In this document: positions 1 to 41,038 of the stretch, piece by piece
How the letters are laid out: each line of letters opens with the position of its first letter
Numbering within the stretch: the stretch's first letter is position 1
NCBI GenBank assembly: GCA_944322555.1
Contig: CALUPJ010000015.1
Coordinates: 1 to 41,038 of the forward strand
Length of the DNA: 41,038 bases
DNA from: Candidatus Gastranaerophilales bacterium
Lineage (GTDB): Bacteria > Cyanobacteriota > Vampirovibrionia > Gastranaerophilales > Gastranaerophilaceae
Reading direction: 5' to 3'
Program-made: the position numbers and the translations under genes
The notes under the pieces: generated by a model
Seen by the model: the letters and a program-made list of their open reading frames with translations, nothing else
Told to the model about the DNA's origin: nothing
Databases searched by the model: none

Positions 1-478
1 TGAATATAAATTTATCTTTTTCTCCTTTGTATGAATAAATCGATTCTCCCGTTTCTATTATGCTTCCATCTTCTAATTTTGTTATTTCACCCGGTTTAAA
101 CATATCTTTTTGAGAATTAAATTCTCTTTTGGGATTTTTAACAACCAGAAGGTCAAAAGTGTTGCCAATATTTAGAACATAGTATCCGTTGTTTTTTTTG
201 AATATTGCGAAATTGGCTTTAAGTTCGTTTTGGTTTTTTAGGTCGGACGGTGTGACTTTGAGTGTATATTTTTTGAGTATCGGGATGTCTATTTTGTCAG
301 AGTATAGTTCCAACATCATATCTGAACTTTCTGAATTACTTGTTACTGTCAAAATGGAGTTATTGTCCAGTGCTTCCAGTCCAAAGCGAAATCTGTCGGA
401 TATGTTTGGCGTGTTTTGGAATAGTCCTTGAAAAGCAGTTCTATTGTATAAAGAACGATTTATTGCTGAGACTCTCAT
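1..478 (-). CDS. Unknown protein with N-terminal F-Q-G tag (3' end outside the window)
   Basis: Reading the minus strand from an ATG at 478 gives an open frame of 159 codons that runs off the window edge. An AGGA Shine-Dalgarno lies about 5-6 nt upstream, and the gene starts 17 nt after the GH13 gene's stop, so the two are probably cotranscribed. I do not recognise a family. The N-terminus is MRVSAINRSLYNRTAFQG, the same short-hydrophobic-then-F-x-G layout seen in the GH13, GlgA, epimerase, MalQ and HExxH proteins here. The rest alternates charged and beta-prone stretches and has no signal peptide or membrane segment, so it is probably a soluble cytoplasmic protein. Its role is unknown; position suggests a link to alpha-glucan metabolism. 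Confidence 0.7.
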   Translation of the reverse strand, partial: MRVSAINRSLYNRTAFQGLFQNTPNISDRFRFGLEALDNNSILTVTSNSESSDMMLELYSDKIDIPILKKYTLKVTPSDLKNQNELKANFAIFKKNNGYYVLNIGNTFDLLVVKNPKREFNSQKDMFKPGEITKLEDGSIIETGESIYSYKGEKDKFIF

Positions 479-495
479 TTTATCCTCGTGTCTTA

Positions 496-3400
496 TTATT
501 TAGAAATTATGGATAATTTCATTCCTGTCTCAACAGGAACTTCATTGTGTTTGTAGAGATTGGAAATGATATTGTATTGAGAACCAGAATTCTTACCCCT
601 GAAAGCTATATTTTTAATTTTTTTGAGAATCATAACGCCATTCTTTGCAGTAATTCCGTCCATTACGATTTTCCCGCCGTCTTTACGGAAGATGCCGAGT
701 TTATTGCCTATCTGTTTAACGACATATTCGGCTTTGTCTCTTGCATTTGCATTGGTGAAAATTGTACCTGCGGGAATTGCAATACCTGCTCCGATTAATA
801 AACAGTCAAGTTCGCTTTTCGGCTGTATAGGTACATATTTGTTATTCGGATTTATAGAATCAATATTATTTTCTGTAAAGAATTTCTTGCGGTCTTCTTC
901 TGTTTTGATATTATAATATTCTTCTAAATCCTTGAAATAGTTGTGTCTGCTGTCAGGGTTGATATTTCCCGCGTTAAACAGGGTTATTGTCATATCTCCG
1001 TTAGCACTCTGGCTCATAAATGCTATTTTTGCCAGTTCTTTTGTAAGTTGTCTGCGTTCTTTTTCCAGAGTATCTTTATTTGCAGGATTAGATTCCAGTT
1101 CCTTGTTAATTTCGGCAATTCTTTTTTGAACTTCATTTCTGTTTCTGCCGTTTACCATAACATCCAACATATAAGGCGTTCCGTCGTTTAGAGAGTGTAA
1201 TTCCGGGTTGCTTCTGTCAGCCATTGCACCGTTTATTGCACCCATAACAGATTTTCTGTAGTTTCCGATTATGGAATCTTCATCAATATCGGACCACGGC
1301 AGTGCATTTCTGTTTTGCAAATAAATGTTTTTAGCTTTTTCTTCATATCCGCTCATACCGAGTTCATCGCCGGCATAAGTTGTAGCAATACCGGGAAGTC
1401 CTTTGAGAAATTCCGTAATCATTGCGGCTTTTGCTACGGCCGGTTCAGTTGCGTATTTATAAGCAGTGTCTATTAAAGTTTGTTTGTTTGGAATAGCTTT
1501 GCCCGTCTTATATTCAGCCTGCCTTAAAGCCATAGCGATTGTAAGTTTTATATCTCTTGCAGCATACGCATTTTTACGCTTGCTAATATCAGGGTCTTCA
1601 TATCTCGGCAGTTCTGTAGTTTTGTTTCGCACTGTTTCTCTGTTATATTTTTCAACAAAGTCATTTAAGGCGCTCATAACGGCTGATGATACTTCTGGAT
1701 GTTTTTGAGATGCTTTGTAAGAATCTCTGAGAAGTCTTGCCAGCTGTATTGAAAGCAGGCTGTAGCTGCTGTAATCTCCTCTGGCTCCGAGTAAATCTTT
1801 GGCGGAATTGTTGTTGAAAGTTTTCACATCATCAGAGATTCCTTCTTTCCAATCCAAATCCCCGAGAACACGGTATTTTGATAAATCCTGACTGTTAGCC
1901 TGTTTTATAACATCTTCCATAAATTGTTTGCGTTCGGAATCTGATAAGTTCAAGCCGTATTTTTCTGCCATTGCAAGTATTGTTTCAAAAGCTTTTTCCA
2001 GTGAAGTCAATTCTTCTATGTTTAAGGTCTGATAATTTATATTATTACCGACACCTAAATAGTTTCCGTTAGTTAAATCAACAATAGCTTCATTTATATT
2101 TTTGAGATCCTCTTTTGAGAGCATGTCTTTTATATCTTCATTGAATACATCAAGAAGCAGTCTGCTCATTGCGGCAGCTCTGGTGCTTGCGGTTCTCATA
2201 TATTCGTCATTATCAATATTTAATCTGATATTAATAGGGATATCTTCAACGGATTTGGAACCGGTGAGAACTTGTAAAGTTTTGAGTCTGTTGTTATGGA
2301 CGTTTCCGCTGTTGTGGAATAATTCCATGTCGAGCGCAAGACCGTGAATCATACGCGGTTTATCGTGACAGTCCATAAATGTCCAGAGGTTTCTCAAATA
2401 ATCTGCACTTCTGGTTTGTAAAAGAAGTTCTAATCTCGGCTTAAAACTGTCATGCGTCGGACTTGCGCCGTTGCCGCTGTCAAAAGCTTGTGAGAATACC
2501 TGTAACAGGTTTGTGAAGAAGTAAGAATATCCTGCTTCCGAAGTAATACCTGTTTCATTAAAGAATTTAGCAAATGCATCCGGCTCTCCGTTGAATTTTT
2601 GTCCGATATTTGTATCTCCGTTATACGGACAAGAATCAAGACCGTATGTATCGCGCATTAAATCTGGAATATCCGTTAGTTCCGCTACAATATATGAGTT
2701 TGGATTTTCAGATTTTACAGCCTGTACAAACAGAGTCCAGAATTTTATTACGTTATCAAATCCATCGTCAAAAGCATCATCTTCGTTTCTTATGGCATCC
2801 ATATCCATAACATCTTTTGCAGCGTCCAGTCTCCAGTCAAGCCCTAATCCGGATTTGTCCACCAGGGCTTCTGACAGACGGAAACTGATAGTATCGGTTC
2901 CTGCGATTCTTCGTGCTATTGAATCGGTAACATAAGAAATATCTGTATCGGAAAGCTTTTTCAAACCTTTTTCGATTTTCTTTTCCAGTTGTGCGGCTTC
3001 ATCTTCGGGACTGTGAGCCCTAATTCCCAAAGCCTGTAAAGAGGTTCCTTCTTTCAAACTATCATAATCATAAGTCATTTCTCCCGTCGGAAGAATTTTT
3101 GTCTTAAAACTGTCGCCGGCTAATGATTTTAACCAGGCATATTTAGCGATATCCTGACCGACAAGATCTATTACGTATTCTCCGTATTCGGTATAGTCTC
3201 CGTTTGCATCAAGCAGCTTTTCGTTTGATTTTTCATTAACTTTTTTGATAACCGCATCGGCAAAATCTTTTAATTCATTACTAAACAGACTGTTTACTTT
3301 TTTATAAGTTCTGCTGTAAGGTTCCGTAAGATGCGGGTTATGGTTTTTCATAAGTTCAAACCTTGAAACTCCGATCGTTTCATCAGTAGTTGCCCTGTTT

Positions 3401-5313
3401 GAGAAATATGAAGTAGAAAGCACTCCGACAGTATTTTCTCCGAATTCCAGTGTATCAAGAGGCAGTCTCATTAATGCTCTTATCGTAACATCGTCTTTTT
3501 CATCAATTCCTTTTGGCGCAAGCATATATGTGCCGTTGAGAATATTATTTAACGCTTTATCGGTAAGAATTGCTTCTTGCGGCAGTTTTCCATCTTTTAT
3601 CAGTTTTTCTAATTCTTGTATTGTTTTTGCGTTTTTAACAGTTTGTGCAATATACATTGTCTGGATATCTTTAACTTTTCCCGTCCAGTATTTGCCTGAT
3701 TGGATTGCCATATCACGGACTTCTCTTGTTCCGCGCTCTATCATTTGTTTTTCATAATCACGCATAGATCTGCCAGGAATGGCTTGAAGAATTTTTTCGT
3801 CATATCCCGATATATGATAATTCATTTTTATAAGATCTGTATTAGCATCCCAGGTAACAACTCCGCCTTCGGTTTTTTTGTCAAATTTAAAGTTTGAAAA
3901 TTCGCATGCCATAATAGTACCGTCAGGGCTGTCAAGCCTTATCTTTTTACCGAATTTTTTATTCAGTTCATTAATTACCTTAATCCTGTTTGCATATTCT
4001 TTCGGATTAATCTGCATTACAAAGTTAATAACAGTATCATCATGATCCTTAATATCAAGAACGTTACCTTCTGTTAATTTTTCGTAGTTGATAATGGCTT
4101 TGTCAAGCTTTCTAATCTGTTCATCGCTTGCCTGTGCGGCATCATATATTTGTACAAGAGTTTCTTTCTTTTCATTATAATCGGGATTTGCAATCGCTTT
4201 ATATGTACCGTCTGATTGCAATTCATAATTATATGGAGCATTTATAACCCTGTGTCTCAAATTTTCTTTATTTTTAGGAACTGTTCCCAGACCGATTGTG
4301 GAATTTTTTAAGCCGCTCATCTTGAACCAGTAATATGATTGCGGTTTTTGCTCTGCCCATCTTAGAGCATACTGAAAATGTATCCCTTCAAGTCCCTCTG
4401 AAGTGAATGTTCCGTCATACACATATTTAATTCCGTTAGCATACAAATTTCTGAAGAATGAAGCAAAGTTCTCTGTATTACCAATGTTAGAAGAAACTTG
4501 CATATTGTTTTTATTCCAGTAGCCGAGCGACCAGCCTTTTGCTCCGTTAGCAATAGGGTTAGAGAACATTACTTTGTAGCCGCTTTGTTTCAAATACGGA
4601 ATCATTCGTTCCAATCCGGCAAGGTTTCCTCCGTATATATTGGAGAAGTTTTTAACCACACCTTCCATTTTTTTCTGATAATCTTTATCGTAATATATTT
4701 CTCCCGTATCAGCATCGTCAAAACCTTTGTATTTTGCCCCCGGCATAAAGGAATCCGGAGCAATAAGATAACCAGCCCCCTGTACTACCGGTGTAGTACC
4801 TTTTCTGGTTACAAGAGTATGTGTGTAATTAGATATTGAATCTGCATATTCTGTTAGTTCATAAGAAAACAGCTTTTCTGACGTATTATTACCCTGTGCG
4901 TCTTTTTTAAATATATCCTGATATTTTCTGCCATCACTGTTTCTAAAAACATATTCTCCGTTTTGCGGCTTTATTTTTACTCCCGTATCTGCGGTTTCAA
5001 TAATTTCGCCAGTTTGTTTATTTCTCCTTACGACTTTGTAAGCAAAGGCTTCATCTTTATCAAGATTTGTAATATTTTGAATATTTACTTCTGCACCTTC
5101 CGGTTTTAACGGAATTTTGGCGATAGGCTTATCTGAAAGTTTATAATTATAATTCGGTGTTCTGGCAACTTTATATATATGAATTTCACAATCTTCTTTG
5201 TCATAGTCATAAGGATAGTTGAATTTCAAAACATTTTCGCCCACGTCATTTTTTACGTGCTGGTAGCCTTTAAATCCTAAATTGGAAACACCGTTAATTT
5301 TATTTACAAACAC
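496..5313 (-). CDS. Very large GH13 (alpha-amylase family) glucan-active enzyme
   Basis: About 1605 residues, two to three times a usual alpha-amylase. GH13 conserved regions are recognisable: LDWRLDAAKDV near residue 825 (region II, nucleophile Asp in RLD), IVAELTDIP near 877 (region III, acid/base Glu), TFMDCHDKPRM near 980 (region IV, His-Asp) and TTYAGDELGMSG near 1315, followed by an ALPW segment typical of the barrel's end. Residues 20-120 look like a beta-rich N-terminal module, possibly carbohydrate-binding. Large insertions separate the motifs, including over 300 residues between HD and GDELG. Start choice: the frame is open upstream to an ATG at 5379, but AAGGAG sits 10 nt before a GTG at 5313, giving N-terminus VFVNKINGVSNLGFKG, which matches the tag pattern. 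A CTG at 5319 is too close to the Shine-Dalgarno. Substrate (glycogen, starch or maltodextrin) and hydrolase versus transferase activity cannot be told from sequence. Confidence 0.85.
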   Translation of the reverse strand: MFVNKINGVSNLGFKGYQHVKNDVGENVLKFNYPYDYDKEDCEIHIYKVARTPNYNYKLSDKPIAKIPLKPEGAEVNIQNITNLDKDEAFAYKVVRRNKQTGEIIETADTGVKIKPQNGEYVFRNSDGRKYQDIFKKDAQGNNTSEKLFSYELTEYADSISNYTHTLVTRKGTTPVVQGAGYLIAPDSFMPGAKYKGFDDADTGEIYYDKDYQKKMEGVVKNFSNIYGGNLAGLERMIPYLKQSGYKVMFSNPIANGAKGWSLGYWNKNNMQVSSNIGNTENFASFFRNLYANGIKYVYDGTFTSEGLEGIHFQYALRWAEQKPQSYYWFKMSGLKNSTIGLGTVPKNKENLRHRVINAPYNYELQSDGTYKAIANPDYNEKKETLVQIYDAAQASDEQIRKLDKAIINYEKLTEGNVLDIKDHDDTVINFVMQINPKEYANRIKVINELNKKFGKKIRLDSPDGTIMACEFSNFKFDKKTEGGVVTWDANTDLIKMNYHISGYDEKILQAIPGRSMRDYEKQMIERGTREVRDMAIQSGKYWTGKVKDIQTMYIAQTVKNAKTIQELEKLIKDGKLPQEAILTDKALNNILNGTYMLAPKGIDEKDDVTIRALMRLPLDTLEFGENTVGVLSTSYFSNRATTDETIGVSRFELMKNHNPHLTEPYSRTYKKVNSLFSNELKDFADAVIKKVNEKSNEKLLDANGDYTEYGEYVIDLVGQDIAKYAWLKSLAGDSFKTKILPTGEMTYDYDSLKEGTSLQALGIRAHSPEDEAAQLEKKIEKGLKKLSDTDISYVTDSIARRIAGTDTISFRLSEALVDKSGLGLDWRLDAAKDVMDMDAIRNEDDAFDDGFDNVIKFWTLFVQAVKSENPNSYIVAELTDIPDLMRDTYGLDSCPYNGDTNIGQKFNGEPDAFAKFFNETGITSEAGYSYFFTNLLQVFSQAFDSGNGASPTHDSFKPRLELLLQTRSADYLRNLWTFMDCHDKPRMIHGLALDMELFHNSGNVHNNRLKTLQVLTGSKSVEDIPINIRLNIDNDEYMRTASTRAAAMSRLLLDVFNEDIKDMLSKEDLKNINEAIVDLTNGNYLGVGNNINYQTLNIEELTSLEKAFETILAMAEKYGLNLSDSERKQFMEDVIKQANSQDLSKYRVLGDLDWKEGISDDVKTFNNNSAKDLLGARGDYSSYSLLSIQLARLLRDSYKASQKHPEVSSAVMSALNDFVEKYNRETVRNKTTELPRYEDPDISKRKNAYAARDIKLTIAMALRQAEYKTGKAIPNKQTLIDTAYKYATEPAVAKAAMITEFLKGLPGIATTYAGDELGMSGYEEKAKNIYLQNRNALPWSDIDEDSIIGNYRKSVMGAINGAMADRSNPELHSLNDGTPYMLDVMVNGRNRNEVQKRIAEINKELESNPANKDTLEKERRQLTKELAKIAFMSQSANGDMTITLFNAGNINPDSRHNYFKDLEEYYNIKTEEDRKKFFTENNIDSINPNNKYVPIQPKSELDCLLIGAGIAIPAGTIFTNANARDKAEYVVKQIGNKLGIFRKDGGKIVMDGITAKNGVMILKKIKNIAFRGKNSGSQYNIISNLYKHNEVPVETGMKLSIISK

Positions 5314-5475
5314 TTTCAGAGTACTCCTTCTACATATATAAAGAATGTAAAAAAAAATTTTTTGCCTTTTTTCAGGCATGCGAAATAAAAATTTTACAAA
5401 ATTTAATATTGTATATAATACACATTACCACGCATTTACACATCAATTATATTATAAAAAGATAAATTTTCAATT

Positions 5476-8061
5476 TTATTTTATATAATGTCTGCCGGAG
5501 TATACAGTTTCTTTTACAAGTTTAAGCTCTTTGAATTTTTGTATAATATCCTTTGTCCTTTCAAAAAATGACGGATTCGGCTTTACTGATACAAGCTCTC
5601 CTAGAGTTATTTTATTAATGTCATGAGCATATTTTTCCCCGAGCACAGAGAGTTTGGACATGATATTTTTGATTCTTTCTTTATCTCCCCAGATTACGTC
5701 ATAAAAATCTTTTTCTCTTTCCGTCCAAATTCTTTGCATTATTCTGTCCAGTGTATCGGAGGTTTTGTATGCAAGATAAAAACTTGCCAGTACGGATTTA
5801 TTATTTTTGCCTGTGCTTTCATTAATAAAGCTTTTTTCTTCTTTGTTTTCTATGGCTTTCAGAAGTTTTAAAGCACTTTCTTCTGTCGGAGTATCACCAA
5901 GTTCAACATTTTTATACTTAAACCCCATTTCTTCCGCCATTTTCTTTATCTCAGGATTTTCATTATCAATTTGAATAATTTGGGTAAATCTTTTATGTTT
6001 TAAAAATTCCAAATCTTTCTGCATTTTTTTACTGTTGTTTTCAGTTATTGCACCGGTGCTGAAAGATTCGTCCAAATAGTATAAGTCTTGTATATTGCTG
6101 TAATTTTTCGGATTAAATACTGTTTCCATGTATTTTTTTGCTGGTAAATCCCAGGTACGTTTATACTTTAAGCAGTTTACGAGCATGCAGTCCCATTTTT
6201 CCGGATGATTTTTATAAATATCCAATGCGCGTCTGATTGTTTTGCAATAAGACCCATATGGATTGTCATCCAGAAACAGTGATTTATCTGTTTTAAAACC
6301 TAAGATATCATTTACAGAGCCGTCTTTTTCATCTATTATAATTTCGGCTAACCCTCCTGCGTTGGAAGCAATTGGAATTGCTCCCATTCTCATACCCTGC
6401 AGCTGAACCAGTTCAAAAGGAGCAAAGCGGCTTGGAATTAATACAGTATCGGAGCCGGCATAGAATTGTCCTACATTATTGATAAATCCGTCACATAATA
6501 CCGCTCTTCCCGGGTACTTTTCAACTACTTTTTCTATATATTCTTTAATCAAGGCATAATCTCTGCTGAAATCAGGCCCCGCAAGAATTATTTGTGCATC
6601 TTTTTCTTCTTCAAGAAGCTTTTCTGAGGCTTTTACCGCAATATCAATACCTTTCTGCTGCGGGTCAAATCTTGTTATGAGCACCGAAACAAAAGCTTTA
6701 TTATCACTGTTAAGGTAGCCGTATTGCTTTGCACCGATAAATTTGTTAACTTTATTTTGCTGTGAAAACCCGAGAATTTCTTGTAAATATTGTTTGTTCA
6801 TTGCCTTTCCTGTTTTATAGTCTAACAGTTCGGGGTTTGATTCTAAAAGTTTCTTATCAACAGAAAAAGGATATTTTATGGGTTTAGCTGTTTCTTTTTC
6901 CGTTGCGGACGGATTGTGCAGGCTGTAATCCATTCCTATTGTTATACCGAAGCTTTTAAGTCTCTCCAAATTCATCAGATTTGCAAGTCCGTCGGAATAC
7001 CTGTCTTCTTCTGCCAATTCTTTTATGTATGTGTCTGAACAACTGACAATAGAGTCGGATTTTCTGACGGCAGGTACATAAAAATTATAATAACCTTTAA
7101 ACCAGCCCTTATCGGGAAAACTTTCCATAAGGAATTTATCCATAAATCCGAGGTGATTTGTTGTATATGGTATATATTTTTCATAATTATGTGCAATTTT
7201 GATATATGCATCTTTATATTTGCCTTTACACAGTTCTTCGTCCAAACAAAGCGGGCTCTCTATTCCGGCTCTGGCTCTTACTGCATCATTTATTTCATGA
7301 AGCAAAATCCGAACTCTGGGCTCGGTGCAGTGTTCTTCCAGTTCTTTGTTATTCAAAATATACGGCGCGGTAACCGGAGCTCCTACCCGTCCCTGATAAA
7401 CAGGACCAAAATTATTAATATTTTCAATTTTTATTTTATCTTTGAAATAATTATCTTTACTCATTGCCTCAATTATAGGCGCAGTTGTCCATTCATATGA
7501 CATTACATATTTAGGGTTAAAACCCTCTTCTTTATTATCAAGTTTTTTTAATGCTTCCAGACTTGCTTTACAAAAAGCTTCCTGGTTTTTTACCTGATCC
7601 ATAATCCAACCCTGATATTCGGTTTTGTTGTTGGAGACATCATCCGGGCAGTATGTAACGTAAACGGGAAATTTAACTGTATTATCAATAACTTTAAATA
7701 TTCTTCCTCTGCCGCTTTGAGTCCCGTAATTATAGTTAAAGTCTATTTCGAGATCTTGTATTTCAAATTCTTTTCCCTTAGGGGTTTTATAAATCGTTTT
7801 TCCTTCTTTATTTCGCTGAACTCCTTCAGGTGCATTTAAAAGCGGGATTATACATCTGACATCCATTCCAAGTTTATTAAGTTCCGGAGCAAGCTCGCCG
7901 ACCACGTCAGCCATTCCTCCGGTTTTATTAATCGGCACCGTTTCAAAAGAAATAAAAGCAACCTGTTTTGGATTTTCTCCGGCTCTGAAAGAGAGTGCGG
8001 AAAACTTCGGGCCTTTTTCTGTTTTATGCATATTATTTATAATGCTTATCGGATAAATCAT
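5476..8061 (-). CDS. glgA: Glycogen/starch synthase (GT5) with C-terminal extension
   Basis: Makes linear alpha-1,4-glucan from an NDP-glucose donor in the cytoplasm. The N-terminal GT5 signature is clear: QVAFISFETVPINKTGGMAD contains the K-x-G-G-[ML]-A-D donor-binding motif, and GELAPELNKLGMDVRCIIP follows. The C-terminal GT-B half shows SVLITRFDPQQKGIDI and the PSRFAPFELVQLQGMRMGAIPI segment with its E and glycine-rich loop. At 861 residues it is well beyond the usual 480-500. Extra material lies inside the N-domain and in about 200 residues at the C-terminus, which resemble no catalytic module I know. The N-terminus (MIYPISIINN... SFRAG) is an extended, slightly variant form of the local tag. 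GGGAGGT lies 5 nt before the ATG, and the start overlaps the epimerase stop (ATGA), implying translational coupling. Confidence 0.92.
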   Translation of the reverse strand: MIYPISIINNMHKTEKGPKFSALSFRAGENPKQVAFISFETVPINKTGGMADVVGELAPELNKLGMDVRCIIPLLNAPEGVQRNKEGKTIYKTPKGKEFEIQDLEIDFNYNYGTQSGRGRIFKVIDNTVKFPVYVTYCPDDVSNNKTEYQGWIMDQVKNQEAFCKASLEALKKLDNKEEGFNPKYVMSYEWTTAPIIEAMSKDNYFKDKIKIENINNFGPVYQGRVGAPVTAPYILNNKELEEHCTEPRVRILLHEINDAVRARAGIESPLCLDEELCKGKYKDAYIKIAHNYEKYIPYTTNHLGFMDKFLMESFPDKGWFKGYYNFYVPAVRKSDSIVSCSDTYIKELAEEDRYSDGLANLMNLERLKSFGITIGMDYSLHNPSATEKETAKPIKYPFSVDKKLLESNPELLDYKTGKAMNKQYLQEILGFSQQNKVNKFIGAKQYGYLNSDNKAFVSVLITRFDPQQKGIDIAVKASEKLLEEEKDAQIILAGPDFSRDYALIKEYIEKVVEKYPGRAVLCDGFINNVGQFYAGSDTVLIPSRFAPFELVQLQGMRMGAIPIASNAGGLAEIIIDEKDGSVNDILGFKTDKSLFLDDNPYGSYCKTIRRALDIYKNHPEKWDCMLVNCLKYKRTWDLPAKKYMETVFNPKNYSNIQDLYYLDESFSTGAITENNSKKMQKDLEFLKHKRFTQIIQIDNENPEIKKMAEEMGFKYKNVELGDTPTEESALKLLKAIENKEEKSFINESTGKNNKSVLASFYLAYKTSDTLDRIMQRIWTEREKDFYDVIWGDKERIKNIMSKLSVLGEKYAHDINKITLGELVSVKPNPSFFERTKDIIQKFKELKLVKETVYSGRHYIK

Positions 8062-9110
8062 TTTTTACCTCCCAATATCCATTTCCAGGAACTCTTAATT
8101 ATGTCATCAATATTTTTCTGCGGTTTCCAGTCTATATCTGCTTGTATTTTTGTTATATTTGCAACAAGGCTCGGAACTTCGTTGCTCAGGGGGTCTCCTA
8201 TACGTAATTTTAATTTTCTGCCGGTAATATCTATACTTTTTTTTATAATTTCTCCCAATGATGTCCCGCAGCCGCTTCCGAGATTATATGTTGCAGGCTG
8301 AACACCTTTATCTAACAGTCTGTTTAATGTTCCTGCAATTGCTTTGGTTATATCATCGATGTGTATAAAATCTTTTACGCAGGTACCATCAAAGGTGGGA
8401 TAATTGTTTCCCATAAGCGTGAAAACCCGGTCATCCTTTATTAGATTTAAAAGAACTGTGATTACGTTTTTTCCTATATCCAAATCTTTTGTACCGCAGG
8501 CTCCGGCAGCATTAAAAAGCCTTATTGTAAAGGGTTTAAGACCGTACACTTTGTAATCATTAATCATTTGTTCCGCCATGTATTTGGTTTTGGCATATGG
8601 AGTTTTGGGGAGCGGGATTTCCTCTTCTGTTACTTTGTATGGAACATTGTTTGTGTATATAGAAGCTGTGGATACATACAGAATGTTTTTAATATCATTA
8701 TCCAGCATAGAGTTAATGAGATTTCTTGAAGCTAATACATTGTTATCGTAATATTTGCGTGGATTTATTATTGATTCTGAATTATATGTGGAGCCGCTAA
8801 GGTGTATTACTCCGTCTATAGGTTTATTTTGCTGCAGCAATTTGTTTAATGCACTTTCATCGGTTAAATCAATATTGCTAAATGAACATAAACTCTTATC
8901 TTTTTTTTGTTTGTTTGCATAATCAATGGCTCTTTCTAAATAATCTTTTTTATCTTGATTTCTACAGCATATTATGCAATTGTAATTTTGAGAAACAAGC
9001 TCCGGAATGAGATGACTTCCTATATAACCGGAACTTCCGGTCACGAGCAGGTTTGCATCAAAAATTCCTTTAAACGTTGTATTTGAGGAACTTGCTTTAT
9101 TGACAATCAT
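8058..9110 (-). CDS. NAD-dependent sugar-nucleotide epimerase/dehydratase (GalE-like)
   Basis: Extended short-chain dehydrogenase fold. LLVTGSSGYIGSHLIPEL is the Gly-rich NAD-binding Rossmann motif, and the catalytic Tyr-x-x-x-Lys is in TPYAKTKYMAEQ. GTCVKDFIHIDD and TYNLGSGCGTSLGEII match the UDP-glucose 4-epimerase subfamily. The 350-residue length fits once about 20 extra N-terminal residues are allowed. Those residues, MIVNKASSSNTTFKG, are the clearest short example of the local tag. The gene lies 9 nt after the FliJ-like gene, with AGAGGA before its ATG, and its stop overlaps the glgA start. Interconversion of UDP-glucose and UDP-galactose fits the neighbouring glycogen genes, but other UDP-sugars are possible. 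Confidence 0.88.
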   Translation of the reverse strand: MIVNKASSSNTTFKGIFDANLLVTGSSGYIGSHLIPELVSQNYNCIICCRNQDKKDYLERAIDYANKQKKDKSLCSFSNIDLTDESALNKLLQQNKPIDGVIHLSGSTYNSESIINPRKYYDNNVLASRNLINSMLDNDIKNILYVSTASIYTNNVPYKVTEEEIPLPKTPYAKTKYMAEQMINDYKVYGLKPFTIRLFNAAGACGTKDLDIGKNVITVLLNLIKDDRVFTLMGNNYPTFDGTCVKDFIHIDDITKAIAGTLNRLLDKGVQPATYNLGSGCGTSLGEIIKKSIDITGRKLKLRIGDPLSNEVPSLVANITKIQADIDWKPQKNIDDIIKSSWKWILGGKK

Positions 9111-9119
9111 ATCATCCTC

Positions 9120-9452
9120 TTAATAATTTTTTTCTTCTTCCTTTAAAAGAGCTAAGTTGATTTCATGTAATTTGTTCCATAAGGTGTTTTTGAACGTTTT
9201 CATTGCTTCTAAATCCTTACGCGCTTCAGTTAAAATTTCAGCGGGAACATTGGAACCTATGCTTTCATCCAGAAGTTTCCGATAATTCTCTATGACTCTT
9301 TTTGCTTCACGAAATTTTAATAATGTTTCAATTTTTTGTTTCTGTAAATCTTCAAAGACAGCTGTATTTCTGTCACGAATTCCTTCCACAAATTTAAAAT
9401 CATTTTTGGAAGCTTTGTAAGACAATGGATTTGTGATAGCGTATATTTTCAA
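9120..9452 (-). CDS. Small coiled-coil protein, FliJ/YscO-like stalk candidate
   Basis: A 110-residue, highly charged protein predicted to be mostly helical coiled coil from about residue 20 (for example QKQKIETLLKFREAKRVIEN), with no signal peptide. It directly follows the FliI-type ATPase, where FliJ/YscO central-stalk proteins sit in export loci; length and composition fit, but FliJ sequences diverge too much to assign by eye. The start is TTG at 9452, set by AAGGAG 6 nt upstream; the frame is open further to 9515 but without a ribosome site. The N-terminus MKIYAITNPLSYKA partly resembles the local tag without the F-x-G. Calling it FliJ is inference from context. Confidence 0.7.
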   Translation of the reverse strand: MKIYAITNPLSYKASKNDFKFVEGIRDRNTAVFEDLQKQKIETLLKFREAKRVIENYRKLLDESIGSNVPAEILTEARKDLEAMKTFKNTLWNKLHEINLALLKEEEKNY

Positions 9453-9504
9453 GATGAACTCCTTTTTAATTAATAATAAAGCCCCTAAAAATAAAATTTG
9501 CCAT

Positions 9505-10851
9505 TTAAATATCAACTCCAGACATCATATCTATAAGGGTGTCAATAGTATTTTGCATGCTTACGCTGTCAGTAGTTCTTTGCTGTAAGAAAGCATTTAT
9601 TTTAGGCATCATTTCTATTGCCGTATCCAGCTTGGGATTTGTTCCGGGTTGATACATCCCTACATCAATTAAGTCTTTATTCTCTCTGTATAAAGCCATA
9701 ATTTTCCGGAGTTTTGCGGCAGCTTCTTTATGAGGCTGTGAAGCTATTGCCGACATAAGCCTTGAAATACTTCCCAAAATATCGATTGCCGGATAATGGT
9801 TTGCTTCCGCAACTTTTCTGGATAAGAAAATGTGTCCGTCAGTAATACCGCGTACCGTATCTACAATAGGATCATTTATGTCGTCGCCTTCCATTAATAC
9901 CGTATAAAATGCCGTAATGGAGCCTTTGGGGCTGTTACCTGCTCTCTCGAGAGCTTTCTGAAGCCAGGAGAATATTGAAGGCGGATAACCTTTCATCGTT
10001 GGCGGCTCTCCGATAGACAGCCCTACTTCGCGTCCTGCCATAGCACATCTTGTAATGGTATCCGTCATTAAAAATACTTTTTTGCCTTGATCTCTGAAAT
10101 ATTCACAAACTGCGGTTGCAGTAAGCAGACATTTTTGTCTGATTAACGGAGGCTGGTCTCCCGTTGAACATACAAGCACGGATTTTTTCATACCCTCTGG
10201 TCCCAGGGCATCTTCAACAAATTCTTTAACTTCCCGGCCGCGTTCTCCAATCAAAGCAACCACGTTAACATCCGCATCCGAATTTCTTGCAATCATACCG
10301 AGAAGAGTGCTTTTCCCGACTCCTGAGCCTGCAAATAAACCCATACGCTGTCCGCAGCCGAAAGTCAGGCAGGCATCTATTGCACGAACACCGGTAGAAA
10401 ACATTTCTGTAATAATAGGCCTTTCAAAAGGGCCCGGCGGGGGGCCTTCTACCGGACGCCAGAGAGCTCCTTCCGTATTCATTGGTCTGCCATCAATCGG
10501 AACCCCCATAGGATTAATAAGTCTGCCGAGTAAAAAATCTCCAACCGGTATAGTAATAGGCTTTCCTGTTGTTTGAACAAGACTGCCTTGGCCGATGCCG
10601 GCTCCATCATACAAAAGCAGTAATTGTGCCGCATCGCCTTTAAAAGCAACGACTTCAGCGGGTTTTTTCTCCCCGCTTGCAGCTTCTATATAACATAAAT
10701 CACCGATTTTTAAGCCCGGTAATTTAACTTCAACCGTCAAACCGACAAGTTTTGAAACACTGCCTTTAAATTGATACAAATCAAGATTTTCGATTTTATC
10801 ATGAACTTTTGTTTTTAAACTGTCTAAATATTCCTGATTAACCCCATCCAT
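9505..10851 (-). CDS. fliI: FliI/YscN-family type III export ATPase
   Basis: Hexameric ATPase that energises the flagellar or injectisome export gate. The Walker A motif GLFAGSGVGKST lies near residue 180 and a Walker B-like VFLMTDTITR follows. ALIGERGREVKEF, the LSIGEPPTMKGYPPS loop and SRLMSAIASQPH near the C-terminus are typical of FliI/YscN rather than F1 beta (the F-type acidic DELSEED is absent). The 448-residue length is normal. There is no Shine-Dalgarno; instead a TTTACC-17 nt-TAAAAT promoter ends 7 nt before the ATG, so the mRNA is probably leaderless. No other flagellar or secretion gene is in the window, and the gene heads an operon continuing into a coiled-coil protein and alpha-glucan genes. 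It may serve a flagellum encoded elsewhere or a reduced apparatus. Confidence 0.93.
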   Translation of the reverse strand: MDGVNQEYLDSLKTKVHDKIENLDLYQFKGSVSKLVGLTVEVKLPGLKIGDLCYIEAASGEKKPAEVVAFKGDAAQLLLLYDGAGIGQGSLVQTTGKPITIPVGDFLLGRLINPMGVPIDGRPMNTEGALWRPVEGPPPGPFERPIITEMFSTGVRAIDACLTFGCGQRMGLFAGSGVGKSTLLGMIARNSDADVNVVALIGERGREVKEFVEDALGPEGMKKSVLVCSTGDQPPLIRQKCLLTATAVCEYFRDQGKKVFLMTDTITRCAMAGREVGLSIGEPPTMKGYPPSIFSWLQKALERAGNSPKGSITAFYTVLMEGDDINDPIVDTVRGITDGHIFLSRKVAEANHYPAIDILGSISRLMSAIASQPHKEAAAKLRKIMALYRENKDLIDVGMYQPGTNPKLDTAIEMMPKINAFLQQRTTDSVSMQNTIDTLIDMMSGVDI

Positions 10852-10858
10852 GTTTTAT

Positions 10859-10887
10859 ATTTTATCATATATTGCATTTTCGGTAAA
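10859..10887 (-). promoter_or_regulatory. Promoter of the fliI-epimerase-glgA operon
   Basis: On the minus strand TTTACC (4 of 6 match to TTGACA) is followed by a 17-nt spacer and TAAAAT. The -10 box ends 7 nt before the fliI ATG, so the predicted start of transcription coincides with the start codon. Confidence 0.55.
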
Positions 10888-10894
10888 TATAAAA

Positions 10895-11983
10895 CTAAGA
10901 CTCTAAAAACTCTGATAAAATGATATTACTGATAAGAACTCCATGTATATTTAAGGTATAGCCTTCATTTGTTTTTTCGATATAATCCGAATATTTTTTT
11001 AAAATATTTTCGTACTTTGTTTCAAAATCCAGCCCAAACTGTTTTTTTATTTTTTTTATATTAATGCCGGCTTTTTTTCTAAAACCCAGAATAATTTCTT
11101 CTTCAAGTTTTTCCGTTTTTGATAAATGATGTTTATAAACAGGTAAAACAGGATTTTTAATATATTCATCAATATCAATGGTATTAGAATATCTTATACC
11201 GTTAATATACCCGTGGGCAGCGGCACCAAATCCATAATATTCTCCATTATTCCAATAATTTAAATTGTGTCGCGACTCAAATCCGTGGCGTGCAAAATTA
11301 CTGATTTCATAACGATAAAAACCCTCATTTTCCAAATACTCATTTATAAATTCATACATATCCGCCTGGCAGTCTTCATCAGGAATACCGGACGGGATAG
11401 CAGCAGGGTTCCTGCCCCAAAATGACTCATTTTCAATTTTCAAACCGTATGTTGAAATATGTTGTATATCCAGTTTTAAAAATTTTCCCAAATCTTGCAT
11501 AAGCCCTTCTTTAGTCTGCAAAGGAAGCCCGTATATTAAATCAAGACTTATATTATTAAGTCCTGCGCTTTTAGCTGCGGAAACCGCTTTTGTTATATCA
11601 TCCGATGAATGACGCCTGCCGATAATTTTCAGAATATTGTCGTCAAAAGTCTGCGAACCTATGCTTAGACGATTAATCCCGCACTCTTTTAAATCTTTGA
11701 TACAATCCGCATCATCCGGATTAAGTTCTAACGTGATTTCCGCATCAGGTTTATAATTGAAGCTCTTTACAACTTTTGACAGAAGTGCTTTCGATAACAG
11801 CGAAGGTGTACCGCCGCCCAAATACAATGTTTTTAGCGGTTCTCCTGCATAACGAACGCTTATTTCTTTTAATAAAGCTTTTATATATTGTTCTTCTAAA
11901 TCCATACGATTAAATGATATAAAAGAACAATATTTGCATTTGGATTTACAAAACGGTATATGAATATAAACACTTTCCGGCAT
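10895..11983 (-). CDS. hemW: HemW-type radical SAM protein (heme chaperone)
   Basis: Radical SAM protein of the coproporphyrinogen-oxidase-like group. IPFCKSKCKYCSF holds the CX3CX2C cluster ligands; the residue after the third Cys is Ser-Phe, so the extra Cys of true HemN is missing, favouring HemW (heme insertion) over coproporphyrinogen dehydrogenase. LYLGGGTPSLL and ELNPDDADCIKDL are the next conserved segments, and HNLNYWNNGEYYGFGAAAHGY is characteristic of HemW. The 362 residues fit HemW (about 380) better than HemN (about 455). Its ATG overlaps the ftsQ stop by one base, so it is the last gene of the mur-ddl-ftsQ operon. Confidence 0.88.
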   Translation of the reverse strand: MPESVYIHIPFCKSKCKYCSFISFNRMDLEEQYIKALLKEISVRYAGEPLKTLYLGGGTPSLLSKALLSKVVKSFNYKPDAEITLELNPDDADCIKDLKECGINRLSIGSQTFDDNILKIIGRRHSSDDITKAVSAAKSAGLNNISLDLIYGLPLQTKEGLMQDLGKFLKLDIQHISTYGLKIENESFWGRNPAAIPSGIPDEDCQADMYEFINEYLENEGFYRYEISNFARHGFESRHNLNYWNNGEYYGFGAAAHGYINGIRYSNTIDIDEYIKNPVLPVYKHHLSKTEKLEEEIILGFRKKAGINIKKIKKQFGLDFETKYENILKKYSDYIEKTNEGYTLNIHGVLISNIILSEFLES

Positions 11984-12825
11984 TATTCGTCCAATTTAAT
12001 ATAATTTTCATCCCATCTGAGGTCGATATATTTAACTTTTTTATTAAGCATTTTTACCTGCGGAAGCAGTGAAGGTAGTCTTTGTATCTTATCAAAAGTT
12101 CCCGCATTAAAACTTCCGAGTCTTATGTTGGCTGTCGGTATTTTTACATACACATCTTTAGGGTTTCTGTAATCTATATATTCAACAGGTTCCCCCGAGT
12201 CTGTTTCAACCATTAATGCAAGTTTTCTGAAATTAAGAATTTTAGTCTTATCCCAATTCCTGTAATCGTCGCCGCTTCCGTATGTTATAACCTTAACTGT
12301 CTTAAATCCGTCTGTAAGCGGCATGTATTCACGTCCTATAAGTTTGCCGTCCGAAGAGAAAAACGCAATAGGCGGAACTTCCGTATCCGGCGAAATTAAG
12401 ACGGCTGGAGTACGTTCTATTATTATTATCTGCAATCTTGCGGGGAACCAGAAGCGTCTTATATATACATCTCTTACCGGTTCTAATTGCATTATACTTT
12501 TTTTTAGGTTATCCGTTTTTACAAGGAATATCGGCTGTAAAGGCACCTGATTTCTTCTTAATGCGGATAGAACTTTTTGAGACGGAACTATTCTGTTATT
12601 TACAATTTCAAGTGCAGGGCTGCTTAAACTGTCAAAAGCATTCTTATGTAATCTCCATTGCGGCATTTTCAAAATTATAAAACAAAGTGATATCATAAAA
12701 ATGATAATAAAGAATTTCCACAATGCACGCAATTGATTAAGGCGTCTTTGTGAACGTCTTATTTGCCTCTGCATTTTGGCCTGCTGCAATCGTCTGTTTT
12801 GATGATATCTCGGATGCTCTTCCAT
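11983..12825 (-). CDS. ftsQ: Cell-division protein FtsQ/DivIB
   Basis: Bitopic membrane protein that links early and late divisome proteins and the FtsW/FtsI septal synthase. It begins with about 35 basic residues (RRLQQAKMQRQIRRSQRR), then one transmembrane helix (FFIIIFMISLCFIILKM, about residues 39-55), then an extracytoplasmic part. This contains a POTRA-like domain (VKTDNLKKSIMQLEPVRDVYIRR) and the ERTPAVLI motif typical of FtsQ. The 280-residue length is normal. The ATG overlaps the ddl stop by one base, and placement after murC-murB-ddl is the classic dcw order, though ftsA and ftsZ do not follow. Confidence 0.88.
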   Translation of the reverse strand: MEEHPRYHQNRRLQQAKMQRQIRRSQRRLNQLRALWKFFIIIFMISLCFIILKMPQWRLHKNAFDSLSSPALEIVNNRIVPSQKVLSALRRNQVPLQPIFLVKTDNLKKSIMQLEPVRDVYIRRFWFPARLQIIIIERTPAVLISPDTEVPPIAFFSSDGKLIGREYMPLTDGFKTVKVITYGSGDDYRNWDKTKILNFRKLALMVETDSGEPVEYIDYRNPKDVYVKIPTANIRLGSFNAGTFDKIQRLPSLLPQVKMLNKKVKYIDLRWDENYIKLDE

Positions 12826-13763
12826 TATTTATTCAATCCTACACTGTTAAGTATCATTAATACAAGATTGTCATAATCAATTCCGCAGACTTTTGCCTGA
12901 GCTGGTAAATCACTTGTATCCGTCATTCCCGGATTGGTGTTAATTTCAAGGAAATAAGGCTTGTCATCTTTTATCATAAAATCTACTCTTGAAACACCGG
13001 AGCATCCGGCAAGTGTATGAGCTTCAACGGCAATTTTCTTTGTTAAATCGGAAGCTTCTTTTGAAAGTCCTGTTGCCGGTACGATAAATTCAGACAACCC
13101 TTTTGTGTATTTAGCTTCCAAATCGTACCACTCGGTTTTAGTTCTTATTTCAAGAATTTCAGTTGCAAAAGGTTTGCCGTCTTTTTCCAAAACTCCTACA
13201 GTTGCAAAAAAACCATCGATAAATTCTTCAATAAGAACTTCATCATTGTATTTACGGGCCTCGCTTACGGCATCAAACAATTCTCCGTCACAGTTTATTT
13301 TGCTCATACCGTAACTTGAACCTTCGGAAACAGGTTTTACCATAAGCGGGTATTCCAGTTCGCGAACTTTTTCCGCCGGATTTTCTCCCGGAAGCAAATA
13401 TACAGATTTTATCAAAGGTACTATTGAATTTTTGAGAACTCTTTTGGTAAATTCTTTGTTCATACATATGGCACTCGACATTACACCGCAACCTGTGTAC
13501 GGAATTCTCATAATCTCCAAAACACCCTGTATGCAGCCGTCTTCACCGTATTTCCCGTGCAGTGTGTTATAAGCATACTCAAAACCTTTTAAGTCATCCA
13601 TAACATCAGGGCTTACATCCACGATTTCGGAATTTTTATAGCCAAGCCTGTGTAATGCTGCAAGAATATTTTTACCGGAGCGAAGTGAAACTTCTCTTTC
13701 TGATGACATACCTCCGCATAAAACAGCTATTTTTGCGTCTTTGTTTTGTATAGTATATTGCAT
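12825..13763 (-). CDS. ddl: D-alanine--D-alanine ligase
   Basis: ATP-grasp enzyme making the D-Ala-D-Ala dipeptide for peptidoglycan. VLCGGMSSEREVSLRSG, NTLHGKYGEDGCIQGVLE and IPYTGCGVMSSAICMNK are N-terminal and central signatures. YPLMVKPVSEGSSYGMSK binds ATP, and PYFLEINTNPGMTDTSDLP contains the metal-binding Glu and Asn. Its 312 residues are typical of the short DdlB type. The start at 13763 lies inside murB (37-nt overlap) with AGGAAG 5 nt upstream, so translation is likely coupled to murB. Confidence 0.95.
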   Translation of the reverse strand: MQYTIQNKDAKIAVLCGGMSSEREVSLRSGKNILAALHRLGYKNSEIVDVSPDVMDDLKGFEYAYNTLHGKYGEDGCIQGVLEIMRIPYTGCGVMSSAICMNKEFTKRVLKNSIVPLIKSVYLLPGENPAEKVRELEYPLMVKPVSEGSSYGMSKINCDGELFDAVSEARKYNDEVLIEEFIDGFFATVGVLEKDGKPFATEILEIRTKTEWYDLEAKYTKGLSEFIVPATGLSKEASDLTKKIAVEAHTLAGCSGVSRVDFMIKDDKPYFLEINTNPGMTDTSDLPAQAKVCGIDYDNLVLMILNSVGLNK

Positions 13764-14638
13764 AATTCTTCCTCTTTTTCCGTTTTATTACCGATAAAAA
13801 TAATTTCCGGTTTTAATTCTATTGTATAAGTATCTTTAACAGCCTGATACATTTTAACCATAAGTTCCAAAACATCTTCTGAAGATGCATTGCCTTTATT
13901 TACTATAAAATTCGCATGTTTTTCCCATACTTTGACATTGGGCATATCAAAACTTTTGACGCCTGCTTTATCCAAAAGCCGTCCGGCAGAATCATTTTCA
14001 GGATTTTTGAAAACGCTTCCGGCGTTTGGTTCTTTCAAAGAAGGCTGAACGGTTTTTCTGAAATTTAAATTTCTGTCCATTAATCCTTTGATATCTTCCT
14101 GCGGAAGTTTTTTTAAATCAAACTCGGCAGACAAAAGAATAAAACGTCCTTCGTGTAAGATTGAATGCCTGTATGAAAAATCCATTTCTTCTTTAGTTTT
14201 AAAAACAATTTCTTTATTCTCTTTATCAAATAAACAGCATAAGGTTAAAACATCTGCAATACACTGTCCGTGAGCACCTGCATTCATATAAACGGCTCCG
14301 CCCAGAGTTCCCGGAAGCCCGATTAAAAACTCAAACCCGCCTAATGAAGCTTCTCCCGCTTTTTGGGAAGCCAGAGGATCCTTAACTCCGCAGTCTGCAA
14401 TAATTTTGGTACCTTTTATATCAAAATTTTTCATTTCGGTTGTTAAGATAACATTTCCGTTATATCCGTTTGAAGAAAATAAAACATCTGAACAGCTTCC
14501 GAGAATGATATAGTCATCAAGATCTCTTAAAAGTTTTGTAAATTCTTCCAAATTTTCAGGCAGATACAATTTTTTTACTCTGCCTCCGATTTTAAATGTC
14601 GTTAAATTCTTAATCTCAAAATCTTCTTTTATTAGCAA
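13727..14638 (-). CDS. murB: UDP-N-acetylenolpyruvoylglucosamine reductase
   Basis: FAD enzyme reducing UDP-GlcNAc-enolpyruvate to UDP-MurNAc with NADPH. LTTFKIGGRVKK is the conserved N-terminal FAD-domain segment. GLPGTLGGAVYMNAGAHG binds the flavin pyrophosphate. FRKTVQPSLKEPNAGSVFKN contains the active-site Ser region of MurB, and NVKVWEKHANFIVNKGNAS is the C-terminal signature. At 303 residues it is the shorter type II form. The start is TTG at 14638, with AAAGG 8 nt upstream. It lies 15 nt after murC and overlaps ddl. Confidence 0.95.
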   Translation of the reverse strand: MLIKEDFEIKNLTTFKIGGRVKKLYLPENLEEFTKLLRDLDDYIILGSCSDVLFSSNGYNGNVILTTEMKNFDIKGTKIIADCGVKDPLASQKAGEASLGGFEFLIGLPGTLGGAVYMNAGAHGQCIADVLTLCCLFDKENKEIVFKTKEEMDFSYRHSILHEGRFILLSAEFDLKKLPQEDIKGLMDRNLNFRKTVQPSLKEPNAGSVFKNPENDSAGRLLDKAGVKSFDMPNVKVWEKHANFIVNKGNASSEDVLELMVKMYQAVKDTYTIELKPEIIFIGNKTEKEEELCNILYKTKTQK

Positions 14639-14653
14639 CGCTTTATCCTTTTT

Positions 14654-16009
14654 CTAATGTGCACTTATTAATTTATTCAATGTTTTCAAGTTCTTACCCA
14701 GTGTTGTTATGGTTCCGGCACCTAAACCAATTACAATATCCCCCTGCCGGAGTGTCGGCAGTAGTTTTTGGGCAACGGTTTCCATATCCCCTTTTATATA
14801 TTCCGCTCCTGATAAATCTGCGGCAAAAGCCTCTCCTGTTATACCTGATATCTCGTCTTCAGAAGCCGAATATACATCTGTTACAACAACTCTTTCCGCT
14901 GAATCAAAAGATTTTTTAAATTCATTCCACAAAGATTTTAGTCTTGTATATCTGTGCGGCTGAAAAACTGCAACAATATGTTCTTTCCCGAATTTAAGCG
15001 CAGCAGCATCAAGCGTGGCTTTGATTTCTGTCGGGTGATGTGCATAATCGTCATAGATGTCAAAACCGTTAATTTCACATACTTTTTGGAAACGTCTTCC
15101 CATTCCGGAGAACGGTGTAAAGAATTCCGCAAGATTTTTTGCTTCAATACCGCTTTCACTAAGCGCTGTAATCACTGCAAGAGCGTTATAAACATTATGT
15201 TCTCCCGCAAGTTGTATTTTAAATTCTCCCAGCAGGTTACCTTTATGATAGACGTTAAATGCTGTGCCTTCTTTTGTATAATTTATATTTTCAGCCGTAT
15301 AATCCGCATTTCTTAAACCGAAGGTTATAAAATCTCCCTTAAGAAGTTTGATTCCCTCATTATCATTATTAACAATTACCTTTGAAGCATTTGACACGGC
15401 TTTATTAAATGTTTCTGTCAAATCGCTCATTCCGTTTTTATAAAAATCAAGATGGTCTTCTTCAAGATTATTAATAACAAGAATATCCGGATTATATTTA
15501 ACAATAGTCCCGTCACTTTCATCCAGTTCGGCTATGAAATACTTGCCGTCTTTATGTTGAGCATTGGTACCCAGCTCCGGAACAATACCTCCGTCTACGA
15601 AAGAAGGGTTAAGGCCCGCTTTTTCCAATACATAAGAGGCAAATCCGCTTGTTGTTGTTTTTCCGTGAGTTCCCGAAAACCCTATAAAACATTTACCGGC
15701 TTTCTGAGCCGATTCTGCAATCTTTTCCAGTAAATCAGAACGATGATATATTTTTAGCCCGAGCTCTTTTGCTCTGATAACTTCAGGGTTGTTCTCTCTG
15801 ATTGCTGTGCTTTTTATTATAATAGCATCATCAGGCACATTTTCCGCATTGTGACCTATAAAAATTTTGGCGCCTAGTTCGCGCAAGTTTGCTATATACT
15901 TACTATCCGCAATATCGGAACCGGATACGGTATGACCATCTTCTAAAAGATATTTTGCAAGTCCGCTCATCCCGATTCCGCCGATTGCTATAAAATGATA
16001 CTTTCCCAC
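14654..16009 (-). CDS. murC: UDP-N-acetylmuramate--L-alanine ligase
   Basis: Adds L-Ala to UDP-MurNAc, the first amino-acid step of the peptide stem. IGGIGMSGLAKYLLEDGHTVSGSD is the N-terminal Rossmann-like loop; GFSGTHGKTTTSG is the ATP P-loop, and HHPTEIKATL plus FQPHRYTRLKSLWNEF are strong MurC signatures. The 451-residue length is typical. The start is GTG at 16009, with GAGG 8 nt upstream. It is the first gene of the murC-murB-ddl-ftsQ-hemW operon, separated from rsmD by about 60 nt containing a promoter-like element. Confidence 0.96.
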   Translation of the reverse strand: MGKYHFIAIGGIGMSGLAKYLLEDGHTVSGSDIADSKYIANLRELGAKIFIGHNAENVPDDAIIIKSTAIRENNPEVIRAKELGLKIYHRSDLLEKIAESAQKAGKCFIGFSGTHGKTTTSGFASYVLEKAGLNPSFVDGGIVPELGTNAQHKDGKYFIAELDESDGTIVKYNPDILVINNLEEDHLDFYKNGMSDLTETFNKAVSNASKVIVNNDNEGIKLLKGDFITFGLRNADYTAENINYTKEGTAFNVYHKGNLLGEFKIQLAGEHNVYNALAVITALSESGIEAKNLAEFFTPFSGMGRRFQKVCEINGFDIYDDYAHHPTEIKATLDAAALKFGKEHIVAVFQPHRYTRLKSLWNEFKKSFDSAERVVVTDVYSASEDEISGITGEAFAADLSGAEYIKGDMETVAQKLLPTLRQGDIVIGLGAGTITTLGKNLKTLNKLISAH

Positions 16010-16035
16010 TGTTTTAACCTCTTAATACAAAAAAT

Positions 16036-16065
16036 ATTATAGTATAAATAAAGCCTCTTTTACAA
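16036..16065 (-). promoter_or_regulatory. Candidate promoter for murC operon
   Basis: In the 60-nt gap between rsmD and murC the minus strand carries TTGTAA, an 18-nt spacer and a perfect TATAAT, leaving room for a normal leader with its own Shine-Dalgarno. Confidence 0.45.
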
Positions 16066-16069
16066 CAGT

Positions 16070-16579
16070 TTATGCTTGCAGAAAACTTACCAATTTACCG
16101 CCGTAGTTTTTTTGTTTAATAAGTTCCAATCCCGAAAAGTTTATCTTGTCACTGTGTTCCGCGACTAATATCCGTCCTTTTGCTTTCTGCAAGATACTTT
16201 CATAAATACCGCTCTCGTACGGGGGATCTATATATACCACATCGAACATTTCTTTCGACATTTCAAGCAAATTTTCACTGTTACCGATAACTAAATCGGG
16301 TTTTAATCCGATTGACTCATAATTCTTTTTTATAATCCGGGCGGCTTTGATATTTTTCTCAAAAACTTTTACTCTCTCAAAACCTCTTGATAAGGCTTCC
16401 AGCCCCATAATTCCCGAACCGCCGAAAACATCAAGAAAAGACAAACCTTCAAAGTTTCCGAGAATTGAATATAAAGTGTTAAAAACACCCATTCTGACCT
16501 TTGAAAGCGTTGGCCTTGTAATATTTTCATCAGGTACAATCAGCTTGCGTCCTTTATAAGTCCCTGCCGTTATTATCAT
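16070..16579 (-). CDS. rsmD: 16S rRNA (guanine-966-N2)-methyltransferase
   Basis: Class I SAM methyltransferase modifying 16S rRNA. ITAGTYKGRKL at the N-terminus and TRPTLSKVRMGVFNTL are RsmD-specific. FLDVFGGSGIMGLEALSRG binds SAM, and VYIDPPYESGIY contains the catalytic DPPY of N2-guanine/N6-adenine methylases. At 169 residues it is slightly short but complete. The start overlaps the bioD stop by one base, placing it last in the pnp-rqcP-yqaA-yjbQ-bioD-rsmD operon. Confidence 0.92.
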   Translation of the reverse strand: MIITAGTYKGRKLIVPDENITRPTLSKVRMGVFNTLYSILGNFEGLSFLDVFGGSGIMGLEALSRGFERVKVFEKNIKAARIIKKNYESIGLKPDLVIGNSENLLEMSKEMFDVVYIDPPYESGIYESILQKAKGRILVAEHSDKINFSGLELIKQKNYGGKLVSFLQA

Positions 16580-17292
16580 TAGAGTTCCAGTTTTTCTATT
16601 TTTACGTTAAAAACACTTTCTATATCAATACCGTTTAAAACGGATGTTATTAAATCTTCCGGCGAAAAGCCCGTTTGGAGATGCGGTACCAGACCGAGAA
16701 TTTTTACATTCGTGTATTCTTCTATAACTCTCGGAATAGCATTTAATAAATTTTTCGGGCAGTTATCATAAATATTATTTATAATAACACCTCTTATTTC
16801 CAAACCTTTTTCTTGTGCAGTGTATATGGAAAGTAATGTGTCATTTATGGAGTCTTCGCGCGGAGTTACAATAAACAAAAGCGGAACTTGCAGATGCTTT
16901 ATTAAATCGCTTGTCTGGCATCCGGCTGCCAAAGGGCTCATAATACCGCTGTCTCCGTCCAGTATTGTACAGTCAGAAACTCCGGTAATCCTCTGATATT
17001 CACTGTTTATCAGTTCAATATCTATCGGCTCATTCTCTAATTCAGAGGCAATCAAAGGTTCCATATCTGACTTAAACAAATATGAAAAATGAGTATCTAT
17101 GTAAGGGTCTATAGTTTTTATATAGGTCAAATCGGGAGATTGCATAAATCCGTTTATTTCAATACCGGCTGTTTGTATCGGTTTATAAACGCAGGTTGAA
17201 TATCCCAGACTCTGCATTGTCGCTGCTATTCCGGCGGTTATAAAAGTCTTGCCTTCTTTATGATTAGAAGATGTAATATATAAATTTAGCAT
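16579..17292 (-). CDS. bioD: Dethiobiotin synthetase-like P-loop protein
   Basis: Probably closes the ureido ring of dethiobiotin with ATP and CO2. LYITSSNHKEGKTFITAGIA is a modified P-loop of the BioD/CobQ-like group; the usual TDTxVGKT reads NHKEGKT here. VYKPIQTAGIEINGF matches the BioD KPxxTG element. IVTPREDSINDTLLS and GVIINNIYDN follow the family layout. The 237-residue length fits. A biotin synthase gene lies about 15 kb away, supporting biotin synthesis, but bioA and bioF are not in the window. Because the P-loop is atypical, a related CobB/CobQ-type ATPase is possible. It overlaps yjbQ by 7 nt and rsmD by 1. Confidence 0.75.
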   Translation of the reverse strand: MLNLYITSSNHKEGKTFITAGIAATMQSLGYSTCVYKPIQTAGIEINGFMQSPDLTYIKTIDPYIDTHFSYLFKSDMEPLIASELENEPIDIELINSEYQRITGVSDCTILDGDSGIMSPLAAGCQTSDLIKHLQVPLLFIVTPREDSINDTLLSIYTAQEKGLEIRGVIINNIYDNCPKNLLNAIPRVIEEYTNVKILGLVPHLQTGFSPEDLITSVLNGIDIESVFNVKIEKLEL

Positions 17293-17702
17293 ATTATTTG
17301 TACCGTAATGTTTCTGGAGCGCTGCTTATTGTCAAAATCCAAAAGAACAACCTGCTGCCAGGTTCCGAGATTTAAAAGACCGTCTTTTAAAGCAATATTG
17401 ACAGAACTTCCAACAAGAGCGGCTCTGACATGTGCATATCCGTTCCCATCATGCCATATTTCATCGTGATGATATTCCATTCCTGTCGGTGCTATTCGCT
17501 CTAAAGCTTCTTTTAAATCTTTGACAAGTCCGTTTTCGAATTCAATTGTCGTTACAGCGGAAGTACTCCCCTGTACAGAGACACAAACAAGTGCATTTTT
17601 TAGTTCATGTTGGTACACACAATTTTGTACATGTTTGGTAATATCAATAATGTCGTTATTACCGTTAGTGTTGATTACAAAATGTTCATTTATTACAGTC
17701 AT
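17286..17702 (-). CDS. YjbQ/UPF0047 family protein
   Basis: Small beta-rich protein of the YjbQ family; some members have thiamin-phosphate-synthase-like activity in vitro, but the physiological role is unsettled. Signatures are GSTSAVTTIEFENGLVKDL, EYHHDEIWHDGNGYAHVRAAL (cluster of conserved His/Asp residues) and LNLGTWQQVVLLDFDNKQRSRNI. Its 138 residues are the normal size. The ATG at 17702 is preferred over an open upstream extension because GGGGAAG precedes it. It overlaps the DedA-like gene by 17 nt. Confidence 0.88.
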   Translation of the reverse strand: MTVINEHFVINTNGNNDIIDITKHVQNCVYQHELKNALVCVSVQGSTSAVTTIEFENGLVKDLKEALERIAPTGMEYHHDEIWHDGNGYAHVRAALVGSSVNIALKDGLLNLGTWQQVVLLDFDNKQRSRNITVQIIC

Positions 17703-18279
17703 TTTTCTTCCCCAAAAACGAATGCCGTTTTTTATAAACAATAATACAGAATATAATGATTATAATCGTTACAGCTAAAATTACAAGTTCAAGGTATTTC
17801 TTTACGGCCTCACCGAAAAACATCAAAACGATACTTACAAGATAAAATCTGGCACCTCTTCCGACAAAACTTGCAAGGAAAAATTTCCAAAAATTCATAT
17901 TAAGAATACCGCTTGCAATTGTAAAAATTTTATACGGAATCGGTGTAAACGCTGAAAAGAAAACTGCGAAAGAACCGTACTCGTTATACATTTTCTCAAC
18001 CATATCAAATTTGTCATGATGTTTTCTAAACAAAAAATTGAAAACAGGTCTGCCGCCAAATTTTCCTATAATATATCCGACAGCTCCTCCTATCGCGGAA
18101 GCAATTGTACATACAGTTGCATAATACAAGGCTTTATCGGGCTTTGCCAAATCCATTGCAATAAGCAGAAAATCAGGCGGAGGAATGAGAAAAAAACTCT
18201 CAACGCAAGAATTTATCGCAAGCCCGGGGACTCCCATCGCTTGAAACCAATTATTCATTTCTACAAAAATTTCGTGCAT
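17686..18279 (-). CDS. YqaA/DedA-family (VTT domain) membrane protein
   Basis: Integral membrane protein of the DedA/VTT superfamily, members of which are linked to lipid scrambling and membrane homeostasis. INSCVESFFLIPPPDFLLIA at the N-terminus is the YqaA-type E-S-x-x-x-P-P re-entrant segment. GGAVGYIIGKFGG is the first core glycine motif. AVFFSAFTPIPYKIFTIASG holds the second re-entrant loop, and LASFVGRGARFYL the conserved G-R-x-x-R-[FY]. A C-terminal helix (YLELVILAVTIIIIIF) ends in a basic tail. The 197 residues match YqaA. Confidence 0.88.
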   Translation of the reverse strand: MHEIFVEMNNWFQAMGVPGLAINSCVESFFLIPPPDFLLIAMDLAKPDKALYYATVCTIASAIGGAVGYIIGKFGGRPVFNFLFRKHHDKFDMVEKMYNEYGSFAVFFSAFTPIPYKIFTIASGILNMNFWKFFLASFVGRGARFYLVSIVLMFFGEAVKKYLELVILAVTIIIIIFCIIVYKKRHSFLGKKNDCNK

Positions 18280-18287
18280 ATATCTTC

Positions 18288-18533
18288 CTATTCTATTACT
18301 CTGTATAAAGAAGAAGCCTCCTGAATACTGACATTTCCTGCCGGTATAACGAGGACTTCAACTCTCTCCGTTCGGTTTGCGTATTCTATTTCTATAATAT
18401 CTCCAGCTTTTAGTTGTTTTGCCGGTTTTGCACTTTGACCGTTGACAAGCACACGCCCCATTTCCGAAACTGTATTTGCTACGGTTCTGCGCTTTATTAG
18501 TCTTGAAACTTTTAAAAATTTATCTAATCTCAT
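18288..18533 (-). CDS. rqcP: S4-domain RNA-binding protein, RqcP-type
   Basis: An 81-residue protein that is almost entirely an S4 domain. MRLDKFLKVSRLIKRRTVA matches the start of Bacillus YabO/RqcP, followed by EMGRVLVNGQSAKPAKQLKA and GDIIEIEY. In Firmicutes RqcP binds the 50S-peptidyl-tRNA complex and helps RqcH add alanine tails to stalled nascent chains. Heat-shock protein Hsp15 is the main alternative, but it is longer and carries a basic C-tail absent here. The ATG overlaps the pnp stop (ATGA), so its dose is tied to purine salvage rather than to a mazG-divIC locus as in Bacillus. Confidence 0.85.
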   Translation of the reverse strand: MRLDKFLKVSRLIKRRTVANTVSEMGRVLVNGQSAKPAKQLKAGDIIEIEYANRTERVEVLVIPAGNVSIQEASSLYRVIE

Positions 18534-19333
18534 ATTTCTTTGATAATTTCTTTTACAAGTTTTATAAATTTATCTTTTGCCGTATTTGCCGCATTGATAA
18601 CATCAGCATGGGATAGTCCGACGGTGCTGACTCCGGCTGCGGAGTTACAGATACAGCTTATGCCGATAACATCCATACCCGCCCAGGATGCAGTAATGGC
18701 TTCCGGTACAGTCGACATTCCCACTGCATCCGCTCCCAGAACTCTTGCCATTTTTACTTCGGCCGGAGTCTCATAGGAAGGACCTGTGAATGCCATATAT
18801 ACGCCTTTTTGCAATTTTATTCCGAGTTTTTCTCCTATAGCTGCAACGGAATTTACATATCTAGGGGTATAAACTTCACTCATATCAGGAAAGCGTTCTC
18901 CCATAGTATCATCATTTATGCCAATCAGAGGATTTACGCCCATATGGTTAATATGGTCGGTTATTATCATAAGATCGGCGGGTTTAAATTCCGCATTAAC
19001 ACCGCCTGCTGCATTTGTCACAATAAGAGTTTTAACACCGAGTCTTTTCATTACTTTTACCGGTAATACGACCTTCTGAATCGAATGTCCTTCATAAAAA
19101 TGAAAACGCCCCTGCATCATAATAACTTTTTTATCGTTAATTTCTGCAAAAACGAGTCTGCCTTTATGACCTGAAACCGTAGACGCTTCAAAACCCGGGA
19201 TTTCGGAATAAGATATTGCAATATCACAATATTCATCCGCCAGTTCCCCGAGTCCGGAACCCAGTATAATACCAATTTCCGGTTTAAAATCCCCTATTCT
19301 GCTCTTTATAAACTCAACAGCTTTTGTTAACAT
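18530..19333 (-). CDS. Purine nucleoside phosphorylase (class I, trimeric type)
   Basis: Phosphorolyses purine nucleosides to base and ribose-1-phosphate. GIILGSGLGELAD is the phosphate-binding loop; VSGHKGRLVF, MMQGRFHFYEGHS and LIVTNAAGGVNAEFKPADLM are class I PNP signatures. YMAFTGPSYETPAEVKM and GADAVGMSTVPEAITA complete the nucleoside site. About 267 residues, normal. The ATG at 19333 is preferred to the upstream in-frame start at 19384 because GGGAG lies about 10 nt before it and the promoter would otherwise be inside the gene. It is the first gene of the operon running to rsmD. Confidence 0.93.
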   Translation of the reverse strand: MLTKAVEFIKSRIGDFKPEIGIILGSGLGELADEYCDIAISYSEIPGFEASTVSGHKGRLVFAEINDKKVIMMQGRFHFYEGHSIQKVVLPVKVMKRLGVKTLIVTNAAGGVNAEFKPADLMIITDHINHMGVNPLIGINDDTMGERFPDMSEVYTPRYVNSVAAIGEKLGIKLQKGVYMAFTGPSYETPAEVKMARVLGADAVGMSTVPEAITASWAGMDVIGISCICNSAAGVSTVGLSHADVINAANTAKDKFIKLVKEIIKEI

Positions 19334-19355
19334 AACACCAAATCTCCCGTTTCGT

Positions 19356-19384
19356 ATTTTACAATAAACAAAAATCTCACACAA
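19356..19384 (-). promoter_or_regulatory. Promoter of pnp-rsmD operon
   Basis: Minus-strand TTGTGT, a 17-nt spacer and TAAAAT lie about 22 nt before the pnp ATG, leaving a short leader with GGGAG. It is divergent from the promoter at 19402-19429. Confidence 0.5.
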
Positions 19385-19401
19385 TCATTTTTAAAAGTTT
19401 C

Positions 19402-19429
19402 TTGATTTTCCTCATAAATACATTAAAAT
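19402..19429 (+). promoter_or_regulatory. Promoter of the secreted-protein gene, leaderless layout
   Basis: TTGATT, a 16-nt spacer and TAAAAT. The -10 ends 7 nt before the ATG at 19437, and no Shine-Dalgarno is present. Confidence 0.5.
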
Positions 19430-19436
19430 AATTAAT

Positions 19437-20168
19437 ATGTTTAAAAGAGCTTTACTGTTTTTTTTAATAATTTTAGCAATAGCACCGGCTTATGCCGAAC
19501 CTGTTGATAAAGGCGGACATGCAGGTACTCCGCCCGGCTTTTATGATGAGATTAAGCCTGAGGATATCGAAAACGAAGATATCGAGGAAACTGAAACTTT
19601 TCCGGCGCAGGAACCTGCCGGGCAGGAATATGAAGAAATTATCATTCCTGCGCCAAAAACAAAGGCCACAAAGAACTATGCCCAAATTTATAATGATTTA
19701 GAGCTTGCGGATTTTTCATATCTTCATGATGTTGATCCTGACCAGTATTATGATATGAAAGATACAACCTGGTCTGTATATCCTCTTCTCAGGCTAAACT
19801 CGCCGATATATTTTAAAAGTATTACCGTAGTTCCCGGGTATTATCTTTTGACACCGCGCGAACATGAAGGAAAATGGTTTATTTTGTTTAAACAAAACGG
19901 TCAGGTTAAATATATTATTCCTGTTTATGAAAGAGACTATACACCGGAAATGTTCTATGATGAACATATTCCCAAACCCAGATATACGTGGGCGCAAAAA
20001 GTCCATATGGGATTTTTGGATTTTATAGGAAATTTTAAAAGTACAAAGAGAAAAGCTCCTATACAAACATATCTTGAAGTTAATGATTTAGAAAATTATT
20101 TTGTTTCAATAATAATATATTACGGCGCGCATAAATATTCTACAATCTTTAGAACAATAAGGCTTTAA
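19437..20168 (+). CDS. Secreted or periplasmic protein of unknown function
   Basis: A 243-residue protein with a clear Sec signal peptide: MFKRALLFFLIILAIAPAYA, with cleavage after AYA before EPVDKGG. The mature protein starts with an acidic, proline-rich spacer (about residues 25-75, many E and P). A compact domain rich in Tyr, Trp and beta-prone segments follows, including SVYPLLRLNSPIYFKSITVV and PGYYLLTPREHEGKWFILFK. I do not recognise a family. A role as an envelope-associated beta-domain protein is inference from composition. It probably has a leaderless transcript from its own promoter. Confidence 0.75.
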   Translation: MFKRALLFFLIILAIAPAYAEPVDKGGHAGTPPGFYDEIKPEDIENEDIEETETFPAQEPAGQEYEEIIIPAPKTKATKNYAQIYNDLELADFSYLHDVDPDQYYDMKDTTWSVYPLLRLNSPIYFKSITVVPGYYLLTPREHEGKWFILFKQNGQVKYIIPVYERDYTPEMFYDEHIPKPRYTWAQKVHMGFLDFIGNFKSTKRKAPIQTYLEVNDLENYFVSIIIYYGAHKYSTIFRTIRL

Positions 20169-20211
20169 GGCATATTAAGCTTCCTTGATATATAAAGAAA
20201 TATTTAGAAAT

Positions 20212-20240
20212 TTGAAAAATTTTGCCATTTTTGTTACAAT
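20212..20240 (+). promoter_or_regulatory. Promoter upstream of the 59-aa protein gene
   Basis: TTGAAA, a 17-nt spacer and TACAAT. The -35 context TTGAAAAATTTT recurs before the small gene at 35778. A second AT-rich element, ATACTTTATATATACATAAGAG near 20285, lies closer to the gene and is also shared with that locus. Confidence 0.45.
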
Positions 20241-20336
20241 TCTTAACAAAACGCTTCAAAAAAGGCAATTTTTTTATAGATAAATACTTTATATATACAT
20301 AAGAGATATTTAACTATAAGAGAGAGGCTTAAATTT

Positions 20337-20516
20337 ATGACAACAGATGCTGAAAAGAGATTTACTGTAATTACGAACCAAGAATTGGTGAAGAAAGAAA
20401 AAGAGAATTATAAACATAAGAACTATCAGACAAACCCATTGCAAGAGCAGTTTATGCGGTTTGTAAATAATGAAGCGGGCAGACGGTTTACTGTTGAAGA
20501 TCTGCTAAAATGGTAG
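20337..20516 (+). CDS. Small unknown protein, 59 residues
   Basis: ATG at 20337 with AGAGAGG about 10 nt upstream and TAG at 20514. The product is hydrophilic and helix-prone (TNQELVKKEKENYKHKNY) and ends in AGRRFTVEDLLKW. It has no Cys, signal peptide or membrane segment. A good ribosome site, the long promoter-bearing region upstream, and shared upstream elements with another small gene support it as real. No family recognised. Its stop overlaps a possible ATG at 20510. Confidence 0.6.
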   Translation: MTTDAEKRFTVITNQELVKKEKENYKHKNYQTNPLQEQFMRFVNNEAGRRFTVEDLLKW

Positions 20517-20608
20517 TATCGTTTTCTCAAGCGGAAAAAGACATTCGGATTAAAAAGGGTAAAGGTATAAATGTACCGGATAAAAAGCAGAATATACCCG
20601 GAATTTGA
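20510..20608 (+). CDS. Possible 32-residue ORF overlapping its neighbours
   Basis: An ATG overlaps the TAG of the 59-aa gene (ATGGTAG) and opens a 32-codon frame rich in Lys and Asp (SQAEKDIRIKKGKGINVPDK) ending inside the next gene. The stop/start overlap fits coupled translation, but there is no Shine-Dalgarno. It could instead be the displaced 5' part of the following gene after a frameshift, or chance. Confidence 0.25.
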   Translation: MVVSFSQAEKDIRIKKGKGINVPDKKQNIPGI

Positions 20609-21077
20609 TAAAACTCAAAAAAGCGGTATATGCAACTATTTAAGAGCGTTAGTGAAACAAAATACAGAATTGGCTTGTTCAGAGATTTTGGACAAGTTTA
20701 TTGAAGATGAGAAATATTATTTAGAATTAAAAGCCTCAAGATTTCCTTTTCTTGAAGATGTTATTGATGACGCAGATTTCTTAAGGGATACGGAAGATTA
20801 TATAAAAGAATGTAAAAAATATTACGAATACAGAGAGAAGCAGCGTCCAATAATAGAAGCCAATAAGGAGTTTGAAAAAAAGAAACGAAAATTTTTGCAA
20901 GAAGTGAAAATGTCGAAGGAAAAACCGACAAAGAAGCAGATTTATTATTATGACAGGCTTTGTAAAAAATACTCGCTTGAAAAAAGGAACGTGGAAGAGT
21001 TATCAAAGCTGGATTTAAGAGATGAAATAGAGAGAATATTAAATGAACATTCAGACGATTACAAAATTATTGACTGA
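20571..21077 (+). CDS. Unknown charged helical protein upstream of prmC
   Basis: 168 residues, rich in Lys, Glu, Asp and Tyr, with no signal or membrane segment. The middle is an acidic helical region (LEDVIDDADFLRDTEDYIKE), followed by a basic linker. A C-terminal module begins KPTKKQIYYYDRLCKKY and continues ELSKLDLRDEIERIL, resembling a small helical nucleic-acid-binding or docking module, but I cannot name it. AAAGG lies 5-6 nt before the ATG. The frame immediately upstream is closed by TAA. The C-terminus overlaps prmC by 35 nt, so the two are cotranscribed and probably translationally coupled. Confidence 0.65.
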   Translation: MYRIKSRIYPEFDKTQKSGICNYLRALVKQNTELACSEILDKFIEDEKYYLELKASRFPFLEDVIDDADFLRDTEDYIKECKKYYEYREKQRPIIEANKEFEKKKRKFLQEVKMSKEKPTKKQIYYYDRLCKKYSLEKRNVEELSKLDLRDEIERILNEHSDDYKIID

Positions 21078-21876
21078 TGCCGGAATAGAAGAAAATGAAG
21101 CCCGAGTAGAAATAAAAATGCTTTTGGAGCATTTTTGTAAATATACAGAGCTTGATAAGGCAAAAGGTAAGGTTTTGGAAGAAGAACAGCTTGAGTATCT
21201 GGAAAATAAGGTAATGGAGCGTATCAGGGATAGGAAACCCGTTCAATACATAATCGGAGAAGCATATTTTATGGGTGAATATTTTAAAGTTACTCCGGAT
21301 GTGCTTATTCCGCGTGATGAGACTGAAATTCTTGTGCGGGAGGCAATAGAAATTATACGGGGAAACGGTCTTAAAGATGTGCTTGATATAGGAACCGGAA
21401 GCGGGTGTATAGCGTGTACCATTGCCAAACAAACGGATGCCGTGGTTCTTGGTATTGATATTTCATCTGATGCGTTAAGAATTGCATTAGACAATGTGAC
21501 GCGGCTAGGAATTAACAATCGCGCAGTATTTAGAAAATCAAACCTGTTTGAAAAAATACGGGAAGAAGAACGATTTGATATAATTCTCTCAAATCCGCCT
21601 TATATCCCGAAAGGAACCGCCTTGCAGCAGGAAGTGTGTCATGAACCTCAAATAGCTTTATTTGCGGATGACGGAGGGCTTGAATTTTATAAGAAGATTA
21701 TCCGCCGTGCTCCCGAATATCTAAAACCGGAAGGGTGGCTAATGTTTGAACTTGGCATGGGTGAAGCTGAAAGCGTTAAAAATCTTATGAAAAAAGAGTT
21801 TAAAGATATAATTGTAGTTAAAGACCTTGCGGGAATTGACAGGGTTATATACGGAAAGGTAAAAACAAAAGATTAA
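21043..21876 (+). CDS. prmC: Release factor glutamine N5-methyltransferase
   Basis: Methylates the Gln of the GGQ motif in RF1 and RF2. An N-terminal helical domain leads to PDVLIPRDETEILV (family PRxETE motif). LDIGTGSGCIACTIAKQ binds SAM and ILSNPPYIP is the catalytic NPPY; LFADDGGLEFYKKI follows as in other PrmC proteins. Its 277 residues are normal. prfA is not adjacent in the window. The gene starts inside the preceding unknown gene. Confidence 0.94.
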   Translation: MNIQTITKLLTDAGIEENEARVEIKMLLEHFCKYTELDKAKGKVLEEEQLEYLENKVMERIRDRKPVQYIIGEAYFMGEYFKVTPDVLIPRDETEILVREAIEIIRGNGLKDVLDIGTGSGCIACTIAKQTDAVVLGIDISSDALRIALDNVTRLGINNRAVFRKSNLFEKIREEERFDIILSNPPYIPKGTALQQEVCHEPQIALFADDGGLEFYKKIIRRAPEYLKPEGWLMFELGMGEAESVKNLMKKEFKDIIVVKDLAGIDRVIYGKVKTKD

Positions 21877-21884
21877 TTTCCCGC

Positions 21885-21913
21885 TTGCAAATTTCTTTAA
21901 ATTCTATTAAGAT
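21885..21913 (+). promoter_or_regulatory. Promoter of RpaB-like regulator
   Basis: TTGCAA, a 17-nt spacer and TAAGAT, about 57 nt before the ATG at 21971, whose Shine-Dalgarno region is AGGGTGG. Confidence 0.45.
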
Positions 21914-21970
21914 ATATGTATTAATATTAAGAATTTCAAATTTTTGTAAAAACAAATTAAGGGTGGTAGC

Positions 21971-22762
21971 ATGACTGAAAATGAAGAATTACACGAAGCG
22001 GGCGGCGAAGAAGGTACCCGTCAAAAGATTTTAGTAGCTGATGACGAAGCAAGTATCAGAAGAATATTAGAAACCCGTCTAAAAATGGTTGGGTATGATG
22101 TAGTTACTGCAGAAGACGGTGAAGAAGCCGTAGAAGTTTTTAATAAAACAAATCCTGATTTGGTAGTATTGGATGTCATGATGCCTAAAATGGACGGTTA
22201 TGGCGTAACTCGTGAAATCCGTCGTACATCAGATGTACCTATTATAATATTAACAGCATTAGGAGATGTTTCTGAAAGAATTACAGGACTTGAACTAGGT
22301 GCTGATGATTATGTAATTAAACCGTTTAGTCCGAAAGAGTTGGAAGCGAGAGTAAAAGCTGTATTAAGAAGAACTATCAGTAAGGATATAATTATTCCTG
22401 CATCATCTTCTTCAGCTACAACATCTGCTTCTGGCGGGAAAGCCGGTAAAAATATAATTACTGCAGGAGCTATAAAGATTGATACGGCAAGAAGACAGGT
22501 TTTCCGTAAGAATGAAAGAATAAGACTTACGGGTATGGAGTTTAGTTTGCTGGAATTGCTGGTTAATAATTCAGGTCAGGCATATTCAAGAAACGAAATT
22601 TTACAGCACGTGTGGTCGTACCCTGCGGATCACAGAATAGATACCCGTGTTGTAGATGTTCATATATCGAGATTGCGCTCTAAGCTGGAAGCAGATCCTA
22701 ACAATCCCGAGTTGATATTGACAGCGCGCGGAATCGGATATATGTTTCAGAGAATTAATTAA
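21971..22762 (+). CDS. rpaB: OmpR-family response regulator, RpaB-like
   Basis: Two-domain transcription factor. Receiver: D24/D25 acidic pocket, phosphoacceptor D68 in VVLDVMMPKMDGYG, T95 and K117 (VIKPFS). The stretch DDEASIRRILETRL plus LTALGDVSERITGLELGADD is very close to cyanobacterial RpaB, which controls light and redox stress genes with the kinase NblS/Hik33. A Ser/Ala/Gly-rich linker (about residues 137-150) leads to a winged-helix domain with ARRQVFRKNERIRLTGMEF and RVVDVHISRLRSKLEAD. The 263-residue length fits. No kinase gene is adjacent, as is usual for rpaB. Whether it is the RpaB orthologue needs a tree. Confidence 0.88.
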   Translation: MTENEELHEAGGEEGTRQKILVADDEASIRRILETRLKMVGYDVVTAEDGEEAVEVFNKTNPDLVVLDVMMPKMDGYGVTREIRRTSDVPIIILTALGDVSERITGLELGADDYVIKPFSPKELEARVKAVLRRTISKDIIIPASSSSATTSASGGKAGKNIITAGAIKIDTARRQVFRKNERIRLTGMEFSLLELLVNNSGQAYSRNEILQHVWSYPADHRIDTRVVDVHISRLRSKLEADPNNPELILTARGIGYMFQRIN

Positions 22763-22766
22763 ATAT

Positions 22767-22804
22767 AAAAAAGATGTCCCGAATTAGTACGGGACATCTT
22801 TTTT
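22767..22804 (+). terminator. Intrinsic terminator after the RpaB-like gene
   Basis: AAGATGTCCCG, an 8-nt loop, CGGGACATCTT and a run of T. The perfect stem extends to about 15 bp when the flanking A and T runs are included. It ends the operon 5 nt past the stop and insulates the tRNA-His gene. Confidence 0.92.
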
Positions 22805-22808
22805 ATGC

Positions 22809-22836
22809 TTGCCAAAAATTTTTGATTTGGTATACT
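22809..22836 (+). promoter_or_regulatory. Promoter of tRNA-His
   Basis: TTGCCA (5 of 6 match), a 16-nt spacer and TATACT (5 of 6), ending 18 nt before the tRNA. Confidence 0.6.
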
Positions 22837-22854
22837 AGATTTTGTCAGAATTAT

Positions 22855-22931
22855 GGCGGATATCGTCAAGTGGTTAAGACCTCGGATTGTGGTTCCGATA
22901 TACGTGGGTTCGAATCCCACTATCCGCCCCA
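22855..22931 (+). tRNA. tRNA-His (anticodon GTG), CCA encoded
   Basis: Full cloverleaf: acceptor stem GCGGATA/TATCCGC, D arm GTC/GAC, anticodon stem TCGGA/TCCGA around loop TTGTGGT with anticodon GTG, and T arm GTGGG-TTCGAAT-CCCAC. The extra G at 22855 (G-1) faces discriminator C73, the histidine identity pair. CCA follows at 22929-22931 and is genome-encoded. Confidence 0.97.
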
Positions 22932-23176
22932 TTTACAAAAACTTAGGGTTTCTGCTCCAACAAAAATATTTGATGTAAATTTATAGAATGAATTTTAGAC
23001 GTGTTTTTCAACGCAAACAGCTGTCTGTATTAATTATTATCTCTTATAACAGATAAAATATATTAGCATTAGGAAATATAGAACAATATTTTTATTTTGA
23101 AAATGCTGCAAGTTATGTTTTGCATAATTTTATGTAAAATATTTCGTGGTGTAAGCTCTGCGTTACTAACTAACAG

Positions 23177-24310
23177 CTACCAAATTCGCCATGGATTTGC
23201 AAAGTAGTTGTATATCTTATTGTATTTGTCATTAACTGCATGAGCTTCTTTCTCAAGAATCTGTGCACGATAACCTGAATAATCATCACGGCCGTTTATA
23301 TAATTTGCCTGATTTTCAATATATTTCATTCCTAAATTATATTCTTCCGAATCAGGTTTTAATTTTTCATATTTACCAAATAATTTATCGAGCATTTTTC
23401 TATATTCTTCGGTGATATTACCTCTAGCTTTTCTAAACCCTTCTTCAATCTCTGCTTTATTTTCATTATATATTTTTTTAAGTTTTTCAAGTTGTTTTTT
23501 TGCTTCTTCAACGGTTATATTGTGATTTTCTGCATATTTTTTTAAAGCGTACGTATTATCAAGCTGTTTATTTATATATTCAAGCATATTGTTTTTAGAA
23601 ACATTTTTTTCATAAGCTTGTGCAAGTTTTTCCGGAGAGGTTCTATACGCAATTTCAGTTTGTTTAGTGTGCTGAAATTCATGCAATAAGCCTGAAATTA
23701 ATTCTGATTTCTGTGATTTATCGAGAGGGTACTTAGCATTTTTTACATCAGGAACGTGTAACGTTATTACTCCGTCACTAGCATTCCAGGATGCTCCGGC
23801 CTCTCTTGATAAGATAGTACTTATTTTTGTATCGGGCATGTATTCTATTTTTAAATTTATTCCAAGATTATCATATCCATAATCTTTTTTTACTTGTTCA
23901 AAAGCTTTTTTGCAGAATTCTTCCGTATTTTTAATATCCAGTATATCTTTATATTTATTTACTATTTTTTGCGCCTCTTCCGTAGATATGTCACGTCTGA
24001 ATATTTCTGAAAAATTTTGTGCAACTTTTTCTATAGTTGGTTTGGTAAGTATTCTGTGTCCTACTACATAACCGTATACAGCTGCTGCGGTTCCGGCAAT
24101 TCCCAATGCCCATTTAGCGCCTTTGGATAATCCGGATTTTTTACTTTTACTTTCGTTCTGAAATTTTTCTTCTGCAGAAAAATTTACGGTATCTTGCGAT
24201 AATTTTGAATTTTGTAAAGGCATTGTATTCGTATATACAGGCGCAATATTGTTACCCCTGAATGTCTTTGGATAAGTATTTATCACATTGTAACCTATAG
24301 GATTAATCAT
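23177..24310 (-). CDS. Tagged, membrane-anchored HExxH protein (putative zinc metallopeptidase)
   Basis: 377 residues. A Shine-Dalgarno (GAAAGG) lies before the ATG at 24310. The N-terminus MINPIGYNVINTYPKTFRG carries the local F-[K/R/Q]-G tag. A low-complexity polar stretch and a basic patch (KSKKSGLSKGAK) precede one hydrophobic segment, WALGIAGTAAAVYGYVVGHR (about residues 69-88). The large C-terminal part contains LLHEFQHTKQ near residue 210, a HExxH zinc site, and EKEAHAV near residue 353, where the Glu could be a third ligand. Several long charged helices lie between. With the basic patch N-terminal to the helix, the positive-inside rule would place the catalytic part outside the cytoplasm. 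No family recognised; peptidase activity is inference from the motif. Confidence 0.75.
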   Translation of the reverse strand: MINPIGYNVINTYPKTFRGNNIAPVYTNTMPLQNSKLSQDTVNFSAEEKFQNESKSKKSGLSKGAKWALGIAGTAAAVYGYVVGHRILTKPTIEKVAQNFSEIFRRDISTEEAQKIVNKYKDILDIKNTEEFCKKAFEQVKKDYGYDNLGINLKIEYMPDTKISTILSREAGASWNASDGVITLHVPDVKNAKYPLDKSQKSELISGLLHEFQHTKQTEIAYRTSPEKLAQAYEKNVSKNNMLEYINKQLDNTYALKKYAENHNITVEEAKKQLEKLKKIYNENKAEIEEGFRKARGNITEEYRKMLDKLFGKYEKLKPDSEEYNLGMKYIENQANYINGRDDYSGYRAQILEKEAHAVNDKYNKIYNYFANPWRIW

Positions 24311-24450
24311 TATTAACCTGCCTTTCTAATATTTATCAACCTTAAATATATAAAGTTGTTATTATGGATAAATTTGACTAAAAAAAAGAAAATTTTACAA
24401 TTCTTAATAGCTATCAGATAGCATTTCATATTTTATAGCTATTATAAATA

Positions 24451-24497
24451 GAGCAACACCGCCTTGGAGATTGTTGAGTGTGCAAGGCGGCGTGCTC
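24451..24497. repeat. GC-rich inverted repeat between malQ and the HExxH gene
   Basis: GAGCAACACCGCCTTG, a loop, then CAAGGCGGCGTGCTC: a hairpin of about 15 pairs with one bulge and one G-T pair. It lies about 35 nt past the malQ stop and stands out from AT-rich surroundings. On the minus strand it could terminate malQ, but the T run after it is poor, so 3'-end protection or a small structured RNA is possible. Confidence 0.6.
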
Positions 24498-24530
24498 TTG
24501 AATGAATCAAGTTCATTTCAAAAAGGAAAT

Positions 24531-26495
24531 TTATTTTTCTTTCGGATACAAGTCTTTCATTATTTGGACAAATTTATCCGAAAGTTTTTTATAGCCCGGA
24601 TTTATTCCGCTTTGATTATCACGGGAAAGAAAATTTTTAGGGAATACTTTGCTCCAGTATGGCAAAAGTGCTTCCGGTGTTGTTTTCATCAAAAATTTAT
24701 CGTTCATACCATTCCAAAATCCGGGAATGTTTGGTCTGTAATAGATGCCTAAGGCGTCTTGAAGTGTTGTCTGTACCTGCATTACATCCAAGGTGTAATG
24801 CCATTTAAGAAGATTTTCATAGATAGCCTCCTTATCCTGCATTTCTTCCGGTGTTAATTTAAGTTCTTCTTTGCAGAATTGGGCAAATTTTTTCTGTGCA
24901 TTTTTTTCTCGTCTTGAAAGTTTTGCATTTTTGGCAGTAAGTTTGTCTACGAATTCTCTTAATGGCGGCAAATCGTGGTTACCGGTTAAAATTGCAACAT
25001 TAGATTGCAGCATTTTCTTTCTGTTTTTTGGGGCGCAAATGTCCATACCAATCGGAACCTGCTGACTGGTAAAGCTTTTGCCGAATTTTTTAAGGAATTT
25101 TTTGTATAAACCGGTTTTTGCAAGAGGTCCAAAATCTTCCAGAATATATGTTTCTTCCGGTTTTTTTCCAAGCTCTTCCGCAACACGTACAAATAATTCT
25201 ACAATATTTTCTCCTTTAGGGCTTCTTTTGTCGTAGATATTTTCTATCCAGTTGTTATCAAAATATCCGGTTCCCAGTCCCCCTTCTTCAACGGGTCTAA
25301 ATATTTCATTTGCCTGTAATATTTTGCCCTCGCTTGTTTTAAGAGTATTAGGAATTGCGGCTCTGTTAATATAACCCACAAAGTGGTCAAGTCTTAAATC
25401 TGTATTTTTGAGAAGTTGTTTTAGCGAGTCTTCCTGATATTTCCAAAAATCAGGAGAATCATAATCATAAAGTGCATGTCCCCAGCATTGGGTGTATGAA
25501 TAAGCTTTTTCCGGCGGACAACCGCTAACTTTTGTCGGTTTAAAATCTTTATCAAGCAGAAAAATATTTTTCTTACCCCAGACATCGACTCCGCCGTAGC
25601 TAACGCCAATCGGCAAATCCTGTAATATTCGGATACCTTTTTTATTAAGTTCATTTGTCATTTCATTATACTGTTTGTCGTATAAGAATTGTTCAAATTT
25701 ATATAAATCAACTTTGTTTTGATATTCATCTTTGGACATTTTTCCGTCTAAAATCTTTAAAATCTTGTCTTGTAAAGAAATACCTTCTTTTCTTGCATCT
25801 TCCGGTGCGGTCTGTAATTTTTTATCCCAATCAGGCCAATAATGACCGAATTTTCTGGATAAAACATCATAATTTGCATATTCTTCAAGCCACAAATCAT
25901 TATTTTCTTTTAAAAATGCATTGTATTCTTTCTTTATGTTAGATGTTTCAGGAAGTTTTTGAAATCTTGAAAAAGCAAGCTCAAAGCGTGGATTTTTTTG
26001 CTTTTCAAGCATATCAAGCGTAAATTCCGGCGCCGTAATATCATCAGGCAGTTCTTTAGGTTTAAGAATTTTCCCGTACTCTTTGCCGGTAAGTTTATTT
26101 AAATTTACAATAAATTTGTTTCTGCTGAATCTGCCGACTGAGCTATAAGGACAGAAATTATCTTCTAATGCATTCAATGGATTCATAATCCAAAGATTCT
26201 GTTTTGCGTCACTTAACCATTTGATAAATTTAAGAGTCTGTTCATCTCCGAATTGACCACAGTATGAACGATGTGCAGACAGGCTTGTTATGTGGAATAA
26301 AAGCCCTCTTTGTTTAGCGATACCTTTCGCGTTCAATCCTTGAAAACTAATCCCTACATAACTAAAATTTTGCTTTTCTTGCTTTTCAAATACATCAGGA
26401 GTTTCTTTTAAATCTAAAAAATTAATAGATTCTTTTTTCGAGTTTGAATTTATACTTCTTGTATTTGCGATATTGTTAACAGGCAAAATTTTCAT
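24531..26495 (-). CDS. malQ: 4-alpha-glucanotransferase (GH77, amylomaltase) with N-terminal tag
   Basis: Disproportionates maltooligosaccharides by transferring alpha-1,4-glucan segments. GLLFHITSLSAHRSYCGQFG corresponds to the amylomaltase opening motif; DLRLDHFVGYIN holds the nucleophile Asp, YILEDFGPL the acid/base Glu and LTGNHDLPPLREF the transition-state HD. PNIPGFWNGMNDKF is the usual C-terminal GH77 segment. At about 654 residues it is longer than the typical 500-550. About 50 extra residues precede the catalytic domain and contain ISFQG, with the start MKILPVNNIANTRS resembling other tagged proteins. ATG 26495 is chosen for AAAGG 7 nt upstream; an in-frame start at 26522 would cover that site. 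A palindrome, possibly an operator, overlaps its 5' leader. Confidence 0.92.
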   Translation of the reverse strand: MKILPVNNIANTRSINSNSKKESINFLDLKETPDVFEKQEKQNFSYVGISFQGLNAKGIAKQRGLLFHITSLSAHRSYCGQFGDEQTLKFIKWLSDAKQNLWIMNPLNALEDNFCPYSSVGRFSRNKFIVNLNKLTGKEYGKILKPKELPDDITAPEFTLDMLEKQKNPRFELAFSRFQKLPETSNIKKEYNAFLKENNDLWLEEYANYDVLSRKFGHYWPDWDKKLQTAPEDARKEGISLQDKILKILDGKMSKDEYQNKVDLYKFEQFLYDKQYNEMTNELNKKGIRILQDLPIGVSYGGVDVWGKKNIFLLDKDFKPTKVSGCPPEKAYSYTQCWGHALYDYDSPDFWKYQEDSLKQLLKNTDLRLDHFVGYINRAAIPNTLKTSEGKILQANEIFRPVEEGGLGTGYFDNNWIENIYDKRSPKGENIVELFVRVAEELGKKPEETYILEDFGPLAKTGLYKKFLKKFGKSFTSQQVPIGMDICAPKNRKKMLQSNVAILTGNHDLPPLREFVDKLTAKNAKLSRREKNAQKKFAQFCKEELKLTPEEMQDKEAIYENLLKWHYTLDVMQVQTTLQDALGIYYRPNIPGFWNGMNDKFLMKTTPEALLPYWSKVFPKNFLSRDNQSGINPGYKKLSDKFVQIMKDLYPKEK

Positions 26496-26509
26496 AGATG
26501 ACCTTTCTG

Positions 26510-26609
26510 TAATAGTTATCAACTATTAAATAATACACATGAACTATTAAACAACAAACATTTTATATTTTGCTGTTTTTGAAAAATATTTTTAAAAAAC
26601 TTAATAGTT
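26510..26609. promoter_or_regulatory. Repeated TAATAGTT/AACTATTA sites, candidate operator for the XRE regulator
   Basis: TAATAGTT-ATC-AACTATTA is a perfect 8-bp inverted repeat at 26510-26528, just before the malQ Shine-Dalgarno. Further half sites lie at 26542-26549 (AACTATTA) and 26602-26609 (TAATAGTT, followed by ATAAAC). They occupy the divergent malQ/XRE region. A related sequence, TAATAGCTATCAGA, is at 24405-24418 upstream of the HExxH gene. Confidence 0.5.
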
Positions 26610-26675
26610 ATAAACAATGAAATAAACATTAACAACAATTAGAAATAAGTTAATGCAAATACTATACTTTATATT

Positions 26676-26900
26676 ATGAGTATTAATGAAAATTTAGAAA
26701 AAAAGTTTGGTGCCAAGCTTGCATATGTAAGAAAGTTAAAGAAACTTTCACAAATGAAGCTTGCAGATAAAGTAGATATGAATTTTAATTATATAGGCCA
26801 GATTGAGCGCGGTGAGGCTAATGTAACTATAAAAACAATGAAGATATTAGCAGATGCGCTTGAGGTTGAAATGCGTGAACTTTTTGATTTTACATTTTAG
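26676..26900 (+). CDS. XRE-family HTH transcriptional regulator
   Basis: 74 residues, essentially one lambda-repressor-like HTH domain. FGAKLAYVRKLKKLSQMKLA contains helices 1-2, and NFNYIGQIERGEANVT the recognition helix and turn; the tail ends EVEMRELFDF. It has no sensor domain, so a ligand or partner would have to act on the HTH itself. TATACT ends 7 nt before the ATG and no Shine-Dalgarno is seen, suggesting a leaderless mRNA. It is divergent from malQ across a region with repeated half sites, so malQ and itself are its likeliest targets. Confidence 0.88.
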   Translation: MSINENLEKKFGAKLAYVRKLKKLSQMKLADKVDMNFNYIGQIERGEANVTIKTMKILADALEVEMRELFDFTF

Positions 26901-26928
26901 TTTGCAGGGTAAATAAAGAAGTATTAAC

Positions 26929-27432
26929 TTATATTTTTATACCTTCAAATTCAAGTAGTTTCTTTTTTATTTTTAATCCTCCGGCATAGCCTGTCAGACT
27001 GCCGTTTGAACCTATAACTCTGTGACATGGAATAATGATTGAAATCGGATTGTGTCCGACAGCCCCGCCTATTGCCTGAGCCGACATTTTTTTTAGGCAA
27101 AGCTCTGAAGCTATTTTATCAGCAAGTTTTCCATAAGTTGTAACCTCTCCATACGGAATTTTACATAAATGCTTCCAAACCCGCTGTCTGAAATCGCTTC
27201 CGGTTGGTGATAAATAAATGCCGGAAATTGCGGGCTTTTTGCCAGAAAAATAATCATCTAACCAGCGTTTTGTTTCTTCAAATATCTTAAGTCCGCTGCA
27301 TTCCTCCATACATTCTTTTATAGAGCCGTTAAAATATTTTTGGCCTTCAATCCAGAGACCGGCAAGAGCATCTCCGTCGGAACAAAGCATCAGGTTTCCT
27401 ATTGGAGATTTATAGTAAGTCTTATAAAACAT
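26929..27432 (-). CDS. ogt: Methylated-DNA--protein-cysteine methyltransferase
   Basis: Suicide repair of O6-alkylguanine by transfer to an active-site Cys. The motif IPCHRVIGSNGSLTGYAGG contains the acceptor Cys. FRQRVWKHLCKIPYGEVTTYGKLA is the HTH with the arginine finger region, and GGAVGHNPISI follows. Its 167 residues match the Ogt form without an Ada domain. It starts 3 nt after the TPR gene's stop, with only a weak Shine-Dalgarno, implying coupling. Confidence 0.94.
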   Translation of the reverse strand: MFYKTYYKSPIGNLMLCSDGDALAGLWIEGQKYFNGSIKECMEECSGLKIFEETKRWLDDYFSGKKPAISGIYLSPTGSDFRQRVWKHLCKIPYGEVTTYGKLADKIASELCLKKMSAQAIGGAVGHNPISIIIPCHRVIGSNGSLTGYAGGLKIKKKLLEFEGIKI

Positions 27433-27435
27433 AGT

Positions 27436-28791
27436 TTACCCGCTAATTAGAGACAGGCAATTAGAATCGTTAAATGCCTGCAAGGATGGATTAATCTGTA
27501 TAGCCTTGGAGTAATCATTTCTGAAGCCTTCACTATCGCCGAGTTCTTTTCTTATTGCAGCTCTATAATAATACGCATCCGCATAATTTGCATTGTTTTC
27601 AATAGCTTTGTTCAAATCTGCAATTGCACCTTGCAAGTCTCTAAGTACGCATTTTTGAAGCCCTCTTATATAATAACTTTCCGCCAGTTTAACATTTGTA
27701 GTCGGATTTGTTTTAACAGCAGTTGTTGTAATAATCGGTGTAGCAGGAGCTTGTACTTTTCCTATCCCTGCACTAATAACAGGCGAGGTTGATGCTGTGG
27801 TTTTTGCAGGAGTATTTGCAGCAATTGTTTTTTGAGCAACGGGCTTGGGCTGCACGACAGCTTGTTTTTGTACAGATTTTGGCTGTTGTGCCGGTTTATT
27901 ATATGCGATTTTATCATTTGTAGATGTCGGAATCGGTTTTGATTTTATAATCGGAGATATTACATCTGCCGTAATTCCTTCTACCACCGGTACTGCAGCT
28001 ATATAACTTTCATTTGATACCAGAGGCTTAACATTTTTGATAAAAACCTGTTTTTCGGCTAAAGCTACGGCCTGGTCGAGGTCTATAGCAGCGCCTTCAT
28101 TATCGAAATATAGTTTTTTCAAGCGTCCTCTGTTTGCATAAGCAATGCTGTCTTTTGGATTGAGTGCAATTGCTTGTGAATAATCGCTTAAGGCCCCCAC
28201 ATTAAAGTTCAGCCTCTTTTTTACGACACCTCTGTTATTATAAGCTTCCGCATCTTTGGGATTGATTTCTATCGCCTTGTTATAATCTTCTAATGCTCCG
28301 TTATTATCGCTGAGCATATATTTTAAATTTGCTCTGTTGTAATATACATCTGAGTACTTGGAATTAATCTTCAGAGCTTGTTCGTAATCTGCCATAGCAC
28401 CTTCGATATCTTTAAGGGCAACTTTTAAAACCCCTCTGTTGTTGTATGCATATGCAAAGTTCGGGTTGATTTTTAAAGCGCTGTTATAGTCCGCTAAAGC
28501 ACCTTGCAGGTCATTGATAACCTGTTTTATATAACCGCGGTTTAAATACAGTTCAGGGTTATTAGGATTAATCTGTATTGCTTTATCAAAATCTTCAATT
28601 GCGCCTTGAATATCCCGTTTCAAAAATCTTAGAGAGGCTCTGTTAGAGTATGCAAGAGCGGCTTCCGGATTATTTTGAATTTCTTGTGTAAAAGTTTCAA
28701 AAGATGTTTCTATAGGAGTATTTGCAGAAAAAGCCGCGCTATTTATTGCTAAAAAAGCAGTAAATATAAGAAAAATGCTTATTTTTTTCAC
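27436..28791 (-). CDS. Secreted TPR-repeat protein with low-complexity linker
   Basis: 451 residues. Signal peptide MKKISIFLIFTAFLAINSAA, with cleavage near AFS-A. Six consecutive tetratricopeptide repeats follow (each like AIEDFDKAIQINPNNPELYLNRG) to about residue 235. A P/T/K/Q-rich disordered linker spans about residues 240-365, including PAQQPKSVQKQAVVQPKP, and two more TPRs close the protein (AIADLNKAIENNANYADAYY). The start is GTG with AAGGAG 8 nt upstream. Such proteins are scaffolds in the periplasm or at the cell surface; the partner is unknown. The linker may span the wall or link two binding sites. Confidence 0.85.
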   Translation of the reverse strand: MKKISIFLIFTAFLAINSAAFSANTPIETSFETFTQEIQNNPEAALAYSNRASLRFLKRDIQGAIEDFDKAIQINPNNPELYLNRGYIKQVINDLQGALADYNSALKINPNFAYAYNNRGVLKVALKDIEGAMADYEQALKINSKYSDVYYNRANLKYMLSDNNGALEDYNKAIEINPKDAEAYNNRGVVKKRLNFNVGALSDYSQAIALNPKDSIAYANRGRLKKLYFDNEGAAIDLDQAVALAEKQVFIKNVKPLVSNESYIAAVPVVEGITADVISPIIKSKPIPTSTNDKIAYNKPAQQPKSVQKQAVVQPKPVAQKTIAANTPAKTTASTSPVISAGIGKVQAPATPIITTTAVKTNPTTNVKLAESYYIRGLQKCVLRDLQGAIADLNKAIENNANYADAYYYRAAIRKELGDSEGFRNDYSKAIQINPSLQAFNDSNCLSLISG

Positions 28792-28931
28792 GATACGTAC
28801 TCCTTCATCAAGTTGGATTCAGTATTATGTTAACACATAAAAAATCTATATCAAGTAGCAAAGGGGGAGTATATAAAGGTGGTATTAACAAATCCGGTAA
28901 GATTGTAAAAACAAAAAATCGGTTTGTAGTA

Positions 28932-28960
28932 TTGCATTTACGGAACCGCCATATTAAAAT
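28932..28960 (+). promoter_or_regulatory. Promoter of tRNA-Thr
   Basis: TTGCAT, a 17-nt spacer and TAAAAT, ending 9 nt before the first base of the tRNA. Confidence 0.55.
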
Positions 28961-28969
28961 ATTAGATAT

Positions 28970-29042
<73 letters not shown>

Positions 29043-29113
29043 TTTCTACAACTAGTAATATAACTGCATTTTGGGGAATTGAATAACATTTGATTTTTGC
29101 TCTTTTTCTTTTA

Positions 29114-29135
29114 TGCTCACATTTTGCTCACATTT
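29114..29135 (+). repeat. Short tandem repeat downstream of tRNA-Thr
   Basis: Two perfect head-to-tail copies of TGCTCACATTT, 71 nt past the tRNA. Repeats like this occur near integration sites beside tRNA genes, but no integrase or attachment core is visible here. Confidence 0.5.
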
Positions 29136-29173
29136 TTTAAAAATTTATAATGGTAAAATCCCAAACCCTTGGC

Positions 29174-29202
29174 TTGACAGCTTTTTGTAAACATTATAAA
29201 AT
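29174..29202 (+). promoter_or_regulatory. Strong sigma70-type promoter of the flavoprotein operon
   Basis: Perfect TTGACA, exactly 17 nt spacing and TAAAAT, the best match in the window. The leader is about 55 nt with AAGGAG before the ATG at 29264. Confidence 0.75.
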
Positions 29203-29263
29203 CTAAAATGGTAATAATTTCGTTAAACAGTTTCTAACGGGGGTTATTGGAAAGGAGCTTGGA

Positions 29264-29893
29264 ATGAAAGTTTTATTAGTAAACGGAAGTTCTCACAGCC
29301 ATGGTTGTACTTATACCGCTTTAAGTGAAATCGCTAAAACATTAGAGATTGAAGGTGTTCAGTCGGAAATTTTCCAGTTGGGAAATCCTGAAATAAGAGA
29401 TTGCTGCGGATGCAACGGCTGTAAGCAGACCGGTGAATGTGTTTTTAATGATATGGTTAATGATTTTATTAATATAGCAAAACATGCGGACGGATTTGTT
29501 TTTGGTACACCGGTTTATTACGCACACCCGGCAGGCAGATTGTTATCGCTTTTAGACAGGGCTTTTTATGCCGGAGGGTATGCCTTTGCGTATAAACCCG
29601 CGGCTTCTGTCGCTTCTGCAAGACGAGCCGGGACAACAGCCAGTTTTGATGTTTTGAACAAATATTTTACCATTGCAAATATGCCGGTAGTTTCTTCTAA
29701 CTATTGGAACAATGTCCACGGCAGTACGTCAGAAGATGTAAAAGAAGATTTAGAAGGTTTACAGACTTTGAGAAATCTTGCCGGAAATATGGCCTGGATT
29801 TTGAAATGTATAGAAGTCGGACAATATCAGGGTATTACACATCCCAAACAGGAAGAACGTATATATACAAATTTTATAAGGCGGAACAGATGA
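29264..29893 (+). CDS. Flavodoxin-fold NAD(P)H-dependent oxidoreductase / iron-sulfur flavoprotein
   Basis: FMN-binding protein: VLLVNGSSHSHGCTYTALSE is the phosphate loop and DGFVFGTPVYYAHPAGRL the conserved GTPVYY flavin segment. The cluster CCGCNGCKQTGEC could hold an iron-sulfur cluster or act in redox, as in the iron-sulfur flavoprotein group. SVASARRAGTTASFDVLN completes the fold. Its 209 residues are normal. It is first in a tightly coupled operon (ATGA overlap) with an AsnC-type regulator and an aminotransferase, driven by a near-consensus promoter. Substrate unknown. Confidence 0.85.
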   Translation: MKVLLVNGSSHSHGCTYTALSEIAKTLEIEGVQSEIFQLGNPEIRDCCGCNGCKQTGECVFNDMVNDFINIAKHADGFVFGTPVYYAHPAGRLLSLLDRAFYAGGYAFAYKPAASVASARRAGTTASFDVLNKYFTIANMPVVSSNYWNNVHGSTSEDVKEDLEGLQTLRNLAGNMAWILKCIEVGQYQGITHPKQEERIYTNFIRRNR

Positions 29894-30372
29894 GAGAAGA
29901 ACTTTTATCATTAATAGAGAAAAACAGCAGAATTGGCTTGGAAGAGCTTGCCGTACTTTTAGCTGCAAGTGAAGCAGAAATTGCGGAAGAACTTGCTAAA
30001 CTTGAACAGGAAGGTATTATCTGCGGATATCATACTCTCATAAATTGGGATAAAACAACAAAAGAAAAAGTTACGGCTTTGATAGAAGTTAAAGTTACGC
30101 CTCAGCGAGGACAGGGTTTTGACAGAATAGCGGAACGTATATATAATTATCCGGAGGTTAAATCTGTGTATTTGATATCAGGCGGATATGACCTGCTGGT
30201 TACATTGGAAGAAAAAACTCTAAAAGAAATTGCAAGTTTTGTTTCGGACAAGCTATCAACTCTGGATAGTGTTTTGAGTACGGCAACGCATTTTATACTA
30301 AAAAAATATAAGGATCACGGTACTGTTTTTGACAAAAAACATGTAGATGAGAGGGAGATTATAACACCATGA
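29890..30372 (+). CDS. Lrp/AsnC-family transcriptional regulator
   Basis: 160 residues. A winged HTH (LLSLIEKNSRIGLEELAVLL... EEGIICGYHTLIN-like region) is followed by a RAM ligand-binding domain (IEVKVTPQRGQGFDRIAERI, YPEVKSVYLISGGYDLLVTL). The start overlaps the flavoprotein stop (ATGA), with AAGGCGG upstream; a longer open frame from 29704 lies inside the flavoprotein and is not used. The TGA overlaps the aminotransferase ATG. AsnC-aminotransferase pairs are common, suggesting amino-acid-dependent control of this operon. Confidence 0.9.
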   Translation: MREELLSLIEKNSRIGLEELAVLLAASEAEIAEELAKLEQEGIICGYHTLINWDKTTKEKVTALIEVKVTPQRGQGFDRIAERIYNYPEVKSVYLISGGYDLLVTLEEKTLKEIASFVSDKLSTLDSVLSTATHFILKKYKDHGTVFDKKHVDEREIITP

Positions 30373-31544
30373 CAAAACCTCTTTCACAACTAGTTGAGAA
30401 CATAAAACCTTCAGGTATAAGAAAGTTTTTTGATTTAGTGAGTGAAATGCGCGATGTTATATCTCTGGGAGTCGGAGAACCGGATTTTGATACGCCGTGG
30501 CATATAAGAGATGAGGGAATTTATGCATTAGAGAAAGGGAAAACTTTTTACACTTCCAATTCAGGTCTAAAAGAATTAAGAAATGAGATATGCGGTTATT
30601 TAGAAAGACGTCAGGGAATAAGTTATAATCCGGATACTGAAGTTATAGTAACTGTCGGCGGTTCAGAAGCTATCGATATCGGACTTCGTGCCCTGATTAA
30701 TCCCGGTGACGAAGTTATAATTCCGCAGCCTTCATATGTTTCATATGAGCCATGTGCCGTATTAGCAGGAGCAAGACCCGTAATAATCAATCTAAAAGCC
30801 GAAAATGAGTTTCGTTTGACTGCAGAAGAATTAAAATCAGTAATAACTCCCAATACAAAAATTTTAATTTTACCGTACCCGAATAACCCTACAGGGGCGA
30901 TAATGGAACAAAAAGATCTCGAGTCTCTTGCAGAAATTATTATAGAAAACGATATTTATGTAATGTCGGATGAAATATACTCCGAGCTTACATATAAAGG
31001 CGAACACGTATCGATTGCATCTTTAAAAGGTATGAAAGAACGCACAATTCTTATAAACGGTTTTTCAAAGTCATACGCTATGACTGGCTGGAGATTGGGG
31101 TATGCTTGTGCACCGAAGGAAATTATAAAACAAATGACAAAAATTCATCAGTTTGCAATAATGTGCGCTCCGACAACAAGTCAGTATGCCGGAACCGAAG
31201 CCTTAAGAAACGGTGATGAAGATGTTAAAATAATGCGTAATGCATATAATCAGCGCAGAAGATTTCTTATAGATGCCTTCAAGAAGATAGGGCTTGAATG
31301 CTTTGAACCTTATGGAGCTTTTTATGTTTTTCCGTGTATAAAAGAGTTTGGAATGACAAGTGAGGAGTTTGCAACAAAATTTCTTGAAGAAGAGAATGTT
31401 GCCGTAATACCCGGAAATGCCTTCGGGAAAAGCGGTGAAGGTTTTATCAGGATTTCTTACGCATATTCTCTTGAAAATTTGAAAATAGCAATAGAACGCT
31501 TAAGTCGTTTTATAAATAACTTAAGAAGCAAGCAGACTAAATAA
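30369..31544 (+). CDS. Class I/II PLP-dependent aminotransferase
   Basis: Fold-type I aspartate/aromatic aminotransferase family. SLGVGEPDFDTPWHIRDEG is the N-terminal substrate loop; ILPYPNNPTGAIM and MSDEIYSELTY hold the PLP Asn and Asp. INGFSKSYAMTGWRLGY contains the Schiff-base Lys, and EGFIRISYAYSLENL the carboxylate-binding Arg. The 391-residue length is typical. Coupled to the AsnC regulator by ATGA. The last 24 nt overlap tail-to-tail with the chromate-transporter gene on the other strand. The amino-acid substrate cannot be told by eye. Confidence 0.93.
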   Translation: MTKPLSQLVENIKPSGIRKFFDLVSEMRDVISLGVGEPDFDTPWHIRDEGIYALEKGKTFYTSNSGLKELRNEICGYLERRQGISYNPDTEVIVTVGGSEAIDIGLRALINPGDEVIIPQPSYVSYEPCAVLAGARPVIINLKAENEFRLTAEELKSVITPNTKILILPYPNNPTGAIMEQKDLESLAEIIIENDIYVMSDEIYSELTYKGEHVSIASLKGMKERTILINGFSKSYAMTGWRLGYACAPKEIIKQMTKIHQFAIMCAPTTSQYAGTEALRNGDEDVKIMRNAYNQRRRFLIDAFKKIGLECFEPYGAFYVFPCIKEFGMTSEEFATKFLEEENVAVIPGNAFGKSGEGFIRISYAYSLENLKIAIERLSRFINNLRSKQTK

Positions 31545-32075
31545 TCCTGTTTTTCCGGCTAATGCCGATAATACCCCGATTATTGCGGCTATTAGTATAT
31601 AAAAAAGCGGATCGCGTTTTGATTTCCAGCTAAAAATAAGCATAGCCCCAATCAGAACTAATGCCTTTATATCATGAATCTCCGGTTTTAAAAGTCCAAT
31701 GGCAACAGATGTAAGAAGTCCGCAGCTTATGGGTTTTAGAGTCTGTATAAGCGATTTTACATAGAAATTATCACTGAATTTTCTAAGCAGTTTTGAAACA
31801 ATAATAACCAAAAACAGAGACGGCAGCATTTCTGCAATTGTCGCGAGAGCTGAACCGAAAATCCCTGCACTCTTCATACCTGCATATGTTGCAACATTAA
31901 TTCCCACAGGTCCGGGAGTAATTGATGCTACAGCAACCATTTGAGTCAATTCGTCCAGAGTGTACCAGTTATAAACCTGCGATATGTGGTATAAAAACGG
32001 AATAGTTGCATATCCGCCGCCGAATGAAAACATTCCGATTTTGAAAAATTCCCAGAATAAATAGAGGTAAATCAT
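31521..32075 (-). CDS. Chromate-transporter family protein, second half-size subunit
   Basis: 184-residue membrane protein of the CHR family. IGMFSFGGGYATIPFLYHIS is the first glycine-rich helix, VASITPGPVGINVATYAGMK the conserved P-G-P-x-G motif, and several hydrophobic helices follow. Such half-size proteins usually work as pairs. It overlaps the first subunit by 4 nt and converges on the aminotransferase with a 24-nt overlap, so neither operon has a separate terminator here. Substrate is uncertain; chromate or sulfate transport is only known for some relatives. Confidence 0.85.
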   Translation of the reverse strand: MIYLYLFWEFFKIGMFSFGGGYATIPFLYHISQVYNWYTLDELTQMVAVASITPGPVGINVATYAGMKSAGIFGSALATIAEMLPSLFLVIIVSKLLRKFSDNFYVKSLIQTLKPISCGLLTSVAIGLLKPEIHDIKALVLIGAMLIFSWKSKRDPLFYILIAAIIGVLSALAGKTGLFSLLAS

Positions 32076-32626
32076 TTTTTAGCCTCCGCTATTCTTTTGT
32101 ATCCGACTCCTATTAGGGAAAATAGCAGTATTGTTTGTATTGGTGACAGTTTGAAAATTAATAATGCCAGTAGTGTCAAGATAAAAATCGTATAAAAAAA
32201 GATACCTCTTTGAGATTTTTGCCACATTTCCCTTACCGTTAATACAATAAGTGCAATAACTGCTGCTCCCACACCCCACAGTGCTCCCTGAATATAACTG
32301 TTTTCGGTTAGCGAACCTATAATAGACGCCAGCAGGACTATACACCAGAATGGCATAAATGTAACCCCAAGCATTGCCGTTACAGCACCCCATTTGCCGC
32401 GGAGCTTATATCCGATAAACATTGACATATTGGCAGCAATAATGCCCGGAAGCGATTGTGCCAGAGCAAAATAGTCTACTATATCATCATGTGATACCAG
32501 TTTTCTCTTATCAACGAATTCATTTATCATTATCGGGAGTATGACATAACCGCCGCCAAGCAGTATAGCCCCTATTTTTGTGAAAATTAAAAATAACTCA
32601 AATAGTGACATATCTTCTTTTTCCAC
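32072..32626 (-). CDS. Chromate-transporter family protein, first half-size subunit
   Basis: 184 residues. LFLIFTKIGAILLGGGYVIL is the N-terminal glycine-rich helix, FALAQSLPGIIAANMSMFIG the family signature, and three or four more helices follow. The start is GTG at 32626, with GGGAG 8 nt upstream, overlapping the end of bioB by 29 nt; an ATG at 32611 has a much weaker site. Its pairing with the next gene gives the common two-gene short CHR arrangement. Cotranscription with bioB is not obviously functional. Confidence 0.85.
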   Translation of the reverse strand: MEKEDMSLFELFLIFTKIGAILLGGGYVILPIMINEFVDKRKLVSHDDIVDYFALAQSLPGIIAANMSMFIGYKLRGKWGAVTAMLGVTFMPFWCIVLLASIIGSLTENSYIQGALWGVGAAVIALIVLTVREMWQKSQRGIFFYTIFILTLLALLIFKLSPIQTILLFSLIGVGYKRIAEAKK

Positions 32627-33530
32627 TTAGTTTTCTCCCTGCTTTATTTATTAATTTTATATCTTCATCAGGTGTAAACCCTGTTGTTGTAAGATAATTC
32701 CCGACAATAGCAGAATCCGCACAATATTTAAAAGCTTTTTCCAATGTCTCTTCCGACAATCGGGCTTTTTTACCGCCGGCAATTCTTATAGAGGAGTCCG
32801 GACAGGCAATTTTAAATATTGCAAGTGTTCTTAAAACATTTTCTTCATCAATTTTATTCCAATAATTCTCAAACGGGGTTTTGGGTATCGGAGTCAGTAT
32901 ATTAACTGGGATACTGTCAGGATTTATAGCGGCAAGCTCAAGCGCCATTTCTGCACGCTGTTCTGTTGTTTCTCCCATTCCTATTATAACTCCGCAGCAT
33001 AATTCCATGCTGTATTTTTTTACAAGTTTTGCGGTATTAATTCTGTCCTCGTAAGTATGCGTTGTACATATTTCGGGATAATAAGATCTGCAAGTATTGA
33101 TATTGTGATGAAAGCGGACAAGTCCTGCTTCGGCAAGCTTTTTTGCCTGTTCATCGTTTAAAATTCCTATACTTGCACAGCTCTTTATACCTTCTTTATT
33201 TAATGCTTTTATCATATCCAGCATCTTATTAAAATCGCTCTCATCCGGAGTTTTGCCGGAAGTTACGATCGCAATTCTGTCTGCTCCGTTATTAATACCG
33301 TCTTTTGCAGCTTGTATAACAGTTTCCGTATCAATAAGAGGATATGTTTCTATTTCCGTGTTATAAAAAGAACTCTGGGCGCAATATTTGCAATTTTGCG
33401 AGCATTTCCCCGAACGTGCATTAACAATTGAGCAAAATTCTACCTCATCTTTTAAGTATTTCCCGGATTCTTTCAATAAATCCTCTAAATTCATATTGTA
33501 TAAATTTAATAATTCATCTTTAGTTTTCAT
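32598..33530 (-). CDS. bioB: Biotin synthase
   Basis: Radical SAM enzyme inserting sulfur into dethiobiotin. GKCSQNCKYCAQSSFYNTEI contains CX3CX2C and the BioB-specific continuation. Further signatures are LEAGLVRFHHNINT-type text (here EAGLVRFHHNINTCRSYYPEI), ELCCGVIIGMGETTEQRAEM, and PINILTPIPKTPFE-like text (here PVNILTPIPKTPFENYW). Its 310 residues are typical. It starts 3 nt after the SDR gene, so the SDR-bioB pair is cotranscribed. A bioD-like gene lies at 16579-17292. Confidence 0.95.
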   Translation of the reverse strand: MKTKDELLNLYNMNLEDLLKESGKYLKDEVEFCSIVNARSGKCSQNCKYCAQSSFYNTEIETYPLIDTETVIQAAKDGINNGADRIAIVTSGKTPDESDFNKMLDMIKALNKEGIKSCASIGILNDEQAKKLAEAGLVRFHHNINTCRSYYPEICTTHTYEDRINTAKLVKKYSMELCCGVIIGMGETTEQRAEMALELAAINPDSIPVNILTPIPKTPFENYWNKIDEENVLRTLAIFKIACPDSSIRIAGGKKARLSEETLEKAFKYCADSAIVGNYLTTTGFTPDEDIKLINKAGRKLSGKRRYVTI

Positions 33531-33533
33531 ATT

Positions 33534-34226
33534 TTAATATCCTACGCTTAATCCTGCACACAAATTTATCGATTGTCCCGTTACACCTTTTGCCTCTTCG
33601 GAAATCAGATATTTTATCATACCTGCAATTTCGCCGGGTGAAACAAACCTTCTTTGCGGAATGCAGCTTATAATTTCCTCTTTACTAAACATCCCGACGG
33701 AAGAATTGCCCATATCAGTATCAACCCAGCCGGGGTTTATAGTATTTACGGTAATACCGAATTCTGCAAGTTCAAGTGCAAGTGATTTGGCAGCCCCGAT
33801 AAGTCCTGCTTTTGATGCGGAATAAATACTTGCTCCTGCTTCTCCCATAACACCACTTATAGAGCCTATATTAACAATTCTGCCCCATTTTTTTTCTTTC
33901 ATATAAGGAACGGCTCTCGAAATCAAATACAAAGGCGCTTCAAGATTTGTTTTTAGAAGTTGTTCAATTTGGGAAATTTCCATTGCCTCAATTGAAGAAT
34001 AAATATATTCACCTGCATTATTAATAAGCACATCAATTTTATTTTTTTCTATATAGTCCCCGAGTATTTCAATATTCTTGGATAAATCACAAATACAATA
34101 ATTTCTATATTGCTTAAGCGGTTCTTCATTTCTTGCCGATACAAAAACATTGTGTCCCAAATTAAGCATATTATCTGCTATTGCTTTTCCAATCCCTCTG
34201 CTGGCGCCTGTTATTAATATATTCAT
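33534..34226 (-). CDS. SDR-family oxidoreductase (FabG-like)
   Basis: Classical short-chain dehydrogenase: LITGASRGIGKAIADNM is the cofactor loop, DVLINNAGEYIYS the NNAG motif, and IVNIGSISGVMGEAGASIYS with YSASKAG gives the Ser-Tyr-Lys triad. INPGWVDTDM follows. At 230 residues it is slightly shorter than FabG. It sits directly before bioB, so a 3-oxoacyl-ACP reductase feeding pimeloyl-ACP synthesis is plausible but unproven; many SDRs look alike. No Shine-Dalgarno; TATAAT ends 6 nt before the ATG, indicating a leaderless mRNA. Confidence 0.85.
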   Translation of the reverse strand: MNILITGASRGIGKAIADNMLNLGHNVFVSARNEEPLKQYRNYCICDLSKNIEILGDYIEKNKIDVLINNAGEYIYSSIEAMEISQIEQLLKTNLEAPLYLISRAVPYMKEKKWGRIVNIGSISGVMGEAGASIYSASKAGLIGAAKSLALELAEFGITVNTINPGWVDTDMGNSSVGMFSKEEIISCIPQRRFVSPGEIAGMIKYLISEEAKGVTGQSINLCAGLSVGY

Positions 34227-34232
34227 AACTTA

Positions 34233-34238
34233 ATTATA
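34233..34238 (-). promoter_or_regulatory. -10 box of the SDR-bioB operon, leaderless layout
   Basis: Perfect TATAAT followed by TAAGTT and ATG. The 16-mer TATAATTAAGTTATGA is identical to the one before the gene at 37223. No convincing -35: TTGTCG is at 15-nt spacing. Confidence 0.5.
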
Positions 34239-34282
34239 CAACGAAAAGGTTTACGACAAGAATATATTTATTTGATTATGTA

Positions 34283-34310
34283 TTGACAAAATCAAGATAG
34301 TGATTATAAT
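34283..34310 (+). promoter_or_regulatory. Consensus promoter of the RHH-like/NifX-like gene
   Basis: Perfect TTGACA, a 16-nt spacer and perfect TATAAT, ending 8 nt before the ATG at 34319. Strong and effectively leaderless for the full-length product. Confidence 0.75.
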
Positions 34311-34318
34311 ATTTAATT

Positions 34319-34945
34319 ATGGATAATAGAAATTTATTTTGTAATAAAAATTGGGGCGGAAAACGAATGAATGCAGGCAGAAAACGTACATGCCTGAACA
34401 AAATTCCGTTTAACCGTCGGATTAATGAAAATATTTTAAAGATTTTACGCGAATACGCTCATTCGCATAACATTACCGAAACAGAAGCTTTAGAGAGTGC
34501 AATTCTGCTTCAATCAAATGTCGATAAACTGAAAGGAGACAAAAACATGAAAATAGCTATTCCTACGGAGAATGAAAAACTTTGTTCGCACTTCGGCCAT
34601 TCGGAATCTTTTACTTTTGTTGATGTTAATCCAGAAACAAAGGAAATTTTGAATATTGAAACAAAAGTACCGGAAGAAGGCATTAGCTGCCAAAGCGCCG
34701 GCTGGATATCAGAGCAGGGAGCAAATATTGTTCTTGCAGGCGGAATGGGAGCCCGCCCGCTTGGTATTTTTAGTCAAAATGGTGTTAAAGTAGTTTCGGG
34801 CTGCCCGGAACTTCCTGTAAAAGAACTAGTAGAACAATATCTGGCTTCTGCTCTCCAAACAGGTGAAAATATCTGCGGCGGCGAGCATCACGAATGCCAT
34901 GGTCATCATCACAACCATGCTCATCATCACTGCCATAACCATTAA
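34319..34945 (+). CDS. RHH-like DNA-binding segment fused to a NifX/NifB-C-type cofactor-binding domain with His-rich tail
   Basis: 208 residues in three parts. Residues 1-76: basic NWGGKRMNAGRKRTCLNKIP and then RINENILKILREYAHSHNIT, like a ribbon-helix-helix or AT-hook-type DNA-binding unit. Residues 77-185: MKIAIPTENEKLCSHFGHSE, a dinitrogenase iron-molybdenum-cofactor-binding (NifX/NifB C-terminal) fold with the HFG motif, IVLAGGMGARPLGIF and a later Cys (SGCPELP). Residues 186-208: His/Cys-rich HECHGHHHNHAHHHCHNH, likely metal-binding. The ATG at 34319 has no Shine-Dalgarno, but AAAGGAG at 34532 lies 8 nt before the in-frame ATG at 34547, so a second product lacking the first part is likely. 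Annotating only the short form is the main alternative. Confidence 0.75.
   Translation: MDNRNLFCNKNWGGKRMNAGRKRTCLNKIPFNRRINENILKILREYAHSHNITETEALESAILLQSNVDKLKGDKNMKIAIPTENEKLCSHFGHSESFTFVDVNPETKEILNIETKVPEEGISCQSAGWISEQGANIVLAGGMGARPLGIFSQNGVKVVSGCPELPVKELVEQYLASALQTGENICGGEHHECHGHHHNHAHHHCHNH
34532..34549 (+). promoter_or_regulatory. Internal ribosome binding site and start codon for the NifX-like domain alone
   Basis: AAAGGAG, 8 nt, ATG: one of the best Shine-Dalgarno sites in the window, located inside an open frame exactly at the boundary between the DNA-binding-like and NifX-like parts. Confidence 0.65.
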
Positions 34946-34959
34946 CGTACAAACAAAAA

Positions 34960-34985
34960 GGCACAGCCCATATACCGACTGTGCC
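34960..34985 (-). terminator. Terminator of the minus-strand gene at 35007-35477
   Basis: 7-bp stem GGCACAG/CTGTGCC with a 12-nt loop. On the minus strand it is followed by TTTTTGTTTG, 21 nt past the stop. On the plus strand it is followed by A's, so it is not a good terminator in that direction. Confidence 0.75.
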
Positions 34986-35006
34986 AAAAACTGAGTAATA
35001 TCGATG

Positions 35007-35477
35007 CTAGCTCATGAATTGCGCTTGATAAGCACGATAGGAAATAGGCGCTTCCTGAACCTCCGGTTTGTTGGATAATCCGAAAGCCCTTGATGCTTCT
35101 GACCTTAGACCTGCGAAATATGTCATGGCCTGTCCATCGATAGCACTCTGGCTCAATAACTGAATTGCATTGTTAAACGCAGCGTAATCTTTTTCGTAGT
35201 CACCCGTTGCCTGAATACCTATCTGAGCACATAAGCTTGCCCAGGGGACGACTTTTTGATTGTTCTGATTATCAATCTGCTGTTGAACCTGCTTCGAGTA
35301 CTCCTCGTACATCGCTTCATTCAGTTCTTTTAAATCATCGGTTGTACCCGTCGGAGTAATATCAAAATCATCAAACGCACGCTCCAGCGCCCTGGCATTT
35401 GTAGGAACCCTGCCGAGGTAAGAGTAAATGTTTGCGCTTGTATAGGTATATACTCCGTTTACTGTGAAGTTTGACAT
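35007..35477 (-). CDS. Unknown soluble protein, about 156 residues
   Basis: The ATG at 35477 is chosen because GAGGTG lies 6 nt before it; the frame extends 3 codons further to a GTG with no ribosome site. Sequence features: Ser/Tyr/Thr-rich N-terminus SNFTVNGVYTYTSANIYSYL, then a helical, Gln/Asn-rich middle (EEYSKQVQQQIDNQNNQK) and a C-terminal half with GDYEKDYAAFNNAIQLLSQS. No signal peptide, membrane segment or recognised family. It has its own AT-rich promoter region and a clean terminator, so it is a single-gene transcript. The TTATATAT...TATAAGAGG leader resembles those of the small genes at 20337 and 35778. Confidence 0.75.
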   Translation of the reverse strand: MSNFTVNGVYTYTSANIYSYLGRVPTNARALERAFDDFDITPTGTTDDLKELNEAMYEEYSKQVQQQIDNQNNQKVVPWASLCAQIGIQATGDYEKDYAAFNNAIQLLSQSAIDGQAMTYFAGLRSEASRAFGLSNKPEVQEAPISYRAYQAQFMS

Positions 35478-35541
35478 GATACACACCTCTTATATGATAT
35501 ATAATATATATCGGCATTTTTTCTAAAAACTTTAGCGTTTT

Positions 35542-35569
35542 TTGAAAAATCTTTACAAAACTTTACAAT
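35542..35569 (+). promoter_or_regulatory. Upstream promoter of the 57-aa gene
   Basis: TTGAAA, a 16-nt spacer and TACAAT. TTGAAAAATCTT is repeated in the second promoter 120 nt downstream. Confidence 0.4.
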
Positions 35570-35661
35570 ATCAGCCTAAAACTCTCTGTTTTAGCTATTT
35601 TAATTTTTTCTCTGTTAACTTCTATGTAAAGAAATGTAACAAAGAAATAAAACGATGAAAT

Positions 35662-35689
35662 TTGAAAAATCTTATATACTTTATATATA
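35662..35689 (+). promoter_or_regulatory. Proximal promoter of the 57-aa gene
   Basis: TTGAAA, a 16-nt spacer and TATATA, in a context nearly the same as that before the small gene at 20337 (ATACTTTATATATA, then TATAAGAGAG). The transcript would have a leader of about 80 nt. The rest of 35478-35777 holds this promoter pair and the divergent promoter only; no ORF or stable hairpin seen. Confidence 0.45.
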
Positions 35690-35777
35690 TGTAAGACAAG
35701 TATAAGAGAGTTATAAAAATCTCAACCCGTTTGTAAGATGTGTATAATCGGGCTTGAGTAAACACGAGGTATCGATT

Positions 35778-35951
35778 ATGGCACTATTGCAGAGCTATGA
35801 CATTAATGCTATGGCTACGAATATTTCACGAGAATTTTATATTAATGAGAATCCTGCAGAAGATAAATCATATGTGCTAATGGACGAAATGCGTCTATTT
35901 GCAATGGATATGAAATCAAGAGTTACATTTATATCACGAACAAAGCAATAA
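35778..35951 (+). CDS. Small unknown protein, 57 residues
   Basis: ATG at 35778 with GAGGT 7 nt upstream; the open frame extends back to 35754 but that start has no ribosome site. The product is acidic to neutral and helix-prone (MALLQSYDINAMATNISREF, then YVLMDEMRLFAMDMKSR), with many Met and no Cys, signal or membrane segment. No family recognised. Own promoters, a ribosome site and a terminator at 36004 support a real monocistronic gene. Upstream elements are shared with the 59-aa gene at 20337. Confidence 0.7.
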   Translation: MALLQSYDINAMATNISREFYINENPAEDKSYVLMDEMRLFAMDMKSRVTFISRTKQ

Positions 35952-36003
35952 TTTTATAATACCAATCTTACTTACTAATTTAATTCCCCAAACTAATTTT
36001 AGC

Positions 36004-36037
36004 GCCTGATAAATAAAGTTTATTCAGGCTTTTTTTT
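36004..36037 (+). terminator. Terminator of the 57-aa gene
   Basis: GCCTGA ... TCAGGC with additional A-T pairs inside the stem (AATAAA/TTTATT), followed by eight T's. Confidence 0.85.
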
Positions 36038-36098
36038 GTATAAAATCGGCTTTCTTAATTTTATTATTTTGGCTAAAATATATAAAAAGGAGGTTATT

Positions 36099-36650
36099 TT
36101 GAGTATTTGTATTTTTCCGGGTACATTTAATCCTATACATCAGGCTCATATAAGAATAGCTGAATTTGCGTTAAGCTATTACGGATTTGAAAAAATAATT
36201 TTTATTCCCTCTTATATACCTCCGCATAAAAATGTAGTGCAGGATTTGGTCATGCACAGATATAATATGGTTAAAATTGCAATTGCAGATAACCCGAAGT
36301 TTGAAATATCAGATATTGAATATTTTTCGGAGGGTAAATCTTATTCTTTAATAACTGTGCAAAAGATACTTGAGCAATACAGAATTAACGGAAAGCTGAA
36401 TTTTATAATCGGTACGGATGCTTTTGATAAAATAGAGAGCTGGTATAAAGCTGAAGAGTTAAAAAATCTTGTACATTTTATAGTATTTCCAAGGGGTGTT
36501 GTTATAAATAAAAAAGACGGATTTGATTATGAAATGGCGCCGCTTGCTTTTTTTGACATTTCTTCTACTGATGTGAGAAATAATCATAATAATGATACAA
36601 TAAGTAAGGTAAAGGATTATATTGAAGAAAATGGATTATACAGAGATTAA
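36099..36650 (+). CDS. nadD: Nicotinate-nucleotide adenylyltransferase
   Basis: Converts NaMN and ATP to deamido-NAD. IFPGTFNPIHQAHIRIAE is the nucleotidyltransferase G-T-F-x-P-x-H-x-x-H motif, FIPSYIPPHKN the substrate loop, NFIIGTDAFDKIESWYKAEE the central segment, and ISSTDVRNNHNN the C-terminal ISSTxVR motif. The start is TTG at 36099, with a perfect AAGGAGG 5 nt upstream; the open frame extends back to an ATG at 36036 that sits in the preceding terminator. 183 residues, slightly short but complete. It overlaps yqeK. Confidence 0.94.
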   Translation: MSICIFPGTFNPIHQAHIRIAEFALSYYGFEKIIFIPSYIPPHKNVVQDLVMHRYNMVKIAIADNPKFEISDIEYFSEGKSYSLITVQKILEQYRINGKLNFIIGTDAFDKIESWYKAEELKNLVHFIVFPRGVVINKKDGFDYEMAPLAFFDISSTDVRNNHNNDTISKVKDYIEENGLYRD

Positions 36651-37182
36651 AAACTGGCTAAAAAGAAATCTTACGCCCGAACGTTACGAGCATTCTGTCG
36701 GGACTGCTGAGTGTGCGGAAAAGCTGGCCGAAAGATACGGTGTAGATAAAGAAAAAGCTTATTTTACCGGGCTGATTCATGATTGTGCAAAATGTCTTTC
36801 AAAAGAAGATACAATGAACGCACTCAAGAATTTATCTCTTATAGACGGTGAATTGTGCAACCCAAAGACTCATCATGCTCCTGCGGGAGCTTATATTGCA
36901 CGGAAAGAGTTTGGAGTCGATGATGAAGAGATTTTATCGGCAATAAGGTGGCATACTCTCGGTAAGGTTAATATGACAACTTTTGAAAAAATTATCTTTC
37001 TGGCAGACAAGATAGAAGAGCGTACACGGCCGTGTGAACTCTGCAAGCCTGTAAAAGAGGCTTTGAAAGAGAGTTTGGATAAAGCATTGCTTATATGTTA
37101 CAAAAATACTATAAAAAGTCTTGTTGACAGAAACTTGGGGATTTGTAAACTTACAATAGATATATACAACAGTCTTTTGTAG
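36622..37182 (+). CDS. yqeK: YqeK-family HD-domain hydrolase (symmetrical Ap4A hydrolase type)
   Basis: HD-superfamily metal-dependent phosphohydrolase. RYEHSVGTAECAEKLAERYG contains the first His, YFTGLIHDCAK the His-Asp pair, THHAPAGAY and IRWHTLG the further ligands, and IIFLADKIEE the last Asp. YqeK proteins split diadenosine tetraphosphate into two ADP. Its 186 residues are normal. Placement after nadD is the widespread nadD-yqeK pair. The start is either TTG 36622 (AAAGG 6 nt upstream) or ATG 36631; both overlap nadD. Confidence 0.93.
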   Translation: MKKMDYTEIKNWLKRNLTPERYEHSVGTAECAEKLAERYGVDKEKAYFTGLIHDCAKCLSKEDTMNALKNLSLIDGELCNPKTHHAPAGAYIARKEFGVDDEEILSAIRWHTLGKVNMTTFEKIIFLADKIEERTRPCELCKPVKEALKESLDKALLICYKNTIKSLVDRNLGICKLTIDIYNSLL

Positions 37183-37210
37183 TTAATTTGGTTAAAACGA
37201 AGAATCATAG

Positions 37211-37216
37211 TATAAT
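37211..37216 (+). promoter_or_regulatory. -10 box of the secreted-protein gene, leaderless layout
   Basis: TATAAT, TAAGTT, ATG, with TTGGTT 17 nt upstream as a weak -35. The stretch is identical over 16 nt to that before the SDR gene. Confidence 0.5.
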
Positions 37217-37222
37217 TAAGTT

Positions 37223-38368
37223 ATGAGGAAGAGGTTAGCTGTAATTTTACTAAGTATATTCCTGATGAACACGGCACTTGCTGATGTCCCGTTTCAAGGT
37301 CATGCAGAGTTTGATGATGAGTATACGGAGTTAGATAAAAAACTTTTTACAGGTAAAAAGGAGACTCTGGAAAAAAGAGACGTTATTGAAATGACTGTTT
37401 CGCAAGTTTTAGATGGCTCTTTTTCACTGGAGGGAGATGAGTTTTTTGCGGAAGTAACTTCCGATGTAATTGGTGATAAAGGTGTAATTATACCCAAAGG
37501 CACAGTTGCGCACGGAACAATTACTCAGACGAGTGAAGCTAAACGGCTCGGTCGAGACGGGCATCTAAGTTTAAGCTTTGATTATCTGGTTACGCCGGAT
37601 GGACGGGAAATTCCGATAGAAGGGCAAATGTCAACGAAGCTTCATCCGATAAAAGCCGCGACTAAGATTATAGCGACCGATGTCGGTTATACCGCAGTCG
37701 GCGGTCTTGCCGGAGGACTATTTGCATTACAGGCATTAGGGATAGAAGCGGCAATAGCATCTCAGGGATATACGCTGGCAGGCGGAGCTGCACTGGGAAG
37801 TACTGTCGGGCTTGGTATGTCTTTATACAGAAAAGGGAAAAATGTTTTAATTGCGCCGGGTGATGAAATAAAAGTCAGAATTTTGTCTGATGTGGAACTT
37901 CCCGTATACAGGGAAGATGCTTTAAAACAGGAAGAGCTTAAATATCCCGGACTTGATATCAGAATTGTTAATATTTTGTACGAAAAAGATCCGTTCGGGG
38001 AGGTTAATACAATTACGCTTTCGCTATCTATTTCTAATATGTCAAAAAAAGCTTTCTCCGGCATGGATTTAGCTCTTGTAAACGATTATAATGCGGTATT
38101 TAACCCTTCGATATTCGGTGATACAAAGCTTTTGTTTTCGCAATTGAAACCCGGAGACAGATTTGCAGGAAAAATTTCTTTTGCTGTAAATAATGTAAAA
38201 CAATCTTTCTGGCTGGTTGTTAATGACAGAGCCACAAACAAACCAATTGCAAAAATATCTCTTGATAACGCATATAAAAAAGTTTCAAAAGATGTAAAAA
38301 AGAGAAACGATAAAATGCGCAAGAAAAAGAAAAACTATTATAAAGAAGACTCTCCGTTTGATTTATAA
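37223..38368 (+). CDS. Secreted or envelope protein of unknown function
   Basis: 381 residues. Signal peptide MRKRLAVILLSIFLMNTALA, cleaved before DVPFQG. A domain of about residues 50-145 contains GDKGVIIPKGTVAHGTITQT and GHLSLSFDYLVTPDGREIPI, a pattern seen in TrbI/VirB10-like and surface-antigen-type beta domains. A Gly/Ala-rich hydrophobic segment follows (AVGGLAGGLFALQALGIEAA, about residues 155-195), possibly membrane-inserting. A second beta-rich domain with NTITLSLSISNMSKKAFSGM comes next, and the C-terminus is very basic (KKRNDKMRKKKKNY). Family not recognised. No Shine-Dalgarno; the -10 box is 6 nt before the ATG. Confidence 0.8.
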   Translation: MRKRLAVILLSIFLMNTALADVPFQGHAEFDDEYTELDKKLFTGKKETLEKRDVIEMTVSQVLDGSFSLEGDEFFAEVTSDVIGDKGVIIPKGTVAHGTITQTSEAKRLGRDGHLSLSFDYLVTPDGREIPIEGQMSTKLHPIKAATKIIATDVGYTAVGGLAGGLFALQALGIEAAIASQGYTLAGGAALGSTVGLGMSLYRKGKNVLIAPGDEIKVRILSDVELPVYREDALKQEELKYPGLDIRIVNILYEKDPFGEVNTITLSLSISNMSKKAFSGMDLALVNDYNAVFNPSIFGDTKLLFSQLKPGDRFAGKISFAVNNVKQSFWLVVNDRATNKPIAKISLDNAYKKVSKDVKKRNDKMRKKKKNYYKEDSPFDL

Positions 38369-38386
38369 TGTCTTTTTAAATAAAAT
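38358..38386 (+). promoter_or_regulatory. Promoter of the AGCS symporter gene, leaderless layout
   Basis: TTGATT, a 17-nt spacer and TAAAAT, ending 6 nt before the ATG at 38393. The -35 overlaps the end of the preceding gene. Confidence 0.55.
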
Positions 38387-38392
38387 ATTCTT

Positions 38393-39856
38393 ATGAATTT
38401 AGATGCCGCTATAGATAGCTTACTTTCACCTGTCGCAGACAGAGTGTCAGGCTTAATTTTCTCCTATATTACGATAGGAGAGGTAAAAGTCGAATTTCTT
38501 GTTGCGCTTCTTATTTCTGCGGCACTGTTTTTTACATTAAGAACCGGATTTATAGGTTTCTGGGGCTTTAAACATGCCGTAAAACTTATTACAAATAATT
38601 ACAAACACAAAAATACAGGCGGATTTCAAAGAAAAAAAAGAGGTGAATTATCTTCTTTTCAAGCTTTAAGTGCTACTATTTCCGCCTCTGCGGGAATCGG
38701 AAATGTCGCAGGTTCAGCGGCAGCCGTATCAATAGGCGGGCCCGGAGTTATTTTTTGGATGATTGTTGCAGGAATTTTCTCTATGGCTCTTAAGTTTTCC
38801 GAGGTACTTTTGGGAGTTAAATTCCGAAGAACAAATCCTGACGGAACGGTATCCGGCGGTCCGATGTATTATATCCCCATTGCATTTAAAGGAAACACAT
38901 TAGGGAAAGTCCTTGCCAAAGTTTATGCAGTTTGTTGTATTTTTGCAATGATAGGCGGCTGGAATTTGTTCCAGATAAACGCAATGACAGCTCAATTTAC
39001 GGAAGTAACTGGCGGTGATACAAGTATATTTGCAAACAACGGCTGGATTCTCGGTACAATCGTTGCAGCTATAACTTGGTTTACAATAATAGGCGGAATT
39101 AAAGCTATCGGGAAGTTTACCTCAAAAGTTACTCCTGTAATGTGTTCTCTATATGTTTTAAGTGCTTTTTTAGTTTGCATAGTAAACATTCATCATTTGC
39201 CCGAAACAATTGTTCTTATAATAAAAGAAGCTTTTTCACCACGTGCAATGACTGGCGGGGCTTTTGCCTGTTTGCTTTGGGGTTTCCGGCGGGCAATGTT
39301 TGCTAATGAATCCGGCTTAGGTACTGCACCTATTGCATTTTCTGCCGTTAATACAAATAAACCAACTGCTCAAGCGTTTATTTCAATGCTGCAGCCGTTT
39401 GTTGATACGGTAATTGTCGGTGTGGCTACTGCGTTTGTAATAGTTGTATCAAAAGTCTATTTGAATATTGATGGAATTGCCGGCATAGAGCTTACTTCAA
39501 AAGCATTTGCAACAATATGCCCGGCATATCCGATACTTCTTACTGTTATGGCAAGCTGCTTTGTCTTATCAACAATGCTTTGCGGCTCTTACTACGGTCT
39601 TAAAGCTTGGAATTTTCTATTCGGTGATGATAAACGGAAAACACGGATTTTTCAGGCCGTTTATTGTTTATGTATTATAGCAGGCTCCGCTATGAATTTT
39701 AAAAGCATAATAAACCTCTCTGATGCTGTTACGCTTTTTTTGGCTGTACCTAACTTAATAGCAGTCTTTATGCTTTCAAATGTTGTGATAAAAGAACTTA
39801 AACGATATTGTGAGCGATATGGAATTAACGAAAAGTTTATAAAGTACTTACGTTAA
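38393..39856 (+). CDS. Sodium:alanine (AGCS family) symporter
   Basis: 487-residue membrane protein. FQALSATISASAGIGNVAGSAAA contains the AGCS G-x-G-N substrate and Na+ site, and GGPGVIFWMIVAGIFSMALKF continues it. GGPMYYIP and CLLWGFRRAMFANESGLGTA (with the family N-E-x-G-x-G) are further signatures; about ten hydrophobic helices are visible. It imports alanine, glycine or a related amino acid with sodium or protons. It has its own promoter. Confidence 0.93.
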   Translation: MNLDAAIDSLLSPVADRVSGLIFSYITIGEVKVEFLVALLISAALFFTLRTGFIGFWGFKHAVKLITNNYKHKNTGGFQRKKRGELSSFQALSATISASAGIGNVAGSAAAVSIGGPGVIFWMIVAGIFSMALKFSEVLLGVKFRRTNPDGTVSGGPMYYIPIAFKGNTLGKVLAKVYAVCCIFAMIGGWNLFQINAMTAQFTEVTGGDTSIFANNGWILGTIVAAITWFTIIGGIKAIGKFTSKVTPVMCSLYVLSAFLVCIVNIHHLPETIVLIIKEAFSPRAMTGGAFACLLWGFRRAMFANESGLGTAPIAFSAVNTNKPTAQAFISMLQPFVDTVIVGVATAFVIVVSKVYLNIDGIAGIELTSKAFATICPAYPILLTVMASCFVLSTMLCGSYYGLKAWNFLFGDDKRKTRIFQAVYCLCIIAGSAMNFKSIINLSDAVTLFLAVPNLIAVFMLSNVVIKELKRYCERYGINEKFIKYLR

Positions 39857-39915
39857 ATAAAGAAATTAATTTTGCAAACTTCTATCGTATAAGTTTTGCT
39901 TTATATAATCTTTAC

Positions 39916-39944
39916 TTGCCTAGCTGGTGTAAATATTGTAAAAT
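39916..39944 (+). promoter_or_regulatory. Promoter of homocitrate synthase-like gene
   Basis: TTGCCT, a 17-nt spacer and TAAAAT, about 28 nt before the ATG, with AGGAGAGG as ribosome site. Confidence 0.5.
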
Positions 39945-39972
39945 AAGGCAAATAAAGAGGAGAGGTGGAATT

Positions 39973-41038
39973 ATGCCGAAAATTTATTTTGTGGATGTTA
40001 CTAATAGAGATGGAGTACAAACTTCCAGGCTCGGGCTTGCAAAGCTCCAAAAAACAATAATTAATCTAATGCTTGATGATATGGGTATTACCCAGTCAGA
40101 GTTCGGATTCCCAACCACCATGCACGAAATAAATTATCTGAATGCAAATCTTGAACTGGTCAAAAGAGGTGTTATTCAAAGAACAAAACTCTCCGGTTGG
40201 ATGCGGGCAATCACCGAAGATGTAGAGAAGTCATTCTCAAATTGTCCGCTTCTCAAAAACTGCAACCTTTCTCAATCAACTTCCGACCAGATGATACAAG
40301 GCAAATACTTAGGTAAAAAAACTCGTGAGGATATTTTAAAAATGACCTGTGAAGCTGTAGAATGCGCCGTATCCAAAGGCGCGGAAATCATAGGTGTAAA
40401 TGCGGAAGATGCTTCCAGAAGTGACCTGGACTTTTTAATAAAACTCGCAAAGGAAGCAAAAAACTGTGGAGCATATAGATTCCGTTATTGCGATACTCTG
40501 GGGTATGAAGATCCCAGCACCGCGTATAAACGTATTTATCGTCTTGCCCGTGAAACACAAATGCCCATTGAACTTCATTATCATAATGATCTCGGAATGG
40601 CTGTTGCCTGCTCGGTGGAAGGTGCAAGAGCCGCGGTGGACGCAGGTGTTGATGCATATATAAATACGGCAATTAACGGTATGGGAGAAAGAGCCGGAAA
40701 TGCAGATCTGGTATCTTGCTTGCTGGCAACGCTTAAATCTGCAGGTTTCAGAGGTATTTATAAAATAGATGGAAATATTGATTTAAGCAAAGCCTGGAAG
40801 CTCGCAAAGTATACCGCATATGCATTCGGGCTGCCGATACCGATAAACCAGCCCGCGGTAGGCGATAATGCTTTTGCTCACGAATCTGGTATTCACGCAG
40901 ATGGTGCTCTTAAGGACCGTAGAAATTATGAACTCTATGATTTTGAGGAACTTGGAAGAGGAGAACCCGAAATTATAGAAACGGGACGTATGATTACAAC
41001 CGGAGAATATGGCGGTATCAAAGGTTTTCGAAATGTTT
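39973..41038 (+). CDS. Homocitrate/2-isopropylmalate synthase family enzyme (3' end outside window)
   Basis: 355 codons from ATG 39973 to the window edge. HMGL-like TIM barrel: IYFVDVTNRDGVQTSRLGL is the metal-site D and catalytic R-D segment, RYCDTLGYEDPSTAY and ELHYHNDLGMAVACSVEGAR hold the HxH metal ligands, and INGMGERAGNADLVSCL follows. FAHESGIHADGALKDRRNYE is the conserved segment closing the catalytic part in homocitrate and isopropylmalate synthases. The N-terminus favours the homocitrate-synthase-type branch (NifV-like) over LeuA, but this is not certain by eye. No leuBCD, nif or lysine genes are adjacent. Confidence 0.85.
   Translation, partial: MPKIYFVDVTNRDGVQTSRLGLAKLQKTIINLMLDDMGITQSEFGFPTTMHEINYLNANLELVKRGVIQRTKLSGWMRAITEDVEKSFSNCPLLKNCNLSQSTSDQMIQGKYLGKKTREDILKMTCEAVECAVSKGAEIIGVNAEDASRSDLDFLIKLAKEAKNCGAYRFRYCDTLGYEDPSTAYKRIYRLARETQMPIELHYHNDLGMAVACSVEGARAAVDAGVDAYINTAINGMGERAGNADLVSCLLATLKSAGFRGIYKIDGNIDLSKAWKLAKYTAYAFGLPIPINQPAVGDNAFAHESGIHADGALKDRRNYELYDFEELGRGEPEIIETGRMITTGEYGGIKGFRNV

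Follow-up and report, generated by a model that had tools for sequence, protein, structure and literature searches.

A probable ribbon–helix–helix–NifX fusion gene in Gastranaerophilales with a conserved candidate operator and two putative translation starts

Results

Structure of the locus

The window, the 41,038-nucleotide stretch of DNA analysed here, belongs to a Gastranaerophilales genome of 1.79 Mb in 142 contigs. Towards its end lies a gene (Table 1) that a sequence-only reading had described as a fusion of a DNA-binding segment and a NifX domain with two translation starts. That observation is correct and exceeds what chance would produce; the interpretation built on it is partly supported. 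The promoter is a perfect pair of boxes, TTGACA at 34283–34288 and TATAAT at 34305–34310, with a spacer of 16 nt, and the first ATG follows after 8 nt; no Shine–Dalgarno match was found before it. The AAAGGAG noted ahead of a second, in-frame ATG at the domain boundary is likewise present in the sequence, and the C-terminal tail reported as His-rich (CGGEHHECHGHHHNHAHHHCHNH) is rich in both Cys and His.

Table 1. Features of the RHH–NifX gene and its promoter region (positions in the window)
Feature	Position	Strand	Remarks
Candidate palindromic operator TTGATTATGTATTGACAAAATCAA, consensus TTGAWWWTGTATTGACAWWWTCAA	34272..34295		24 bp, centred on the -35 box
Sigma-70-type promoter TTGACA-16-TATAAT	34283..34310	+	-35 box within the operator
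Long form, RHH–NifX–His tail	34319..34945	+	208 aa; leaderless-type start; frame open in 65 distinct relatives
RHH-type DNA-binding segment, residues 12-66	34352..34516	+	predicted; WGGKR..AGRK basic arm and strand-helix-helix
Internal Shine–Dalgarno AAAGGAG	34532..34538	+	8 nt before in-frame ATG 34547
Short form, NifX-type domain and His-rich tail	34547..34945	+	132 aa, own ATG
NifX/Nitro_FeMo-Co domain, residues 77-180	34547..34858	+	PF02579; PDB sequence and fold matches
Cys/His-rich tail, residues 181-208	34859..34942	+	C186 invariant; H190, C193, H196 and C205 nearly invariant

The promoter spacer measures 16–17 nt in nearly all relatives. Two 12/12 promoter matches occur in 8 kb and total site counts stay at the level of shuffled sequence, so that the promoter match by itself says little and the conserved palindrome described below carries the argument. 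Since the + strand from 34313 to 34546 shows no promoter-like site of at least 9/12, one transcript is probably enough for both starts. In the terminator-like hairpin at 34960–34985 the T run lies on the - strand; read in that direction, the hairpin follows closely on the convergent gene at 35007–35486, and thus fits that gene rather than the RHH–NifX gene.

The two domains

The N-terminal segment taken alone gives no significant Pfam match and stays under the RHH thresholds. Its relatives match an Arc-like repressor (2.9e-5), a phage repressor (2.6e-6) and RHH_3 (3.2e-4), and the profile of this part matches 2kel, the RHH protein SvtR, at E 0.004. The predicted fold consists of two helices with a pLDDT of about 90, in a monomer model in which the DNA-contacting strand is not formed. 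Most of the top fold matches are RHH proteins—CopG, Arc, AmrZ, the RHH domain of PutA and several antitoxins—each of them weak when taken singly, the domain being so short (Foldseek E above 1, best Z 5.1). Taken together, this part is likely to be an RHH-type segment carrying a basic WGGKRxxAGRK arm.

The assignment of the C-terminal part is clearer: residues 85–175 match PF02579 at 65.6 bits against a cut-off of 26.3, and the structural matches PH0822, TM1816 and NifX (Foldseek E 7e-8 to 2e-5, probability 1.0) share its fold. ORP is among the PDB sequence and fold matches; the MrpORP model (NF041136) scores 101.5 bits, under its curated cut-off of 450. There is no Pfam match to NikR, the C-terminal domain being PF02579, and the gene is the only one with PF02579 found in its own genome. 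Cys89, His91, Cys124 and Cys162 are conserved within the NifX part. Membership in the NifX family together with the Cys/His-rich tails makes a metal or a metal cofactor the probable ligand.

The ratio pN/pS is 0.20 in the RHH part, 0.26 in the NifX part and 0.18 in the tail; the first two values indicate that the long frame is translated and that both parts are constrained.

Relatives and neighbouring genes

Within the genus, 26 of 65 genomes match the protein at E <= 0.001, three of them through weak antitoxin-like matches only. The N-terminal part is matched in 63 of 146 genomes sampled from the family, and in a phylum-wide sample the strong matches are confined to this family, with a single further one in a different family of the same order. 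The claimed fusion is strongly supported by this comparison: 65 distinct full-length, operator-bearing relatives encode RHH and NifX within a single reading frame, rather than as unlinked parts with an unconserved N-terminus. Several genera also possess a sister architecture, in which a Cys/His/Gly-rich stretch precedes the same RHH behind the same operator, without NifX; most of these Cys/His–RHH genes have a leader with a strong Shine–Dalgarno sequence, such as AAGGAGG. Two further genes, L105 and L165, have an extra linker that resembles the one in an antitoxin-like relative. Both partners of the RHH, judged from their residues, are rich in potential metal ligands.

The genes around these loci vary between relatives, which offers no clue to the ligand and suggests that the RHH–NifX gene works as a self-contained unit. 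The larger neighbour groups comprise only a downstream hydrolase-like gene at 11 loci and GGGtGRT beside eight Cys/His-type genes. The GGGtGRT (PF14057) gene adjoins the Cys/His–RHH genes in L100–L104, L108, L109 and L113. In the window itself, a pair of short chromate-transporter genes (PF02417) lies beside a biotin-synthase-like radical SAM gene on the - strand at 31521–32626.

A conserved palindrome over the -35 box

The palindrome around the -35 box was missed by the sequence-only reading. It is present in the upstream regions of 69 relatives, and nearly every intact upstream region carries the consensus. Across the 69 sequences the outer arms TTGA/TCAA and the inner arms TGT/ACA are near-invariant and match each other, a conservation owed in part to the -35 box itself; the WWW positions vary between A and T only, almost throughout, and conservation drops in the flanks. 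A search of the own genome that allowed up to three mismatches gave this site alone, and none that would speak for a wider regulon.

Site and domain occur together. Among the 146 family genomes, whose relatedness means that counts are not independent events, 58 of 60 operator sites precede this RHH domain and 58 of 61 RHH domain genes carry an operator; both are found in 56 genomes, the operator alone in one, the domain alone in one and neither in 88. The two sites without a detected domain (L166, L167) lie at contig ends that run directly into the start of the domain. The exceptions among the domain genes are two with a disrupted promoter region (L048, L168) and one with a degraded operator copy (L045). 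Many of the relatives are metagenome bins, in which assembly errors may account for a few damaged copies. None of the 13 antitoxin-like relatives has the operator. Cys/His–RHH genes without NifX carry it, so the operator follows the RHH domain and belongs to it, not to NifX.

The palindrome thus bears on the earlier proposal that the long form represses its own promoter. Autoregulation is strongly supported by a conserved palindromic site on the gene's own -35 box that travels with the RHH domain; binding of the long form to this candidate operator is a prediction. With the -35 box at the centre of the operator, occupancy should block RNA polymerase, and repression as such is what we infer from this placement.

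The exact 24-bp palindrome also occurs in a few viral contigs (IMG/VR; L158–L164), where unrelated genes follow it, in three distinct contexts. Viral spread of the operator was considered and rejected, given that these genes are unrelated; convergence of -35-centred operators is possible.

The first start

The leaderless character claimed for the first start finds support in the relatives, where in 61 of 66 cases the distance from the -10 box to the start codon is 6–9 nt, most often exactly 6, the point at which transcription should begin. The exceptions are L038 and L046, with a gap of 46–52 nt, and three relatives in which no in-frame start was found just after the -10 box. The residues immediately after the start are poorly conserved (pN/pS 0.77), which suggests that the position and not the peptide is kept. 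Both the spacing and the retention of position fit putative leaderless initiation at 34319.

In L093 and L094 the -10 box and the first ATG overlap, and the first start must arise differently there. Elsewhere in the window, the genes at 33534–34226 (-) and 37223–38368 (+) show TATAAT, 6 nt and ATG without a Shine–Dalgarno sequence (TATAATTAAGTTATG); leaderless starts may therefore be common in this organism.

The internal start

Only 2 of the 239 internal in-frame ATGs in the open reading frames of the window have a Shine–Dalgarno match of at least 6 nt, and 8 of 34 gene starts have one of at least 5 nt, which makes the 7-nt match inside this gene unusual for the window. The comparison of codons strongly supports the internal start proposed for NifX alone. 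Gly73, whose codon forms part of AAAGGAG, is written GGA in 64 of 65 relatives and GGG in one, against 5–35 of 65 for GGA in the other invariant Gly columns of the same genes, which serve as the control for relatedness. Its codon entropy of 0.11 is the lowest of 35 four-fold columns (median 1.54), and elsewhere the third positions are close to saturation with synonymous changes (pS 0.65–0.84). The following codon specifies Asp, Asn, Gly or Glu, each of which keeps the purine run. The start codon is ATG in 74 of 75 relatives and GTG in L093. These patterns indicate that selection at the DNA level maintains the internal AAAGGAG and the start codon after it; a chance Shine–Dalgarno match was rejected on the codon statistics of the other Gly columns. 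RNA structure masking the internal Shine–Dalgarno sequence was sought and none was found (z -0.06).

Two relatives, L021 and L022, encode NifX alone, with the same Shine–Dalgarno sequence and ATG behind a stop codon and no RHH in frame. L115, L168 and L048 have deletions in the operator or the RHH region and an intact internal Shine–Dalgarno sequence and NifX, by decay or assembly error. Another stand-alone NifX, in L020 (G062; match at 1531–1890, -), has a different Shine–Dalgarno sequence and lies just downstream of a tRNA-like gene.

Discussion

RHH proteins commonly bind their own promoter region and block transcription. On comparative evidence, we consider it quite probable that the gene forms an autorepressed module for binding a metal or cofactor, made as a repressor–effector and an effector-only form. 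A single transcript would begin at the first ATG or within about 2 nt of it, as the -10 spacing suggests. Leaderless initiation at 34319 would yield the long RHH–NifX–His protein, and initiation at AAAGGAG and the ATG at 34547 NifX–His alone. The long form would occupy the palindrome at the gene's own -35 box, blocking transcription; a metal or metal cofactor held by the NifX domain and the Cys/His tail would most likely alter this repression, so that protein is made when the ligand is plentiful. Most of the capacity for binding would come from the short form, which may also act as a competitor, either for the ligand or, by way of its NifX domain, for partners. The earlier suggestions of a metal as ligand, of a ligand effect on DNA binding and of buffering or competition by the short form enter this scheme as things we infer, as do the direction of the response and the relative amounts of the two forms.

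Evenly balanced between true and false, in our judgement, is a broader proposal, by which an RHH of the toxin–antitoxin type would have been recruited as a portable module of self-regulation, carrying its own operator and combining with metal-binding parts of different kinds. Where the partner is NifX, a single mRNA would give a scarce sensor–repressor from the leaderless start and an abundant binding protein from the internal Shine–Dalgarno sequence. If this is true, one gene makes up a complete homeostatic circuit.

The two starts invite simpler explanations. Only the long form might now be made, the internal Shine–Dalgarno sequence being a relic from a time when NifX was a gene of its own, and the stand-alone NifX genes that share this sequence show that it could predate the fusion; a relic would have decayed at the synonymous rates seen elsewhere, yet GGA persists, and the one relative that swaps ATG has GTG, also a start codon, which leaves this explanation unlikely. 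It is far less credible that only the short form functions, with the upstream stretch translated as a leader for the coupling or tuning of initiation. The strong Shine–Dalgarno sequence of the internal start and its lack at the first would suit such a leader, but the RHH part is under strong selection at the protein level, and the same RHH and operator exist without NifX. Hardly conceivable is a type II antitoxin: distant relatives of the N-terminal part adjoin Gp49/RelE-type toxins (L025, L106), but the gene's own neighbours encode an SDR and an unassigned protein, with no toxin gene adjoining; neighbours differ between relatives, no toxin was seen among the shared ones, and antitoxin-like relatives never carry the operator.

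What is sensed is a separate matter. NifX and ORP relatives carry metal–sulphur cofactors (PDB names and general knowledge). Hence the RHH may bind the operator while responding to the occupancy of NifX by an Fe–S or Mo/Cu cluster, to redox state or to a partner protein, and not to a metal ion, which the conserved Cys and His residues of the NifX part would accommodate. Against this, the sister architecture has no NifX but a Cys/His/Gly-rich stretch only, which speaks for metal ions themselves, and we regard the alternative as possible but rather doubtful.

Parts of this arrangement resemble known systems. NikR is a nickel regulator composed of an RHH and a metal-binding domain; as in NikR, an RHH is joined here to a small ligand-binding domain and a metal response is plausible, but a NifX fold replaces the NikR C-terminal domain, a Cys/His tail is present, and RHH–NifX regulates only itself as far as the sites show. 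The C-terminal domain is a clear member of the NifX/NafY/ORP family (PF02579), from which the gene departs by its RHH fusion and internal start. The nearest functional parallel is trifunctional PutA, an RHH domain fused to a proline-oxidising enzyme and an autogenous repressor (PMC5293562). Both have an N-terminal RHH fused to a functional domain and regulation of the own gene, which for RHH–NifX is putative; here, however, the partner is a NifX-type binding protein and not an enzyme, a second start gives an effector-only form, and a single operator at the own gene is combined with a leaderless-type start. For the short internal product the nearest parallel is the gene within a gene of Rpn (RpnL/RpnS, PMC10327210), where translation likewise begins internally to give a C-terminal part with a possible action on the full-length protein; in our case the full-length protein is a probable repressor and not a toxin, and the short form comprises an entire domain, preceded by a strong Shine–Dalgarno sequence of its own.

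Autogenous RHH fusions such as PutA and genes within genes are thus each known already. The combination of a leaderless-type repressor form, a Shine–Dalgarno-driven effector form and an operator seemingly confined to the own gene appears undescribed: no precedent was found in the open-licence literature searched, where NifX with ribbon-helix-helix returned unrelated papers only and Gastranaerophilales with leaderless none. Many genera of a gut lineage that is mostly uncultured retain it. Its operator is short and testable, the function of a NifX-type protein can be addressed directly in a genome that has no other PF02579 gene, and the context of the start codons would here set, in a natural example, how much repressor is made relative to effector.

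RHH antitoxins encoded beside Gp49/RelE-type toxins in the same bacteria share the WGGxRxxAGRK arm and the RHH-like segment at 31–37% identity; the RHH–NifX gene differs from them in having no toxin neighbour and in its operator, which they do not share.
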